From Bacteroidota bacterium (GTDB lineage: Bacteria > Bacteroidota > Bacteroidia > B-17B0 > Aurantibacillaceae): a stretch of 57,543 bases of DNA. Positions within the stretch are counted from its first letter, which is position 1; each line of letters opens with the position of its first letter. The notes under the pieces are model-generated. The model ran no database searches and was not told the DNA's origin. It worked only from the letters and a program-made list of their open reading frames with translations. This document shows, piece after piece, positions 1-57,543 of this stretch. The stretch is taken from contig CANLAV010000003.1 of NCBI GenBank assembly GCA_947487905.1, forward strand, positions 1 to 57,543. The letters are read 5' to 3'. The position numbers were made by a program, and so were the translations under genes.

Positions 1-72
1 AAAAGATTCAATATTTAATTTCTTTTTTACTCCTGCGTTAGGATTTATGACAAAAGCATATTTAGTTTCCAC
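1..72 (-). CDS. Diacylglycerol/lipid kinase family protein, N-terminal fragment
   Basis: Only the first 24 codons lie in the window; the gene runs off the left edge. Read on the minus strand from a GTG at 72-70 they contain KYAFVINPNAG, the first beta strand and phosphate loop typical of the DagK/YegS/BmrU lipid kinase family, which phosphorylates diacylglycerol or related lipids. No ATG is available: the frame is closed by a TAA at 90-88, leaving GTG (or a TTG at 78-76) as start. It begins 11 bases after the tsaB stop, so it is probably the last gene read from the tolC-hlyD-tsaB strand. The family call rests on one short motif. Confidence 0.6.
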   Translation of the reverse strand, partial: METKYAFVINPNAGVKKKLNIESF

Positions 73-83
73 GGTCAAAAATA

Positions 84-767
84 CTATTTATTACTTGGAG
101 TTGTAAAATAAAAATCTTTCAAATAAAATGGTTCGGTGTAAGCTAAATCTTCAAATTCATTTTTTAAAAATTTATCAAAGGCTAATGAAATAAGGTGATT
201 TGAGCTTGGCACTATATTTTCCATAAAATGAGCACGCTTTAATTGACCTAATATATTTTTTGATTTTCCGAGTCCATCACCAAAAAAATAAATGTCTTTA
301 TCTAAATCAAATATTGAAATAGTAGTTTCTGACAAAACTAAATTTGACGGAACTCGAATTTCATTTAATTCTAAATTATGAATAGCATAATACACTTCCA
401 TTCTTCGTGCATCAATTAAAGGGCAATAATAAGCATCCTTGTTTACACTTTCAATAACATTTCGACTCAATGATTGAAGTGTGTCTACTTTAATTAATGG
501 AATATTTAAAGCATAAGCCAATCCTTTTGCCGAAGCAAATCCTATACGCAAACCAGTATATGAACCAGGACCAGAACTAATTGATATGGCATGAAGTTGA
601 TTAAGCGTTAACCCAACTTGATGCAATACAGATTGAATAAAAAGATGTAAATTTTCAGCATGTGTAAATCCATAATTAATTTCTTTTATGGCAACTAATG
701 TATTGTTTTCGCTAACTGAAACCGAACAAACAGTAGATGTACTTTCTATGTGTAAAAGATAGGACAC
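84..767 (-). CDS. tsaB: tRNA threonylcarbamoyladenosine biosynthesis protein TsaB
   Basis: TsaB is the inactive ASKHA-fold partner of TsaD; with TsaE the complex transfers threonylcarbamoyl to A37 of ANN-decoding tRNAs in the cytoplasm. The 227-residue length is normal. The N-terminus (LLHIESTSTVCSVSV) is the first ASKHA strand pair, HAENL lies at residues 36-40, and the diagnostic SSGPGSYTGLRIG at 64-76. DARRMEVY at 119-126 is also typical. The start is only 3 bases after the hlyD stop, so the two are probably cotranscribed although functionally unrelated. The assignment is secure. Confidence 0.96.
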   Translation of the reverse strand: MSYLLHIESTSTVCSVSVSENNTLVAIKEINYGFTHAENLHLFIQSVLHQVGLTLNQLHAISISSGPGSYTGLRIGFASAKGLAYALNIPLIKVDTLQSLSRNVIESVNKDAYYCPLIDARRMEVYYAIHNLELNEIRVPSNLVLSETTISIFDLDKDIYFFGDGLGKSKNILGQLKRAHFMENIVPSSNHLISLAFDKFLKNEFEDLAYTEPFYLKDFYFTTPSNK

Positions 768-770
768 AGT

Positions 771-2117
771 TTATTTTTTTTCAGAAAATAGTTCATCTTT
801 AGTTACCACCTTAATGCTTGATCCATTTTTTAGCAATTTAGAAACAGCACCATATGGCCCAGAAATAATTTCATCACCAACTTTTATGCCACTTAAAATC
901 TCGATGTAATCATTATCTTGAACACCCGTTTTTACAAAAACCATTTTAGCAACACCATTCACATTTAAGAAAACACATTCTTTTACCTCGTCTTTCTTTT
1001 CATTTATTTTTTTTTCTTTTTCATCGACAACCACCACAGTTGGTTCTTCATCTCTATTCAATGATTTAGTTTGAGTTGTATCTGAACTCCTTGTTGTAAC
1101 AGCAGGAATAGGAATTGTAATAATGTGGCTAGCGCGCATGGTTTGTATTTCTACACTTGCACTCATACCAGGACGAAACGGTGCAGGATTATTTAGTGTT
1201 ATTAAATCAGAATACGATTCACGTAAAACTCTGATTTTTACAACAAAATTGGTAACCTGATCTACTGATATTCCTGTGGTATTTGCCGAGTTAGCAACCT
1301 CAGTTACAATGCCCTTAAATTTTTTTCCTAAATACGCATCTACTTCAATGATAGCAGTATCATTTTTATGAATACGAATAATGTCGTTTTCATTCACCTC
1401 AACACTCGCTTCCATTTCATTCAAATTTGCTAAGCGCAAAATCTCAGTACCTTGCAGGCCTTGAACACCAACTACGCGCTCACCTTTCTCAACATTTAAC
1501 TTAGAAACGGTACCATCAACAGGCGCATAAATAAATGTTTTATCTAAATTTGAATTTGCTTCCTTTAAACTAGCTTCCATACTTTTCACATTATAATCAG
1601 CCGCTTTAATATTTTCTGTTAATCCATCTACATTTGCTTTAGCGGCATCATAACTAGCTTTAGAGGCATCAAAGTCTTGCTGAGAAATGGCATTTTGATC
1701 AATTAATTTTTTATTACGATTATACAAAGATTCTATGTTTAACAAATTTGCTTTCGCCTGTGCTAATTGAGCAATAGTTGTTTTTAAATTAGCCTTACTA
1801 CTATTAACTGTAGCATTTACTCTATCAAATGCACTCTCATAAATATCAGGTTTAATACGGCAAAGTAAGGTTCCTTTTTTTACCTGTTCGCCTTCTTTCA
1901 CATACATTTCAACAACTTCTCCAGATACATCCGATGTAATTTTTAGCTCAGCTTCTGGCTGAATTTTTCCATTTGCAGAAACAGTTTCAATAATATTTCG
2001 GTTCTCTGCTTTTTCGGTGATAACTTGAGTTGGCTCATCACCTTTAAAAAATTTAACCAATACAACGATAGTAATTAAGGCGATGCAACTTGCTATGATC
2101 CAATATATTTTTTTCAT
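771..2117 (-). CDS. HlyD-family efflux periplasmic adaptor (membrane fusion protein)
   Basis: This is the periplasmic adaptor of a tripartite pump, linking an inner-membrane transporter to a TolC-like channel. A single N-terminal anchor spans about residues 5-23. The first half of the lipoyl-like domain is at about 61-88 (ITSDVSGEVVEMYVKEGEQV), a long alpha-hairpin rich in Ala, Lys and Asn fills 95-190, and the second lipoyl half starts near 194 (TFIYAPVDGTVSKL). Beta-barrel and membrane-proximal domains follow. A strongly charged Lys/Glu/Asp stretch at about 345-380 is unusual. It lies 14 bases after the tolC gene. No ABC or RND transporter is nearby, so the partner and substrate are unknown; MacA-like is plausible. 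Confidence 0.9.
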   Translation of the reverse strand: MKKIYWIIASCIALITIVVLVKFFKGDEPTQVITEKAENRNIIETVSANGKIQPEAELKITSDVSGEVVEMYVKEGEQVKKGTLLCRIKPDIYESAFDRVNATVNSSKANLKTTIAQLAQAKANLLNIESLYNRNKKLIDQNAISQQDFDASKASYDAAKANVDGLTENIKAADYNVKSMEASLKEANSNLDKTFIYAPVDGTVSKLNVEKGERVVGVQGLQGTEILRLANLNEMEASVEVNENDIIRIHKNDTAIIEVDAYLGKKFKGIVTEVANSANTTGISVDQVTNFVVKIRVLRESYSDLITLNNPAPFRPGMSASVEIQTMRASHIITIPIPAVTTRSSDTTQTKSLNRDEEPTVVVVDEKEKKINEKKDEVKECVFLNVNGVAKMVFVKTGVQDNDYIEILSGIKVGDEIISGPYGAVSKLLKNGSSIKVVTKDELFSEKK

Positions 2118-2131
2118 TTACTTTGTTTGAT

Positions 2132-3547
2132 TTAAAATGTGATTGTTTTTCCTTGATAAAAATCTAAAACTTTTAGTTTAAAAACATAATCATATTTAGA
2201 TTGAATTAAATTACCTTGTGCTGTTTGAACACGTGTTTTAGCAGTATTATACTCAAAGGTACTGATCGCTCCAAGATTATATTTTTGCTTAGCAAAATCA
2301 AAGGATAATTCGCTTGCTTCTAAAGATAAAAGATTCGCTTTATATTTATTTAAAGCTGCACGAGCATTAGCATAAGCTTGGGCAATGAGTTTATACAAAT
2401 TTTGTTCAACTAATTCTTTTCCATAGTGAATAGAAAGTGCGTTTAACTGTGCGTTTTTATAACCAGAATAAGTTTGCAATCCATTAAATATTGGCACCGA
2501 AAGTGTAAATCCAACACTTTTATTGACGTTGTCATTAAATTGATTTGCAAAAGGTGTTTTAGAAGTTAGTATTTCAGCTTTTGGTTGATAAATATAACCT
2601 CCAGCAGAAGTTACATATTGTGTTTGTTCTAATCCAATAATATTAATGGCGTCAATTCGTTTATTTAATTCAGATGTTCCTGTACCGAGACTACCTGTTG
2701 CACTGAGCGTTGGACTAAATTTACCTTTAGCTATATCTAACGTTTTTTTTGCAGACATAACATTATACTGTGCAGCTTTTATCGAATGTTGATTTTTTAA
2801 AGCTATGTTATATATATCTTGCACAGAAATAGTCTTAAGATCGTTTTCAGAAATATTAACTAATGGTTTTTCAATAGTAAAACTTTGAATGGTATCTAAA
2901 TTCAATAATTGAGTTAAACCTAACATAGCTAATTGATAATTATTATCAGCACTGATAACATTAATGTCTTCGTTTGCTAATTGAGCATTTAAATCGTAAA
3001 CAGCGCTTTTAGCTAATGTACCGGCATCAGCTAATTGTTTTGTACGAATAAGTTGCTCATTTGTCATCTGAAATTGTGCTTTGGCTATTTGCAAAACTTC
3101 ATCGCTAAATATAACATTGATATAGGCGGTTGCAATGTTTAATGCTAAATCGTTTTGTTGTTGTAAAAAATTCTCATAACTCGATAAATATTGATACTGA
3201 TTAGCTTTAATTGAATTATATTGAGCTAATCCCGACCAAATAACCACATTACTTGATAAATAAAAATTTTGTGACAACACTTGCGAGTTAGCAAAGGTGT
3301 TGGTATATCTGTCAATAGTTCTACCAAAATTATAGGTATGTTGTGCTCCACCATTAATGCTAGGTAACACTGAAGCCTTACTTTGCATTAATGTATTTCT
3401 ATTCATTTGAGTCGAAATTTCAGATTGCTTCAATCCGAGGTTGTTTTTTTGACCAAATTCAATGCATTTTTGTAAATTCCATTGATTCGTTTGAGCAATC
3501 AGTTGCACCGAAACAACAAGAAAAAAAGATATACAAAGGGCTTTCAT
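2132..3547 (-). CDS. TolC-family outer membrane efflux protein
   Basis: An outer membrane channel of about 471 residues, the usual TolC-family length. The chosen ATG at 3547 gives a clean signal peptide (KALCISFFLVVSVQLIAQT). A longer reading frame from 3571 starts at the TTG of a -7 promoter box and is rejected. The mature protein shows two long helical repeats with typical family phrases: WNLQKCIEFGQKNNLGLK at the start, SVGFTLSVPIFNG in the second half, and YNLGAISTFEYNTAKT near the end. It is the first gene of the tolC-hlyD-tsaB strand, and its natural partner is the adaptor immediately downstream. Substrate unknown. Confidence 0.92.
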   Translation of the reverse strand: MKALCISFFLVVSVQLIAQTNQWNLQKCIEFGQKNNLGLKQSEISTQMNRNTLMQSKASVLPSINGGAQHTYNFGRTIDRYTNTFANSQVLSQNFYLSSNVVIWSGLAQYNSIKANQYQYLSSYENFLQQQNDLALNIATAYINVIFSDEVLQIAKAQFQMTNEQLIRTKQLADAGTLAKSAVYDLNAQLANEDINVISADNNYQLAMLGLTQLLNLDTIQSFTIEKPLVNISENDLKTISVQDIYNIALKNQHSIKAAQYNVMSAKKTLDIAKGKFSPTLSATGSLGTGTSELNKRIDAINIIGLEQTQYVTSAGGYIYQPKAEILTSKTPFANQFNDNVNKSVGFTLSVPIFNGLQTYSGYKNAQLNALSIHYGKELVEQNLYKLIAQAYANARAALNKYKANLLSLEASELSFDFAKQKYNLGAISTFEYNTAKTRVQTAQGNLIQSKYDYVFKLKVLDFYQGKTITF

Positions 3548-3568
3548 TATTTTACAATTAATTAAAAA

Positions 3569-3576
3569 CAAAATTA
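3569..3576 (-). promoter_or_regulatory. -7 promoter box for the tolC-hlyD-tsaB unit
   Basis: On the minus strand the bases read TAATTTTG, matching the Bacteroidota -7 consensus TAnnTTTG. It lies 21 bases before the tolC ATG, giving a short leader. A -33 element is not obvious. The last TTG of the box is in frame with tolC and would be a false start. Confidence 0.55.
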
Positions 3577-3667
3577 ACTAAAAATATCAGTATATAATGC
3601 TTATTACACGAACGGAAAAATGAAATGGTTAAATAGTTGAATTTAACATTTAAGTAATGATTCTCAT

Positions 3668-4633
3668 TTAAATCCCTACCAACTGTTGTGTTTCAAAATC
3701 GTAAACCTTTAATTTGAAACAAGCCATAATATCTTTTGGCTTAAGGCTTGTAGTTTTTGCAGCTTGCAATTCAGGCAATGCAGCCATCACCTCATGTAAA
3801 CGGTAAAATGGAATACGAGCATTTAAATGATGAATATGATGTAATCCAATATTTGCTGTTGCCCATTGCAATGGAATACTTAATTTCATGTAACTTGAAG
3901 AATCTAAGGCTGCACCTTCATACGTCCAATCTTCATTTCCAACGAAAGTTGAACCAGGAAAATTATGTTGAGCGTAAAATAAATAAGCTCCCATAGCCCC
4001 GGAAATAAAATGAGGAATAAGACATACTAATATCCATGTTTGCCATCCTAAAAAATAAAAAATTAAAGCTTGATAAGTAAAATGAAAAACAAGTGCAACT
4101 ATTGAATCAATGTGCTTGCTAAAACGATTGATAATTGACTTAACACACATGCCATACATAAAAGCAAAAATATAACCGAATAAAATTGTAAGCGGATGTC
4201 TGATAAATAAATAATGTCTTTGTTCCGACTTAGTTAATTTCTCGAATTTTTGTTTCGTATAAATAGGATAAGAACCAATGCTAGCACTAAATAATTTTGA
4301 ATTATTCTTATGGTGATAATCGTGGCTTCTGCTCCAAATACTAGCAGGCGCTAAAACATAAAAACCGAAAATTGTAAATATAACATTTGCAAGTGGTGAC
4401 TTATCTAAAATAGCTTTATGCTGATGGTCGTGGTATATTACAAACATCCTAACAATTAAGAAGCCCGAAATAATACTACATATTAATTTTAAAGTCCAAT
4501 GAAAATTAAATACAGTGCCAAGCAGAAAAATGTTTAATAAAAACAAAGTAGTGATGGTATAAAACCAACTTTTTCTTCGATCTTCTTTTGCAAAAGGACG
4601 AGTGGCTAATATAAGTTGTTTTCCAGTTAACAT
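3668..4633 (-). CDS. Membrane fatty acid desaturase family protein
   Basis: A di-iron membrane desaturase of 321 residues. The three histidine boxes are HDHQH at 68-72, HDYHH at 104-108 and HHIHH at 265-269, in the order of acyl-lipid/acyl-CoA desaturases. Hydrophobic segments lie at about 24-66, 82-98, 150-170 and 180-215, so it is an inner-membrane enzyme that introduces a double bond into acyl chains, perhaps for membrane fluidity. It stands alone between tolC and xerD. A beta-carotene ketolase-type role is possible from fold alone, but the spacing of the boxes fits fatty acid desaturases better. Bond position and substrate cannot be read from sequence. Confidence 0.88.
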   Translation of the reverse strand: MLTGKQLILATRPFAKEDRRKSWFYTITTLFLLNIFLLGTVFNFHWTLKLICSIISGFLIVRMFVIYHDHQHKAILDKSPLANVIFTIFGFYVLAPASIWSRSHDYHHKNNSKLFSASIGSYPIYTKQKFEKLTKSEQRHYLFIRHPLTILFGYIFAFMYGMCVKSIINRFSKHIDSIVALVFHFTYQALIFYFLGWQTWILVCLIPHFISGAMGAYLFYAQHNFPGSTFVGNEDWTYEGAALDSSSYMKLSIPLQWATANIGLHHIHHLNARIPFYRLHEVMAALPELQAAKTTSLKPKDIMACFKLKVYDFETQQLVGI

Positions 4634-4693
4634 AGAGTTGGTAAATATATTATGTAAACCCTATTTAAACAAATATGTTTACAAAAATCAAAT

Positions 4694-5599
4694 TTATTTG
4701 TTTCGTGGGTGAAAACTTTGAATATTCTCACGTAAAAAATATTGATCAAGGTGGGTGTATATTTCGGTAGTTATGATGCTTTGATGCCCCAACATCTCTT
4801 GAACCACTCTTAAATCAGCTCCGCCTTCAACAAGATGCGTTGCAAATGAATGTCGAAATGTATGTGGACTTAATTCCTTTTTAATTCCAGCCAAAGCACC
4901 TAAATCCTTAATGATGTAAAAAACCATTTGTCGAGAAATTGAAGTTCCTCGTTTACTTAGGAATAAAGAATCAACATGATTTTTCTTAATATTAATGTGT
5001 ATGCGATGGTGATCGATGTAGTTTTTAATTAACTTTAATGCTTTCCCTCCAATGGGTATCAAGCGTTGTTTATCGCCTTTTCCAATCACGGAAATAAATT
5101 CATCTTTTATATGCAGATCACTCAATTTTAATGATATTAATTCGCTAACTCTTAAACCACAACTGTACATAGTTTCAAGCATAGCTATATTTCGTTCGCC
5201 TTCAGCCGTGCTTCTATCAATGAAAGATAACATTAAATCAATTTCTTCTACTTCTAAATAAACAGGCAACTTCCTTTTAATACGAGGTGTTTCCAATAAT
5301 TCGGCCGGATTAACCGTTATGTAATTTTCTAAAATTAAAAACTTATAAAAATGCTTAATCCCTGATATGATGCGAGATTGAGTGCTTTCGGTAAAATTAA
5401 ATTCGGAAATGTATTTAATAAACTGTTGCAAATCTTGAAGTGTAATATCGCATGGCTGCTTGGTGGGGGCAATCATAGTAATAAATGTGGCTAATTTCTG
5501 CAAGTCACTTTCGTAACTAACTACCGAATTTTTGGCCAATGATTTCTCAATACTTAAATAGTATTCGAAATCATTAATATTTGTTTGCCAGAGTAACAA
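4694..5599 (-). CDS. xerD: Site-specific tyrosine recombinase XerD
   Basis: With XerC this recombinase resolves chromosome dimers at dif. The 301-residue protein has an N-terminal SAM-like DNA-binding domain (about 8-92) and a C-terminal catalytic domain with the full set: R150 (GLRVSEL), K174 (GKGDKQR), H246 and R249 (SPHTFRH), H272 (LGHQS) and nucleophile Y281 (TTEIYTH). No ATG fits the start; the frame opens with TTG at 5599, giving MLLWQTNINDFEYYL. It is divergent from aroQ across a 36-base gap. It looks like the core XerD rather than an element integrase because it is flanked by housekeeping genes and xerC lies 18 kb away. Confidence 0.92.
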   Translation of the reverse strand: MLLWQTNINDFEYYLSIEKSLAKNSVVSYESDLQKLATFITMIAPTKQPCDITLQDLQQFIKYISEFNFTESTQSRIISGIKHFYKFLILENYITVNPAELLETPRIKRKLPVYLEVEEIDLMLSFIDRSTAEGERNIAMLETMYSCGLRVSELISLKLSDLHIKDEFISVIGKGDKQRLIPIGGKALKLIKNYIDHHRIHINIKKNHVDSLFLSKRGTSISRQMVFYIIKDLGALAGIKKELSPHTFRHSFATHLVEGGADLRVVQEMLGHQSIITTEIYTHLDQYFLRENIQSFHPRNK

Positions 5600-5635
5600 T
5601 TTTAATTACTTTTAATTTTTATTAAAACATTCAAT

Positions 5636-6061
5636 ATGCTAAAGATAGCTATAATCAATGGTCCAAATTTAAATCTTTTAGGATTAAGAGAAACGGAAAT
5701 TTACGGCGAACAAACTTTTGAGCATTTTTTTGAATCCTTGACTAAAAAATTTTCATCTTATCAATTAACCTATTTTCAAAGTAATGTTGAAGGTGAATTA
5801 ATCAATAAAATACAAGAACTTGGTTTTACATATGATGCCATCATATTAAATGCAGGCGCTTATACACACACCTCTATAGCTATTGCAGATGCAGTAGCGG
5901 CTATAAAAACATCTGTAATCGAGGTTCACATTAGTAATATATTTGCACGAGAAGATTTTAGACACGTTTCTTACCTTGGCAAACATTGCAAAGGAAGTAT
6001 TAGTGGGTTCGGATTATTTGGATACGAATTAGCCATTATGAGCTGCCTTAAACCTGCTTAA
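5636..6061 (+). CDS. aroQ: Type II 3-dehydroquinate dehydratase
   Basis: Catalyses the third step of the shikimate pathway, 3-dehydroquinate to 3-dehydroshikimate, as a cytoplasmic dodecamer. The 141-residue length matches type II enzymes. NGPNLNLLG is at 8-16, catalytic Tyr at Y23, substrate-binding NAGAYTHTS at 72-80, catalytic His in EVHIS (H98) and the RE pair of NIFARED at 105-106. It is divergent from xerD and ends by overlapping the convergent nitronate monooxygenase-like gene by 4 bases. Confidence 0.96.
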   Translation: MLKIAIINGPNLNLLGLRETEIYGEQTFEHFFESLTKKFSSYQLTYFQSNVEGELINKIQELGFTYDAIILNAGAYTHTSIAIADAVAAIKTSVIEVHISNIFAREDFRHVSYLGKHCKGSISGFGLFGYELAIMSCLKPA

Positions 6062-6999
6062 ATAAATTGTTCCTGCATTCTTTTTATGGTGTTGTTGTAT
6101 TCCATCACCATATCATCAATCACATCCTTTGCAGTTTGTAATGATTTTAATTGACTGGCTACTTGACCAATTTCAAGCTCTCCGCTCACTAAATCTCCCT
6201 CAAACATGCCTTTTTTGGCACGCCCTCGACCAAGTAAATTGGTAAGTTCTTCGGTACTTGCGCCTTGATTTTCTAATTCATTTACCTGTATTGAAAATTC
6301 ATTTTTCAAAAGACGAACGGGTGTTAATTGTTTTAAGGATAATTTAGTATCACCTTCCAAAGAATTTAAAATGGCATTTTTAAAATTAATGTGTGCACTA
6401 GATTCGTGAGTCGTAACAAACCTGCTACCAACCTGAACGCCATTTGCACCCAAAGCTATTGCTGCCGCCATTGACTGACCTGATGCAATACCGCCTGCAG
6501 CTATAATTGGAATAGAAACCGATTTCTTTATTTGAGGAATAAGAGCCATCGTAGTTGTTTCCTCTCTTCCGTTATGTCCACCAGCTTCAAAACCTTCTGC
6601 AACAATAGCATCCACGCCAGCTTCTTCACATTTCAAGGCGAATTTAACATTAGCAACTACATGTACTACAGCAATCCCATGCTGTTTTAGATGCTGTGTC
6701 CAAGTTTTTGGATTTCCGGCTGAAGTAAAAACAATCTTCACTCCTTCTTCAATAATTATTTTAATATGCTCTTCAATGTTTGGATAAAGCAAAGGGACAT
6801 TTACTCCAAATGGCTTATCTGTAGCTTTTTTACATTTTTGGATATGATCGCGCAAAATTTCAGGATACATAGAGCCAGAGCCAATTAATCCTAATCCACC
6901 AGCATTAGAAACAGCTGATGCTAATTCCCAACCACTGCACCAAATCATGCCGCCTTGTACTATTGGAAACTGAATATTAAATAATTTATTAATTAGCAT
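6058..6999 (-). CDS. Nitronate monooxygenase / 2-nitropropane dioxygenase-like flavoprotein
   Basis: An FMN-dependent TIM-barrel oxidoreductase of 313 residues. Family marks are PIVQGGMIW at 12-20, AGGLGLIGSG near 33-42, the catalytic-loop EGFEAGGHNG at 135-144 with H142, AAGGIASG at 167-174 and the phosphate-binding GANGVQVGSRF at 184-194. The family covers nitronate monooxygenases and FabK-type enoyl-ACP reductases, so the real reaction is uncertain; nothing nearby is a fatty-acid synthesis gene. The start at 6999 is an ATG (M-L-I-N-K). Its upstream region is shared with the divergent DUF6089 gene. Confidence 0.85.
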   Translation of the reverse strand: MLINKLFNIQFPIVQGGMIWCSGWELASAVSNAGGLGLIGSGSMYPEILRDHIQKCKKATDKPFGVNVPLLYPNIEEHIKIIIEEGVKIVFTSAGNPKTWTQHLKQHGIAVVHVVANVKFALKCEEAGVDAIVAEGFEAGGHNGREETTTMALIPQIKKSVSIPIIAAGGIASGQSMAAAIALGANGVQVGSRFVTTHESSAHINFKNAILNSLEGDTKLSLKQLTPVRLLKNEFSIQVNELENQGASTEELTNLLGRGRAKKGMFEGDLVSGELEIGQVASQLKSLQTAKDVIDDMVMEYNNTIKRMQEQFI

Positions 7000-7038
7000 A
7001 TTTAAATTGTTTTGAAGTAAAAGTAAAATATTTTTTAG

Positions 7039-7046
7039 TATTTTTG
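7039..7046 (+). promoter_or_regulatory. -7 promoter box for the DUF6089 gene
   Basis: TATTTTTG matches TAnnTTTG. A TTTG at 7011-7014 could be the -33 element but is 24 bases away, longer than the usual 17-23. It lies 20 bases before the TTG start. Confidence 0.4.
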
Positions 7047-7066
7047 TTTATTAATGAGCTATTGAT

Positions 7067-7996
7067 TTGAAAAACATTATTGCCATATTTATCTTAATTT
7101 GCCTAACACTTTCTGTTTTTGCACAAAGACGTGTAGATTTTGGAATAGCTGTTGGTGTTTCTAACTATTTGGGTGATATTGGTGGAAAAGAAAAAACAAG
7201 GCGGGATTTTATATCTGACATCAAAATGTCTAAAACAAGATGGAACGCCGGTGGATTTGTTCGATTTCGTTGGATGCCAAGGATTTCTTTAAAAGCATCT
7301 TTAGATTATTTACGCATTGAAGGTGATGATAAATTATCGTCTAATCCAGCTCGAAATGCACGTAACCTGAGCTTTAGAAATGATTTGATTGATTTAGGGG
7401 CAACGAGCGAATTTTTCTTTTTTGAAGATAATGATATATACAATACATACTTCAATGCAACAAGTTTTAGAGCATACGTATTTGGGGGAGTTGGCTGTGT
7501 ATACTCCAATCCTAAAGCACTTTATAATGGGAGTTGGGTAAAATTAAGACCATTACAAACAGAAGGCGTAAAGTATAAAGCCTTTGTATTAAATGTGCCA
7601 GTGGGTCTTGGCTTTTACTTCACATATAGAAAGAAACACCGCTTAGGTTTTGAATATAATTTCAGAACGACATTTACAGATTATTTAGACGATATTCACG
7701 CAGGCTGGGCAGATCCTTCAACTTTAACCCCAACTGGACTTGCACTATCAAACAGAACTGTAGAACTAACCGAATTAGATCCAGCTTATGCCAAGAACTT
7801 TGGCTATAATCCAGTTGAAAACCCTACCAATTTGAGGGGAAATAATAAACATAGAGATTCATACATGACCTTAAATATAAGTTATAGTTATGTATTAAGA
7901 GGTAAACCTAGCTTTTATAAAGGATACTATAAAGGCACAAACGGAGGCTTCTTTGGTAAGCCAGGTAAATCTAGAAAAGTTAGAGCTAAATTCTAA
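7067..7996 (+). CDS. DUF6089-family outer membrane beta-barrel protein
   Basis: A 309-residue exported protein. The first 19 residues (KNIIAIFILICLTLSVFAQ) are a signal peptide ending at an Ala-Gln type site. The mature part is rich in alternating aromatic strands, opens with RRVDFGIAVGVSNYLGDIGG and ends with a basic tail (KPGKSRKVRAKF). This matches my memory of DUF6089, a Bacteroidota beta-barrel family of unknown function. The start is TTG at 7067: the ATG at 7054 is out of frame and no in-frame ATG would preserve the signal peptide. It converges with the next gene, overlapping by 4 bases. Confidence 0.8.
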   Translation: MKNIIAIFILICLTLSVFAQRRVDFGIAVGVSNYLGDIGGKEKTRRDFISDIKMSKTRWNAGGFVRFRWMPRISLKASLDYLRIEGDDKLSSNPARNARNLSFRNDLIDLGATSEFFFFEDNDIYNTYFNATSFRAYVFGGVGCVYSNPKALYNGSWVKLRPLQTEGVKYKAFVLNVPVGLGFYFTYRKKHRLGFEYNFRTTFTDYLDDIHAGWADPSTLTPTGLALSNRTVELTELDPAYAKNFGYNPVENPTNLRGNNKHRDSYMTLNISYSYVLRGKPSFYKGYYKGTNGGFFGKPGKSRKVRAKF

Positions 7997-8412
7997 TTGG
8001 ATTTGATTTCTATTCTACTTTTTAATTTTAGGTCCTTTTCTTCTCTTATTGAATTTGTAATACTGAAACATATTACAATAAAAGCCTGAATCATTATTCC
8101 AATTCCTAATCCTTTCCAAAACTGAGAAGCCGTATTTTTTGTTTTTATCACCAACAAAAAACCAAATACGAACGAGATAAACGAAACTACTGACAAAACA
8201 TGGTTAAATAATACTGTAGAATAATTTAAACCAATACTCAATAAAACAATTCCACCAATAAAAAAAGAAATTGCTACACCTTTAAATAGCGCGTACTTTA
8301 TAATAAAACGAAAAAATAGACCTAATACAATAGAAACAAATCCAAGTCCAACAGCAATCAAACGTAACATGTTTTCTTCTTGAATAGCATGATGCATAAA
8401 ATCAAATTCCAT
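7993..8412 (-). CDS. Small four-helix membrane protein of unknown function
   Basis: A 139-residue protein I do not recognise. After a short N-terminus with two histidines (HHAIQEEN) there are four hydrophobic segments at about 16-38, 43-62, 67-88 and 98-119, followed by a charged tail rich in Lys and Glu. It is probably an inner-membrane protein. It overlaps the end of the DUF6089 gene by 4 bases in convergent orientation and is divergent from rimO. No catalytic motif is visible. Confidence 0.7.
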   Translation of the reverse strand: MEFDFMHHAIQEENMLRLIAVGLGFVSIVLGLFFRFIIKYALFKGVAISFFIGGIVLLSIGLNYSTVLFNHVLSVVSFISFVFGFLLVIKTKNTASQFWKGLGIGIMIQAFIVICFSITNSIREEKDLKLKSRIEIKSN

Positions 8413-8484
8413 AATACAAGTTTATACAAATAAGTCTAAATAAAAAACAAACACCACAACAGACATGTATTATATCAAAAATGG

Positions 8485-8492
8485 TATCTTTG
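8485..8492 (+). promoter_or_regulatory. -7 promoter box of rimO
   Basis: TATCTTTG matches TAnnTTTG and ends only 6 bases before the ATG at 8499. Transcription should start at or next to that ATG. An in-frame ATG at 8481 lies upstream of this box, so it would not be in the mRNA. Confidence 0.6.
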
Positions 8493-8498
8493 TATGTA

Positions 8499-9815
8499 AT
8501 GAAAACAAAAACTCTCAAAAAAAACAGCGTCAATGTAGTAACATTAGGCTGTAGTAAAAATATAGTAGATAGTGAAGTGTTAATGGGACAGTTAAAGGCA
8601 AATAACTTTAATGTGGAACATGAAAGCGAAAATGATAGTCACAATATTGTGATCATAAATACGTGTGGATTTGTTGAAAATGCGAAACAAGAAAGTATTG
8701 ATACTATTTTAAGATACGTTCAAGCAAAAAAAGAAGGTTCTATCGAAAAACTTTATGTGACAGGGTGTTTAAGCGAACGCTATAAAGCTGACTTAGAAAA
8801 AGAGATTCCAGATGTAGATGCATACTTTGGTACACGCGAACTACCAAAAATTTTAAAAACATTAAAAGCCGATTATAAAAAAGAATTAGTTGGAGAACGT
8901 TTATTAACAACACCCAATCATTACGCTTATTTTAAAATTAGCGAAGGCTGCGACAGGCCGTGTAGTTTTTGTGCTATTCCATTAATGCGTGGAAAACACA
9001 TTTCTGAGCCAATTGAACAGTTAGTGCAGAGAGCGAAATTGCTTGCTAGTAAAGGCACGCGCGAATTATTATTAATCGCCCAGGATTTAACGTATTACGG
9101 ATTAGATATTTATAAAAAACGTGAATTAGCCAATTTAATTGACCAATTAAGTGACGTGGAAGGAATTGATTGGATTCGTTTACATTACGCATTTCCTAGT
9201 GGATTTCCAATGGATGTATTGGATGTGATGAATAAAAGAACTAATGTGTGTAATTATCTTGACATGCCACTTCAACACATTACAGACAATATGCTAACGA
9301 GTATGCGTCGTGGAATTACAAAACAAAAAACAATAGATACTGTGAATGCCATCAGAGATAAAGTGCCAGGCATTGCTCTTAGAACAACTTTAATTGCAGG
9401 CTATCCTGGTGAAACAGAAAAAGATCATCAAGAAATGTTGCAATGGGTAAGCGATTCTAAATTTGAACGATTAGGAATTTTCACCTACTCACACGAGGAA
9501 AATACGCACGCACATTTATTAAAAGATAACGTTAAAGAAAAAGTAAAAAAAGAACGTGCTGACGCCGTGATGAAAATTCAACAAGAAATTTCATATAATT
9601 TAAATCAGCAAAAAATCGGAAAAACATATAACGTGTTATTCGATAGAAAAGAAAACGATTATTTTGTTGGTAGAACTGAATTTGATAGCCCAGATGTAGA
9701 TAATGAAGTACTTGTAAAAGCTACTGACACCAACTACATTCGTATTGGAGATTTTGCAAATGTAAAAATAAACGATGCGAGCGATTTTGATTTATATGGC
9801 GACTTAGTTGACTAA
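8499..9815 (+). CDS. rimO: Ribosomal protein S12 methylthiotransferase RimO
   Basis: A radical SAM enzyme that methylthiolates an aspartate of ribosomal protein S12. The 438 residues hold the UPF0004 domain with cluster cysteines C18 (LGCSKN), C56 (NTCGF) and C90 (TGCLSER), the radical SAM motif C151-x3-C155-x2-C158 (GCDRPCSFC), and a C-terminal TRAM domain. LGCSKNIVDSE and HISEPIEQ fit RimO rather than MiaB. The ATG at 8499 is preferred over 8481 because the promoter box lies between them. Convergent with priA, 4 bases apart. Confidence 0.95.
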   Translation: MKTKTLKKNSVNVVTLGCSKNIVDSEVLMGQLKANNFNVEHESENDSHNIVIINTCGFVENAKQESIDTILRYVQAKKEGSIEKLYVTGCLSERYKADLEKEIPDVDAYFGTRELPKILKTLKADYKKELVGERLLTTPNHYAYFKISEGCDRPCSFCAIPLMRGKHISEPIEQLVQRAKLLASKGTRELLLIAQDLTYYGLDIYKKRELANLIDQLSDVEGIDWIRLHYAFPSGFPMDVLDVMNKRTNVCNYLDMPLQHITDNMLTSMRRGITKQKTIDTVNAIRDKVPGIALRTTLIAGYPGETEKDHQEMLQWVSDSKFERLGIFTYSHEENTHAHLLKDNVKEKVKKERADAVMKIQQEISYNLNQQKIGKTYNVLFDRKENDYFVGRTEFDSPDVDNEVLVKATDTNYIRIGDFANVKINDASDFDLYGDLVD

Positions 9816-9819
9816 TTTT

Positions 9820-12321
9820 TTAAACAGGGTCAGCGTCAATTTGTAAACGATACAAACTAGATTTATTATTGTATTGTAACGTATCTATTTCTTGTTTTAA
9901 AATATTACGCACTTGAGTTGGCGAATAATCTCTATTTATTTTTAATAAAATTCGCTTATGATATTGGTCTTTAATTTTTGCAACTAAAGGAAATTCAGGT
10001 CCAAGCATCATGCCACCAAACAATGGTTTGAGTTGAACACCTAATTGATTACAAATATCATTCGCTACATTACTGTCTTTACTAACAACTGATAATTCGA
10101 TCACACGCGTGAAAGGTGGATAATTAAATTGTTGTCTTTCGTTGATTTGAGATTGATAAAATTGCGGGAAGTTATTTTCAATCACTTGCTTAATTACGTC
10201 GTGCTCAGGTTGATTGGTTTGAATGTAAACCGTTCCAGCTTTATCCTTACGCCCTGCTATGCCGCTTACTTGAACAATTAATTGATAGGCTTTTTCGAAC
10301 GATCTGAAATCAGGAAAGTTTAAAACACTATCTACATTTAAAACGCCAACCACGCTTACATTGTCAAAATCCAAACCTTTTGTTACCATTTGCGTTCCAA
10401 CCAAAATATCAACATTACCCAATTCAAATTCATCAATCAGTTGCTTATAGGCATATTTACTGCGGGTTGTATCTAAATCCATACGTGCAACCTTGGCCGA
10501 AGGAAATAACAATTCAATTTCTTCTTCAATTTTTTCGGTACCAAATCCTTTGTATTTTAATTGGTTATTACCACAAGCATTGCAACTTGTGGGCGGTGCA
10601 ATACTATACCCACAATAATGACAACTTAATTTATTTGTTTGCTTATGATAAATTAAAGACACATCGCAATGCGTGCACATCGGTATCCAATGGCAGCTTG
10701 CACATTCGGTATATGGAGCAAAACCTCTTCTGTTTTGAAATAAAATAATTTGTTCTTTCTTTGCTAAAGCTTGCTTAATGGCATTTACTAATTGATGCGA
10801 AAAAATAGATTTGTTTTGTTGCTCTTGCGTTTCTTTTTTCAAATCGCAGACAATTGTTTTTGGCAACTGTGCATTTCCAAAACGTTGCGAAATTCTTACT
10901 AAACCAAATTTACCTTGCAAGGCATTGTAATACGTTTCGAAAGATGGCGTAGCAGTTCCTAATAATACTTTTGCTTGATGCAAATTAGCTAAATACATAG
11001 CGGCATCTCTTGCATGATAACGTGGCGAAGGATCTTGCTGCTTATACGAATTATCATGTTCCTCATCAATAATAATTAAACCTAAATTATTAAATGGTAA
11101 AAATAAGGCGGAGCGCGTTCCTAATACAATATTAAACTGTTTTGAATCTGATGCAGTGCTCCTTTCATTTAAAATCGAATTCCAAATTTCGACACGTTCG
11201 TTTTCACTAAACTTAGAATGATAAATACCAACTGAATTACCAAATATAGAGCGAATTCGTCCAATTAACTGAGTTGTTAATGCAATTTCAGGAACCAAAT
11301 ACAACACTTGTTTACCCTGCTCAATTGTTTTATGAATGAGTTCGGCATACATTTCTGTTTTACCACTTCCTGTTACACCGTGCAACAACACAGCCTGCTT
11401 TTCTAAAAATAGATTTTCAATTTCAGCTACTGCCTTTTGTTGAAATTCATTGAGGTACTTTTTCGTTTTATCTTTATGTTCAAAAACTAAACGACTCGTT
11501 TCGATTTCTGTTTCTGAAAAAATATTTTTTTTAACCAAGCCATTAATAACACTTGTATCAAACTGTTTCAGCAACATCGCTTTTTTGACATAGCCAGTTT
11601 GTTTAGCATCATTATCTGTTTTTAATAGATTTAAAACACATAACAATACTTCTGCTTGCTTAAAGGCTTTTTTTTCTAAAGTATCTAACGTTGTTTTTAA
11701 CTCATTTTGATTCGTTAACAAATCTGCGTTTACACCAATGTAATTAACTAGTTTAGGCTTATACTTATCTTTTATTTCCTCATAAATAACAATAGCTCCT
11801 TTTTTTATTAAACGATTAATACATTTTTGAACCATTTTTATTTCCAAAATTTTAGCTACATCATCAAAACTTAATGAGCTATTTATTTGCAGATCTTCCA
11901 AAACGTTATGTTCTTTCTCCGTAAAATCTGCGTAATCTGTTTCGTCCAAACTAAAATCTGGATTTAAGGTAATATGAGATGTGCTGCTTAGTTTTAATCC
12001 ACTGGGCAATGCGGCATTTAATACATCACCTGGATTACATAAATAATACTGACAAATCCAATCCCATAATTGCAAATGTTGTTTGGCAATAATTGGATGT
12101 TCGTCAATAATACTTTCAATATATTTTGCTACATAATTGGCTGGTGCCGTTTGATGAATGTTATAAATAATTGCCGTATAAAATTTTGATTTCCCAAACT
12201 GAACTATGACACGTTTTCCAACTGCAATATCCTCTTTCAATTCTTCAGGTATACGGTATGTAAACTTGTTTGGAACCGAAAGCGGAACAATCACATCTAT
12301 GAAATACGTTTGTTTTTCCAT
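9820..12321 (-). CDS. priA: Primosomal protein N' (replication restart helicase PriA)
   Basis: PriA reloads the replisome at collapsed forks. The 833-residue protein has an N-terminal DNA-binding region, Walker A GVTGSGKTEMY near residue 314, DEEH near 420, a zinc region at about 539-584 with eight cysteines (CASC, CTHC, CHYC, CNAC) inserted in the helicase, and GRKDKAGTVYIQT near 690. All expected parts are present. Its ATG shares one base with the stop of the ZIP gene (TAATG), so translation is likely coupled in the methyltransferase-ZIP-priA operon. Confidence 0.96.
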   Translation of the reverse strand: MEKQTYFIDVIVPLSVPNKFTYRIPEELKEDIAVGKRVIVQFGKSKFYTAIIYNIHQTAPANYVAKYIESIIDEHPIIAKQHLQLWDWICQYYLCNPGDVLNAALPSGLKLSSTSHITLNPDFSLDETDYADFTEKEHNVLEDLQINSSLSFDDVAKILEIKMVQKCINRLIKKGAIVIYEEIKDKYKPKLVNYIGVNADLLTNQNELKTTLDTLEKKAFKQAEVLLCVLNLLKTDNDAKQTGYVKKAMLLKQFDTSVINGLVKKNIFSETEIETSRLVFEHKDKTKKYLNEFQQKAVAEIENLFLEKQAVLLHGVTGSGKTEMYAELIHKTIEQGKQVLYLVPEIALTTQLIGRIRSIFGNSVGIYHSKFSENERVEIWNSILNERSTASDSKQFNIVLGTRSALFLPFNNLGLIIIDEEHDNSYKQQDPSPRYHARDAAMYLANLHQAKVLLGTATPSFETYYNALQGKFGLVRISQRFGNAQLPKTIVCDLKKETQEQQNKSIFSHQLVNAIKQALAKKEQIILFQNRRGFAPYTECASCHWIPMCTHCDVSLIYHKQTNKLSCHYCGYSIAPPTSCNACGNNQLKYKGFGTEKIEEEIELLFPSAKVARMDLDTTRSKYAYKQLIDEFELGNVDILVGTQMVTKGLDFDNVSVVGVLNVDSVLNFPDFRSFEKAYQLIVQVSGIAGRKDKAGTVYIQTNQPEHDVIKQVIENNFPQFYQSQINERQQFNYPPFTRVIELSVVSKDSNVANDICNQLGVQLKPLFGGMMLGPEFPLVAKIKDQYHKRILLKINRDYSPTQVRNILKQEIDTLQYNNKSSLYRLQIDADPV

Positions 12322-13067
12322 TAACTAATAAAAGCCGCTAATAAAACACCTGCAATCATAGAGGCGATTTTAGCGATGTTATATTTATGATTTTCGCTCG
12401 TTTCAAACATAATGGCTGTTGAAATATGTAAGAAAATACCTATCACTACCGCAAAAGATAATTTCACAAACCCATCTATGTTTTCGACACCAAATGTATT
12501 TAATAAATAACTGATGAAACAACCTAACGGAGCCATTAATGCAAAACCAACTAATAATAACACGGCTTTGAGTTTTGATGATTTGTGCTCTAATAACAAA
12601 CTCACAAAAGCAATAGCTATAGGAATATTGTGCAATGTAATGCCAAAAATTAAAGATTGTTGAGTGGTTAAAACAGTGTGTGTGTGTGCATCAATTACAC
12701 CACTTTGGTAAATAGGTAAACCTTCTAACAGTGAATGTAAATATAAACCTGTAATCATTCCTAATGGCAAATGTTTTTTGCATGAAGATGAATGGGCGTG
12801 AATATGACCATGTTCAATGCCTGCACTAAAATATTCGATGAGAATTTGAATGAAAAAACCAATCAAAATAAAAAAGCCAATCAGTTTTGTATTGGTGTTT
12901 TCATAGCACTCGGGCAACAAGTGTGTGACTGAGATGGCAAATAAATAAGCGGCACTAAACGCTAATAAAAAGCGCAAATATTGAGCCTTAATTTTGATTG
13001 ATAAAAAAATAATGCCTGTTACAAAAACAGGAAAAGCTAAATAAAAAGTAAGTTCTAATAAATTCAT
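12321..13067 (-). CDS. ZIP-family metal transporter
   Basis: A 248-residue inner-membrane zinc/iron permease with about eight hydrophobic segments. A histidine-rich cytoplasmic loop at 86-99 (HGHIHAHSSSCKKH) follows the third segment. The metal path carries HSLLEG at 111-116 and HNIP at 146-149, with E160 following. These are the ZIP signature residues. It probably imports Zn(II) or another divalent metal. It is translationally coupled on both sides: ATGA overlap with the upstream methyltransferase and TAATG overlap with priA. No Zur-like site is visible. Confidence 0.88.
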   Translation of the reverse strand: MNLLELTFYLAFPVFVTGIIFLSIKIKAQYLRFLLAFSAAYLFAISVTHLLPECYENTNTKLIGFFILIGFFIQILIEYFSAGIEHGHIHAHSSSCKKHLPLGMITGLYLHSLLEGLPIYQSGVIDAHTHTVLTTQQSLIFGITLHNIPIAIAFVSLLLEHKSSKLKAVLLLVGFALMAPLGCFISYLLNTFGVENIDGFVKLSFAVVIGIFLHISTAIMFETSENHKYNIAKIASMIAGVLLAAFIS

Positions 13068-13795
13068 AATTTTTGTAATACTAAAATTAAACGAGGTGAC
13101 GTTTCTAAATCAAATTCATGAAGATGATAATTTCCAAATGTGTTGATTATTTTTAAATGACTTGCTTCTGCTAATGCTTCAAAATAACTTTTATCAAATA
13201 ATTTAACACGTTCTTCAAAATGAAAATCTTTATCATCATCTTTAAAATCAATACTTTTAATAACTGTGTTATTTTCATTCTTTTTAGAAATATGAAACGT
13301 AATACCATCCATGGTTTTACTTTCTGTTTCAATCAAATGTTTTTTTACAAACGTTTCATTTAAAAAATCAAAAACGAAATAGCCATTTGGTTTTAAGGCT
13401 TTTTGAATGGATTTAAAGACGTTAGCGTCGTCGCTTTGTTTGTCAAAATAACCGAAACTTGTAAACACATTAAAAACAACATCAAAATAATTAGTACGAA
13501 AAAGCTGTCGCATATCATGTGTATAAAATGCTAAAGTATCGTTAGCGTGTTTATTTGCTTCAATAATACTTTGCTCTGATAAATCTGTGCCAATAACTTG
13601 AAATCCTTTTTTATTTAAATAAATACTATGTCTTCCTTTTCCGCAGCACAAATCCCAACACACAGCATCTTCTTTTAATTGTAAGTGGTTTATTATATTA
13701 TCCATAAACAAAGACGCTTCCGAATAATCTCTGTGCTTATATAAAGTATGATAATATGTCGTATCAAACCATGTTTTAAACCAATTTTCTTGCAT
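13064..13795 (-). CDS. Class I SAM-dependent methyltransferase
   Basis: A 243-residue Rossmann-fold methyltransferase. Motif I is at about 45-55 (VCWDLCCGKGRH), with VIGTDLSEQSI as the acidic second strand, DVVFNVFTSFGYF as motif IV and NGYFVFDFLN as the later strand. No substrate is evident. The start at 13795 is chosen because a TAnnTTTG box ends 6 bases upstream; a longer frame from 13804 begins at the TTG of that box. It is first in the operon with the ZIP transporter and priA, and its TGA overlaps the next ATG by 4 bases. Confidence 0.85.
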   Translation of the reverse strand: MQENWFKTWFDTTYYHTLYKHRDYSEASLFMDNIINHLQLKEDAVCWDLCCGKGRHSIYLNKKGFQVIGTDLSEQSIIEANKHANDTLAFYTHDMRQLFRTNYFDVVFNVFTSFGYFDKQSDDANVFKSIQKALKPNGYFVFDFLNETFVKKHLIETESKTMDGITFHISKKNENNTVIKSIDFKDDDKDFHFEERVKLFDKSYFEALAEASHLKIINTFGNYHLHEFDLETSPRLILVLQKL

Positions 13796-13801
13796 AGTAA
13801 A

Positions 13802-13809
13802 CAAAGTTA
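13802..13809 (-). promoter_or_regulatory. -7 promoter box of the methyltransferase-ZIP-priA operon
   Basis: Minus-strand TAACTTTG, followed by six bases and the ATG at 13795. This predicts a leaderless or nearly leaderless mRNA. Confidence 0.6.
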
Positions 13810-13943
13810 TTAAAAGCTAATGGATAAACAAATTTGATAGTCATAATAATTTCACATAATAAATTCGCTTTTAAAACCATTGATTTTATTGATAATTTAT
13901 ATAATGCTACAAAATATAGCAATCAAATGCTTGAAATTACTTT

Positions 13944-13951
13944 TACATTTG
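13944..13951 (+). promoter_or_regulatory. -7 promoter box of recA
   Basis: TACATTTG, 81 bases before the recA ATG, in the 237-base gap between divergent genes. A clear -33 element and a palindromic LexA-type operator were not seen. Confidence 0.5.
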
Positions 13952-14032
13952 TGAAGAAGTTAAGGCAATTGTTATTAAAATGAAAACAAACCCTAACGAT
14001 TAAACGTGTAACTTAAAAACATATAATATATC

Positions 14033-15082
14033 ATGGCAAAAAAATCAGAAGAAACAACAGAAATTTTAGAGAGAAAAACAGTAGCAAGTGAAAAATTAAA
14101 AGCCTTGCAATTAACTCTTGATAAATTAGAAAAAACTTACGGAAAAGGAACCATTATGAAAATGGGTGATACCGTAGTTGAACCAATGGACTCTATTTCG
14201 ACAGGTTCATTAGGCTTAAACATTGCTTTAGGTATTGGTGGATTGCCTCGTGGAAGAGTGGTGGAAATATACGGGCCCGAATCGTCTGGTAAAACAACCT
14301 TAGCCATTCATGCCATTGCAAGTGTACAGCGTGCTGGTGGTATTGCAGCAATTATAGATGCGGAACATGCATTTGATCGTTTTTATGCTGAAAAATTAGG
14401 TGTAGATATAAAAAGTTTATTAATCTCTCAACCTGATAATGGCGAACAAGCTTTAGAAATTGCAGATAATTTAATACGTTCGGGAGCTGTTGATTTAGTG
14501 GTAATTGACTCGGTAGCGGCCTTAACACCAAAAGCTGAAATTGAAGGCGAAATGGGTGATAGTAGAATGGGTTTACAAGCGCGTTTGATGAGTCAAGCAT
14601 TGCGTAAATTAACAGGTGCTATTAATAAAACTGGCTGTTGCTGTATTTTTATTAACCAATTGCGTGAAAAAATTGGAATTATGTTTGGTAACCCTGAAAC
14701 AACAACAGGTGGTAACGCTTTAAAATTTTATGCTTCCGTGCGATTAGATATCAGAAGAATAAGTCAGATAAAAGATGGCGATGTGGTAACTGGAAACAGA
14801 ACACGTGTGAAGGTAATAAAAAATAAATTAGCACCTCCGTTTCGTATGGCTGAATTTGATATTGTATTTGGAGAAGGTATCAGTAAAGTTGGCGAAATCA
14901 TTGATATTGGCGTTGATAAAGGTATTATCAAAAAAAGCGGTTCATGGTTTAGTTACGACGAAACAAAATTAGGACAAGGAAGAGATTCAGTAAAATCTAT
15001 CTTTGCTGAAAACCCTGATTTAGCGCAAGAAATTGAAGATAAAATTATTGCTGTATTAAAAGAAGAAGCGGCTAACGCTTAA
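14033..15082 (+). CDS. recA: Recombinase RecA
   Basis: RecA forms filaments on single-stranded DNA for strand exchange and SOS signalling. The 349-residue sequence has the N-terminal polymerisation helix, Walker A GPESSGKT at 81-88, catalytic-region DAEHAFD at 109-115, Walker B LVVIDS at 155-160, loop L1 [21 protein letters not shown] around 172-192 and loop L2 [11 protein letters not shown] at 220-230. A run of three cysteines ([11 protein letters not shown], about 201-211) is a small oddity. The acidic C-terminal tail is short. It is monocistronic, followed by a possible structured RNA and a terminator. Confidence 0.98.
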
Positions 15083-15110
15083 CAAACTTCTTATCATACA
15101 CTAAAAAAAC

Positions 15111-15171
15111 TCCTGCCCTTGGCGCAAATTAAAACAGTATATAACCTGTGGAATTAGTGAAAAGGGCAGGA
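15111..15171 (+). ncRNA. Candidate structured RNA downstream of recA
   Basis: Ten-base arms TCCTGCCCTT (15111-15120) and AAGGGCAGGA (15162-15171) are perfectly complementary and enclose 41 bases. Inside, AATT/AATT and ACAG/CTGT (15134-15137 with 15146-15149) could pair around an 8-base loop, giving an elongated hairpin. A strong terminator follows at 15187. The GC-rich closing stem is striking in this AT-rich DNA. It could be an independent small RNA or the 3' end of the recA mRNA. I do not recognise a known family. Confidence 0.4.
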
Positions 15172-15186
15172 ACCAAATTGTAAAAC

Positions 15187-15219
15187 AAAAAAAGCAGAAG
15201 ATGTCTCTTCTGCTTTTTT
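15187..15219 (+). terminator. Intrinsic terminator after recA
   Basis: Perfect 8-bp stem GCAGAAGA/TCTTCTGC with a TGTC loop, flanked by A and T runs. Confidence 0.9.
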
Positions 15220-15263
15220 AATAACTAAACCATTTTAAAAATTGATTTTCAATTTAAATTAAA

Positions 15264-15271
15264 TAGCTTTG
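15264..15271 (+). promoter_or_regulatory. -7 promoter box for the lipoprotein gene
   Basis: TAGCTTTG, 16 bases before the ATG at 15288, with a TTG at 15242-15244 nineteen bases upstream as a possible -33 element. Confidence 0.5.
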
Positions 15272-15287
15272 ATAAAACACTTAAACC

Positions 15288-15863
15288 ATGAAACCTATTT
15301 TCATTTTCACCATCTCACTTTTATCCATTTGTTTAATGACATCCTGCGATAGCATGGAAGTTAAAAATGAGGATGATACACTTATCTTAAATAAAACAGA
15401 TGCCTTGGTGGCACTTTCTGAAGATGATACTGATACAGAAAACCCTACACCAGAACAATACAACAATACAAAAGGAATTAATGCAAACGGAACACTCATT
15501 ACACATTTCGATTGCCCAGATAGTCGTTTTTTTCCACCTGTTGATTTAAAAAAATGGAATCAAGTTCCTGTTGTGAATGGCCGATTTCCTTCGTATGCAG
15601 AAACAAAGAATGGAACCTCTATTCATCATTATGGCGAAAAGAAAAATCCATTAATCAAACCTTATTCAATGCTGCTGCCTAAGTTAGCTTACTTAAAAAC
15701 ATCGTCTGAAAAAAATAAATTAGTTATTGTGATTCAAATGGTGCAAACCGCTCAAGATACGATTGTTGGTTATCGCTATTTAACAGGCGGCGTGGGTGGT
15801 TCTGTATTTCATGAATTTCATTTCTTAACTGATGATGAAGTAAAAAAAGAAATGTCAAAATAA
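15288..15863 (+). CDS. Putative lipoprotein of unknown function
   Basis: A 191-residue protein with a lipoprotein signal peptide; the lipobox is LMTSC with C20 as the lipidated cysteine. The following acidic stretch (EVKNEDDTLI) is a common linker after lipidation. The rest has a few aromatic-rich strands (HFDCPDSRFFPPVDLKKW) and a Gly-rich GGVGGSVFHEFHF near the C-terminus. No known domain is recognised. It is 1 base from the thioesterase gene, so they are cotranscribed. Confidence 0.75.
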   Translation: MKPIFIFTISLLSICLMTSCDSMEVKNEDDTLILNKTDALVALSEDDTDTENPTPEQYNNTKGINANGTLITHFDCPDSRFFPPVDLKKWNQVPVVNGRFPSYAETKNGTSIHHYGEKKNPLIKPYSMLLPKLAYLKTSSEKNKLVIVIQMVQTAQDTIVGYRYLTGGVGGSVFHEFHFLTDDEVKKEMSK

Positions 15864-15864
15864 G

Positions 15865-16260
15865 ATGAGTTCTAAAATGTATGTTCATCCCATTACTATT
15901 ATTGAAGGTGATATTGACGGACAAGGACATGTTAACAATATCATGTATTTAAAATGGGTGCAAGAAGCTGCCATTGCTCATTGGAATAGCGTTGCCGATA
16001 TCAATATGCAAGAAGCTAATTTTTGGGTGGTCAGTCGGCACGAAATTGATTACTTAAAATCAGCATACCTCGATTCAAAATTAGTTGCAAAAACATGGGT
16101 AACAGAGCCACAAGGAGCAAAATCAGAACGCCACGTAACCATCATGGATACCGAAACAGAAACCGTTTATGCCAATATAAAAACAACTTTTTATTTATTA
16201 GATGCCAAAAGCAAGCGGCCTAAACGCATCGATGCTGAAATTGTGAATGTATTTTCTTAA
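15865..16260 (+). CDS. Acyl-CoA thioesterase, 4-hydroxybenzoyl-CoA thioesterase (hotdog) family
   Basis: A 131-residue single hotdog domain. The active-site region GDIDGQGHVNNIMYLKWVQE at about 13-32 resembles the YbgC/4HBT motif, with Gln-Gly-His in place of the more common Met-Gly-His and an acidic residue four positions upstream. It should hydrolyse acyl-CoA thioesters in the cytoplasm; the substrate is unknown. The start overlaps the upstream operon closely (1-base gap). Confidence 0.85.
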   Translation: MSSKMYVHPITIIEGDIDGQGHVNNIMYLKWVQEAAIAHWNSVADINMQEANFWVVSRHEIDYLKSAYLDSKLVAKTWVTEPQGAKSERHVTIMDTETETVYANIKTTFYLLDAKSKRPKRIDAEIVNVFS

Positions 16261-16267
16261 GTTCTTG

Positions 16268-16275
16268 TATCTTTG
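16268..16275 (+). promoter_or_regulatory. -7 promoter box for the 158-residue hypothetical gene
   Basis: TATCTTTG, ending five bases before the ATG at 16281, so transcription should begin at or next to the start codon. Confidence 0.55.
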
Positions 16276-16280
16276 TTATC

Positions 16281-16757
16281 ATGAAAGTTTCGAGCCTAAG
16301 CGAATTAAAAAAAGAATTACATGAGTTGCCTCAAAAGCAATTAATGGATTTGTGTTTAAGTTTGGCCAAATACAAAAAAGACAACAAAGAATTTTTAGAT
16401 TATTTATTATTTCAATCACACGATAAACAAAGCTTTGTAACGGCTATTAAAACTGAAATTGACGAACATTTTAATGAACTCAAATTTCAAACTAATTTAT
16501 ACTTTGTAAAAAAGAGTTTACGCAAATTATTACGCACCCTTACTAAGTATTGCAAATACATGGGAGACAAAGCTTCGGCAACCGATGTGCATATTTATTT
16601 TTGCGTTAAACTAAAAGCGTCAAACATACCCTATCATAAAAGTCAGTTATTAGTAAATATGTATGAGCAACAGCTAAAAAAAATAAATACGCTGATACTA
16701 GGCTTACATGAAGATTTACAGCAAGATTACTTTAATGAATTGCAACAGATTTTATAA
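16281..16757 (+). CDS. Conserved-looking helical protein of unknown function
   Basis: A 158-residue basic, largely alpha-helical protein without a signal peptide or membrane segment. It opens with an amphipathic repeat (SSLSELKKELHELPQKQLMDLCLSLAKYKKD) and includes KKSLRKLLRTLTKYCKYMGDK, which could bind nucleic acid or protein. I do not recognise it. A dedicated promoter box sits five bases before its ATG, and its 3' end overlaps the convergent zinc-ribbon gene by 6 bases. Confidence 0.7.
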   Translation: MKVSSLSELKKELHELPQKQLMDLCLSLAKYKKDNKEFLDYLLFQSHDKQSFVTAIKTEIDEHFNELKFQTNLYFVKKSLRKLLRTLTKYCKYMGDKASATDVHIYFCVKLKASNIPYHKSQLLVNMYEQQLKKINTLILGLHEDLQQDYFNELQQIL

Positions 16758-17111
16758 ATCAGTTTTTCGTTTCACTAAAAGGAAATAATTATTTTCAATC
16801 GGCAAGTAACCATATTCATAACAAAAAATATAATGATTTCCTGTTTTGGTTTTTGTGATGGTTGTATGATAATTAAAATTAAACCCTTTATCTATTAATT
16901 TTTGTTGAGTTACTTTAACTGTTTCTTCAGGCAATAAGTCTTCCATTATTTTTCTATTCTTTTTAAGAATACTGTTAATGGTTTTTACATAAGCACTACT
17001 TAAGCTATTAGCCTTATTATTAAAAGCATTACGACACATGTCGCTACAAAATTTTTTATCAGCTCTTCCATGAAAAGATTCGCCACATTCAGCACAGGTT
17101 CTTTTTTCCAT
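16752..17111 (-). CDS. Small zinc-ribbon protein
   Basis: A 119-residue protein with an N-terminal treble-clef/zinc-ribbon: C6-x2-C9 (TCAECGESF) and C22-x3-C26 (KKFCSDMCRNAFNN). A helical middle and a C-terminal beta segment (HYIFCYEYGYLPIENNYFLLVK) follow. The zinc part resembles short Bacteroidota zinc-ribbon proteins of unknown role. The ATG at 17111 is chosen because it starts directly before the zinc ligands; upstream codons overlap nadE. It lies 7 bases after the nadE stop and is probably cotranscribed. Confidence 0.75.
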   Translation of the reverse strand: MEKRTCAECGESFHGRADKKFCSDMCRNAFNNKANSLSSAYVKTINSILKKNRKIMEDLLPEETVKVTQQKLIDKGFNFNYHTTITKTKTGNHYIFCYEYGYLPIENNYFLLVKRKTDL

Positions 17112-17118
17112 AGGGCAA

Positions 17119-17901
17119 TTAGTTAAAAAATTCCTTAGGGATTTCACACACCGGAATTGGATTCATCTTATGCTGATTCGCTTTATTTCTTTGCAAATAA
17201 ATAGACATCACATTTTTTTGATGGTCATTCAATGTATACGTTTCTTTTTTCTCAATGTACAACATCGCCCACTCTAAATCATCATATGTGGCACCAATTT
17301 GATCTTCGTCTGTTCTACCATCTGCAAATAAGCCATCAGTTGGTTTTGCATTTAAAAGTAAATCAATCACCCCGACTTCTTTTGCTAAAGCATATACTTG
17401 CGATTTCATCAAATCAGCAATCGGACTGATATCAACGCCACCGTCTCCATATTTTGTATAAAATCCAATTCCAAAATCTTCAATTTTATTTCCTGTGCCA
17501 GCAACTAATAATTTATGGTGACCGGCATACGCAAACAAAGTCGTCATTCTTAAACGAGCACGCGTGTTAGCCATCGTTAAAAAATCTTGAATATCAGTAT
17601 CTAATGTATTTTCGATTTCTTCAAAAACTGGGCTTAAGTTAACCTCAGCCACTGAAACATTTTTAAAATGTTGTTGCAACCACTCCATGTGCGCTTTGCC
17701 CCTATCGTATTCGTTCTTCATTTGCCGGATAGGCATCGTAATACAAATAACTTTTTTGCCTGTAAGAGCGCACAGCGTTGATGTTAAAGCAGAATCAATA
17801 CCGCCAGAAATACCAACTACAAATCCATCTGTTTTAGATTGATTTGAATAGAATGTAAGCCAATTAACAATAAAATTAACAACTTCTTTATTTTTCATCA
17901 T
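17119..17901 (-). CDS. nadE: NH3-dependent NAD+ synthetase
   Basis: Makes NAD+ from deamido-NAD+, ATP and ammonia. The protein is about 260 residues, the length of the ammonia-only enzyme without a glutaminase domain. The ATP-pyrophosphatase P-loop SGGIDSA is at 32-38, with GTGNKIEDFGIGFYTKYGDGG and KSQVYALAKEVG further on. Two adjacent ATGs (17901, 17898) are possible; a TAnnTTTG box three or six bases upstream excludes the longer TTG start at 17907. nadE next to gldB is a known neighbourhood in flavobacteria; here an outer-membrane barrel gene lies between them. Confidence 0.93.
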   Translation of the reverse strand: MMKNKEVVNFIVNWLTFYSNQSKTDGFVVGISGGIDSALTSTLCALTGKKVICITMPIRQMKNEYDRGKAHMEWLQQHFKNVSVAEVNLSPVFEEIENTLDTDIQDFLTMANTRARLRMTTLFAYAGHHKLLVAGTGNKIEDFGIGFYTKYGDGGVDISPIADLMKSQVYALAKEVGVIDLLLNAKPTDGLFADGRTDEDQIGATYDDLEWAMLYIEKKETYTLNDHQKNVMSIYLQRNKANQHKMNPIPVCEIPKEFFN

Positions 17902-17904
17902 TAT

Positions 17905-17912
17905 CAAACTTA
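17905..17912 (-). promoter_or_regulatory. -7 promoter box of nadE
   Basis: Minus-strand TAAGTTTG, three bases before the first and six before the second of two ATGs; the mRNA is probably leaderless. Confidence 0.55.
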
Positions 17913-18000
17913 TTTTTATGATGAATTAAGTTGTGTGTTCTTAAAAAAAAATCACCTACAAATTCATCGATGAGATTATATAAAATCAATGAAATATACT

Positions 18001-18858
18001 TTAAAATAATATCCCAATGTTAAGTTGAATGGCATCGCTAAATGCATTTTGTTTGGAACGTGCTGGTTCCGTTCCACTATTTACACTTGTTGTAATATTA
18101 TCAACCATAATATCCGAATAACGCTGGTATTGATTGATAAATCCTCTTAAATAATGAATACTAAAAAATAAAGACGTTGAACCGGATAAAATATACTCAG
18201 CACCTATGCCAACATTTAAACCTAAATTAATTGGAATAAGATCACCACTTGGTCGTAAATCTTCTATTTTAGAAGTAGAGGTAGCTGCTTCGTATTTTCC
18301 TAAAGATGAATTGTAAGAAACTAAAGCGACTTCATCTGTTGCATTAAATTTTGTTTGAATTGCAATGTTCCCTCCAAACATACCAAAATATTTCATACCC
18401 GAAATATCTTTGGTCTTTAATTTCAATAATAGAGGAATTGTTACATACGTTGCTTTTACAGAACGACTTTTAATTTCATAAAATTTATTAGAGTTTGAAG
18501 AAGGTGTAAAACTGCTTGCCCCAGCTAAAAAGTCTATTTGTTTCGAATCAACGTATTCGTTGTCTTTATTTAATACATAACCTTGTGCATTATTTTTATA
18601 GGCTTGTTTTCCACCCAACATATCACCACCAACACCTGTTACAAATGAAGTGGTTGAATTAATTCTAAATTCCGTTTGCAATCCAAAACCAAAACCAAAA
18701 TTTGTACCTGACTTTTCAATGTTTTTATTGTCTGATCTGAACCAAGTTGGCGTGGGAGATATTTTTAAACCAAACCTCACTTTTTTATCTTCATCTTGAG
18801 CTTTCAAAGAAATAACTAACAATAAACTGCTTGAAACTATAAGTAAAATATTTTTCAT
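18001..18858 (-). CDS. PorT-like outer membrane beta-barrel protein
   Basis: A 285-residue exported barrel. The signal peptide covers about 1-20 (NILLIVSSSLLLVISLKAQ). The mature part alternates Gly- and aromatic-rich strands: VRFGLKISPTPTWF, FGFGFGLQTEFRI, YVTIPLLLKLK and a terminal strand IQLNIGILF. The 'ATYVTIPLLLKLK' phrase is typical of the OMP_b-brl_2/PorT group. Such barrels include PorT of the type IX secretion system but most have no known role, so a specific T9SS function is not claimed. Located between nadE and gldB. Confidence 0.75.
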   Translation of the reverse strand: MKNILLIVSSSLLLVISLKAQDEDKKVRFGLKISPTPTWFRSDNKNIEKSGTNFGFGFGLQTEFRINSTTSFVTGVGGDMLGGKQAYKNNAQGYVLNKDNEYVDSKQIDFLAGASSFTPSSNSNKFYEIKSRSVKATYVTIPLLLKLKTKDISGMKYFGMFGGNIAIQTKFNATDEVALVSYNSSLGKYEAATSTSKIEDLRPSGDLIPINLGLNVGIGAEYILSGSTSLFFSIHYLRGFINQYQRYSDIMVDNITTSVNSGTEPARSKQNAFSDAIQLNIGILF

Positions 18859-18909
18859 AGGGTTTTTTATTTTTTAATTTAACATGATAAATGTAATAAA
18901 AATATAGAT

Positions 18910-19938
18910 ATGAAATCTGTTATAAAATTCGCATCCCTCATATTAATTGTTAATTTTTTAATGGGTTGTCAACATCATCCTTTAGATGTAAATACAAGTG
19001 AGGTCATAATGGAACCAATCGGTATCAAAAGACTTGACAAAGATTTATTATTACTCACTCCTGAAAATATTTTAACAAAATCGATCGAGTTTCAAAAAAA
19101 ATACTCATCGTTTTATACACGTTACATTACGAGCATCGTTAATCATGGTGGCAGAGTAAACGACTCTTCATACAACGAAAGCATGTTTGCTTTTTTGAAA
19201 GATAAAGAAATGCATCAAGCATTTAAAGATGTTGCAAAAACATTTTCGGATAACGACTTAGAATTAATAAGTGATGAACTAACAGAAGCCGTTAAACGTT
19301 TTAAAGTGTTTTTCCCGAAAAGAAAAACACCAAAACAATTTGTGACCTATATGAGTGGTTTTAATTACAATGTAGTGTATGTTGATTCGACAATTGGTAT
19401 TGGATTAGAGATGTATTTAGGAAGTAATAACGAATTTTACAACATGTTGCAATTTCCGAAATTCAGAACACGAACTATGAATAAAGCACATATTGTATCG
19501 GATGCCGTGCGAGGCTGGATGATTAGTGAATTTGACAATGCGGATCCTATTGCAAACAATTTATTAAATCACATGATTTTTTATGGAAAGATTTTTTATG
19601 CCTGTGATGGATTATTACCTCATGTCAATGATTCGTTAAAATTTGGCTATACAACCAAACAACTCAACACATGTATAGAAAACGAAAAAAATTATTGGGG
19701 CTTTTTTGTAAAGGATAATAAATTATTTGATAACGATTTAAAAACAGTTTCCGAATTCACATCAGATGGACCATTTACAAGAGCCATCAGTCCGGAATGT
19801 CCGCCTCGCATTGCGATGTGGCTTGGTCGACAAATTGTGAAATCGTATATGGAACATAATGAGGATGTCACTTTAAATGAATTAATGAACGAAAAAGATG
19901 CTCAAAAAATATTATCCAAATCGAAATACAAACCTTAA
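18910..19938 (+). CDS. gldB: Gliding motility lipoprotein GldB-like
   Basis: A 342-residue lipoprotein with lipobox LMGC (C20). The body carries GldB-family phrases: KRLDKDLL near the start, a central VYVDSTIGIGLEMYLGSNNEFY, and PPRIAMWLGRQIVKSYMEHN near the C-terminus. In Flavobacterium johnsoniae GldB is needed for gliding; the family is wider than gliding species and may serve other envelope tasks. nadE nearby supports the call. The usual neighbour gldC is absent; a SprT-like gene follows 28 bases downstream. Confidence 0.8.
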   Translation: MKSVIKFASLILIVNFLMGCQHHPLDVNTSEVIMEPIGIKRLDKDLLLLTPENILTKSIEFQKKYSSFYTRYITSIVNHGGRVNDSSYNESMFAFLKDKEMHQAFKDVAKTFSDNDLELISDELTEAVKRFKVFFPKRKTPKQFVTYMSGFNYNVVYVDSTIGIGLEMYLGSNNEFYNMLQFPKFRTRTMNKAHIVSDAVRGWMISEFDNADPIANNLLNHMIFYGKIFYACDGLLPHVNDSLKFGYTTKQLNTCIENEKNYWGFFVKDNKLFDNDLKTVSEFTSDGPFTRAISPECPPRIAMWLGRQIVKSYMEHNEDVTLNELMNEKDAQKILSKSKYKP

Positions 19939-19966
19939 TCATCATTTAAATATTTATTTCAAATAG

Positions 19967-20623
19967 ATGAATTCACAACAGCAGCAGCAAATAGAACGAA
20001 ATTCGGAAATATTGCGAAAATACATTCCGCATTTTGCTGTTAATAACATTGCCATTTGGATTATTGAACTCGATATTAAATTAAAAATAACCAAAGAACG
20101 AAGTACAAAATTGGGTGATTATATGCCACCGCATAATGGATTAAATCATACTATTACTATTAATCATAACCTCAACGAATATTCTTTTTTTGTTACGCTT
20201 ATTCATGAAATTGCGCACTTAAAAACATATAATCAATATAAAAATTCTGTTTCTCCGCATGGCCCTGAATGGAAGTTTTCGTTCAAATTATTAATGCATC
20301 CATTTTTAACACCTGATCATTTGCCATTAGATATTCTTTATGCACTTCGCAAATACATGAATAATCCTGCCGCCTCAAGCTGTAGCGATCTAACATTGAT
20401 GCGTACTTTGAAATTATATGATAAACAATTAGATTCGCATACGGGTATTTTATTAGAACATTTACCTCAACGAACGCATTTTTTATATAATGGTTCGCGT
20501 GTATTTGAAAAGGGCGAAAAACTGCGTAAAAGATACCGTTGTAAAGAACTAAGTTCTGGAACTATTTATTTATTCAGTCCTTTAGCTGAAGTAGAAGTAT
20601 TTGAAAAAAATAATGGGGTATAA
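19967..20623 (+). CDS. SprT-like domain metallopeptidase family protein
   Basis: A 218-residue cytoplasmic protein. The zinc-binding HEIAH sits at 80-84 within FFVTLIHEIAHLKTYN, and a third ligand candidate H98 lies in SPHGPEWK, as in SprT/Spartan-like domains. A basic C-terminal region (KLRKRYRCKEL, then VEVFE) replaces the paired-cysteine zinc ribbon of some relatives. The substrate is unknown. It follows gldB closely and ends in a bidirectional terminator facing ssb. Confidence 0.82.
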   Translation: MNSQQQQQIERNSEILRKYIPHFAVNNIAIWIIELDIKLKITKERSTKLGDYMPPHNGLNHTITINHNLNEYSFFVTLIHEIAHLKTYNQYKNSVSPHGPEWKFSFKLLMHPFLTPDHLPLDILYALRKYMNNPAASSCSDLTLMRTLKLYDKQLDSHTGILLEHLPQRTHFLYNGSRVFEKGEKLRKRYRCKELSSGTIYLFSPLAEVEVFEKNNGV

Positions 20624-20657
20624 AAAAGCCTTTCATGGATAAGATGAAAGGCTTTTT
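20622..20657. terminator. Bidirectional intrinsic terminator between the SprT-like gene and ssb
   Basis: Hairpin AAAAAGCCTTTCAT / ATGAAAGGCTTTTT with loop GGATAAG; A and T runs on both sides let it serve both convergent genes. Confidence 0.9.
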
Positions 20658-20674
20658 ATGGAAACAACAAAAAA

Positions 20675-21013
20675 CTAACTCTTTTTTCCTAACATCACAA
20701 AATCACTTACAACAATATCAATAGTATATCGCTTTACACCTTCCTTATCTGTGTAATTATTATTTTGTAATTTACCATCAACGGCAATTTCCATTCCTTT
20801 TTCTAAATATTTCTCGGCAACCTCAGCTAGTGGGCCCCAAATAATTAAATTATGCCAAGTTGTTTCTGTAACTTTTTCACCTTTTTGATTTTTATGTGTT
20901 TCATTTGTAGCTAAATTCAACTTTGCTAATTTTTTTCCGCCCTCTAATGTTTTTATTTCGGGTGCTGATCCTAAATTACCAATTAATTGTACGCGGTTTC
21001 TTAATGTGCTCAT
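20675..21013 (-). CDS. ssb: Single-stranded DNA-binding protein, short form
   Basis: A 112-residue protein consisting of one OB fold. It starts TLRNRVQLIGNLGSAPEIK, has WHNLIIWGPLAEVAEKYL in the middle, and ends at VSDFVMLGKKS. The flexible linker and acidic DDDIPF-type tail that recruit repair and replication partners in classical SSB are missing. The reading frame is intact, so this is a natural short form. It may be a second SSB, with a full-length copy elsewhere. Monocistronic. Confidence 0.93.
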   Translation of the reverse strand: MSTLRNRVQLIGNLGSAPEIKTLEGGKKLAKLNLATNETHKNQKGEKVTETTWHNLIIWGPLAEVAEKYLEKGMEIAVDGKLQNNNYTDKEGVKRYTIDIVVSDFVMLGKKS

Positions 21014-21093
21014 GATGTGTTTTTTTTAAGTATTAAACATTGATTTAAATTATTCCGTGTTGAATTTTGAAGCGCTTCCTATTTTCAACGACA

Positions 21094-21101
21094 CAAAGGT
21101 A
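21094..21101 (-). promoter_or_regulatory. -7 promoter box of ssb
   Basis: Minus-strand TACCTTTG, about 80 bases before the ssb ATG. The 261-base gap 21014-21274 otherwise shows only AT-rich DNA with short repeats of AGTCG; no gene is seen in it. Confidence 0.5.
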
Positions 21102-21274
21102 AATCGAGTTAAAAAAAATAGTCGGTTATTAAGCATTTATAGTCGAATATAAACGTTTTTAAACGCTTAAATTCGGCTAAACATATAAAAATATGGTAAA
21201 TATAATTTTAACAAATAGTTTTATTAACCTAATTGATAAAATTTATCGATGAATACCGATAATAATTCGAATAA

Positions 21275-21562
21275 CTAACTTGTAATTTTATGAATACGGT
21301 TAATGGGAATAACCATATTTTGTTTTAAAATAACTCTTTTATCTGTTAAACCCCATACCGTTGTTTCAACGTATTTGGGAGAAATATCGTCTTCAAAATA
21401 AATTTTAATTTTAGAATGTTCCAAGTTACCCAGCGATAAAGCCCTTTTCAAATCATTATCTCTTTGCTTTATCAAAGTATTATCTGCCAGCACTTCCTTA
21501 TTAGGGAACTTCAAGGAAGCAACTTCCTCTTTATCGATGGATTTAAAAACAGGTGTAGTCAT
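21275..21562 (-). CDS. Small protein of unknown function
   Basis: A 95-residue soluble protein without signal or membrane segments. It has a helical first half (EVASLKFPNKEVLADNTLIKQRDNDLKRAL) and a beta-rich second half (KIKIYFEDD, VETTVWGLTDKRVILKQNMVIPINRIHKI), the latter resembling a small barrel or PH-like edge. I do not recognise it. It lies 66 bases downstream of the rlmD start on the same strand side and has its own upstream gap. Confidence 0.7.
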   Translation of the reverse strand: MTTPVFKSIDKEEVASLKFPNKEVLADNTLIKQRDNDLKRALSLGNLEHSKIKIYFEDDISPKYVETTVWGLTDKRVILKQNMVIPINRIHKITS

Positions 21563-21628
21563 GTGAAAGTTAATTAGGAGTTAGACTGTATTTAACGCCA
21601 TTCTAAACAAAAGGTTACATAAAAGTGG

Positions 21629-23041
21629 TTAGTTTACTTTTTTAATCAGTAAGGCCACATTTTCAACATGAGCTGTTTGAGGGAACATGTCTACAGGCTG
21701 AATTGCTTTAATATCATACGCTTCTGCCAACATAGCTAAATCTCGCGCCTGTGTAGCTGGATTACAACTAACGTAAACAATTTTTGGCGCGCCTACTTTT
21801 AACAAAACAGCAATTACATCTTCGTGCATACCAGCGCGTGGAGGATCAGTAATGATAACATCGGGTTTTCCATGGGTTTTAATAAAATCCTCATTTAATA
21901 CATCTTTCATATCACCTGCAAAAAAAACAGTATTTGTGATTGAGTTAAATTCAGAGTTGTTTTTAGCATCAATAACAGCATCAGACACATATTCAACCCC
22001 AACCACTTTTTTAGCTTTTTTAGCAACAAAATTTGCGATTGTGCCAGTTCCTGTATACAAATCATAAACAACTTCATCCCCTTTTAACTCACAAAGATCT
22101 CGCGTAATTTTATACAGTTCAAATGCTTGCGGCGAATTGGTTTGATAAAAAGACTTTGCTGAAATTTTAAATTTCAAACCTTCCATTTCTTCAAAAATAT
22201 GATCTCTACCAGAAAAGGTAATAATGTCTAAATCTTGCAGCGTATCATTTCCTTTTTGATTGATAACATATTGCAATGAAGTAATTTGCGGAAATGTGTT
22301 TTTTAAATGCGATAATAACAATTGAATATTTTCTGGTTGATTTTCAAAAAACTGAATGAGCACCATTAATTCGCCGGTACTGGATGTGCGAAGCATTAAT
22401 GTGCGGAGTAAGCCTGTTTTATCTCTAACACCGAAAAAAGTTAAATGATTTTTAATTGCAAAATCACGAATTTCATTTCTTATCGAATTAGAAGGTTCTG
22501 CTTGCAAATAACAATTTTGTATATCTAAAATTTTATCAAACATTTTAGGAATATGAAACCCTAGCGCATTTCGATTGTCAATTTCTAAACCGCTTTTTAT
22601 TTCATCAGACGTTAACCATTTTTTATCCGAAAAAGAGAATTCTAATTTATTTCTATAAAAATAGGGTTCTTTATTTGGGAAAATAGACTTCATAGTTGAA
22701 ACATCTAACTTACCAATACGGACAAAAGCATCGGTTACCGTTTTTTGCTTGAAAAACAACTGTGTTTCATAATTTAAATGTTGCCATTTACAACCACCAC
22801 ATACACCAAAATGCTCGCAAGTATGCTCAATTCTATTAGGCGATTGTTTTTTCAATGTTACGATATGTCCTTCAGCATAGCTATTTTTTTTTCGTGTAAT
22901 CATCACGTCGGCTATATCACCAGGCACACCGCCATCAACAAAAATAACCATGCCATCAACTTTTGCAACTGATTTTCCTTCAGAAGAAATATCTACAATT
23001 TCGGCATTCTCAACAAAAATGTTCTTTTTAATTTTACTCAT
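21629..23041 (-). CDS. rlmD: 23S rRNA (uracil-5-)-methyltransferase RlmD/RumA family
   Basis: A 470-residue rRNA m5U methyltransferase. An N-terminal TRAM domain (about 5-62) is followed by an iron-sulfur cluster motif with C75, C81 and C84 (CEHFGVCGGCKWQH) and a fourth cysteine near 177. The C-terminal Rossmann domain has VVYDLYTGTGTIANF, ITDPPRAGM and the catalytic C426 in YVSCNPATQARDL. Family members methylate U1939 or U747 of 23S rRNA; a single copy cannot be assigned to one site by eye. Confidence 0.93.
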   Translation of the reverse strand: MSKIKKNIFVENAEIVDISSEGKSVAKVDGMVIFVDGGVPGDIADVMITRKKNSYAEGHIVTLKKQSPNRIEHTCEHFGVCGGCKWQHLNYETQLFFKQKTVTDAFVRIGKLDVSTMKSIFPNKEPYFYRNKLEFSFSDKKWLTSDEIKSGLEIDNRNALGFHIPKMFDKILDIQNCYLQAEPSNSIRNEIRDFAIKNHLTFFGVRDKTGLLRTLMLRTSSTGELMVLIQFFENQPENIQLLLSHLKNTFPQITSLQYVINQKGNDTLQDLDIITFSGRDHIFEEMEGLKFKISAKSFYQTNSPQAFELYKITRDLCELKGDEVVYDLYTGTGTIANFVAKKAKKVVGVEYVSDAVIDAKNNSEFNSITNTVFFAGDMKDVLNEDFIKTHGKPDVIITDPPRAGMHEDVIAVLLKVGAPKIVYVSCNPATQARDLAMLAEAYDIKAIQPVDMFPQTAHVENVALLIKKVN

Positions 23042-23147
23042 AAGCTTGTAAAGGTAATGGATTTATTTCTGAAAAGAATAGCGTTTTTTGTTATTATAAC
23101 TACTTTAAAAATATGCCCTCACCCGGCAAAAACATAAATCGTATCGT

Positions 23148-23327
23148 TTATTTTATGTCGCAACTAGTATCACCGCTTGAAAGTGATTGACAATATTTTT
23201 TTGCTTGAGATTTCGTTTTATCAACTTTACCAGCATCGTATGTTGCTATTGAATTTTTACATACGCAAGTATGTTCTTTTACACAAGAAACTAAAAAAAA
23301 CAAAAACAATAAAGCGATAACTTTCAT
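23148..23327 (-). CDS. Small cysteine-rich lipoprotein (59 residues)
   Basis: A short gene easily missed by length cut-offs. From the ATG at 23327 the protein has a hydrophobic N-terminus, lipobox LVSC with C15, and a mature part of about 45 residues with four further cysteines (HTCVCKN, KKYCQSL, TSCDIK). The Lys-rich mature peptide with spaced cysteines suggests a small disulfide-bonded periplasmic or surface lipoprotein. Function unknown. It sits between rlmD and rpsU, where no other gene explains the sequence. Confidence 0.65.
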   Translation of the reverse strand: MKVIALLFLFFLVSCVKEHTCVCKNSIATYDAGKVDKTKSQAKKYCQSLSSGDTSCDIK

Positions 23328-23384
23328 AAAATTGATGATTTTGAGGTTGAATAAGGTAAATTTATAAAATAAAAGTGATTATAA

Positions 23385-23416
23385 TTTGGTATTTATCAGT
23401 TTAAGCCATATATTTG
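23385..23416 (+). promoter_or_regulatory. Promoter of rpsU
   Basis: A -33 TTTG (23385-23388) and a -7 TATATTTG (23409-23416) are separated by 20 bases, a good match to the Bacteroidota consensus. The ATG is 33 bases downstream. Confidence 0.75.
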
Positions 23417-23449
23417 CCACCCAAATTAAAAATTAATAAAAATTATATA

Positions 23450-23647
23450 ATGTTAATAGTATCAGTTAAAGAAGGAGAAAGCATTGAAAAAGCTTTAAAA
23501 AAATTCAAGAAGAAATTTGAAAAAACAGGTGTTGTAAAGCAATTACGTCGTCGTAAAAACTTTGAAAAACCTTCAATTACTAATAGACAAACTCGTATTA
23601 AAGCGGTTTACAAAGAAAAAATGCAATTAGGCGTTACTGAAGCTTAA
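23450..23647 (+). CDS. rpsU: 30S ribosomal protein bS21
   Basis: A 65-residue, strongly basic protein of the small subunit, near the mRNA exit. It starts LIVSVKEGESIEKALKKFKK and contains the KQLRRRKNFEKPS segment typical of bS21. The ATG at 23450 is chosen; an upstream TTG at 23414 belongs to the promoter. In Bacteroidota bS21 takes part in hiding the anti-Shine-Dalgarno sequence, which agrees with the lack of such sites in this window. Followed by a strong terminator that abuts xerC. Confidence 0.95.
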   Translation: MLIVSVKEGESIEKALKKFKKKFEKTGVVKQLRRRKNFEKPSITNRQTRIKAVYKEKMQLGVTEA

Positions 23648-23677
23648 TTATTTTCATTTTAATAAATTTTAAGATTT

Positions 23678-23734
23678 AACCTCAGGTTATGTCGAATTTA
23701 TACTCTAAATTCGTTATAACCTTAGGTTTTTTTT
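23678..23734 (+). terminator. Two-tier intrinsic terminator between rpsU and xerC
   Basis: Outer arms AACCTCAGGTTAT (23678-23690) and ATAACCTTAGGTT (23716-23728) pair with one mismatch; inner arms CGAATTTA and TAAATTCG extend the stem around a TACTC loop. An eight-T run ends at 23734, the base before the xerC ATG. Confidence 0.85.
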
Positions 23735-24628
23735 ATGTTAAATACTCATTTAACTCTTTTTTTTGAATTCTTAAAGCACGAAAAAAAACTGTCTGCTCAT
23801 ACATTGCTTGCCTACCAAAGTGATCTTGATCAATTTTTTACATTCATTCGCATTGAAGCAGAAGATTTTTCTGTCACTGAAATCAATTACCAGCACATTA
23901 GAAGATGGATTAGTTTTTTATTAAATGAGAAACTAACACCGCAAAGTGTTAATAGAAAGTTATCGTCTTTAAAAACATTTTTTAAATTTTTGATGGTGCA
24001 GAAGGTCATTAGTTTTAATCCCATGTCAAAAATTACTGGGCCTAAAAACAATAAACGACTCCCCGTTTTTGTAGAAGAACATCAGATGGATTTTTTGTTT
24101 AACGAACTTAGCTTTGAAGATAATTTCAATGGAATTCGTGATAAATTAATTTTAGATATTTTATACCAAACTGGATTACGCCGTTCAGAATTAACCCATT
24201 TAACAGAAGCAAACACAAATATGTTAGCTTCCACACTCAAAGTTTTAGGGAAAAGAAATAAGGAACGCATTGTTCCTATAAGTTTAAGTTTAAAACGTAA
24301 CCTTGAGGCCTATTTAAAAGTAAAACAAGAACAAAAATTAGAACACATGATACTTTTGGTTAATAGTAAAGGAAATCCATTAACCGAAAATGCAGTTTAT
24401 CTCATTGTAAAAAAATATCTATCTCAAATCACAACCATACAAAAGAAAAGTCCTCACGTATTGAGGCATACGTTCGCAACACACTTATTAAATAATGGTG
24501 CCAATATTTTAGCAGTTAAAAATTTATTAGGTCACGCAAGTTTAAGTGCCACTCAAATTTATACACATACAACCATTGATGTTTTAAAAAAATCATATAA
24601 AAAAGCACATCCAAGGGGCGACTCTTAA
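23735..24628 (+). CDS. xerC: Site-specific tyrosine recombinase XerC
   Basis: Partner of XerD in chromosome dimer resolution. The 297 residues have a SAM-like N-terminal domain and catalytic residues R149 (TGLRRSEL), K173 (GKRNKER), H241 and R244 (SPHVLRH), H267 (LGHASL) and Y276 (TQIYTH). The ATG at 23735 follows a terminator U-tract with no space for a leader, so expression needs read-through or transcripts starting within the hairpin. The order rpsU-xerC-hpf matches what I remember from other Bacteroidota. Confidence 0.93.
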   Translation: MLNTHLTLFFEFLKHEKKLSAHTLLAYQSDLDQFFTFIRIEAEDFSVTEINYQHIRRWISFLLNEKLTPQSVNRKLSSLKTFFKFLMVQKVISFNPMSKITGPKNNKRLPVFVEEHQMDFLFNELSFEDNFNGIRDKLILDILYQTGLRRSELTHLTEANTNMLASTLKVLGKRNKERIVPISLSLKRNLEAYLKVKQEQKLEHMILLVNSKGNPLTENAVYLIVKKYLSQITTIQKKSPHVLRHTFATHLLNNGANILAVKNLLGHASLSATQIYTHTTIDVLKKSYKKAHPRGDS

Positions 24629-24658
24629 TTCACAATTAACCAACTAAAAATAACCGTT

Positions 24659-24961
24659 ATGACAATCAATCTTCAATCCGTACACTTTGATGCAGATAAA
24701 AAACTTATTGATTTTGCATATGAAAAAACAACTAAATTAACTTTATTCTATGATGGATTAATTTCTTGTGAAATCATTTTACGCTTGGATAAAGATACGC
24801 ATAATGAAAATAAAGTGGCCGAAATAAAAATAAACGCAAAAGGCCAAGAATTATTTTCAAAAAAACAATCTCTATCGTTTGAAGAGTCTATTGATTTAGC
24901 ATGTGAAGCATTAAAGACGCAGATAAAAAAATACAAAGAAAAATCATTAGAACAACAATAA
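24659..24961 (+). CDS. hpf: Ribosome hibernation-promoting factor, HPF/RaiA family (short)
   Basis: A 100-residue ribosome-binding protein with the beta-alpha-beta-beta-beta-alpha layout. It opens with a strand and helix (INLQSVHFDADKKLIDFAYEK) and ends with a helix (SIDLACEALKTQIKKYKEK). Short forms bind near the tRNA sites of the 30S subunit during stationary phase. It follows xerC by 30 bases and precedes a tiny lipoprotein gene. Confidence 0.88.
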   Translation: MTINLQSVHFDADKKLIDFAYEKTTKLTLFYDGLISCEIILRLDKDTHNENKVAEIKINAKGQELFSKKQSLSFEESIDLACEALKTQIKKYKEKSLEQQ

Positions 24962-24972
24962 AAAAAACAAAA

Positions 24973-25125
24973 ATGATTTTATTTAATAAAAACAACTATT
25001 TACCATTATTAAAACTCATATCTATTTTATTGGTTTTAAGCATCTGTGTGTCTGCTTGCAAAACGCCTAAAGACTGCAGAGGAAGAAGAAAGACTGCTAA
25101 AACTGCTATGGGCGGTTGGATTTAA
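24973..25125 (+). CDS. Very small lipoprotein (50 residues)
   Basis: An intact 50-codon frame 11 bases after hpf. Residues about 8-28 are hydrophobic and end in lipobox VSAC (C29). The mature peptide is only 22 residues: Lys/Arg-rich with a second cysteine (DCRGRRK), ending GGWI. Similar tiny basic lipoproteins occur in Bacteroidota, but I cannot name a family. The stop touches the end of the convergent VWA gene. Confidence 0.6.
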   Translation: MILFNKNNYLPLLKLISILLVLSICVSACKTPKDCRGRRKTAKTAMGGWI

Positions 25126-26499
25126 CTATTTAAAAAGGTCAACTTTTGTTTCTTCGTTAGAGGTTATTTTAAACTTTTTCTCGATGGTGTAGATTGAACC
25201 TTTTAAACTTTTTGAACGCCATTCAATGCGGTAATTACCTGGTTGTAAGTAAAAAACTTGTGTATTTTCTTTCGTTAAATTGCAAACCCATTCTAGCTTT
25301 TTATCGTCTTTTAAAATACAACCATCTCCATTATCTAAAGCTTTTAAGGTAAGCATACCAGCACTTGGAATATCTATGGATTTATTTTGTGATTGCTTTA
25401 TTTGAACGTTACTTATATAAATGCGAGGTATGGTTAAAATTTCAAGATTGTAATCACCAACAATATATTTTTCAAGACTATTCATTTGCTGAACATGCAA
25501 TGTTTGATCATTGCCATTAAATTGTGTAACTACAATCCTAACTTTTTGATTAAAATTATAAATACCATCAGGACGTTTTACCTCTAAAAAACCTTGAGGC
25601 GTATTCAATGATATAGTGGTATGCTTACCATGTTGTAACTTTACATTTTCAATCATTACTGGAGGAATTGTGTGAGCTACGACCTGGTACATTGGAAAAT
25701 CATCAAGAAATAATGTATCAGGCTGATTAAATTGGTTGAGTGTATGTATAAAATTATAAACATACTGTCCTGTTTTTGAATTATAAAATGTGATATTAAT
25801 ATTCGTTTCGCTGGCTTGTTTTGAGAGATCGAGCAAGTTAACTTGACAAGATGTTTTACTTAATTTTTGTTTTGTAATAGAATTAGAAATGGCTGAAAAT
25901 GTATTAACGTCATTAAAATCGAAATAGTCCCCTACGCAATCAAATGTTTTTATTTGTTCAAGGGTTAAATCAATGCCAATAATAAAAGGTTTAAAAACAA
26001 TTCCTTTATCAATTAATTTTTGTCGTGCATTACATGGATCTCCTCCACACTCTTCTATTCCATCGGTAATTAAAATGATAATATTTTTCGCTTTAGCATC
26101 TGGAAAATCATTAGCAGATTGTGTTATGGAGTGTTCGATAGGTGTAATACCTGTTGGTTGCGCATCAGCCACTTTTGATTTTATGAGTTGAATATTATTC
26201 TTACCAAAGGGCACAACTAATCTACTATCATTACAATCACCTGGAGGATACTTCACAGTATGTCCATACATACGCAAAGCAAATTGAAAATTTGGTTGCG
26301 CATTTAAACTATCCAAAAATTTATAAAACAACTTTTTAGCACCTTCAATACGCGAAGTTGCTCCGTGCAATGATTTCATGCTTTTACTCGCATCAAATAC
26401 AAATAATACCCGCGTTATTGAAGATTGGTTTTGGATTGACTGCCCAAATACCATGGTAGTTAAAATAATACAGATACCTAATAACTTTATCTTCAACAT
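25126..26499 (-). CDS. Exported von Willebrand factor A domain protein
   Basis: A protein of 457 residues. The signal peptide ends after VFGQS. The VWA domain starts at once (ITRVLFVFDASKSMKS) with MIDAS residues D36, S38 and S40, and IILITDGIEECGGDPCNARQ further on; the two cysteines there may form a disulfide. The C-terminal half is a series of beta segments without a recognised T9SS tag. It may bind a metal-dependent ligand at the cell surface. The ATG at 26499 is preferred to a TTG at 26526 upstream of the signal peptide. A gene for a surface cargo protein lies upstream on the same strand. Confidence 0.82.
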   Translation of the reverse strand: MLKIKLLGICIILTTMVFGQSIQNQSSITRVLFVFDASKSMKSLHGATSRIEGAKKLFYKFLDSLNAQPNFQFALRMYGHTVKYPPGDCNDSRLVVPFGKNNIQLIKSKVADAQPTGITPIEHSITQSANDFPDAKAKNIIILITDGIEECGGDPCNARQKLIDKGIVFKPFIIGIDLTLEQIKTFDCVGDYFDFNDVNTFSAISNSITKQKLSKTSCQVNLLDLSKQASETNINITFYNSKTGQYVYNFIHTLNQFNQPDTLFLDDFPMYQVVAHTIPPVMIENVKLQHGKHTTISLNTPQGFLEVKRPDGIYNFNQKVRIVVTQFNGNDQTLHVQQMNSLEKYIVGDYNLEILTIPRIYISNVQIKQSQNKSIDIPSAGMLTLKALDNGDGCILKDDKKLEWVCNLTKENTQVFYLQPGNYRIEWRSKSLKGSIYTIEKKFKITSNEETKVDLFK

Positions 26500-26574
26500 A
26501 ATTTTAAAGGTAAAATACCTCAACAAGAAAATAGAAAAAAAAATATAAACTTATTAATAGAGAAATGGTGATAG

Positions 26575-28632
26575 TTATCTAATTAAAAACAAATGTCCTT
26601 TGAGTTGCTTAAATTCACCTCTTGCATTCTTATATTCAATGAAATAAATAAACATGTCATCCGTTGTGCCCTTTCCATCCCAAGCTTGAGTGTCACTAGT
26701 GGTTTCAAATACTTTGGTTCCCCAACGATCAAATACAGTTACTTTGTAATCTGTTTTTTCTACGAATTGTGCAGCGGGTAACCATAAATAATTTTTTCCT
26801 CGTGGAGCAAAGGCATTGGGAACAAAAATTTCACCTTCTACATAAGCATCAGCAATATTTGAATTTGCTAAATCCATAAAACCGTATATATTTCCAGAGC
26901 CTTCAACAGCCTCAACATAATAGGAAAATTTACCTTGATCACTTGAAAAAACTTGAACATCATCGGTATATGTTTTTCTTGGAAATGGTAAATTAATAAT
27001 TGGTGTTGGATTAAACACGCCGTTAATTGCTCGATAAACATTATAGGAAGATACACTTCCACTCCAAGTTGCATAATGCTCCCAAGTTAAAACATTATAA
27101 AAAACATTACTATTATCATTACTCACATTTAATAAAATAGAATTTGAAATATTACTGATTTGACCAATATTTCCACAACTATCTGTAATTTGAATTTTAT
27201 AGTAATATGTTTTTGAAGCTGTACTTACATTATTATCCGTGTAGACTTGAAGCGTTGTGGTTGTATAGGCTTGGTAAGCAATTTGGTTGAAATTAACACC
27301 ATCTGAGGACTTAAATATGGTTGAACCGAGATAAGCCCTAGAATTATCGATCATGTAAGTTATTTCTATTTGCTTATTTAAATTTACACTAACCGATTTA
27401 ATATACACAAAGCTTGGTCCTGATGGAACTTTTGCTATTTCACATTCTATGTTTGATGAAGCTGAAATAGTATTTCCGATATTTCTTGCTCTGATAAAAT
27501 AACAAACTGTATCATTTGGATTTAATCCTGCGTGATTATAGGTTAATCCGAAAACGGTTGCTATCACTGACGGCGTCGACCTGTTAATTGAACAATACAC
27601 GTCATATTGAAATAATCCATTGGGCATATTGGAATAAGCATTCCAATTTAAAGAAGCTGTTCGCGAACATAAATCGTAACTTGTTTGTAAAAACAACGTA
27701 TTTTGATCTGTGTTATTTACAATGCCTTGTAAGCCTAAATTACCACAACTATCAAATGCTAAAATGCAATATTTTTCAGAAACCGTATTTGCAATGGAGA
27801 CTGTATTCGTATACGAATTATTTAACCTTCCCAAAACAGTTGCTATTTTTGTCCAAACACCTGTAAATTGATACACTTCATATCCTTTCGTATCTAGCGC
27901 ATTGGCTGGTTCCCAGCCAAGAGTTGCCTCACCAAATATATTTACACTTACCGAATCAAGCAAAGGAATATCTGGTGAAGTGACGTCTTGAAATAAATCA
28001 CCATTGACATTAGATTGAGAAGTGCAACCCAAAGCATCTGAAGTGGTAACTTTATAATTATAAAAGATATTACAAACTGAAATACTGTCATCATTAAAAC
28101 TTAAAGATGAACCCGAATAAATAGTTGACCAAGTCATTGGTGGATTTTCTCTTTCAAGTGTATAGGAAGTGGATGCAGTAGGTAATAATGGCGTGCGAGT
28201 TGCATTCCAAGTCAACATAGCTTGCCCTCCTGGATTAACGACATTTAAAAACACGGACCGTAATGTGTCCGAAGGAATTGATGGTGTTGGAGCAAGAAAG
28301 GTGGATGCAATATAATAGTATTGAGACTGAATTGTACCAGCGGAAATTGCATGAACGTAAGTTGTTTGAGTAAATGAACTAACCCCAGTTATTGTTGCAA
28401 TTAGAGCAAACGGTCCACCAGAAGTTGCTGAATGATATATTTCATAACCCGTAAAAGTTGTTATTGTAACTGCTGGAGGATCCCATGTAAGGGTAATATT
28501 ACCTGAACTCCCAACTGAAGCACATCTTAAAATAAGCGGTGTCGTTTGAGATGTACCAATTTTAACTAAAAAAAAATTTAGTAACAATAAAAAATATATG
28601 ACGGTTCTTCTCAAAAACAAGTGATTTATCAT
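26575..28632 (-). CDS. Large surface protein with fibronectin type III-like repeats and a type B T9SS sorting domain
   Basis: About 685 residues. A signal segment (YFLLLLNFFLVKIGTSQ) precedes several repeats of roughly 95 residues with the pattern 'L.W....GY.IY......PF..I' seen in fibronectin III domains. The last 85 residues (VPNAFAPRGKN..., VTVFDRWGTKVFET, DDMFIYFIEYKN) are the gliding-motility-associated C-terminal domain, a type B T9SS signal. The protein is therefore probably exported and exposed. The ATG at 28632 is used; a TTG at 28647 lies in a promoter-like box. Ligand unknown. Confidence 0.88.
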   Translation of the reverse strand: MINHLFLRRTVIYFLLLLNFFLVKIGTSQTTPLILRCASVGSSGNITLTWDPPAVTITTFTGYEIYHSATSGGPFALIATITGVSSFTQTTYVHAISAGTIQSQYYYIASTFLAPTPSIPSDTLRSVFLNVVNPGGQAMLTWNATRTPLLPTASTSYTLERENPPMTWSTIYSGSSLSFNDDSISVCNIFYNYKVTTSDALGCTSQSNVNGDLFQDVTSPDIPLLDSVSVNIFGEATLGWEPANALDTKGYEVYQFTGVWTKIATVLGRLNNSYTNTVSIANTVSEKYCILAFDSCGNLGLQGIVNNTDQNTLFLQTSYDLCSRTASLNWNAYSNMPNGLFQYDVYCSINRSTPSVIATVFGLTYNHAGLNPNDTVCYFIRARNIGNTISASSNIECEIAKVPSGPSFVYIKSVSVNLNKQIEITYMIDNSRAYLGSTIFKSSDGVNFNQIAYQAYTTTTLQVYTDNNVSTASKTYYYKIQITDSCGNIGQISNISNSILLNVSNDNSNVFYNVLTWEHYATWSGSVSSYNVYRAINGVFNPTPIINLPFPRKTYTDDVQVFSSDQGKFSYYVEAVEGSGNIYGFMDLANSNIADAYVEGEIFVPNAFAPRGKNYLWLPAAQFVEKTDYKVTVFDRWGTKVFETTSDTQAWDGKGTTDDMFIYFIEYKNARGEFKQLKGHLFLIR

Positions 28633-28735
28633 GACCTTATAATACAAAGTAAGTAAATTATATACATTTACTCATACACTAAGCAGAAAATTTATTAAAA
28701 ATGAGGTTTTAATGATTAAGTGCCAACAAATTGAA

Positions 28736-28743
28736 TACTTTTG
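28736..28743 (+). promoter_or_regulatory. -7 promoter box of the thiolase gene
   Basis: TACTTTTG, 26 bases before the ATG at 28770; no clear -33 element. Confidence 0.5.
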
Positions 28744-28769
28744 TACTTCAAATTTCAAACATAAAAACT

Positions 28770-29975
28770 ATGCAACAAGCGTATATCATAAACGGTGTAA
28801 GAACGGCAATCGGAAATTTTGGAGGAAGTTTATCAACCATAAGAACTGACGATTTAGCAACATTTGTGCTAAAAGAACTGATGAATAAAAATCCTCAAGT
28901 TGATTGGACAAACGTTGTAGATGTTATAATGGGATGTGCAAATCAAGCAGGAGAAGATAATAGAAATGTGGCAAGAATGGCAAGCTTGATGGCCGGACTT
29001 CCAATTACTGTTCCAGGACAAACAATTAACCGTTTATGTGCATCAGGCTTGGCAGCAACAGTTGACGCAGCAAGATATATTCAAACTGGAGATGCCGATT
29101 TAATGATTGCTTCAGGTGTAGAAAATATGACTCGTGGCCCATTAGTAATGAGTAAAGCTAGTTCACCTTTTGGCAGAGATCAACAACTTTTTGATACGAG
29201 TTTTGGATGGAGATTTATAAATCCAAAATTAAAAGAGTTGTTTGGCGTTGATGCCATGGGAGAAACTGCTGAAAATGTCGCAGAACTTCATCAGATCAAT
29301 CGAAATGACCAAGATGCGTTTGCGCTTTGGAGCCAGAAGAAAGCAGCTAAAGCAATTGCATCAGGACGTTTTGAAAAAGAAATTATTCCTATTGAAATTC
29401 CACAGAAAAAAGGAGATGCCATCATTTTTAAAACAGATGAATTTGCAAAACCAAACACGACGCTTGAAGGATTAACTAAATTAAAAGCATCATTTAGAAA
29501 AGAAGGAACTGTAACCGCAGGAAATGCATCTGGATTAAATGATGGTGCTGCCGCAATTTTATTAGCAAGTGAACAAGGTGTAAAAACTTACAATTTGAAG
29601 CCATTAGCGCGTTTAGTAAGTAGCGCAGTTGTTGGCGTAGAGCCACGCATTATGGGATTAGGACCAGTTGAAGCTGCCAATTTAGCTTTAAAAAAAGCAG
29701 GTTTGACTTGGAATGATATAGACATTATTGAATTAAACGAAGCCTTTGCTGCGCAAGCTTTAGGCTGCACACGTCAATGGAAACTAGAAGACAACGATGA
29801 ACGAATTAATCCAAATGGTGGAGCTATTGCCCTAGGCCATCCATTAGGAATGAGTGGAGCACGAATTATAAACTCGGCTGCCATCGAACTTCATCAACAA
29901 AATAAAAAATATGCATTAGTAACTATGTGTATTGGTGTTGGCCAAGGTTATGCAGCTATTATTGAAAAGTGCTAA
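28770..29975 (+). CDS. Acetyl-CoA C-acyltransferase (thiolase)
   Basis: A 401-residue cytoplasmic thiolase. The acylated cysteine is C90 (NRLCASGLAA), with H357 (ALGHPLG) and C387 (MCIGVGQG) completing the site. Length and the motif DAMGETAENVAE fit the degradative/3-oxoadipyl-CoA thiolase group, which is close to FadA/PaaJ. It could work with the 3-hydroxyacyl-CoA dehydrogenase found 22 kb away, but they are not linked. The ATG at 28770 is chosen over a TTG at 28731 that lies before the promoter box. Confidence 0.9.
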   Translation: MQQAYIINGVRTAIGNFGGSLSTIRTDDLATFVLKELMNKNPQVDWTNVVDVIMGCANQAGEDNRNVARMASLMAGLPITVPGQTINRLCASGLAATVDAARYIQTGDADLMIASGVENMTRGPLVMSKASSPFGRDQQLFDTSFGWRFINPKLKELFGVDAMGETAENVAELHQINRNDQDAFALWSQKKAAKAIASGRFEKEIIPIEIPQKKGDAIIFKTDEFAKPNTTLEGLTKLKASFRKEGTVTAGNASGLNDGAAAILLASEQGVKTYNLKPLARLVSSAVVGVEPRIMGLGPVEAANLALKKAGLTWNDIDIIELNEAFAAQALGCTRQWKLEDNDERINPNGGAIALGHPLGMSGARIINSAAIELHQQNKKYALVTMCIGVGQGYAAIIEKC

Positions 29976-30008
29976 GTTTTTTTTATATTTAAGAATTAAT
30001 TATTTGTT

Positions 30009-30518
30009 TTGATTAAACCAAAAAACATACTCTTTTTACTTTTTCTTACTCTGTTTTATACGAGTTGTAAAATGAAATATTCGTTAAACGGAGCTACAAT
30101 TCCTATGGAAGCTAAAACTATTTCTGTGCAGTTTTTTAGTAATAATACAACGTTGGGTAGTCCATCTATTAGTCAAAAATTTACTGAAAAGTTACGTGAT
30201 ATGGTTTCTACTCAAACTAATTTAGCGTTAATGAAACAAAACGGAGATTTAGAATTCGAAGGTTCAATAATAGATTATAATATTGCGCCGGTTGCTATTC
30301 AAAGCACTGATCAGGCTGCTTTAAACCGTTTGAGCATGACTGTGAATGTGAAATTTAAAAATAAATTTGATGCAACTAAAAATTTCGAACAAGCCTTTAC
30401 TCGATTTGCAGACTATAAAACATCATCTAGTTTATCTGCAGAAGAAGACAATTTATTATTAGAAATCAATAGACAATTAACTGAAGATATTTTCAATAAA
30501 GCCTTTAATAATTGGTAA
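30009..30518 (+). CDS. lptE: LptE-like LPS-assembly lipoprotein
   Basis: A 169-residue lipoprotein. The signal peptide ends at lipobox YTSC (C20), followed by KMKYSLNGATIPMEAKTISVQFF, the typical start of Bacteroidota LptE homologues. LptE plugs the LptD barrel that inserts LPS in the outer membrane. The start is TTG at 30009: no ATG precedes the lipobox. The stop overlaps the next start (TAATG). It heads a lptE-TPR-like-secG group. Confidence 0.82.
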   Translation: MIKPKNILFLLFLTLFYTSCKMKYSLNGATIPMEAKTISVQFFSNNTTLGSPSISQKFTEKLRDMVSTQTNLALMKQNGDLEFEGSIIDYNIAPVAIQSTDQAALNRLSMTVNVKFKNKFDATKNFEQAFTRFADYKTSSSLSAEEDNLLLEINRQLTEDIFNKAFNNW

Positions 30519-31519
30519 TGTTAAAAGAAGAATTTATACATACCGTTAAAAATCCCCAAGTATTAAATGAAAATCAAATTCATGCTTTAGAATCTATCTT
30601 ATTACAATATCCGTTTTTTGAAACCGCACATTTACTTTATGTAAAAGGACTACAAAAACAAAATTCCTTATCTTTTTCCAAACAACTTCGTAAAACCGCC
30701 ATTATTGCTAATAGTAGAATTGTATTACATGAACTATTGCATAAAAAAGAAATAACCATTGAAAAGGTTGTTGAATCAAAAGAAATAACTAATCCTGTTA
30801 TTGAAGAAACAAAACCAATTCATTCAACTATAACTAGTTTGGACCAAGACCTAAAAGTCATTTATACAACCACACCTATTATAAAATACTCTAAAAAAGT
30901 AGAGGAAACCTTGCCTGACGTTGAAATCAACCATTCAGAATTAACTGCCTCAAAGCCATTAGAAGTTGAATCAAAAACAGATACTCAAGTATTTGATATT
31001 GATAAATTAAACAAAACCATTGAGCAAGAAATTAGTAGGGGAATTATTCAATCTTATGTAGAAGCAGATATTATAAAAACACCTGAGTTAAATAAAGTTG
31101 AAAATCATGAACCTGTTTCTTTTACCGATTGGCTGCAAAAAATACAAAAAGAAAGTCATACGATTCAAAAAACTAAAATAACGAAAACTGAAATTGATCC
31201 AAATAAGACCTCAATAACCCCAGAAAACACAGAAAAACCATCTTTTTTTAACAAAAACAAGCAATTAATTGATAAAATCATCGAATCTGACCCTGGCAAA
31301 TTAAAACTAGGAAATAATAAATTTTTCACACCGAACATAGATGCGAAACAAAGTTTATTGGAAAACGAACATTTGGTAACGGAAACTTTAGCGAAAATTT
31401 ATGCTTTACAAGGCAATGTAAATAAAGCAATTAGAGCCTATGAAATATTAAGTTTGAAATTTCCACAAAAAAGTGTTTACTTTACATCCCTAATTCAAAA
31501 TTTAAAAAATAATAAATAA
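30518..31519 (+). CDS. Protein with a TPR-like C-terminus, function unknown
   Basis: A 333-residue protein with no signal peptide. The first 70 residues are helical (VLNENQIHALESILLQYPFFETAHLLYVKGLQK), and the last 50 (LVTETLAKIYALQGNVNKAIRAYEILSLKFPQKS) form one clear TPR-type hairpin. Between them lies a long polar, Glu/Lys/Thr-rich region that is probably disordered. Its ATG shares a base with the lptE stop. Similar proteins sit beside lptE in other Bacteroidota as I recall, but no role is established. Confidence 0.78.
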   Translation: MLKEEFIHTVKNPQVLNENQIHALESILLQYPFFETAHLLYVKGLQKQNSLSFSKQLRKTAIIANSRIVLHELLHKKEITIEKVVESKEITNPVIEETKPIHSTITSLDQDLKVIYTTTPIIKYSKKVEETLPDVEINHSELTASKPLEVESKTDTQVFDIDKLNKTIEQEISRGIIQSYVEADIIKTPELNKVENHEPVSFTDWLQKIQKESHTIQKTKITKTEIDPNKTSITPENTEKPSFFNKNKQLIDKIIESDPGKLKLGNNKFFTPNIDAKQSLLENEHLVTETLAKIYALQGNVNKAIRAYEILSLKFPQKSVYFTSLIQNLKNNK

Positions 31520-31531
31520 ACAATTCATTTT

Positions 31532-31864
31532 ATGCAAGCACTTTTAACCATCGCAATTATTATCGTATGTGTACTATTAATATTAGTAGTATTAGTTCAA
31601 AATTCTAAAGGAGGTGGAATTTCAAGTAATTTTTCTGCAGCAAATCAAATCATGGGCGCACGTCGTGGTACCGATTTTATTGAAAAAGCAACTTGGACTT
31701 TAGCTATTTTATTATTAGTGTTTAGTTTATTGTCTTCTCCAAAACAATCAAGTACTATTGAAACCAATGATGATGCACCGAGTACTCAAGAAATGGCTGC
31801 AAGCGCAGTGCCTGCTCCTGCTCCATCTCAAGCTCCAGCACCTAATCAAATGCCAACAAAATAA
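31532..31864 (+). CDS. secG: Preprotein translocase subunit SecG
   Basis: A 110-residue membrane subunit of the SecYEG channel. Two hydrophobic segments (about 3-22 and 53-70) flank the conserved NSKGGGISSNF loop. The C-terminus is rich in Ala, Pro and Gln, a common lineage-specific tail. It follows the TPR-like gene by 12 bases and is closed by a terminator. secDF lies 2.4 kb downstream. Confidence 0.93.
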   Translation: MQALLTIAIIIVCVLLILVVLVQNSKGGGISSNFSAANQIMGARRGTDFIEKATWTLAILLLVFSLLSSPKQSSTIETNDDAPSTQEMAASAVPAPAPSQAPAPNQMPTK

Positions 31865-31885
31865 TTTTAAAATATATTTAAATTT

Positions 31886-31918
31886 AAAAAGCAGAACACA
31901 TTGTTCTGCTTTTTTTTT
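31886..31918. terminator. Intrinsic terminator after secG
   Basis: Hairpin AAAAAGCAGAAC / GTTCTGCTTTTT with loop ACATT and a T run; the A run on the other side could also serve the convergent FG-GAP gene. Confidence 0.9.
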
Positions 31919-31947
31919 GATGTATTTATTAATTGAAACAAACTTAC

Positions 31948-34173
31948 TTAATCAAATATAATTTTAGATTGGTAAATTTGATTATTTTGATCAGTGTAGA
32001 TTGATAAAAAATAAATACCATTTGCAAAATCAGATGTTTGAATACGAATATTTTTATTGAAACTTTTTTTTTTATAAATTTCATTTCCTAAAACATCAAT
32101 TATTGTATACGTTAAACATTCTATTGTGCTTGAGTCGAAATTGATATACAACTCATCTTTTACAGGATTTGGAAATACCTTAATACTGTTTTCAAAAACC
32201 ATATCAAATAAACCAACACTATTTACATTTGCTGAATTAAAAAAAGCAACTCCGCCAGCATAATTACCTAAAACTAAATCTCTTCCTCCATCATTATTAA
32301 CATCTTCGTAAAATGGGGAACAACGAACTCCTTCATTTATTTTAAATAAATTGGTATCAACTCTATTAAAAGCTCCAGAAATGTTACCATCTATATTTGT
32401 GTAATAAAATAAATTGCCAAATTCACTTCCAACAATCATTTTGGTAACACCAGCATCCTCGTACATAAATGGTGTACTAAAACCAGTTAAACTCCCGTAA
32501 TGTTTAACATCAACATTCCCAAAAAAATTATTTGACAAACTAAAGATCGCGGACGTTGAAGTTCCAACATTTCTATATTGAGCTAATCTTCCATTTGAAG
32601 AACCAATCACTAAATCTAACAATCCGTTTTTGTCAACATCATAAATTTGAGGAAAAGCAAATGAACCAACATCAATTCCTTCGTAAAAAAGAGTTGGTGG
32701 AGTTGAAAAAGAAGCTGGTAAACCAAGGCTTGCCGTATTTTCAAAAAAAGCTAACTGTCCGTTACTTTGACCAATAATTAAATCTTTATCGCCATCTCCA
32801 TCTATATCGCCAAATGTTGGCGCTACTGAATACAAGCCATAAATTGATAAACCTTGATAATCTCTTGTCATTAATGAAAAAGATGGAGTTACTAACGTGC
32901 CAATATTACGGTAATAGGCTATTTTTGAGGAATTAGTACCTGCATTATAATACCCTAAATTACCAATAATTAAATCTTTTTTTCCGTCAGAATCTGCATC
33001 AAATAAGACAGGATAAGAACCTTCACCTAACTCGATCATACCATCTTGTAAAAAGTTTTTTTTTTGAAAACTAAAATTGACAGTGGGTGTCGTTGATGTG
33101 TTTTTGTAGTACCATACACTCTGAAAATTTTCTGCACCTGCTACGGTGTTAGGACTTGCCAACAGATCTTTAAATCCATCATTATCAATGTCCAAATAAT
33201 AAGTACATGGATATGAATTTAATTTAATTCTATTTATACTAGAACGAATGGGATAATTTGGGAACATAGCTGTTGTATCTGAGATATGAGCATTAGATGA
33301 ACTACCTGTGTTTTCGATGTAAAAAACTTCACTACACGAAACATCCCCTAAAATGGCATCTTGATCACCATCTCCATCTCTATCAATACACATAATACAA
33401 GAACCGGCATGTGCTACTTTTGAGGAATTTATTATTTCTTGATACAATTTTGGATAAGGACATTGATTAAGATAAACCGCACATGTCGTTTCTTGAATAT
33501 CTCCCCAACAATTATCTTGAAAAATATACCTCAAACTATCAGAGTGACCAAATAATTCCATACTCATATTTTTATGATACTCAATTTTTACACCGAAAAC
33601 AGAATACGTTAAGATATCTAAGTCCCCATCTCCATCTATATCAGCAATACCAGGCAAAGCAACAGAATTACAATAAATATTAGAAATATTAGGTGAACCA
33701 GTCGGATTATAATTACTCACAATTAAACTCTTCGTTAATACAAAACTAAATGTAGAAACTGTACTCACATTTTTATATACTTTTATTCCTCCAGTTGTGT
33801 AAGTAAATAAGTCTGCCTTCGCATCATTATCATAATCAATAAATAATGCCCAATCTTCAACCTTTGGAATTAAAACTTCGTATTTTGGCGCATGTTTATA
33901 GGCAACAATGCCTGCTGAACCAACATTAAGATAAGCCCTCAATTTCCCAAAACCAGAAGGACTCATTTTATCAAAAGCAACAATGTCTTTTTTTCCATCC
34001 AAATTTAAATCAACTGAAGAGAATGAACTGAAGTTAATACCTCCAGCCCATGGATTCTCTAACTTAGCGCCAAATTCGTATACAGGAATAGTATCTCTGT
34101 ATACAGTTGTTTGAGAAAACGCGCTCAAAGCCAAACCATTTAAAAACAAAAAAAAATTTAATCGTATCATCAT
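31948..34173 (-). CDS. FG-GAP/VCBS repeat surface protein with type A T9SS sorting domain
   Basis: A 741-residue exported protein. After the signal peptide (FFLFLNGLALSAFSQ) it consists of FG-GAP repeats with calcium-type loops such as DIDGDGDLDIL, DRDGDGDQDAIL, DADSDGKKDLIIG and DVDKNGLLDLVIG, which build a beta-propeller. The last 75 residues start KVFPNPVKDELYIN and end QSKIIFD, a type A T9SS signal for export and surface anchoring. Such proteins are likely adhesins or integrin-like scaffolds; the ligand is unknown. Two adjacent ATGs (34173, 34170) are possible. Confidence 0.88.
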   Translation of the reverse strand: MMIRLNFFLFLNGLALSAFSQTTVYRDTIPVYEFGAKLENPWAGGINFSSFSSVDLNLDGKKDIVAFDKMSPSGFGKLRAYLNVGSAGIVAYKHAPKYEVLIPKVEDWALFIDYDNDAKADLFTYTTGGIKVYKNVSTVSTFSFVLTKSLIVSNYNPTGSPNISNIYCNSVALPGIADIDGDGDLDILTYSVFGVKIEYHKNMSMELFGHSDSLRYIFQDNCWGDIQETTCAVYLNQCPYPKLYQEIINSSKVAHAGSCIMCIDRDGDGDQDAILGDVSCSEVFYIENTGSSSNAHISDTTAMFPNYPIRSSINRIKLNSYPCTYYLDIDNDGFKDLLASPNTVAGAENFQSVWYYKNTSTTPTVNFSFQKKNFLQDGMIELGEGSYPVLFDADSDGKKDLIIGNLGYYNAGTNSSKIAYYRNIGTLVTPSFSLMTRDYQGLSIYGLYSVAPTFGDIDGDGDKDLIIGQSNGQLAFFENTASLGLPASFSTPPTLFYEGIDVGSFAFPQIYDVDKNGLLDLVIGSSNGRLAQYRNVGTSTSAIFSLSNNFFGNVDVKHYGSLTGFSTPFMYEDAGVTKMIVGSEFGNLFYYTNIDGNISGAFNRVDTNLFKINEGVRCSPFYEDVNNDGGRDLVLGNYAGGVAFFNSANVNSVGLFDMVFENSIKVFPNPVKDELYINFDSSTIECLTYTIIDVLGNEIYKKKSFNKNIRIQTSDFANGIYFLSIYTDQNNQIYQSKIIFD

Positions 34174-34177
34174 ATTT

Positions 34178-34185
34178 CAAAACTA
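34178..34185 (-). promoter_or_regulatory. -7 promoter box of the FG-GAP gene
   Basis: Minus-strand TAGTTTTG, four bases before the first ATG and seven before the second; the transcript should be leaderless. Confidence 0.5.
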
Positions 34186-34240
34186 AACAAATTAAGCGAT
34201 AAATAAAAAGCTAACTAATTACTAATCAACATTAAATAAA

Positions 34241-34272
34241 TTTGCTTTATACAAGGCATAAAGTTATATTTG
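34241..34272 (+). promoter_or_regulatory. Promoter of secDF
   Basis: -33 TTTG at 34241-34244 and -7 TATATTTG at 34265-34272, 20 bases apart; the ATG follows 33 bases later. Confidence 0.75.
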
Positions 34273-34305
34273 TTACCTTAATTTTTTAGATTTAACAACT
34301 ATTTT

Positions 34306-37300
34306 ATGCAAAACAAAGGTGCTATTAAAATTTTCGCTATACTATTAGCGTTAGCTTGTATTTTTTATTTATCGTTTACTTGGGTAACACGTGGCGTTGA
34401 AAACGATGCGAAAGAATTCGCTGAAAGCATTTCTACTTCCCCAGCAATTATATCTGCTGCTAAAGCTTATGCTTCAAATAATGCAACAAAGGAGTTGTTT
34501 TATATTGACTCTGTAAAAACAAAAACAGTTGACCGATACTTAGATTCTGTAAAAAAACAACCTGTTTACGATTTATTAGTGGCAAGTTATACTTACGAAG
34601 AATGTAAAAAACGTGAAATCAATTTAGGATTAGATTTACGTGGTGGTATGAATGTTACCTTAGAGATTTCGGTAGCTGATATCTTGAAAAATTTGTCAAA
34701 CAATAACCCTGATGCTGCATTCAATAAGTCTATTGCAGATGCATCAGCTAAACTTGGAAAAGAAAACAATGATGATTTCTTAACTTTGTTTGAAAAAACT
34801 TATAAATCTAATTCTCCAAATGGCAAATTAGCTCCATTATTTCAAACCATTGAGTTAAAAGGTAAAGTGGACTTTAATTCTTCTAATGACGTCGTGATGG
34901 CATTCATAAGAAAAACAGTTGATGAGGCTATTACAAATTCTGAAGCCACATTCCGTTCTCGTATTGACCGATTTGGTGTTGCTCAACCTAATATTCAAAA
35001 ATTAGGAAACAGCGGACGTATTTTAGTTGAATTACCAGGTGTGAAAGACAAAGAACGTGTTCGTGAATTATTACAAGGAACGGCAAACTTGGAGTTCTGG
35101 GAAACCTATGAAAACCAAGAAATTGCGCCATTCTTTGAAAAAGCAAATGAGCGTGTAAAAAATATTTTGTTTCCAAATTTTGAAGTTAAAAAAGATACGT
35201 CTTTAGTTAACGACACAACAAAAATGGCAGTTGCAACGAAAACTATTGCTGTTGATTCTGCAAAAATAAAAGACAGCTTAGCGAAATTAATTGCGCCTAC
35301 ATCTCCAACATTAGCTACTGCTGCAAAGCAAGATACTGCTTATGAGAATTTCATGAAGCGTTTCCCTCTTTACTCTTTATATTCGCCTTTAAAAGCTGCT
35401 GTTTACCAAGATGAAAAATCTAAAGGATACGCTTACATTCCTGGCCCAACCGTTGGTTATGCTTTAAAACAAGATACTGCAAAAATTAATAGTTATTTCA
35501 GAATGGAAAAAGTAAAAGCTGTTTTCCCTTCTAAAGTTAAGTTTATGTGGGGCGCAAAAGCAACCTTACGTGGCGAAGCTCCTAATCAAGTTGAAACATT
35601 TGATTTATACGCCATTAAAGTAACAGATAGAAGTGGTAAAGCTGCCATGTTTGGCGACATTATTACAGATGCTCGTTCTGATTTTAATGCACAAAGCGGT
35701 GGGCATCCTTATATTAGTATGACCATGACAGGTGAAGCTGCAACAAATTGGGCTAAATTAACAAAAGCAAATTCTCCGAAAAGTGCATCTGAAAAAGGTC
35801 ATTCAATTGCGGTTGTAATGGATAATATGGTTTATTCGGCACCAACGGTTAATGGTGAAATTAAAGGTGGTCAATCTCAAATTACAGGAAATTTTACGGT
35901 TGAAGAAGCAAATGCTTTAGCAGCCGTATTAAGTGCAGGTAAATTACCAGCACCAGCCCGTATTGTTGAAGAAAGTGTAGTTGGTCCATCTTTAGGTCAA
36001 GAAGCAATTGACTCATCATTAATGTCTTTCGTTATTGCGTTGTTAGTGATACTTGTATTTATGTATATGTACTATAATAAAGCAGGTATGGTTGCAAATA
36101 TTGCCCTAATAGCAAATATGTTCTTTATCATGGGTGGATTAACCAGTATGACCGCTGTACTCACGCTACCTGGTATTGCTGGTATTGTCCTCACGATTGG
36201 TTTGGCAGTAGATGCAAACATCTTAATTTTCGAACGTATACGTGAAGAATTAGCTTTGGGTAAAAATACATCAACAGCTATTAAGGAAGGATTTAAACAC
36301 GCTATGAGTTCTATTATTGACTCCAATGCTACTTTAGCAATTTTAGCTATTATATTATATGTATTTGGTTCAGGTCCAATTCAAGGATTTGCAACTACCT
36401 TATTAATTGGTATTGGAGCATCTCTGTTTTCAGCTATTTTAATTACAAGAGTAATATTTGAATGGATGTTAGAGCGCAAAATGGAAATTCCATTTGATAA
36501 TAGTATAACTCGTAACTCATTTAAAAATGTAGCCTTTAACTTTGTTGGTAGAAGAAAAGTTTATTATATGATTTCTGCAGCTATCATTGTTTTAGGAGCT
36601 GTGTTTTATGTTAAAAATGACGGATTTAAATTAGGTGTAGACTTCAAAGGTGGTAGAACTTATCAAGTTCGTTTTGAAAAAGAAATGGAAACTGAAAGCG
36701 TTAAAAAAGCGTTATCAAGTGTATTCAAAGACGCCTCTTTAGAAGTTAAAACGGTTGGAAGTGCTAACCAGTTAAAAATAACAACATCATATCGCGTTAC
36801 AGATAATACTGCAACTGTAGATTCAGAAGTTGAAACAGCTTTAAATGAAGGTTTAAATACATTAAAAGTAAATCATGAAATTGTAAGCCAACAAAAAGTT
36901 GGGCCAACCATTGCAACTGATATTTTATACGGAGCTTATGGTGCTATTTTGTTTTCATGCTTACTAATGTTTATCTACATTTTAGTGCGATTCAAAAAAT
37001 GGCAATATGGTTTAGGTGCGGTTGTTGCCTTATTCCATGATGTATTAGTTGTTTTATCTTTCTATACCATTTTAGATGGAGTTGTTCCTTTCTCTTTAGA
37101 AATAGGACAAGATTTTATCGCTGCAATCTTAACGGTTATGGGGTATACAATGACAGAAACAGTTGTCGTATTTGACCGTATTCGTGAACGTTTAGCTGAA
37201 AGCGGAAAATCAGATGTACAAGGTGAAGAACGTAATACATTAATAAATTATGCTTTAAATAGTACGTTAAGTCGTACCATTTTAACATCGTTAACAGTAT

Positions 37301-37446
37301 TCTTCGTTTTATTAGTGATCTTTATTTTCGGTGGAGAAAGTATCAGAGGATTTATTTTTGCTTTATTAATTGGCCGTATCATTGGTACCTATTCATCATT
37401 ATGTATTTCAACGCCAATTGTTGTTGACTTCGAAAAGAAAAGCTAA
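34306..37446 (+). CDS. secDF: Fused protein translocase subunit SecDF
   Basis: A 1046-residue fusion of SecD and SecF that uses the proton gradient to help pull proteins across the inner membrane. The SecD part begins with one anchor (about 8-27), then LGLDLRGGMNVTLEIS near 107-122, a long periplasmic region with a Lys/Ala/Thr-rich insertion near 295-345, and a six-helix bundle (GIVLTIGLAVDANILIFERI). The SecF half starts at about 745 with its own anchor, LGVDFKGGRTYQVRF near 775 and GYTMTETVVVFDRIRE. Fused SecDF is normal in Bacteroidota. Confidence 0.96.
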   Translation: MQNKGAIKIFAILLALACIFYLSFTWVTRGVENDAKEFAESISTSPAIISAAKAYASNNATKELFYIDSVKTKTVDRYLDSVKKQPVYDLLVASYTYEECKKREINLGLDLRGGMNVTLEISVADILKNLSNNNPDAAFNKSIADASAKLGKENNDDFLTLFEKTYKSNSPNGKLAPLFQTIELKGKVDFNSSNDVVMAFIRKTVDEAITNSEATFRSRIDRFGVAQPNIQKLGNSGRILVELPGVKDKERVRELLQGTANLEFWETYENQEIAPFFEKANERVKNILFPNFEVKKDTSLVNDTTKMAVATKTIAVDSAKIKDSLAKLIAPTSPTLATAAKQDTAYENFMKRFPLYSLYSPLKAAVYQDEKSKGYAYIPGPTVGYALKQDTAKINSYFRMEKVKAVFPSKVKFMWGAKATLRGEAPNQVETFDLYAIKVTDRSGKAAMFGDIITDARSDFNAQSGGHPYISMTMTGEAATNWAKLTKANSPKSASEKGHSIAVVMDNMVYSAPTVNGEIKGGQSQITGNFTVEEANALAAVLSAGKLPAPARIVEESVVGPSLGQEAIDSSLMSFVIALLVILVFMYMYYNKAGMVANIALIANMFFIMGGLTSMTAVLTLPGIAGIVLTIGLAVDANILIFERIREELALGKNTSTAIKEGFKHAMSSIIDSNATLAILAIILYVFGSGPIQGFATTLLIGIGASLFSAILITRVIFEWMLERKMEIPFDNSITRNSFKNVAFNFVGRRKVYYMISAAIIVLGAVFYVKNDGFKLGVDFKGGRTYQVRFEKEMETESVKKALSSVFKDASLEVKTVGSANQLKITTSYRVTDNTATVDSEVETALNEGLNTLKVNHEIVSQQKVGPTIATDILYGAYGAILFSCLLMFIYILVRFKKWQYGLGAVVALFHDVLVVLSFYTILDGVVPFSLEIGQDFIAAILTVMGYTMTETVVVFDRIRERLAESGKSDVQGEERNTLINYALNSTLSRTILTSLTVFFVLLVIFIFGGESIRGFIFALLIGRIIGTYSSLCISTPIVVDFEKKS

Positions 37447-37468
37447 AAAATAATAATTAATAGTTTTT

Positions 37469-37501
37469 AAAAGGCCATTCATAACGAATGGCCTTTTTTT
37501 A
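37469..37501 (+). terminator. Intrinsic terminator after secDF
   Basis: Ten-base stem AAGGCCATTC / GAATGGCCTT with loop ATAAC, followed by seven T. It separates secDF from the copper/redox cluster. Confidence 0.92.
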
Positions 37502-37575
37502 TCTCAAAAAAACAGCCTTTTACCTCATTTAATAAATACATAAATTCAAAACTAGTATTTTTATAAAAAGGATAA

Positions 37576-38292
37576 ATGATTTCAACTATGAGCACTAAAC
37601 ACGTCTTACTACTATTTTTGTTTATAGTGTTTAAATGCGCTTACAGTCAACCTACAAAAAATATTAAGTTGACAATTCAACCTTACTTTGGAGATTTAGA
37701 ATTCAAATTAAATCAAAACTATCATCAATCATCCATAAATGATAGCATTCAAATTGAAACACTGAAATTTTATATTTCGGGAATTGAACTATTAGATTCA
37801 AACAACGTTATTTGGAAAGAAAAAAATAGCTATCATTTAATCGATTTTGAAAATGAAAATTCTCAATCTATCCAATTACATATTCCTAAAAAAAGCCGTA
37901 TTTCTAAATTAAAATTCAATATTGGCGTTGATAGCATCACCAGTAATTCAGGAGCACTGGGCGGAGATTTAGATCCGATTAACGGTATGTATTGGGCATG
38001 GCAAAGTGGTTACATTAATTTTAAAATGGAAGGAACTAGTCCAATTTGCGAGACTCGTAAACATAAATTTCAATTTCATCTTGGTGGATATAAGCAGCCA
38101 TTTTATGCGATGCAACATATTACTTTGCCAATTTATCATTTAGATGATAACACACTTCAAATCAACTTTAACTTAGCACCAATTTTTAATAGTATTTCTT
38201 TAAAAGAAACTCATTCAATTATGATTCCTTGTAAAGATGGTATGAACTTATCAAAGGTTGTCGCTCAATTATTTTCTATTCATGCACTTTAA
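37576..38292 (+). CDS. MbnP-family copper-binding-like protein
   Basis: A 238-residue exported protein whose signal peptide ends near CAYSQ. It matches the MbnP family ('metallo-mystery pair'): GDLDPINGMYWAWQSGYINF at about 130-149 contains the WxW motif (W140, W142), and HKFQFHLGGY and a C-terminal IPCKDG follow. C158 and C219 could form a disulfide. In Methylosinus the MbnH di-haem enzyme oxidises a Trp of MbnP to kynurenine and thereby makes a copper site; a similar reaction here is inferred. Its end overlaps the next gene, an MbnH-like protein, by 11 bases. No methanobactin genes are present. Confidence 0.85.
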   Translation: MISTMSTKHVLLLFLFIVFKCAYSQPTKNIKLTIQPYFGDLEFKLNQNYHQSSINDSIQIETLKFYISGIELLDSNNVIWKEKNSYHLIDFENENSQSIQLHIPKKSRISKLKFNIGVDSITSNSGALGGDLDPINGMYWAWQSGYINFKMEGTSPICETRKHKFQFHLGGYKQPFYAMQHITLPIYHLDDNTLQINFNLAPIFNSISLKETHSIMIPCKDGMNLSKVVAQLFSIHAL

Positions 38293-39334
38293 AAAAATAC
38301 ATATCATTTTTTATGTGCTGTTGATAGGCATCATTTCATTTGCCTTTATTTCAAAAGACACAACTCCTATTATTTTTACAATTCCTCAAAATTGGCCAAA
38401 ACCACATTATGATTTTAGTAAAAATACATTAACAGAAGAAGGATTTCAATTAGGAAGGAATTTATTTTATGATCCCATTCTATCCAAAGATAATACCATT
38501 TCATGCGCTAGCTGCCATTTGCAAGCAACAGGTTTTACTCATACTGATCATGATTTGAGTCATGGTATTGAAGGTAAAATAGGTCAACGAAACTCATTAG
38601 CCTTAATGAATTTAGCTTGGCAAAAAAACTTTATGTGGGATGGTGGAATAACTCATTTGGAAGTACAACCACTTGCCCCCATTACTAATCATCTAGAAAT
38701 GGATGAAAGTTTAGATCATGTTGTAAAAAAATTAAATGCTTCTGTGTATTATAAAACATTATTCAAAAACGCGTTTCATGATTCAGTCGTTACAGGACAA
38801 AAAACATTATTAGCCTTATCACAATTTCTTGTACAATTAAATTCATTCAATTCTAAATATGATAAAGTGATTCGTAAAGAAAAAGGAGTAACATTTACAG
38901 AACAAGAAAAAAGAGGTTTTACACTTTTTAAAAAAAACTGTGCTAATTGCCACAAAGAACCTTTATTTACAAGCGAAACATTTGAAAACATTGGATTGAA
39001 AGTTGACACAACGTTAACTGATCTTGGTAGAATGGCAATAACTAAAAATTCAAACGATTCGTTAAAATTTAAAATACCTACGCTACGCAATATTCAATTT
39101 ACATTCCCCTATATGCACGATGGGCGATTTAAAAAATTATCGGAAGTCGTGAATCATTATTTAGGCGGTATTCAAAATAGTAAAACACTCTCTGAAAAAT
39201 TAAAAGGAAAACCAATTTTATTATCACATGAAGAAAAGATAGATTTGGTTGTTTTTCTTTTAACACTAACAGACACTGAATTTTTATTTAACAAACGATT
39301 TACGTATCCAATAACACAAAAAAATAATTACTAA
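38282..39334 (+). CDS. MbnH-like di-haem cytochrome c peroxidase family protein
   Basis: A 350-residue protein with one N-terminal anchor or signal (about 6-24) and two c-type haem motifs, CASCH at 75-79 and CANCH at 220-224. FMWDGG at 117-122 and PYMHDGRF at 276-283 (M278 a possible axial ligand) are typical of the bacterial CCP/MauG/MbnH superfamily. It is probably periplasmic. The ATG at 38282 lies inside the end of the MbnP gene, so the pair is translationally coupled; this supports an MbnH rather than a general peroxidase role. Haem maturation genes are not in the window. Confidence 0.87.
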   Translation: MHFKKIHIIFYVLLIGIISFAFISKDTTPIIFTIPQNWPKPHYDFSKNTLTEEGFQLGRNLFYDPILSKDNTISCASCHLQATGFTHTDHDLSHGIEGKIGQRNSLALMNLAWQKNFMWDGGITHLEVQPLAPITNHLEMDESLDHVVKKLNASVYYKTLFKNAFHDSVVTGQKTLLALSQFLVQLNSFNSKYDKVIRKEKGVTFTEQEKRGFTLFKKNCANCHKEPLFTSETFENIGLKVDTTLTDLGRMAITKNSNDSLKFKIPTLRNIQFTFPYMHDGRFKKLSEVVNHYLGGIQNSKTLSEKLKGKPILLSHEEKIDLVVFLLTLTDTEFLFNKRFTYPITQKNNY

Positions 39335-39376
39335 CCAAAGAAATAAATTTATACACGACTAAAAAATCATTCTCTT

Positions 39377-41122
39377 ATGAAAAAAATCAACTTGAAAACT
39401 CTAACAACATTATTTAGTGTTCTAGTTTTGTCCTTTGTTATAAAAGCTCAATCCTACAATACATTATGGATTCCAGATACATTAAGAGGCACAAACTTTA
39501 ATCTTGCCTTAAAAGACACCTTTGCACAAATTGTAACAACTGGTAATCAAACGATTACAGGTGGAATAAATGGAAAAATATGGGGGCCAACTTTATTTTT
39601 CAATAAAGGAGATTCAGTACATTTCAATGTACATAATTATTTAAATGATTCTACAACCATTCATTGGCATGGCATGCATTTACCAGCTGTAATGGATGGC
39701 GGGCCTCATCAGATAATTCCTCCTGGTACCATATGGAAACCTTATTGGAAAGTAAATAATAACGCTGCCACATACTGGTACCATCCACATTTGCATGAAA
39801 TGTCTGTCGATCAAATTACTAAAGGATTAGGTGGATTAATCATCGTTAGAGATAATACCGAATCGGCATTAGCTCTTCCCAGAAAATACGGTGTTGATGA
39901 TATACCATTAGCAATAACTGATAGAAAATTTACAAACTTAAATCAATTTTCTATAGCACCTTATGGTGATAGTGTATTAGTAAACGCTACTTTAAGAGCA
40001 CAATACAATGTGCCTGCCCAAGTTGTACGATTTCGAATTTTAAATGCAGCCATTGAACGCTCATATAACATAGGATTTAGTGACAATAGAAATTTTTCTA
40101 TTATTACCTCTGATGGTGGTTTATTAAACGCTCCCGTTTCCGTTAACCGATACACATTACATGCTGGTGAACGTATTGAAATACTCGTTAGTTTTATTGG
40201 ACAATTAGGTCAATCGTTTGATATGAAAGCATACAATACCGCACTATCAAATAGCATTGCAGGAGGTGAAACGTTTACAACAGGTCCTTTTGGTAGTTTT
40301 CTAAATCATAAAGATTTTACCTTACTTCATGTTAATGTAGTCGCTCAAACAACCACTCCAATTTTGACTATACCATCATCATTAACTACAAACACCTTAT
40401 TAAGTGCTTCAAGTGCCGTAATAACAAGATCATTAACCATAAGTGATAGTGCTGGAGTAACCACACCAGTGATACTTGGTCCTAATGCATTTTTATTAAA
40501 TCATAAATTATTTGATTTCAATTATATGAATTATACAGTGCCACTAAACAATACTGAAATATGGCAGATAACAAGTTCATCAGTATTTGGTCATCCATTT
40601 CATATTCATGATGTCGAATTTAATATCCTATCTGTTAACGGTGTTGCCCCCGCTGCTGCACAAGCTGGATGGAAAGATGTTGTATTCGTTCCAGGTAGAA
40701 CAGGGCCTACAAATTCGGTTGTTAAATTTATTGCCAAGTTTGATGATTTTGCTGATGCAACTCATCCTTTTATGTTTCATTGCCACATCGCCCTGCATGA
40801 AGATGAAGGTATGATGGGGCAGTTTGTTGTTACAAATACTAATACAGCAATCGGAATGAATGAAAAAAACAAAGATGAAAAGGATTTTTTATTATATCCT
40901 AATCCTGCAAATGATAGATTATACATTTCATTTATTGATCCATCTATGGTTGCTTATTATATTAGAATAACCAATTCTGTCGGTAAAACAATTTACATGC
41001 TTCCTCGTCCCGAATTATCAAACGGACTTGATATTAGTAATTTATCACCAGGAATATATTTTATTCAATTAACAGATGACAAAACAAAATTAACAACAAT
41101 AAAAAAATTTATAAAAGAATAA
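39377..41122 (+). CDS. Multicopper oxidase with type A T9SS sorting domain
   Basis: A 581-residue exported multicopper oxidase. The signal peptide ends near KAQ. All four copper-ligand clusters are visible: HWHGMH at 96-101, HPHLH at 136-140, HPFHIHD near 405 and HCHIALHEDEGMM near 468, which carries the T1 Cys, His and Met. A three-domain laccase/CueO-like fold follows from this. The last 75 residues (LLYPNPANDRLYISF ... KKFIKE) are a type A T9SS signal, so it should act at the cell surface or be released. The substrate may be Cu(I), another metal or phenolics. It follows the MbnH-like gene by 42 bases. Confidence 0.93.
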   Translation: MKKINLKTLTTLFSVLVLSFVIKAQSYNTLWIPDTLRGTNFNLALKDTFAQIVTTGNQTITGGINGKIWGPTLFFNKGDSVHFNVHNYLNDSTTIHWHGMHLPAVMDGGPHQIIPPGTIWKPYWKVNNNAATYWYHPHLHEMSVDQITKGLGGLIIVRDNTESALALPRKYGVDDIPLAITDRKFTNLNQFSIAPYGDSVLVNATLRAQYNVPAQVVRFRILNAAIERSYNIGFSDNRNFSIITSDGGLLNAPVSVNRYTLHAGERIEILVSFIGQLGQSFDMKAYNTALSNSIAGGETFTTGPFGSFLNHKDFTLLHVNVVAQTTTPILTIPSSLTTNTLLSASSAVITRSLTISDSAGVTTPVILGPNAFLLNHKLFDFNYMNYTVPLNNTEIWQITSSSVFGHPFHIHDVEFNILSVNGVAPAAAQAGWKDVVFVPGRTGPTNSVVKFIAKFDDFADATHPFMFHCHIALHEDEGMMGQFVVTNTNTAIGMNEKNKDEKDFLLYPNPANDRLYISFIDPSMVAYYIRITNSVGKTIYMLPRPELSNGLDISNLSPGIYFIQLTDDKTKLTTIKKFIKE

Positions 41123-41125
41123 TTA

Positions 41126-41746
41126 ATGAAACTTTTAAAAACATTTTCAATTTTATCATTAAGTATTTTACTTATTTCAAATTATTTTTTAATTAATAGC
41201 TTTACTATTAAAAAATTTAGGGAAGAGATTAAAGATTTTAATTTAAAAAATACTGATGGGAAGTACATTTCATTAAAAGATTATAGAGATGCAAAAGGAT
41301 TTATCATCGTGTTTACTTGCAACCATTGTCCTTTTGCGAAATTATATCCGCAAAGATTTAACGAATTAAATACAAAATACAAACCTTTAGGAATTCCATT
41401 AATAGCGATTAGTTCTACTGATACAATCATGTACGAAGAAGATACATACTCGAGGATGATAATGAAAGCATTAAATGAAAAATTTAATTTTCCGTATTTA
41501 TTTGATGAAGAACAATTAGTTGCCAAAAATTTTAATGCTCAAAAAACACCACATGCATTTGTTATATGGAAGGAAAATGAAAAATGGATACTAAAATACA
41601 GTGGCGCTATTGACGACAATGGAGCTGAACCGAAAAAAGTTCAAAATCATTTTGTACGTAATGCAATTGAAGATTTACTAAATAATAGAGAAATTAAAAT
41701 ACCTGAAACGAAATCAATTGGCTGTCAAATTTATTTCAGAAAATAA
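41126..41746 (+). CDS. Thioredoxin-fold redoxin (AhpC/TSA-like), membrane-anchored or exported
   Basis: A 206-residue protein with an N-terminal hydrophobic segment (about 5-25) without a clear cleavage site. The redox motif is C65-x-x-C68 (FTCNHCPFAKLYPQRF), and PYLFDEEQLVAKNFNAQKTPHAFVI carries the cis-proline region. This is the pattern of the AhpC/TSA/PRX-like family found near metal and quinone genes. It starts 3 bases after the multicopper oxidase stop, so coupled expression is likely. It could keep cysteines or copper reduced; that is inference. Confidence 0.86.
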   Translation: MKLLKTFSILSLSILLISNYFLINSFTIKKFREEIKDFNLKNTDGKYISLKDYRDAKGFIIVFTCNHCPFAKLYPQRFNELNTKYKPLGIPLIAISSTDTIMYEEDTYSRMIMKALNEKFNFPYLFDEEQLVAKNFNAQKTPHAFVIWKENEKWILKYSGAIDDNGAEPKKVQNHFVRNAIEDLLNNREIKIPETKSIGCQIYFRK

Positions 41747-41802
41747 TTTAAATAACTTTTATAAAAAATAATTGCAATCTAATAAAAACCATAAAAAAAA
41801 AT

Positions 41803-43176
41803 ATGAAAACAAAAATCACATCACTACTAGGAGCAAGTATCATTGCTTCAACTTCATTGGCTCAAGTGAGTCCAGTCATTTCGTCGTGGCTCAGAAATAC
41901 AACAGGGATTACTGGCCGTCATTACGTGAGCGGAAATTCAACACCCATTAATGATAGTTACTTAGCAAACGTGCAAAGTGTAAAATATTCTACAAACTTT
42001 GTTTACGTCAGCTGTACTGGTATTCCATCTTATGTTATTGGGCCCTATTTAGATGGCAATCCAAATCAAGGTGGTAACAACTCCAACATTTATAAAATTC
42101 CTTTAGTACCGGTTGCAAATACAGGTTCGTTATCGCCAACAACAGGAGGAACGATAGGTGTATTTATAAATGGCGTATCATTATTTGATTACAGAGATGG
42201 TGTATCATGGAAAAGTTCAACCAGTTCATTATGTGGTGGCCCTATAATGCCTCCTTGCACTGGAGATGGTGTTTGGAATAGAGATGCTGTAGTTGCTGAG
42301 CGTGCCGGATTTGATTGCGCAAAAGGACATCCAGCAATGACTAATTATCACCATCATCAAAATCCAAGTGCTTTTAATTTAGACTTAACTGTTATTTCAA
42401 GTATTTGTAATTTATATGCGTCAGATGCTTTATACGTTATTAATTCATCAGTTCATTCACCAATAATTGGATATGCCTATGATGGTTTTCCTATTTATGG
42501 TGCTTATGGTTATAAAAATGCTGATGGCTCAGGTGGTATTGTTCGCATGAAATCAAGCTTTAGCTTAAGGAGTATCACAACAAGAAACACATTGTATACA
42601 AGCACCGCAACAGTTACTCCTGGTCCTGCAGTGAGTACAACCTATCCTTTAGGTTATTTTAAAGAAGATTATCAATATGTTCCTACAACAACCTTAACGC
42701 CAGATTATTTGGATATACACAATGGAAGATTTTGTGTAACACCTGAATATCCGTTAGGAACTTATTGTTATTTCGCAACGGTAGATGCTAATCATAATTC
42801 TGCTTATCCTTATGTTGTTGGGCCAACTTTTTATGGTGTAAAAAATGTAAGCAAAGTAACTTCGATTACAGAAACTACAACGACATATACAGGAAGTGCA
42901 ACCACTAGTTTACAAACTATAAATTTAGACGCAGCGATAAACATTTATCCTAATCCAAGTGCCGATTTAATTATGATTCAATCAAAAGAATTATTAAGTC
43001 ATGATTTAAAAGTTGAGTTAAGTAATCTAACTGGGCAAATTGTTGCAAAGAAAGATTTTTACCAAGGCAGTACTATTTGTTATTTTGAAACAACGGGACT
43101 TTATAATGGTACTTATTTTTTAACTATCATTGACAATGGCATTAAAAAATCATTTAAAGTAATCATCAATAACTAA
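41803..43176 (+). CDS. YHYH-domain protein with type A T9SS sorting domain
   Basis: A 457-residue exported protein with a signal peptide ending SLAQ. The central region matches the YHYH family: CAKGHPAMTNYHHHQNPSAF with Y182 and H183-H185, then GYAYDGFPIYGAYGY from about 223. The family motif YHYH reads YHHH here. Several cysteine pairs (GPIMPPC, SSICNL) suggest disulfides. The last 75 residues (INIYPNPSADLIMIQ ... FKVIINN) are a type A T9SS signal. The histidine cluster could bind metal. The family has no proven function; the gene ends the cluster before a terminator. Confidence 0.85.
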   Translation: MKTKITSLLGASIIASTSLAQVSPVISSWLRNTTGITGRHYVSGNSTPINDSYLANVQSVKYSTNFVYVSCTGIPSYVIGPYLDGNPNQGGNNSNIYKIPLVPVANTGSLSPTTGGTIGVFINGVSLFDYRDGVSWKSSTSSLCGGPIMPPCTGDGVWNRDAVVAERAGFDCAKGHPAMTNYHHHQNPSAFNLDLTVISSICNLYASDALYVINSSVHSPIIGYAYDGFPIYGAYGYKNADGSGGIVRMKSSFSLRSITTRNTLYTSTATVTPGPAVSTTYPLGYFKEDYQYVPTTTLTPDYLDIHNGRFCVTPEYPLGTYCYFATVDANHNSAYPYVVGPTFYGVKNVSKVTSITETTTTYTGSATTSLQTINLDAAINIYPNPSADLIMIQSKELLSHDLKVELSNLTGQIVAKKDFYQGSTICYFETTGLYNGTYFLTIIDNGIKKSFKVIINN

Positions 43177-43192
43177 GGTAAAAAAACAAATT

Positions 43193-43230
43193 AAAAAAGC
43201 AGCATTGATTTATTCATGCTGCTTTTTTTT
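43193..43230. terminator. Bidirectional terminator ending the copper/redox cluster
   Basis: Stem AAAAAAGCAGCAT / ATGCTGCTTTTTT with a ten-base loop. The minus-strand yggS stop follows one base later, so it can serve both convergent genes. Confidence 0.9.
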
Positions 43231-43231
43231 A

Positions 43232-43885
43232 TTATTTATTATTGTAATTTCTTTCACCAAAAATAAGACTTCCAACTCTGATATGCGTTGAGCCTTGCTT
43301 TATCGCTATTCCGTAATCAGAACTCATACCTATGCTTAAAATAGGAAATTGAGGATACCTATTTTTAAATTGAAGAACATTTTTAAATTCGTTTTCAATT
43401 TGCACTTCATCGTCAGTGTTTGATGCCATGGCCATGAAACCTTGAATAGAAATATGTTTTAAGTCAAGGAAAGCGTTTGAAGTTAACAAAGCAGAAGCTT
43501 CTTCAAAATCTAAACCAAATTTCGTTTCTTCTTTCGCAATATACAATTGAAGTAAACAATTAATCACACGATTATTTTTCTTTGCTTCTTTATTAATTTC
43601 AGTCAATAATTTAATACTATCCACTCCATGAATCATATAAACAAACGGCGCGATATATTTCACTTTGTTGGTTTGCAAATGACCAATAAAATGCCAATTA
43701 ATGTCTTTGGGAAGTTCAATATGTTTATCAACCAACTCTTGAACATAGTTTTCACCAAAATCTTTTTGACCAGCTTCGTATGCTTCTAATACAGATGTAA
43801 TAGGTTTAGTTTTAGAAACAGCAATGAGCGTAACCTGCTGAGGTATAAGCGATTTAAGTCGTAGAATGTTTTCTGAAATGGACAT
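43232..43885 (-). CDS. YggS-family pyridoxal phosphate homeostasis protein
   Basis: A 217-residue PLP-binding protein with an alanine-racemase-like TIM barrel. The PLP lysine is K25 in IAVSKTKP. FGENYVQELVDK, NWHFIGHLQTNK and LSIGMSSDYGIAIKQGSTHIRVG are all typical of the YggS/PROSC family, which controls free PLP and amino-acid pools and has no catalytic activity. It follows the DUF1015 gene by 11 bases on the same strand. Confidence 0.94.
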   Translation of the reverse strand: MSISENILRLKSLIPQQVTLIAVSKTKPITSVLEAYEAGQKDFGENYVQELVDKHIELPKDINWHFIGHLQTNKVKYIAPFVYMIHGVDSIKLLTEINKEAKKNNRVINCLLQLYIAKEETKFGLDFEEASALLTSNAFLDLKHISIQGFMAMASNTDDEVQIENEFKNVLQFKNRYPQFPILSIGMSSDYGIAIKQGSTHIRVGSLIFGERNYNNK

Positions 43886-43896
43886 GGATTTTAAAA

Positions 43897-45144
43897 CTAA
43901 TCTTCTAAACTATAAATAACTAAACCACTTCTCATTTTGGGTTCTACCCAAGTAGACTTAGGAGGCATAATGTGATTTGTATCTGCAATCCATTTCAAAT
44001 GTTTCATTGTAATAGGATATAAACCAAATGCCACAGCGGCTTTACCTTCATTAACTTGTTTTTTAAGTGCTTCGCTACCTCTTACGCCCGGAACAAATCC
44101 AATTCGCTTATCCGTTTTTAAATCGTGAATGTCAAACAATGGCGATAAAATATACTTGGTTAAAATAGCAGCATCCAAACTATCAATAGGATCATTGGCA
44201 TTAAAAATTTTATCTTTTACTTTGATAGAATACCATTTATTTTCAACATACATCGAGAACTCTTGTGCTTGAGTAGGTTTAAATTGCGAATCATGTATTT
44301 CAGTAACAGTAAAATTAGTTTTAAGATTATAGAGTAATTCGTTTAAAGACAATCCATTTAAGTCTTTCACAACTCGATTGTATTCGTATATTTTTAAATG
44401 ATTTTCTGGAAAAAAAACACCTAAATAATAATTAAACGCTTCCTCACCAGTATATGATTTTTTTGTGGTTCTTTTTAATTTACCAAGTAAGGTTGATGAT
44501 GCGGATCGATGATGACCATCAGCAATATAAATACTTGGGATGGCATTAAATCGTTCTGCAATTCTCTTCACAGTTTTTTTATGATCAATCACCCAAACTG
44601 TGTGCCGCACTTTATCAGTAGTAGTGAAGTCATAATCCGAACGTGTTTTAGCAATTTCATCTGAAATACTATCAATTTCAGCATCATTTGGATAAGAAAA
44701 TAAAACAGGCTCTGCATTAAATTCACAAACTTCTAAATAATCTTTTAACTTTTCTTCGCGTTGGGTAATGGTTTGCTCATGTACTTTTATAATTCCTGAA
44801 ATATAATCGTCAATACTTGTACAAGCAATAATTCCTAAATACTCATTTCCTTCTTTTATTTGTCGGTATAAATAATAACATGGATTTTCATCTTTTAAAA
44901 GAATATTTTCTCTTACAAATTTTTTAAAGTGTTTTTTTACTTTTTGCAAACGTTCTGAAGATCCAGGTTTTGTTTTAATACCGTCTTCAAAATCCGGGTT
45001 AATAACATGAAGAAAAGAAAATGGATTTCCCATTAATTTTTCGCGCAACTCAACCGTATTGTATCCATCAACAGAGCGTGAAGCTACAAGATGCACTTTA
45101 TCATTTTGCGGACGAATAGCTTTAAATGGTATTACTTTTGCCAT
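43897..45144 (-). CDS. DUF1015 family protein
   Basis: A 415-residue cytoplasmic protein. ADGHHRSAS near residue 210 is the family hallmark, and KVIPFKAIRP at the start and CYYLYRQIKEGNEYLGI are also typical. Relatives have been linked to free-serine kinase activity (SerK), so a kinase role is possible but not shown. It is cotranscribed with yggS, whose family affects serine and PLP metabolism; the pairing is suggestive. The ATG at 45144 begins AKVIPFKA. Confidence 0.88.
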   Translation of the reverse strand: MAKVIPFKAIRPQNDKVHLVASRSVDGYNTVELREKLMGNPFSFLHVINPDFEDGIKTKPGSSERLQKVKKHFKKFVRENILLKDENPCYYLYRQIKEGNEYLGIIACTSIDDYISGIIKVHEQTITQREEKLKDYLEVCEFNAEPVLFSYPNDAEIDSISDEIAKTRSDYDFTTTDKVRHTVWVIDHKKTVKRIAERFNAIPSIYIADGHHRSASSTLLGKLKRTTKKSYTGEEAFNYYLGVFFPENHLKIYEYNRVVKDLNGLSLNELLYNLKTNFTVTEIHDSQFKPTQAQEFSMYVENKWYSIKVKDKIFNANDPIDSLDAAILTKYILSPLFDIHDLKTDKRIGFVPGVRGSEALKKQVNEGKAAVAFGLYPITMKHLKWIADTNHIMPPKSTWVEPKMRSGLVIYSLED

Positions 45145-45163
45145 ATAATCTTATTAAACTGAG

Positions 45164-45190
45164 TTTATTAAATCATATAAATTTAATAAA
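45164..45190. repeat. AT-only inverted repeat upstream of the DUF1015 gene
   Basis: TTTATTAAAT (45164-45173) and ATTTAATAAA (45181-45190) are perfect inverted copies with a 7-base spacer. In DNA this AT-rich it may be chance, or a protein-binding site for the divergent region. The rest of the 208-base gap shows nothing clear. Confidence 0.35.
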
Positions 45191-45352
45191 AAATAATAAA
45201 CACTGTCATCATTTTTTTAAAGCCATGACATAAATTATAGAGGAGTCACATTGATTTGTCATTACATATAATGAGCTAAACATTCAATTGATTAAGATGA
45301 ATCATGCTTTGTATTCTAAAAAAATTGTAGATTTATCTATAAAAAAACTACT

Positions 45353-48300
45353 ATGATAAAATACATCAGTGTGACTTTCATTGCCATTTTTTCTTTACAA
45401 TCAATGGCACAAAAAAAAATAACCTCAAAGGATTCTTCGCTTTTAAATTCTTCCGTTGTAGGTGGTTTAAATTTTAGGCTTGTTGGTCCTTCGCTCACAT
45501 CAGGCCGTGTTTCTGATATGGCTATCGATCCTAATAACCCAAATGTTTGGTATGTTGCTGCTGCTTCTGGCGGTGTTTGGAAAACAACTAATCATGGTAC
45601 CACATTCAATCCTATATTTGACAACTATGGTTCATTTTCTATAGGATGCGTTAAACTTGCGCCAAGTAATGCAAATACAGTTTGGGTTGGAACAGGAGAA
45701 AACAACAATCAACGTTCGGTGGCCTATGGAGATGGTATTTATAAGTCAACTGACGGCGGAAAAAGTTTTAAAAATATGGGTTTAAAAAACTCTGAACATA
45801 TTGGAAATATTGTCATTCATCCAACCGATGAAAATACACTTTGGGTAGCAGCTTATGGTCCGTTATGGAAATCTGGTGGAGAGCGTGGTATTTACAAAAC
45901 AATAGATGGTGGAAAAAATTGGGAACGTGTTTTACATATTTCTGAAGAAACAGGATTTGCTGATCTTATTATAGATCCAAAAAATCCAACTATTTTATAT
46001 GCTACATCACATCAGCGTCGCAGACATGAATGGACATACATTGGTGGTGGGAGTGAATCTTCCATTTATAAAACAACGGATGGAGGAAAAACTTGGCAAC
46101 CAATTATTAATGGATTACCTCAAAATGAAATGGGAAGAATTGGAATAGCAGTTTCTCCAGTTGATGAAAATTATGTATACGCCATTGTGGAGGCAAAATA
46201 TGATAAAGGAGGTTTTTTTAAATCAACAAATAAAGGTGCTAGTTGGGAAAAAATGTCGAATTACAATACCAGTGGGAACTATTATCAAGAAATAAATTGC
46301 GACCCAAAAAATCGCGATAAACTATTTGTTATGGATACTTGGTTACACCATACTATTGATGGAGGTAAAACATTTGTCAGTACAGGAGAAGATTTAAAAC
46401 ATGTGGACAATCATTGCATCTGGATTAACCCATCAAATACTGACCATTGGGTAGTTGGATGTGACGGAGGTATTTATGAAACATATAATCATGCGAAAGA
46501 TTGGAAATATTATGCAAATCTTCCTATTACTCAATTTTATAAAGTTGCAACAGATAACGCTCTCCCATTTTATACTATTTATGGTGGCACACAAGATAAT
46601 AATTCAATGGGTGGCCCATCTGCAACCATCAATAATGCAGGAATTTTAAATTCTGATTGGTTTATCACATGTGGTGGTGATGGATTTGAATCTGCTATCA
46701 ATCCTACTAATCCAAATATTGTTTTTTCACAATCACAATACGGAGGCTTGGTTCGTTATGATAAACTTACTGGCGAAAAAATTTCTATACAACCATTACC
46801 ATTAAAAGGAGAAGCTGGATACCGCTGGAATTGGGATGCGCCATTATTAGTTTCGCCACATGATCATCATACACTATACTTTGCAGCTAATAAAGTATTT
46901 CAAACACAAAATGATGGAGATGATTGGAAAATAATTTCATCTGATTTAACCCAACAATTAGATAGAAATAAATTAAAAGTAATGGGGCAAGTTTGGTCAA
47001 TTGATGCTGTCATGAAAAATCAATCAACTACCATTTATGGAAATATCATAGCATTAGATGAATCACCAAAAAAGAAAGGACTCTTATACGCAGGAACAGA
47101 CGATGGATTAATTCAAATAACAGAAAACACAGGCGCTACCTGGACAAAAATAGAAACATTTATTGGCGTGCCAAAAAACACGCGTGTTAATATGATATCC
47201 GCTTCATTGTTCGACGAAAATGAAGTATTTGCCGTATTTAACAATCATCGCTCTGGCGATTTTAAACCCTATGTTTTAAAAAGTATTGATAAAGGAAAAA
47301 CTTGGGTGAACATAACAGGCAACTTGCCGATCAGAGAATCAGTGTATTGCATTAAACAAGATTTTGAAGATCCAAATTTACTTTTTGCTGGCACTGAATT
47401 TGGAGCATACTTCACCAATGATGGCGGAAAAAACTGGTTCAAATTAAATGGATTGCCAACCATTGCCGTGTATGATTTTGATATTCAAAAACGAGAAAAT
47501 GATTTAGTGGCAGCTACATTTGGAAGAGGTTTTTACGTGTTAGATAATTACTCGCCATTACGTCAATTACAAAAAGAAACCTTAGCACAAAAAGCTTTTT
47601 TATTTCCTGTAAAAGATGCTTTGCTTTATGTTCCATCTTCGCCACTAGGTTTAACAGGAACAGGTTCTCAAGGAGCTGATTTATGGGCTGCTCAAAACCC
47701 CCTGTTTGGTGCCACTTTTTCTTTATATATGAAAGATGAGTTTAAATCATTAAAAAGCATCCGACAAGAAAAACAAGAGCAATTAGAAAAAGAAAAAAAA
47801 GATAACGATTATCCAAGTTTTGATGAATTAAAAAAAGAAGAACAAGAAGAATCAACTCAACTTATTTGGGTTATAAAAGATGAAACGGGCAAAGAACTAA
47901 AAAAATTAATTAGTTCGCCGTCAAAAGGAATCAATCGCATCAGTTGGAATTTAAGAATGGAAACAACAAGTCCGTTAAACCCAAACAAACCAAAGCCCGG
48001 ACGCTATGAAAGCAGTGATGATGGTCATCTGGTTATGCCAGGAAAATATACTGTTGAAATATATCTTTTAAAAAACGGAGTAACAGAGAAAATAATTTCT
48101 GAAACATCATTTCTTGTTAAAGGTTTAAATAGTCAAATAAAAAATAACAATGAAAATATTACTTTAACCAATTTTAAAAATGAAGTTGCCGAACTCAACC
48201 GAAGTATTAGTGGTTCAGAAAGGCTAATGAATGAATACAAAGAAAAAATGGAATTCATCAAATTAGCGCTTACCTCCTACCCTAACACAGATTTGAAATT

Positions 48301-48625
48301 ATTAGCAGAGTTAAGAAATATAAAATTAGCCTTACATGATTGTGAAGTATTGTTTTATGGTGATGGAATAAAAGCATCCAAAGAATTTGAAACGCCCCCG
48401 AGCTTTACCAATCGATTAGGAAATGTAACCTATCAATTATATGAAAGTACAGCTGGTGTAACGACTACACAAAAAGAAAACATTAATATCGTAAGAGAAG
48501 AATATCAATTGTTTAGATCAAAATTAGATTTAATTATTACACAATTAAAAACAATTGAAAAAACATTAGATTCCTCTAACATACCATATATTAAAGGTAA
48601 AGACGAGAAATGGAAACAGCATTAA
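45353..48625 (+). CDS. Large sortilin/VPS10-like beta-propeller protein
   Basis: A 1090-residue exported protein (signal peptide ends QSMAQ). Repeats with the BNR/sortilin pattern 'S.DGG.SF', such as YKSTDGGKSFKNMG, YKTIDGGKNWERV and YKTTDGGKTWQPI, build one or two beta-propellers over the first 750 residues. A Lys/Glu-rich coiled region (about 800-840) and a beta domain (WVIKDETGKELKKL, GRYESSDDGHLVMPGKYTVEIYLL) follow. It is annotated as a glycosyl-hydrolase-like protein in many Bacteroidota, but no catalytic residues are evident. No T9SS tag is visible. Confidence 0.88.
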   Translation: MIKYISVTFIAIFSLQSMAQKKITSKDSSLLNSSVVGGLNFRLVGPSLTSGRVSDMAIDPNNPNVWYVAAASGGVWKTTNHGTTFNPIFDNYGSFSIGCVKLAPSNANTVWVGTGENNNQRSVAYGDGIYKSTDGGKSFKNMGLKNSEHIGNIVIHPTDENTLWVAAYGPLWKSGGERGIYKTIDGGKNWERVLHISEETGFADLIIDPKNPTILYATSHQRRRHEWTYIGGGSESSIYKTTDGGKTWQPIINGLPQNEMGRIGIAVSPVDENYVYAIVEAKYDKGGFFKSTNKGASWEKMSNYNTSGNYYQEINCDPKNRDKLFVMDTWLHHTIDGGKTFVSTGEDLKHVDNHCIWINPSNTDHWVVGCDGGIYETYNHAKDWKYYANLPITQFYKVATDNALPFYTIYGGTQDNNSMGGPSATINNAGILNSDWFITCGGDGFESAINPTNPNIVFSQSQYGGLVRYDKLTGEKISIQPLPLKGEAGYRWNWDAPLLVSPHDHHTLYFAANKVFQTQNDGDDWKIISSDLTQQLDRNKLKVMGQVWSIDAVMKNQSTTIYGNIIALDESPKKKGLLYAGTDDGLIQITENTGATWTKIETFIGVPKNTRVNMISASLFDENEVFAVFNNHRSGDFKPYVLKSIDKGKTWVNITGNLPIRESVYCIKQDFEDPNLLFAGTEFGAYFTNDGGKNWFKLNGLPTIAVYDFDIQKRENDLVAATFGRGFYVLDNYSPLRQLQKETLAQKAFLFPVKDALLYVPSSPLGLTGTGSQGADLWAAQNPLFGATFSLYMKDEFKSLKSIRQEKQEQLEKEKKDNDYPSFDELKKEEQEESTQLIWVIKDETGKELKKLISSPSKGINRISWNLRMETTSPLNPNKPKPGRYESSDDGHLVMPGKYTVEIYLLKNGVTEKIISETSFLVKGLNSQIKNNNENITLTNFKNEVAELNRSISGSERLMNEYKEKMEFIKLALTSYPNTDLKLLAELRNIKLALHDCEVLFYGDGIKASKEFETPPSFTNRLGNVTYQLYESTAGVTTTQKENINIVREEYQLFRSKLDLIITQLKTIEKTLDSSNIPYIKGKDEKWKQH

Positions 48626-48646
48626 TCATTTAGATAACACCTAAAA

Positions 48647-48684
48647 TAAAAAATCCTAACTGATATATCAATTAGGATTTTTTT
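48647..48684 (+). terminator. Near-palindromic terminator after the sortilin-like gene
   Basis: AAATCCTAA (48651-48659) and TTAGGATTT (48672-48680) enclose the palindrome TGATATATCA; with one C/A mismatch the whole unit is self-complementary. A T run follows, and gapdh converges on it. Confidence 0.85.
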
Positions 48685-48703
48685 AATAAAAACAACCTAC
48701 CTA

Positions 48704-50167
48704 CTAATAGTAAATAGCTCTTCTAACTTCAGAAATGTATTTAGAAAAGCGTATTACTTGACGAGTGTAACCATATTCGTTATCATACCAAATATATAAT
48801 ACAATGCTTTTTTTATCAGGAGAAATAATGGTTGCATTGCTATCAAACACAGATGGACAAGGATTTCCTACGATATCAGAAGATACTAATTCGTTACTAA
48901 ACGCAAATTGAATTTGTTCAACCAATGCGCCATTTAATGAATAGTTTCTAACGATTTCAGTCACCTCTTCACGTGTTACTTCTTTATTAATATTTAAATT
49001 TAAAATAGCTAATGATACATTTGGCGTTGGTACACGCACAGAGTTAGCCGTAAATTTACCAGACAAATGCGGTAATACTTTTTTCAACGCACTTTCTGCA
49101 CCTGTTTCGGTAATTACCATGTTTAATGCCGCAGAACGACCACGACGCGATTTTTTATGGTAGTTATCTAATAAATTTTGATCGTTTGTATAAGAGTGAA
49201 CCGTTTCAATATGTCCTTTTTGTATTCCTAATTCTTTATCTATGATATAAAGAATAGGCATAATAGCATTTGTTGTACATGAAGCTGCAGAAAATATCTT
49301 TTGTGTAGCTAAATCTACGGTTTCATGATTGACACCATGCACGACATTTGGAACATTACCGGAAGCAGGAGCAGTTAACAATACTTTTTCAATTCCTTTC
49401 GCTTTTAAATGTCTACCTAATTCAACATCATTTCTGTAAACTCCTGTATTATCTATCAATAAAGCGTTATCAATTCCATACATGGTATAATCAACATCTT
49501 CAGGATTTTTCGCATCAATCATATGAACGGTATGTCCATTAATAATCAACGCTTTGTTTTCTAAATCTTCGATAACTGTACCCGGGAAATTACCATGAAC
49601 AGAATCTGTTCGAAGTAAGTCGGCGCGTTTTACAATTTCCTCACTGCTATTACCACGTGTTACAATAGCGCGTAAACGTAATTGTTCTCCTTTACCAGCT
49701 TGTGAAATGATTTCGCGTGCTGCTAATCGACCTATTCTTCCAAAACCAAACAATACAACGTCTTTTGGGGTATGTGTTGTAGTTACATTGATTAAATTTT
49801 TTAATTTATCATTAATAAATTCGTTAGCTGTTTTATAATTTGATTTTTCTTGTTGGTATTCAAATGCTAATTTTCCAATATCAATTCGTGACGCGCATAC
49901 ATTTGTATTTAAAATAATGCTCGCTAATAAACACGTATCATTTACTGAAATTGATTTTTTTACAATATCTTTTGCATATAAATGCAAACTCATAATTTCG
50001 CTGGCACTTCTATCAACTAACTGATTTCTAAATAATATTAATTCAATTGATTTCTCAAACCATAATTTTCCAATTGTCCCGATTAAATCAATCGCCGCTT
50101 TTTCTTGATTAATCCAGTCATTTAACTGATTTTCATAGGCTTCATTTGCTTTTTCTTGAATGCTCAT
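48704..50167 (-). CDS. Glyceraldehyde-3-phosphate dehydrogenase, long form
   Basis: A 487-residue GAPDH, about 150 longer than the classical enzyme. The first 135 residues are a helical extension (EKANEAYENQLNDWINQEKAAIDL) known in a Bacteroidota/Vibrio-type branch. NAD-binding VVLFGFGRIGR follows at 137-147, the catalytic cysteine is C297 in SAASCTTNAIMP, and YDNEYGYTRQ is near the end. It may be the second, gluconeogenic-type GAPDH if a short form exists elsewhere. It lies 39 bases after the pRiA4b ORF-3-like gene and is probably in its operon. Confidence 0.94.
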   Translation of the reverse strand: MSIQEKANEAYENQLNDWINQEKAAIDLIGTIGKLWFEKSIELILFRNQLVDRSASEIMSLHLYAKDIVKKSISVNDTCLLASIILNTNVCASRIDIGKLAFEYQQEKSNYKTANEFINDKLKNLINVTTTHTPKDVVLFGFGRIGRLAAREIISQAGKGEQLRLRAIVTRGNSSEEIVKRADLLRTDSVHGNFPGTVIEDLENKALIINGHTVHMIDAKNPEDVDYTMYGIDNALLIDNTGVYRNDVELGRHLKAKGIEKVLLTAPASGNVPNVVHGVNHETVDLATQKIFSAASCTTNAIMPILYIIDKELGIQKGHIETVHSYTNDQNLLDNYHKKSRRGRSAALNMVITETGAESALKKVLPHLSGKFTANSVRVPTPNVSLAILNLNINKEVTREEVTEIVRNYSLNGALVEQIQFAFSNELVSSDIVGNPCPSVFDSNATIISPDKKSIVLYIWYDNEYGYTRQVIRFSKYISEVRRAIYY

Positions 50168-50206
50168 TGTATTTCTTTGTTTTATTTATTTGTATTAATA
50201 TTCATC

Positions 50207-50899
50207 TTAATGATCATCATCACTGGCGTAATCTTCTGGAACTTCATGTTCGTCTTCATCTTCATCGTTTTCAAATCCTTCCTCTTCATGTTCAGCATCT
50301 TCACCCTCTTCTGCTTCTAAATGATTTAAATCACCATCATCAATGCCATTGGTGTCATTTTTTATCGCTTTATAAATTTCACTTTCTTCTTGAATATCAG
50401 GCTCATTTAACATCGAGGCAATTAATTGATCGGTTGTTAATTCTTGATTGGCCATAGCAGTTTGTTTGTATTGTTTTGGAGAAGCTCCTAAACTTTTTAC
50501 ACAAAGTGGATAAACACCTTTTGGATTATCAGGCAAAATTTTCATCAATTCAATACAAAACGACCACTTCACATTTGGGTCGAATACATACATAAATCGC
50601 TGACGAGGTTGGTCAATATACTTTGCAATTTTTGTAGACGACATTAATCTTTTTGATGGAACACCTTTTTTAATTTCATCATCATCCAAAGGCATGTCAT
50701 CTTCTTTAAGTGTTATTTCTTGATCTTTTCGCCAATAATCATCACTTACAAAAAAAGAAGCTGAGTGTTTTTTATCAAATTTATAGGCCTCTTGAATGGC
50801 ATCATGAAAATTCTCAAACGTTTGTCCAGATAGTATTTCTATTTCTCGATAAATATCTTCATTGTCCTCAACAAAAATTTTAAATTTATAAACTGCCAT
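50207..50899 (-). CDS. pRiA4b ORF-3-like protein with acidic tail
   Basis: A 230-residue cytoplasmic protein. The domain is seen in VYKFKIFVEDNEDIYREIEILSGQTFENFHDAIQEAY and WSFCIELMKILPDNPKGVYPLCVKS. The family name comes from a plasmid gene and does not mean this is mobile. The C-terminal 40 residues are almost only Asp, Glu and His (EAEEGEDAEHEEEGFENDED). Role unknown. The gene starts 10 bases after the dehydrogenase stop, in the middle of an operon with a dehydrogenase and GAPDH. Confidence 0.82.
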   Translation of the reverse strand: MAVYKFKIFVEDNEDIYREIEILSGQTFENFHDAIQEAYKFDKKHSASFFVSDDYWRKDQEITLKEDDMPLDDDEIKKGVPSKRLMSSTKIAKYIDQPRQRFMYVFDPNVKWSFCIELMKILPDNPKGVYPLCVKSLGASPKQYKQTAMANQELTTDQLIASMLNEPDIQEESEIYKAIKNDTNGIDDGDLNHLEAEEGEDAEHEEEGFENDEDEDEHEVPEDYASDDDH

Positions 50900-50909
50900 A
50901 CTATCTCAA

Positions 50910-51800
50910 TTATTTTTTAAATCTTTCTGCTAATACCAAATCTTTACTGCCAGAAGAATAATCATAAAATCCTTTTCCTGATTTAGCACCCAAATGACCA
51001 GCCATAACCATATTGACTAATAATGGGCACGGGGCATATTTAGGATTTCCAAATCCATCTTGCAATACTCGTAAAATATTTAAGCACACATCTAAGCCAA
51101 TAAAATCAGCTAATTGCAATGGTCCCATTGGATGAGCCATTCCTAATTTCATAACTGTATCAATTTCTTCCACACCAGCAACTCCTTCATATAAGGTTAT
51201 GATGGCTTCGTTAATCATTGGCATTAAAATTTTATTTGCTACAAATCCTGGGTAATCATTTACTTCAACAGGCACTTTATTCAATTTTTTTGAGGTGGCC
51301 ATTACTAATTCGCAAACCTCATTACTTGTTGAATAACCACGAATCACTTCAATTAATTTCATAACAGGAACTGGATTCATAAAGTGCATTCCAATGACTT
51401 TATCGGCACGTTTTGTTACAGCTGCAATTTGAGTAATGGAAATAGAAGATGTATTACTTGCTAAAATGGTATGAGGTGGACAAAGTTCATCTAATTGTTT
51501 GAAAATAGACATCTTTACATTCACGTTTTCACTCGCTGCTTCCACAACTAAATCAGCCGTTTTAACACCTTCTTCTAAAGAAGTCAATGTTTTAATATTG
51601 TTTAAAGTAGCAGTCTTTTCAACCTCTGTTAAAGCGCCTTTAGCTACTTGCCTATCCAAATTTTTTGTAATAGTGGCAATGGCCTTTTGCAAGGCTTGTT
51701 CGTTAATATCCACTAAATTAACATGGTATCCAAATTGAGCAAAAACATGGGCAATTCCATTTCCCATAGTTCCACTTCCTATAACTGTAATATGTTGCAT
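50910..51800 (-). CDS. 3-hydroxybutyryl-CoA dehydrogenase family protein
   Basis: A 296-residue NAD(P)-dependent 3-hydroxyacyl-CoA dehydrogenase. Rossmann motif GSGTMGNGIAHVFAQFG is at 7-23, VDINEQAL at the second strand, SNTSSISITQIA and the catalytic region GMHFMNPVPVMKLIEVI follow, and the C-terminal domain ends with KSGKGFYDYSSG. It is a stand-alone FadB2/Hbd-type enzyme of beta-oxidation or butyrate metabolism. First gene of an operon with its own strong promoter. Confidence 0.93.
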   Translation of the reverse strand: MQHITVIGSGTMGNGIAHVFAQFGYHVNLVDINEQALQKAIATITKNLDRQVAKGALTEVEKTATLNNIKTLTSLEEGVKTADLVVEAASENVNVKMSIFKQLDELCPPHTILASNTSSISITQIAAVTKRADKVIGMHFMNPVPVMKLIEVIRGYSTSNEVCELVMATSKKLNKVPVEVNDYPGFVANKILMPMINEAIITLYEGVAGVEEIDTVMKLGMAHPMGPLQLADFIGLDVCLNILRVLQDGFGNPKYAPCPLLVNMVMAGHLGAKSGKGFYDYSSGSKDLVLAERFKK

Positions 51801-51826
51801 AGTTTATTAATATTATTATTGAACTG

Positions 51827-51858
51827 CAAAACTAATTTCTCTTTACCATAAATACAAA
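51827..51858 (-). promoter_or_regulatory. Promoter of the 3-hydroxyacyl-CoA dehydrogenase operon
   Basis: On the minus strand TTTG (51855-51858) and TAGTTTTG (51827-51834) are 20 bases apart, the best kind of Bacteroidota -33/-7 match. The ATG is 26 bases downstream. Confidence 0.75.
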
Positions 51859-51944
51859 AAGAGTTTTAAACGTTTGTTTTAAAATTGTGCATATTATTAT
51901 TCAGATAATTTAAATACTTATTCTCAATAATTAAGTTAAACTTA

Positions 51945-51952
51945 TATATTTG
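51945..51952 (+). promoter_or_regulatory. -7 promoter box of gcvH
   Basis: TATATTTG, 18 bases before the gcvH ATG; no good -33 match. Confidence 0.5.
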
Positions 51953-51970
51953 TAAAAAAATTTAAAAACT

Positions 51971-52351
51971 ATGAATTTTCCATCAGAATTAAAATACACA
52001 AAAGACCATGAATGGGTTCGTGTTGAAGGTAATGAAGCAACTATTGGTATCACTGATTTTGCTCAAAAAGAATTAGGAGATATTGTTTACGTAGATGTAA
52101 CTACACTAAACGAAACCGTTGCTAAAGAAGATATATTTGGCTCGGTAGAAGCGGTTAAAACAGTATCGGATTTATTTATGCCAATTAGTGGTACAGTTTT
52201 AGAGATAAATAGTGATATCGATTCGAATCCGGAATCAGTAAATACTGATCCATACGGAAATGGTTGGATGATTAAAATATCAGTAGATAATGAAGCTGAA
52301 TTAGCTGATTTATTATCTTCTGACGATTACAAAACATTAATTGGTGCTTAA
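51971..52351 (+). CDS. gcvH: Glycine cleavage system H protein
   Basis: The lipoylated carrier of the glycine cleavage complex, 126 residues as expected. The lipoyl lysine is K63 in [26 protein letters not shown] at 9-20 and [13 protein letters not shown] near 95-108 are family marks. The P, T and L protein genes are not in the window, as is common in Bacteroidota. A terminator follows at once. Confidence 0.97.
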
Positions 52352-52371
52352 TTATAAACTATATTAATATT

Positions 52372-52406
52372 AAACCTTCTACTTATATGAGTAGAAGGTT
52401 TTTTTT
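52372..52406 (+). terminator. Intrinsic terminator between gcvH and the VanZ-like gene
   Basis: Perfect 11-base stem AACCTTCTACT / AGTAGAAGGTT with loop TATATG and eight T, ending 3 bases before the next ATG. Confidence 0.92.
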
Positions 52407-52409
52407 GCT

Positions 52410-52796
52410 ATGAAGAATTATTTCATTAAAAAATCAACGCTATTAGCGCTCAGCTGGACATTGATTATATTTATCCTTTGTTGTACACCAGGAAAATTCA
52501 TTCCTCATTCTAATTGGCTAGAATTGTTGAGTTTCGATAAATTAGTTCATGCCAGCATGTTTTTTATCCTTACCTCATTTTGGAACTTCGTCCTCATAAG
52601 AAATAAAAAAATAACCTCATTTTACAAACTGGTTATTTTAATTGGCTGCATCAGTTATGGTGGTTTATTAGAATGGATGCAATCCTTTTATTTTAGCGGT
52701 AGAAGTGGTGATTGGTATGATTTTATAGCCAACACATTCGGTGTACTTTTGGCTTGGTTTGTTTTTCGAAAAATAAATAACCTCCAAAACCTTTAA
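52410..52796 (+). CDS. VanZ-like small membrane protein
   Basis: A 128-residue protein with four hydrophobic segments (about 9-25, 43-63, 70-90, 102-120). The FDKLVHASMFFILTSFWN stretch near 42-59 and GGLLEWMQSFYFSGRSGDWYDFIANTFGVLL near 84-114 match the VanZ pattern of Bacteroidota. VanZ is linked to teicoplanin resistance, but these distant relatives have no known substrate. Its ATG abuts the gcvH terminator. Confidence 0.85.
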   Translation: MKNYFIKKSTLLALSWTLIIFILCCTPGKFIPHSNWLELLSFDKLVHASMFFILTSFWNFVLIRNKKITSFYKLVILIGCISYGGLLEWMQSFYFSGRSGDWYDFIANTFGVLLAWFVFRKINNLQNL

Positions 52797-52847
52797 AAAT
52801 CATTATAAATTGTGTGTAATTTGTAAATTAAATTTACAATTAATACT

Positions 52848-52855
52848 TAAATTTG
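52848..52855 (+). promoter_or_regulatory. -7 promoter box of trxB
   Basis: TAAATTTG, 22 bases before the ATG; a TTTG at 52820-52823 is 24 bases away and slightly far for a -33 element. Confidence 0.45.
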
Positions 52856-52877
52856 TCCTCTAATATTTTTATTTACC

Positions 52878-53828
52878 ATGTCATCTCAAACTGAACATAT
52901 CAAATGCCTTATCATAGGCTCTGGACCTGCGGGTTATACAGCTGCTATTTATGCAGCTCGCGCTGATTTAAAACCAATTGTTTATACTGGATTAACACCT
53001 GGTGGACAATTAACTGAAACCACTGAAGTGGATAATTTTCCAGGTTATCCTAAAGGAGTTACAGGACCTGTATTAATGGAAGATCTAAAAACGCAAGCTG
53101 AACGCTTTGGTACACAAGTTAGATTTGGCCTAGCAACAAAAGCTGATTTAACATCAAACCCAAAACGTATTTGGATTGATGAAACCACCGAAATAACTGC
53201 CGATAGCGTTATTATTTCAACGGGTGCATCAGCAAAATGGTTAGGATTAGAAAATGAAACACGCTTACGAATGAATGCTGGCGGCGTATCTGCATGCGCA
53301 GTTTGCGATGGATTTTTTTACAAAGGTCAAGATGTGGTTATTGTTGGCGCTGGAGATACAGCTGCTGAAGAGGCAACTTATTTATCCAAACTTTGCAACA
53401 AAGTGTATATGATTGTTCGTAAAGGCGAAATGCGTGCTAGTAAAGCCATGCAAACGCGTGTTATTAATACACCAAACATTGAACTTATCTATAATAGTGA
53501 AACGCTTGATATATTGGGACAAGATGGTGTTGAGGGTGTGATTATAAAAAACACAACAACCAACGAAGAAAGAACATTAAAAGTATCAGGTTTTTTTGTA
53601 GCTATTGGACATAAACCAAACACTGATATTTTTGCAGGACAAATTGAGATGGATGAATTAGGCTACATAGATATAATTCCTGGTTCAACCAAAACAAAAT
53701 TAAAAGGTGTATTTGCAGTTGGAGATTGTGCTGATAAAACGTATCGTCAAGCTGTTACAGCTGCTGGAAGTGGTTGTATGGGCGCATTAGATGCTGAAAG
53801 GTATTTGGCAAGTGAAGGTATTCATTAA
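52878..53828 (+). CDS. trxB: Thioredoxin-disulfide reductase
   Basis: A 316-residue FAD enzyme that reduces thioredoxin with NADPH. FAD-binding GSGPAG is at 14-19, the redox pair C140-x-x-C143 in SACAVCDG, NADPH-binding GAGDTAAEEA near 156-165 and the C-terminal FAD contact GVFAVGDCAD. All parts are present. It has its own promoter and is followed by the MORN-like protein gene after 47 bases without a terminator. Confidence 0.96.
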   Translation: MSSQTEHIKCLIIGSGPAGYTAAIYAARADLKPIVYTGLTPGGQLTETTEVDNFPGYPKGVTGPVLMEDLKTQAERFGTQVRFGLATKADLTSNPKRIWIDETTEITADSVIISTGASAKWLGLENETRLRMNAGGVSACAVCDGFFYKGQDVVIVGAGDTAAEEATYLSKLCNKVYMIVRKGEMRASKAMQTRVINTPNIELIYNSETLDILGQDGVEGVIIKNTTTNEERTLKVSGFFVAIGHKPNTDIFAGQIEMDELGYIDIIPGSTKTKLKGVFAVGDCADKTYRQAVTAAGSGCMGALDAERYLASEGIH

Positions 53829-53875
53829 TCGCTACAATATAAGTATCATGTCGAAGAAGTTTAATTCAAAAAAAT

Positions 53876-54613
53876 ATGTCAAACTTCTTTAGATTCGCTT
53901 TACACATATTAGTTTTTAGTTCGTATTACGATGGATTAGCACAATCTATTTCAACTAAAAACGAAAACTCTAAATTATATAAGTCGGAGGAAGTATTAGA
54001 TGTTGATTATGGAATAACCATGTACAATCATTTAATTTTATCAATTGGCGGAGATTCGGTAAGATATACAAAAGACCATTTTAAAGTAAATGGTTGGAAA
54101 GAAGATTTGTATGAAAACGGATCTGTTTTGCATAAAGGATTTTATGTAGATGGCAAAATTAAAATTTTCAAAAACTATTATTTAAATGGTTCTATAGAAA
54201 GAAATTTCATTGAATTAGATTTAAATAAAAGTAAACTAGAACTATTTTACGAAGATGGAAAACAAAAATCAGTGATTTTATATTACCAAGGTAATTCACA
54301 AAATCAGTATGATTATTTCAGAAACGGCAATCCAGAATACATCGAAGAAAACGATAAACATCTTGAATTTTTATATAAAAGAAATTCATACTTCGAAAAT
54401 GGCATACCTGAATCGTTATTTGAGTTAATTGACAAAAAACAGAAACGATATTCAAAAAAAGAATTTTTTATAAATGGTAAATTAAAAGAAGAAGGCTTTA
54501 TGATTTTCAGGAAAGACATGAATGATTATCAAAAAGATGGGATTTGGAATTACTTTGATCAAGCAGGAAAATTAACTAACACAGAAACTTATTACAAAGG
54601 CGAATTATTATAA
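53876..54613 (+). CDS. MORN-like repeat protein (YwqK-type)
   Basis: A 245-residue protein. The N-terminus is a signal-like segment (FFRFALHILVFSSYYDGLAQ). The rest holds repeated strands such as YENGSVLHKGFYVDGK, YYLNGSIERNF, YFRNGNPEYIEEN and FFINGKLKEEGFM, each with the 'Y..G......G' pattern of MORN/YwqK repeats. Such proteins are often called antitoxins in databases without evidence. Probably periplasmic or on the outer membrane. Followed by a terminator. Confidence 0.78.
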   Translation: MSNFFRFALHILVFSSYYDGLAQSISTKNENSKLYKSEEVLDVDYGITMYNHLILSIGGDSVRYTKDHFKVNGWKEDLYENGSVLHKGFYVDGKIKIFKNYYLNGSIERNFIELDLNKSKLELFYEDGKQKSVILYYQGNSQNQYDYFRNGNPEYIEENDKHLEFLYKRNSYFENGIPESLFELIDKKQKRYSKKEFFINGKLKEEGFMIFRKDMNDYQKDGIWNYFDQAGKLTNTETYYKGELL

Positions 54614-54629
54614 ATAAAGTTGTTTAAAT

Positions 54630-54662
54630 AAAAAACATCCTAAAATAGTAGGATGTTTTTTA
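54630..54662 (+). terminator. Intrinsic terminator after the MORN-like gene
   Basis: Hairpin AAAACATCCTA / TAGGATGTTTT with loop AAATAG and a T run. Confidence 0.9.
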
Positions 54663-54690
54663 TTTAAATTATACAACTCTTAACTTCTTG

Positions 54691-54777
54691 CGGAGAAGGT
54701 GGGATTCGAACCCACGATACAGTTTCCCGTATACAAACTTTCCAGGCTTGCTCGTTCGACCACTCTGACACCTCTCC
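54691..54777 (-). tRNA. tRNA-Ser(GGA)
   Basis: The minus strand folds as a class II tRNA of 87 bases. Acceptor GGAGAGG pairs with CTTCTCC (one G-U), the anticodon stem CAAGC/GTTTG encloses loop CTGGAAA with anticodon GGA, the long variable arm is TACGG-GAAA-CTGTA, and the T arm reads GTGGGTTCGAATCCCAC. The discriminator is G and CCA is not encoded. It decodes TCC/TCT. It lies between the MORN-like gene and murB. Confidence 0.97.
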
Positions 54778-54845
54778 GTTTTTTTTGAGCAGCAAATGTA
54801 TTAAATAATTGGATAGCTTTTTGATTTTAATTTGAATAAATGAAT

Positions 54846-55862
54846 CTAAATAATATTCACTTCTCTTTCCAAATCAATTCCATATTTCTGTTTAACCGTT
54901 TCTAATACATGCGTTGATAAATCAAACATTTGATTCCCTGTTGCTGTTCCGTAATTTACGAGCACAAGTGATTGTAATTGATGAACACCTGCATCACCTA
55001 CTCTATAGCCTTTTAAACCTGCTTGTTCAATTAACCAACCTGCTGCTAATTTATAGTTTTTATTTTCTAATGCATAAGCAACTAAGTTTGGGAATTCATT
55101 TTTTAATCGCAAGTAAGTTGCTTCATCAACTTCCGGATTTTTAAAAAAGCTACCCGCATTCCCAATTTCTTTTGGATTAGGTAACTTACTACTTCTAATC
55201 GTTATAATGGCTTGAGCGATTGATTTAAGAGATAAATTACTCACTTGCATATTATCCAATTCTTGTTTAATAGCACCGTATTCGATTTGAAATGTTGGAA
55301 CTTTTGTCAAGCGAAATGTAACAGACGTAATGATAAACTGATTCTTTAACTGTCTTTTAAAAACACTTTCTCTGTAACCAAATTCACAATCTGGTTTAGT
55401 AAATGTTTTAAGTTGTCCCGTTGCTAATTCAACGGCTTCTAATTCAAAAAAAGTGTCTTTTATTTCTACACCATAAGCCCCAATATTTTGCATAGGACTA
55501 GCACCTGTGCAACCTGGAATAAGTGCTAAATTTTCGATACCACCATAATTTCTATCAATACACCACATGACGAATTCGTGCCATACAACGCCCGCAGCAC
55601 ATGTTACCCATACAAAGTCTGCATCTTCATTTATTTTCTCAATCCCCTTTAATTCATTTTTTATCACTAACGCATCCACGTTTTTTGTAAGCAATAAATT
55701 ACTTCCACCACCTAAAATGAAATGATTGTTTTTTTTAAATGAATCGCTCTCAATCAACTCAATAATTTGATTTACTGTGTTGACCTTAGCAAAAAATTTT
55801 GCATGTGATTCAATACCAAATGTATTTAAAGATTTTAAAGAGAAATTTGAAATGATTTCCAT
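54846..55862 (-). CDS. murB: UDP-N-acetylmuramate dehydrogenase MurB
   Basis: The second step of peptidoglycan precursor synthesis, reducing UDP-GlcNAc-enolpyruvate. A 338-residue FAD enzyme: SLKSLNTFGIESHAKF at the start, FILGGGSNLLL and LIPGCTGASPMQNIGAYG for FAD binding, GYRESVFK with the substrate-contacting Tyr-Arg, and GNAGSFFKNPEV with the catalytic Ser. The length is that of type I MurB, as in E. coli. A terminator for the upstream gene ends just before its ATG. Confidence 0.95.
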   Translation of the reverse strand: MEIISNFSLKSLNTFGIESHAKFFAKVNTVNQIIELIESDSFKKNNHFILGGGSNLLLTKNVDALVIKNELKGIEKINEDADFVWVTCAAGVVWHEFVMWCIDRNYGGIENLALIPGCTGASPMQNIGAYGVEIKDTFFELEAVELATGQLKTFTKPDCEFGYRESVFKRQLKNQFIITSVTFRLTKVPTFQIEYGAIKQELDNMQVSNLSLKSIAQAIITIRSSKLPNPKEIGNAGSFFKNPEVDEATYLRLKNEFPNLVAYALENKNYKLAAGWLIEQAGLKGYRVGDAGVHQLQSLVLVNYGTATGNQMFDLSTHVLETVKQKYGIDLEREVNII

Positions 55863-55870
55863 ACTATAAA

Positions 55871-55900
55871 AATAAAAAAAAGCCTTATGATAAGGCTTTT
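55871..55900 (-). terminator. Intrinsic terminator between the bacilliredoxin gene and murB
   Basis: On the minus strand AAAGCCTTA-TCA-TAAGGCTTT followed by eight T; the end is 8-10 bases from the murB ATG. Confidence 0.85.
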
Positions 55901-55942
55901 AGTTTGATTTACTTTTTAATAATGACTTGTTGGTAATGCGAA

Positions 55943-56353
55943 TTAACAAAATTCGTCATACACCATTTTCAAATGCTCAGAAATCATAGCTGCTGTGCGA
56001 CCTTCAATATTATGACGCTCAACAAAATGAACTAATTCACCATTCTTAAATAATGCAATGCATGGTGAAGATGGCGGATAAGGTGCAAAATGTTGTCTTG
56101 CTTGATTAACAGCATCTGTGTCAAACCCTGCAAAAACAGTTGTTAGTTTACTTGGTTTTTTTGCATGATCAAGGCTCATCTTAACGCCTGGACGACAAGC
56201 TCCTGCTGCACAACCGCAAACAGAATTTAAAACCATTAATACAGTTCCTTCATTTTTTAAAACTTCATCAACTTGTGCTGGTGTTGTTATATCTTCAAAA
56301 CCTGCGCTGACAAGTTCTGCTTTCATTGGTAATACGAGTGCTTCTGGATACAT
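55943..56353 (-). CDS. BrxA/BrxB-family bacilliredoxin (DUF1094)
   Basis: A 136-residue thioredoxin-fold protein. The active site is CGC at C46-C48 (LNSVCGCAAGACRPG), with C53 following, exactly the YphP/YqiW pattern. In bacilli these proteins remove bacillithiol from oxidised proteins. Whether this organism makes bacillithiol or another thiol is not shown in the window. An additional cysteine is the last residue (YDEFC). Confidence 0.93.
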   Translation of the reverse strand: MYPEALVLPMKAELVSAGFEDITTPAQVDEVLKNEGTVLMVLNSVCGCAAGACRPGVKMSLDHAKKPSKLTTVFAGFDTDAVNQARQHFAPYPPSSPCIALFKNGELVHFVERHNIEGRTAAMISEHLKMVYDEFC

Positions 56354-56416
56354 ATGTTTTTTATTTAAATTAATTTTCTGTAAAGGTATATACTTTTTTA
56401 ATAGTAAATCGTTTTT

Positions 56417-57043
56417 TTAAAATTTAGCTTGTAATCCAATTCCAAAATTAACGCCGCCACCTTTTAAATCTAAAATATCATTTGCTTGACTCGTGGAGTT
56501 GGTGAAATCTATGTTCGTATAATTATAATTTAAATACGATAAATTCACAAACATACCAACGTGATTTCCAAAATAGAAGCGTGGCTGTATATGAAAATCA
56601 AGGACTGATCCTCCACCATTTGCTTCTGTAATACTAGCATCTCGAGCCTCCCAATTTATTTGAGAATACCCAAGATTAAATCCTGCCAACATATCAAAAT
56701 GCTTCGTGCGAGCAAAGTGAACGTTTACGAAAATAGTGCCATCAAACGATTTTACAGATGGTTTATTTCCTATAATCGAATCCTTTTTCGTGAAATAATC
56801 AACCAATTGTACTTTTGCACCAAAGCCCAACCAATTTCTGATTCCACGCTCGTATTGCAAACTCAACGATTTATTGGCTGCCTTACTTGTGCTAGACAAA
56901 CTAGAGGAGTTTATTTTTGAAACGTAATCATATACGCCTAAGTCAGCTCCTGCTGAAATGACATTTGTACCACGCTCAAAACTTTTTTGTGCATTAACTT
57001 GAATTACATTCAATAGTAATGCTATTGCAATTATTTTTTTCAT
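56417..57043 (-). CDS. Outer membrane beta-barrel protein
   Basis: A 208-residue exported protein. The signal peptide covers about 1-19 (KIIAIALLLNVIQVNAQ). Strands such as NVISAGADLGVYDY, LSLQYERGIRNWLGFGAKVQL, FDGTIFVNVHFAR and a final FGIGLQAKF fit an 8-stranded barrel. No named family is recognised. It lies 14 bases after the OmpA-domain gene and may be cotranscribed. Confidence 0.75.
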   Translation of the reverse strand: MKKIIAIALLLNVIQVNAQKSFERGTNVISAGADLGVYDYVSKINSSSLSSTSKAANKSLSLQYERGIRNWLGFGAKVQLVDYFTKKDSIIGNKPSVKSFDGTIFVNVHFARTKHFDMLAGFNLGYSQINWEARDASITEANGGGSVLDFHIQPRFYFGNHVGMFVNLSYLNYNYTNIDFTNSTSQANDILDLKGGGVNFGIGLQAKF

Positions 57044-57057
57044 GGTTTAAATCTACT

Positions 57058-57543
57058 TTATTTTTGTGTAATTAAAAATTCAGTTCGTCTATTTTTTATT
57101 CGACCTGCATCAGTCGTATTGTCTCCAATAGGTTTACTCGAACCATATCCTTTTGCTAGAATACGTTTTCCATTGATTCCTTTTTCTTCCAAATACGCTT
57201 TTACAGTAAAGGCTCTATTAGCCGATAAAGCCTGATTTCCTGCAACGGATCCAACATTATCAGTATGTCCTTGTATCTCGATATGGATACCAGGATTGTC
57301 ATTTAAAAATTCGAGAAATGATTCTAAAACGACAAATGATTCTTTCGTTAGTTCAGCCGAATTGGTATTATAAGACAAATTATTAATAACAAATGAACTG
57401 CCTGTTTTTACTTCGTCTACTTCCATTCGGATAGGTTTTGGCGCAACCATATCAGATACACTTACGATCTTTGAACTAAAAGCATAATCATTTTTTTTAA
57501 TGGTAATTAATAAATCATCTTTCGATTTTACTTTAACAGCCGC
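57058..57543 (-). CDS. OmpA-domain protein, C-terminal part (5' end outside the window)
   Basis: The frame is open through the right edge, so only about 161 C-terminal residues are seen. The OmpA/MotB peptidoglycan-binding domain contains SFVINNLSYNTNSAELT, IEIQGHTDNVGS, NQALSANRAFTVKAYL and KGYGSSKPIGDN, with NRRTEFLI near the end. It anchors an outer-membrane protein or lipoprotein to peptidoglycan. An internal ATG at 57450 is not the true start, because coding-like sequence continues upstream without a stop. Confidence 0.9.
   Translation of the reverse strand, partial: AAVKVKSKDDLLITIKKNDYAFSSKIVSVSDMVAPKPIRMEVDEVKTGSSFVINNLSYNTNSAELTKESFVVLESFLEFLNDNPGIHIEIQGHTDNVGSVAGNQALSANRAFTVKAYLEEKGINGKRILAKGYGSSKPIGDNTTDAGRIKNRRTEFLITQK

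Follow-up and report, generated by a model that had tools for sequence, protein, structure and literature searches.

In Methylosinus, the di-haem partner of MbnP reportedly turns a tryptophan of that protein into kynurenine, which provides a copper site. Adjacent genes for a WxW-containing MbnP and a di-haem MauG-like enzyme are known from methanotrophs and other bacteria (TIGR04052/TIGR04039, GenProp0940; 6e1c), and such pairs are common in Bacteroidota. MopE/SACCP of Methylococcus and CorA/CorB of Methylomicrobium likewise combine an oxidised-tryptophan copper protein with a co-transcribed di-haem peroxidase and with surface association, as does, with oxidation as a predicted element, the locus described here; they are without YHYH proteins, multicopper oxidases (MCOs) and T9SS.

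The locus, from an uncultured Bacteroidota bacterium, contains a module that is a variation on the known MbnP/MbnH pair, with the exported YHYH protein as a third constant partner; some lineages add a dedicated copper oxidase at the surface, accompanied by a redoxin. Unlike the known pairs, its MbnP and MbnH proteins fall below the NCBIfam cut-offs and methanobactin genes are absent. The module gives a handle on the role of these pairs outside methanotrophs.

The five genes and their products

Within the window (the whole 57,543-nucleotide stretch analysed), positions 37576–43176 carry five plus-strand genes encoding, in order, an MbnP-like protein, an MbnH-like enzyme, an MCO, a redoxin and a YHYH protein; coordinates, strand and Pfam families all agree with the preliminary description. 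The terminators that it had placed at both ends were also recovered. On the left, the terminator scan found an intrinsic terminator 3' of secDF (37469..37497, plus strand; hairpin z -6.66), while on the right a hairpin followed by a T run (43193..43228, plus strand; -17 kcal/mol, z -4.38) was missed by the terminator scan and detected by folding. The MbnH-like gene most likely starts at the ATG at 38282, which bears out the 11-base overlap with the MbnP gene claimed earlier; the TTG at 38258, which would lengthen the protein, is the less probable start. The remaining gaps, in gene order, are 42, 3 and 56 bases. Since none exceeds 56 bases and all five genes belong by profile to other families, no mbnA precursor, MbnB or MbnC gene lies inside the cluster, and the original argument that there is no room for them holds.

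The 238 amino acid MbnP-like protein (37576..38292, plus strand) matches PF20243 (1.2e-48; 166 bits, above the cut-off of 27) and scores 48.5 bits against the NCBIfam equivalog TIGR04052, below its cut-off of 140; four further Bacteroidota MbnPs also fall short of that cut-off. It has a signal-like N-terminal segment, no lipobox and no T9SS tail. The WxW motif was confirmed at W140-A-W142 (37993..38001, plus strand), a candidate site of tryptophan oxidation which is kept in 83 of 83 YHYH-linked MbnPs. No solved structure was matched by sequence or profile search.

The MbnH-like di-haem enzyme (350 amino acids; 38282..39334, plus strand; CCP_MauG 1e-52) possesses CxxCH motifs at 75 and 220, the inter-haem W119, and Y293, a set that is invariant in 21 module enzymes. 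Y293 sits at the position of the methionine ligand of bacterial peroxidases, the role of the tyrosine being known from MauG. Among MauG-type models TIGR04039 scored highest (206 bits, below its equivalog cut-off of 362.85; the MauG model gave 180). The best PDB match of the module family profile was MbnH 6e1c (3.6e-57, full length), with which the tyrosine and the bridging tryptophan align.

The T9SS-tagged, CueO-like MCO (581 amino acids; 39377..41122, plus strand) contains three Cu-oxidase domains and a Por_Secre_tail by Pfam. It shares with CueO-type enzymes the three cupredoxin domains and all copper ligand motifs, which are intact (HWHG96, HPHLH136, HPFHIHD406, HCH468...MM), and CueO is its closest match among both NCBIfam models and solved structures. 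In contrast to CueO it falls below the equivalog cut-off (354 bits against 525), lacks the Met-rich insert (zero Met in residues 295–372) and carries a T9SS tag. The module MCOs form their own YHYH-linked clade (support 99/100), separate from the ordinary CueO-like MCOs that these genomes also encode. The next gene encodes a CNHCP-type AhpC/TSA redoxin (206 amino acids; 41126..41746, plus strand; AhpC-TSA/Redoxin by Pfam) with a hydrophobic N-terminal segment and Cys65, Cys68 and Cys200.

The YHYH domain is enigmatic and is known from phage tails and diatoms. The 457 amino acid YHYH protein of the cluster (41803..43176, plus strand; PF14240 5.2e-53) has a signal peptide-like N-terminus and a T9SS tail at residues 381–455. 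It shares its domain and the conserved His/Asp set with its counterparts from phage tails and giant viruses, but is itself cellular, exported through T9SS and encoded in a redox/metal operon; the domain thereby gains a cellular operon context. In an alignment of 89 sequences H176, H183, H185 and D227 are invariant, and the segment H176...Y182-H183-x-H185 (42328..42357, plus strand) is, together with D227, a predicted metal site. A zinc site, or zinc hydrolase, has been predicted for YHYH from a His triad and an Asp (PMC7824862), and these residues coincide with our invariants. An AlphaFold model built from the 89 sequences was confident (pLDDT 90.9) and replaced an earlier, poor one built from 26 (pLDDT 59.6). 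Searching the PDB with the model for similar folds yielded nothing usable (best E 3.3; VIA Z 2.2), which does not by itself prove the predicted fold to be new. Literature searches for YHYH together with multicopper oxidases, or for the Pfam accessions, returned nothing relevant.

Among the five products, a Pfam search found the C-terminal Por_Secre_tail of T9SS cargo only on the MCO (7.2e-13) and the YHYH protein (8.5e-11). That these two are tagged whereas MbnP and MbnH are not fits a division between periplasm and cell surface, as far as export signals can predict it.

A three-gene core with a recurrent extension

MbnP is present in 53 of 60 relatives, and of the 33 full-length YHYH genes there, 28 have it no more than 5 kb away. 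Among 80 named genomes, taken as an independent set, MbnP and MbnH accompany 37 of the 44 YHYH loci that had enough flanking DNA. Across a phylum-wide sample, in which 67 of 247 genomes carry MbnP, linkage was seen in 8 of the 19 with a full-length YHYH. Linkage also tracks the MbnP tree, requiring 8 changes against 53.5 when shuffled. Clustering of neighbour families at 87 loci, with no families preset, returned MbnP, MbnH and YHYH as the commonest, followed by a sigma factor (34 loci) and Metal_resist (33 loci). The MCO occurs in 12 and the redoxin in 10 of these 87 loci, against a chance expectation of about 0.3; they are the commonest accessory structural genes, their order is shuffled between loci, and a T9SS-tagged sulfatase at times joins them.

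MbnP-MbnH-YHYH is thus a conserved, linked three-gene core, and the module-specific MCO and CNHCP redoxin are a recurrent extension of it. The check proposed in the preliminary description, linkage of the five families in other genomes, was run and proved clearly positive, far above chance, and the linkage statistics contradict chance clustering of the five genes. The linkage that it had expected therefore stands, while its five-gene basic unit has been replaced, on the 87-locus neighbour counts, by the core plus an accessory pair. YHYH does not need MbnP/MbnH, since it also occurs without the pair in three genomes of the named set (L171, L183, L219) and one of the relatives (L161), as well as in phages and giant viruses.

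In about one third of loci an ECF sigma factor, a small anti-sigma-like protein and a Metal_resist (CnrX/Spy-type) protein are encoded directly upstream; in Flavobacterium psychrotolerans (L217) the order is sigma-antisigma-Metal_resist-MbnP-MbnH-YHYH. As in CnrYXH-type regulation, an ECF sigma factor, a small anti-sigma-like protein and a periplasmic protein of the Metal_resist family share one operon, but here the set heads the MbnP-MbnH-YHYH operon rather than an efflux pump. It is absent from the cluster in the window, and no gene of the same genome matched the Metal_resist alignment at the sensitivity used. The sensing of copper, which had been offered as one role of the MbnP/MbnH pair, fits this upstream set of the relatives better.

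Proposed roles at the cell envelope

The gene content suggests a role in handling metals at the envelope. We tentatively favour, at somewhat under an even chance, a conserved envelope metal (probably copper) system of Bacteroidota that works as follows. MbnH would oxidise the WxW tryptophan of periplasmic MbnP to kynurenine, creating a copper site, and MbnP would carry periplasmic copper to the T9SS-exported proteins. Its recipients would be the MCO, with a requirement for four Cu, and perhaps also the YHYH metal site. Before export the redoxin may keep the copper-ligand Cys of the MCO, or other thiols, reduced, and at the cell surface the exported products would work as an oxidase and a metal-dependent enzyme. 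In relatives a metal signal would switch the module on through the ECF sigma/anti-sigma/Metal_resist set, which the copy in the window would have lost or never had. Against this copper-maturation scheme count the scores of MbnP and MbnH below the NCBIfam equivalog cut-offs, the occurrence of YHYH without the pair, and the finding that neither copper ATPases nor Sco genes were observed among the neighbours that recur. Furthermore, since most loci lack an MCO, the core cannot in general serve to supply one. With YHYH as a constant partner, a dedicated oxidase at the surface and a switch that may respond to metal, the role can be tested in cultured relatives such as F. psychrotolerans.

A possible, if rather unlikely, variant makes YHYH the centre: it would be a metalloprotein of new fold, and MbnP/MbnH would either supply its metal or oxidise its residues. 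The core would then be a general periplasm-to-surface route of metalloprotein maturation under ECF/Metal_resist control, with the surface copper oxidase added in some lineages.

Copper acquisition we consider unlikely. Here the module would be turned on at copper limitation, like MopE/CorA; kynurenine-bearing MbnP would capture scarce copper, and the surface proteins would oxidise or release bound copper. CorA and MopE are indeed copper-repressed kynurenine copper proteins that associate with the cell surface and share a transcript with a di-haem peroxidase (PMC3912023), but they are reportedly not markedly similar to MbnP (PMC3621798). A TonB-dependent receptor follows the MCO in locus L208, and a 780 amino acid product is encoded at the corresponding position, and is of corresponding size, in L226; the receptor family, however, recurs in just 5 of 87 loci, and the upstream Metal_resist/ECF genes resemble sensors of metal excess such as CnrX.

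Metal (copper) tolerance is an explanation of the same low probability. In it, metal stress would turn the module on through an ECF/CnrX-like switch; the CueO-like oxidase would detoxify Cu(I) at the surface, with MbnP as a copper buffer and the redoxin repairing thiols. Of the 80 named loci, 28 have an ECF sigma factor and Metal_resist upstream, and the MCO is nearest to CueO. Yet the sensor genes are missing from the window, as from about two thirds of loci, the Met-rich insert is missing, and no efflux pump is recurrently linked to the module at the 87 loci.

More doubtful still is surface polymer chemistry, with YHYH as a metal-dependent hydrolase that processes extracellular polymers together with the MCO, a T9SS sulfatase and a metallophosphatase, MbnP/MbnH giving cofactor or electrons. 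The zinc hydrolase prediction discussed above agrees with this, and T9SS sulfatases and metallophosphatases adjoin the module in several loci; they amount to only 6 and 3, respectively, of the 80 named loci, however, and the constant partners are redox/metal proteins. Finally, it is highly improbable that unrelated secreted proteins adjoin here by accident: YHYH, MCO and MbnP are each found alone too, but dozens of genomes show the grouping again, in differing orders.

Gene content and linkage of the cluster

The cluster comprises five genes on the + strand with a hairpin terminator at each end. These encode an MbnP-like protein (37576-38292; Pfam and NCBIfam), an MbnH-like protein (38282-39334) whose ATG start gives an 11-base overlap with MbnP, a CueO-like multicopper oxidase (MCO; 39377-41122; Pfam and NCBIfam), a redoxin (41126-41746) 3 bases further on, and a YHYH protein (41803-43176) after a gap of 56 bases. 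The terminator-bounded, co-directional arrangement, the overlap and the 3-base spacing noted in the preliminary description agree with the gene calls, coordinates and both hairpins. The type IX secretion (T9SS) sorting tails it claimed on the MCO and YHYH proteins are both present (Pfam); MbnP, MbnH and the redoxin carry none. Gene content, linkage, motifs and export tags are established.

Linkage was examined in three samples, which share a few contigs (L181/G006, L238/G028, L241/G019, matched by length). Among 60 relatives, MbnP occurs in 53 and YHYH in 31. YHYH is full-length (E of roughly 5e-45 or lower) in 33 genes, and MbnP lies within 5 kb of 28 of them; two others are on contigs that break off at MbnH, and three are unlinked. 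In 80 named genome loci retrieved through YHYH alone, MbnP and MbnH were within 5.5 kb at 37 of the 44 YHYH loci flanked by 4.5 kb or more on each side. Full-length YHYH was found in 19 of 247 genomes taken phylum-wide, with MbnP within 3 kb in eight. The co-occurrence recurs in all three samples, in counts that are non-independent among related genomes, against a chance of about 0.002 per gene pair for one such neighbour (3-4 Mb genome).

When the neighbours of 87 YHYH+MbnP loci were clustered without preset families, those recovered, nearly all on the same strand, were MbnP (86), MbnH (86), ECF sigma factor (34), CnrX/Spy-type Metal_resist protein (33), MCO (12) and redoxin (10). An anti-sigma-like protein occurred at at least 11 loci, and no other same-strand family at more than seven. 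About 0.3 MCOs would be expected by chance around these loci (33 matches in ~205 Mb of relatives) versus the 12 observed. The order MbnP-MbnH-MCO-redoxin-YHYH is found in the window and L243, MbnP-MbnH-MCO-YHYH-redoxin in L193, L194, L204 and L209, MbnP-MbnH-YHYH-MCO-redoxin in L125, and MCO-redoxin-YHYH-MbnP-MbnH in L092. Of the proposed five-family grouping, the association recurs; the order varies, and the MCO and redoxin are present at a minority of loci. Since the association survives reshuffled order, the sequence data argue for a functional link between the module genes.

An ECF sigma factor and a Metal_resist-type protein are encoded directly 5' of the MbnP-MbnH-YHYH core at 28 of the 80 named loci. 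Nineteen of 27 such proteins match PF13801 and seven match LTXXQ; H67, F121 and C128 are invariant. A Metal_resist gene of this upstream type was sought in the window genome and none was found at the search sensitivity used. Class I anti-sigma factors lie near only 6% of Bacteroidetes ECFs (PMC7406223).

The MbnP/MbnH pair and its candidate chemistry

Both window proteins match the broad Pfam models yet fall short of the equivalog cut-offs of NCBIfam, a shortfall shared by every other MbnP and MbnH tested from Bacteroidota. The best solved match to the MbnH family profile, covering its whole length, is Methylosinus MbnH (6e1c), which ranks narrowly above bacterial peroxidases and far above MauG. 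The enzyme has two CxxCH motifs together with W119 as inter-haem Trp and Y293, a Tyr that aligns with MbnH; all are invariant in 21 module MbnH enzymes, and its identification as a di-haem MbnH-like protein was upheld.

The WxW motif (W140/W142 in the window protein), the candidate Trp oxidation site, is present in 83/83 YHYH-linked MbnPs versus 62/77 unlinked ones. YHYH linkage tracks the MbnP tree (FastTree, with many weakly supported forks), requiring 8 changes versus 53.5 in shuffles. One relative (G031) retains a YHYH gene on one contig and an MbnP-MbnH pair of the module type on another. A second MbnP in the window genome (L103:4828-5616, contig C28) has a lipobox-like N-terminus and no adjoining MbnH; in relatives, this type adjoins a Cys-rich protein of 126-130 aa and a protein of ~328 aa that begins near CDICGSYMGITPY, and a Pfam search of those tested gave no match.

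In Methylosinus, kynurenine in MbnP is formed in an MbnH-dependent manner. By the same chemistry the window MbnH would convert a Trp of MbnP to kynurenine. Copper may pass to the exported MCO and YHYH proteins, the redoxin would be a putative thiol keeper, and metal may induce the module. The system may serve supply, acquisition or tolerance. In CorA/MopE, kynurenine is a copper-site residue and the di-haem peroxidase is co-transcribed (PMC3912023). The MbnP/MbnH pair is already known, and such pairs extend beyond methanobactin producers (PMC3621798). A search of the open-licence literature turned up neither the three-gene core nor its MCO-redoxin extension or ECF/Metal_resist head; some neighbours may have been mentioned earlier elsewhere.

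The multicopper oxidase

The window MCO keeps all copper-ligand motifs; a Met-rich insert was sought in it and is absent. Among the 60 relatives, MCOs at least 60% identical to it occur only in G000, G002, G004, G039 and G014. A redoxin adjoins each, inside the module in four and outside it in G014. The G014 pair (L277:6705-9128) adjoins a T9SS-type sulfatase and is flanked by the same gene kinds as the G004 cluster; its MCO frame is broken, and the YHYH-MbnP-MbnH part is on a different contig. Decay of this MCO following a split of the cluster is possible. Sixteen module MCOs and the G014 copy form one clade (support 99/100). The ordinary MCOs that these genomes also encode group apart from it, and one MCO on a long branch, located close to an unlinked YHYH (L304), is likewise not a member. 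The L208 and L226 MCOs are nearly identical in MAGs labelled Kapaibacterium and Ignavibacteria, reflecting either mislabelled bins or recent transfer. A Metal_resist gene and YHYH flank an MCO-containing protein at L216:977-4615 that, at 1212 aa, is roughly double the normal length.

The YHYH protein and its neighbours

In 89 YHYH sequences (window numbering), H176, Y182, H183, H185, D227, D289, D304, N307, G308, Y321 and Y323 are invariant. For the YHYH domains of phage tails, a comparative jumbo-phage study predicted that three His and one Asp form a Zn site, and it suggested that YHYH is a metal-dependent hydrolase (PMC7824862). H176/H183/H185/D227 of the window protein fit this predicted site. 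The AlphaFold model built with the 89 sequences (pLDDT 90.9, pTM 0.90) predicts a mostly beta fold with high confidence. No match was detected in a PDB fold search with this model, and a search of a viral library returned cyanophage (baseplate-type) and giant-virus YHYH proteins.

Larger clusters (L198:11076-15589, L185, L203) encode a TlpA-like thioredoxin, T9SS metallophosphatases and a second YHYH-type protein, with no MbnP or MbnH within the sequenced stretch. Sulfatase-family genes recur beside YHYH (L160:3579-5168, L198, L191, L185, L226, L307, L309, L310), and those adjoining it are T9SS-tagged where checked. The nearest relative, G002, has a sulfatase gene between redoxin and YHYH; in the window these two genes are just 56 bases apart.
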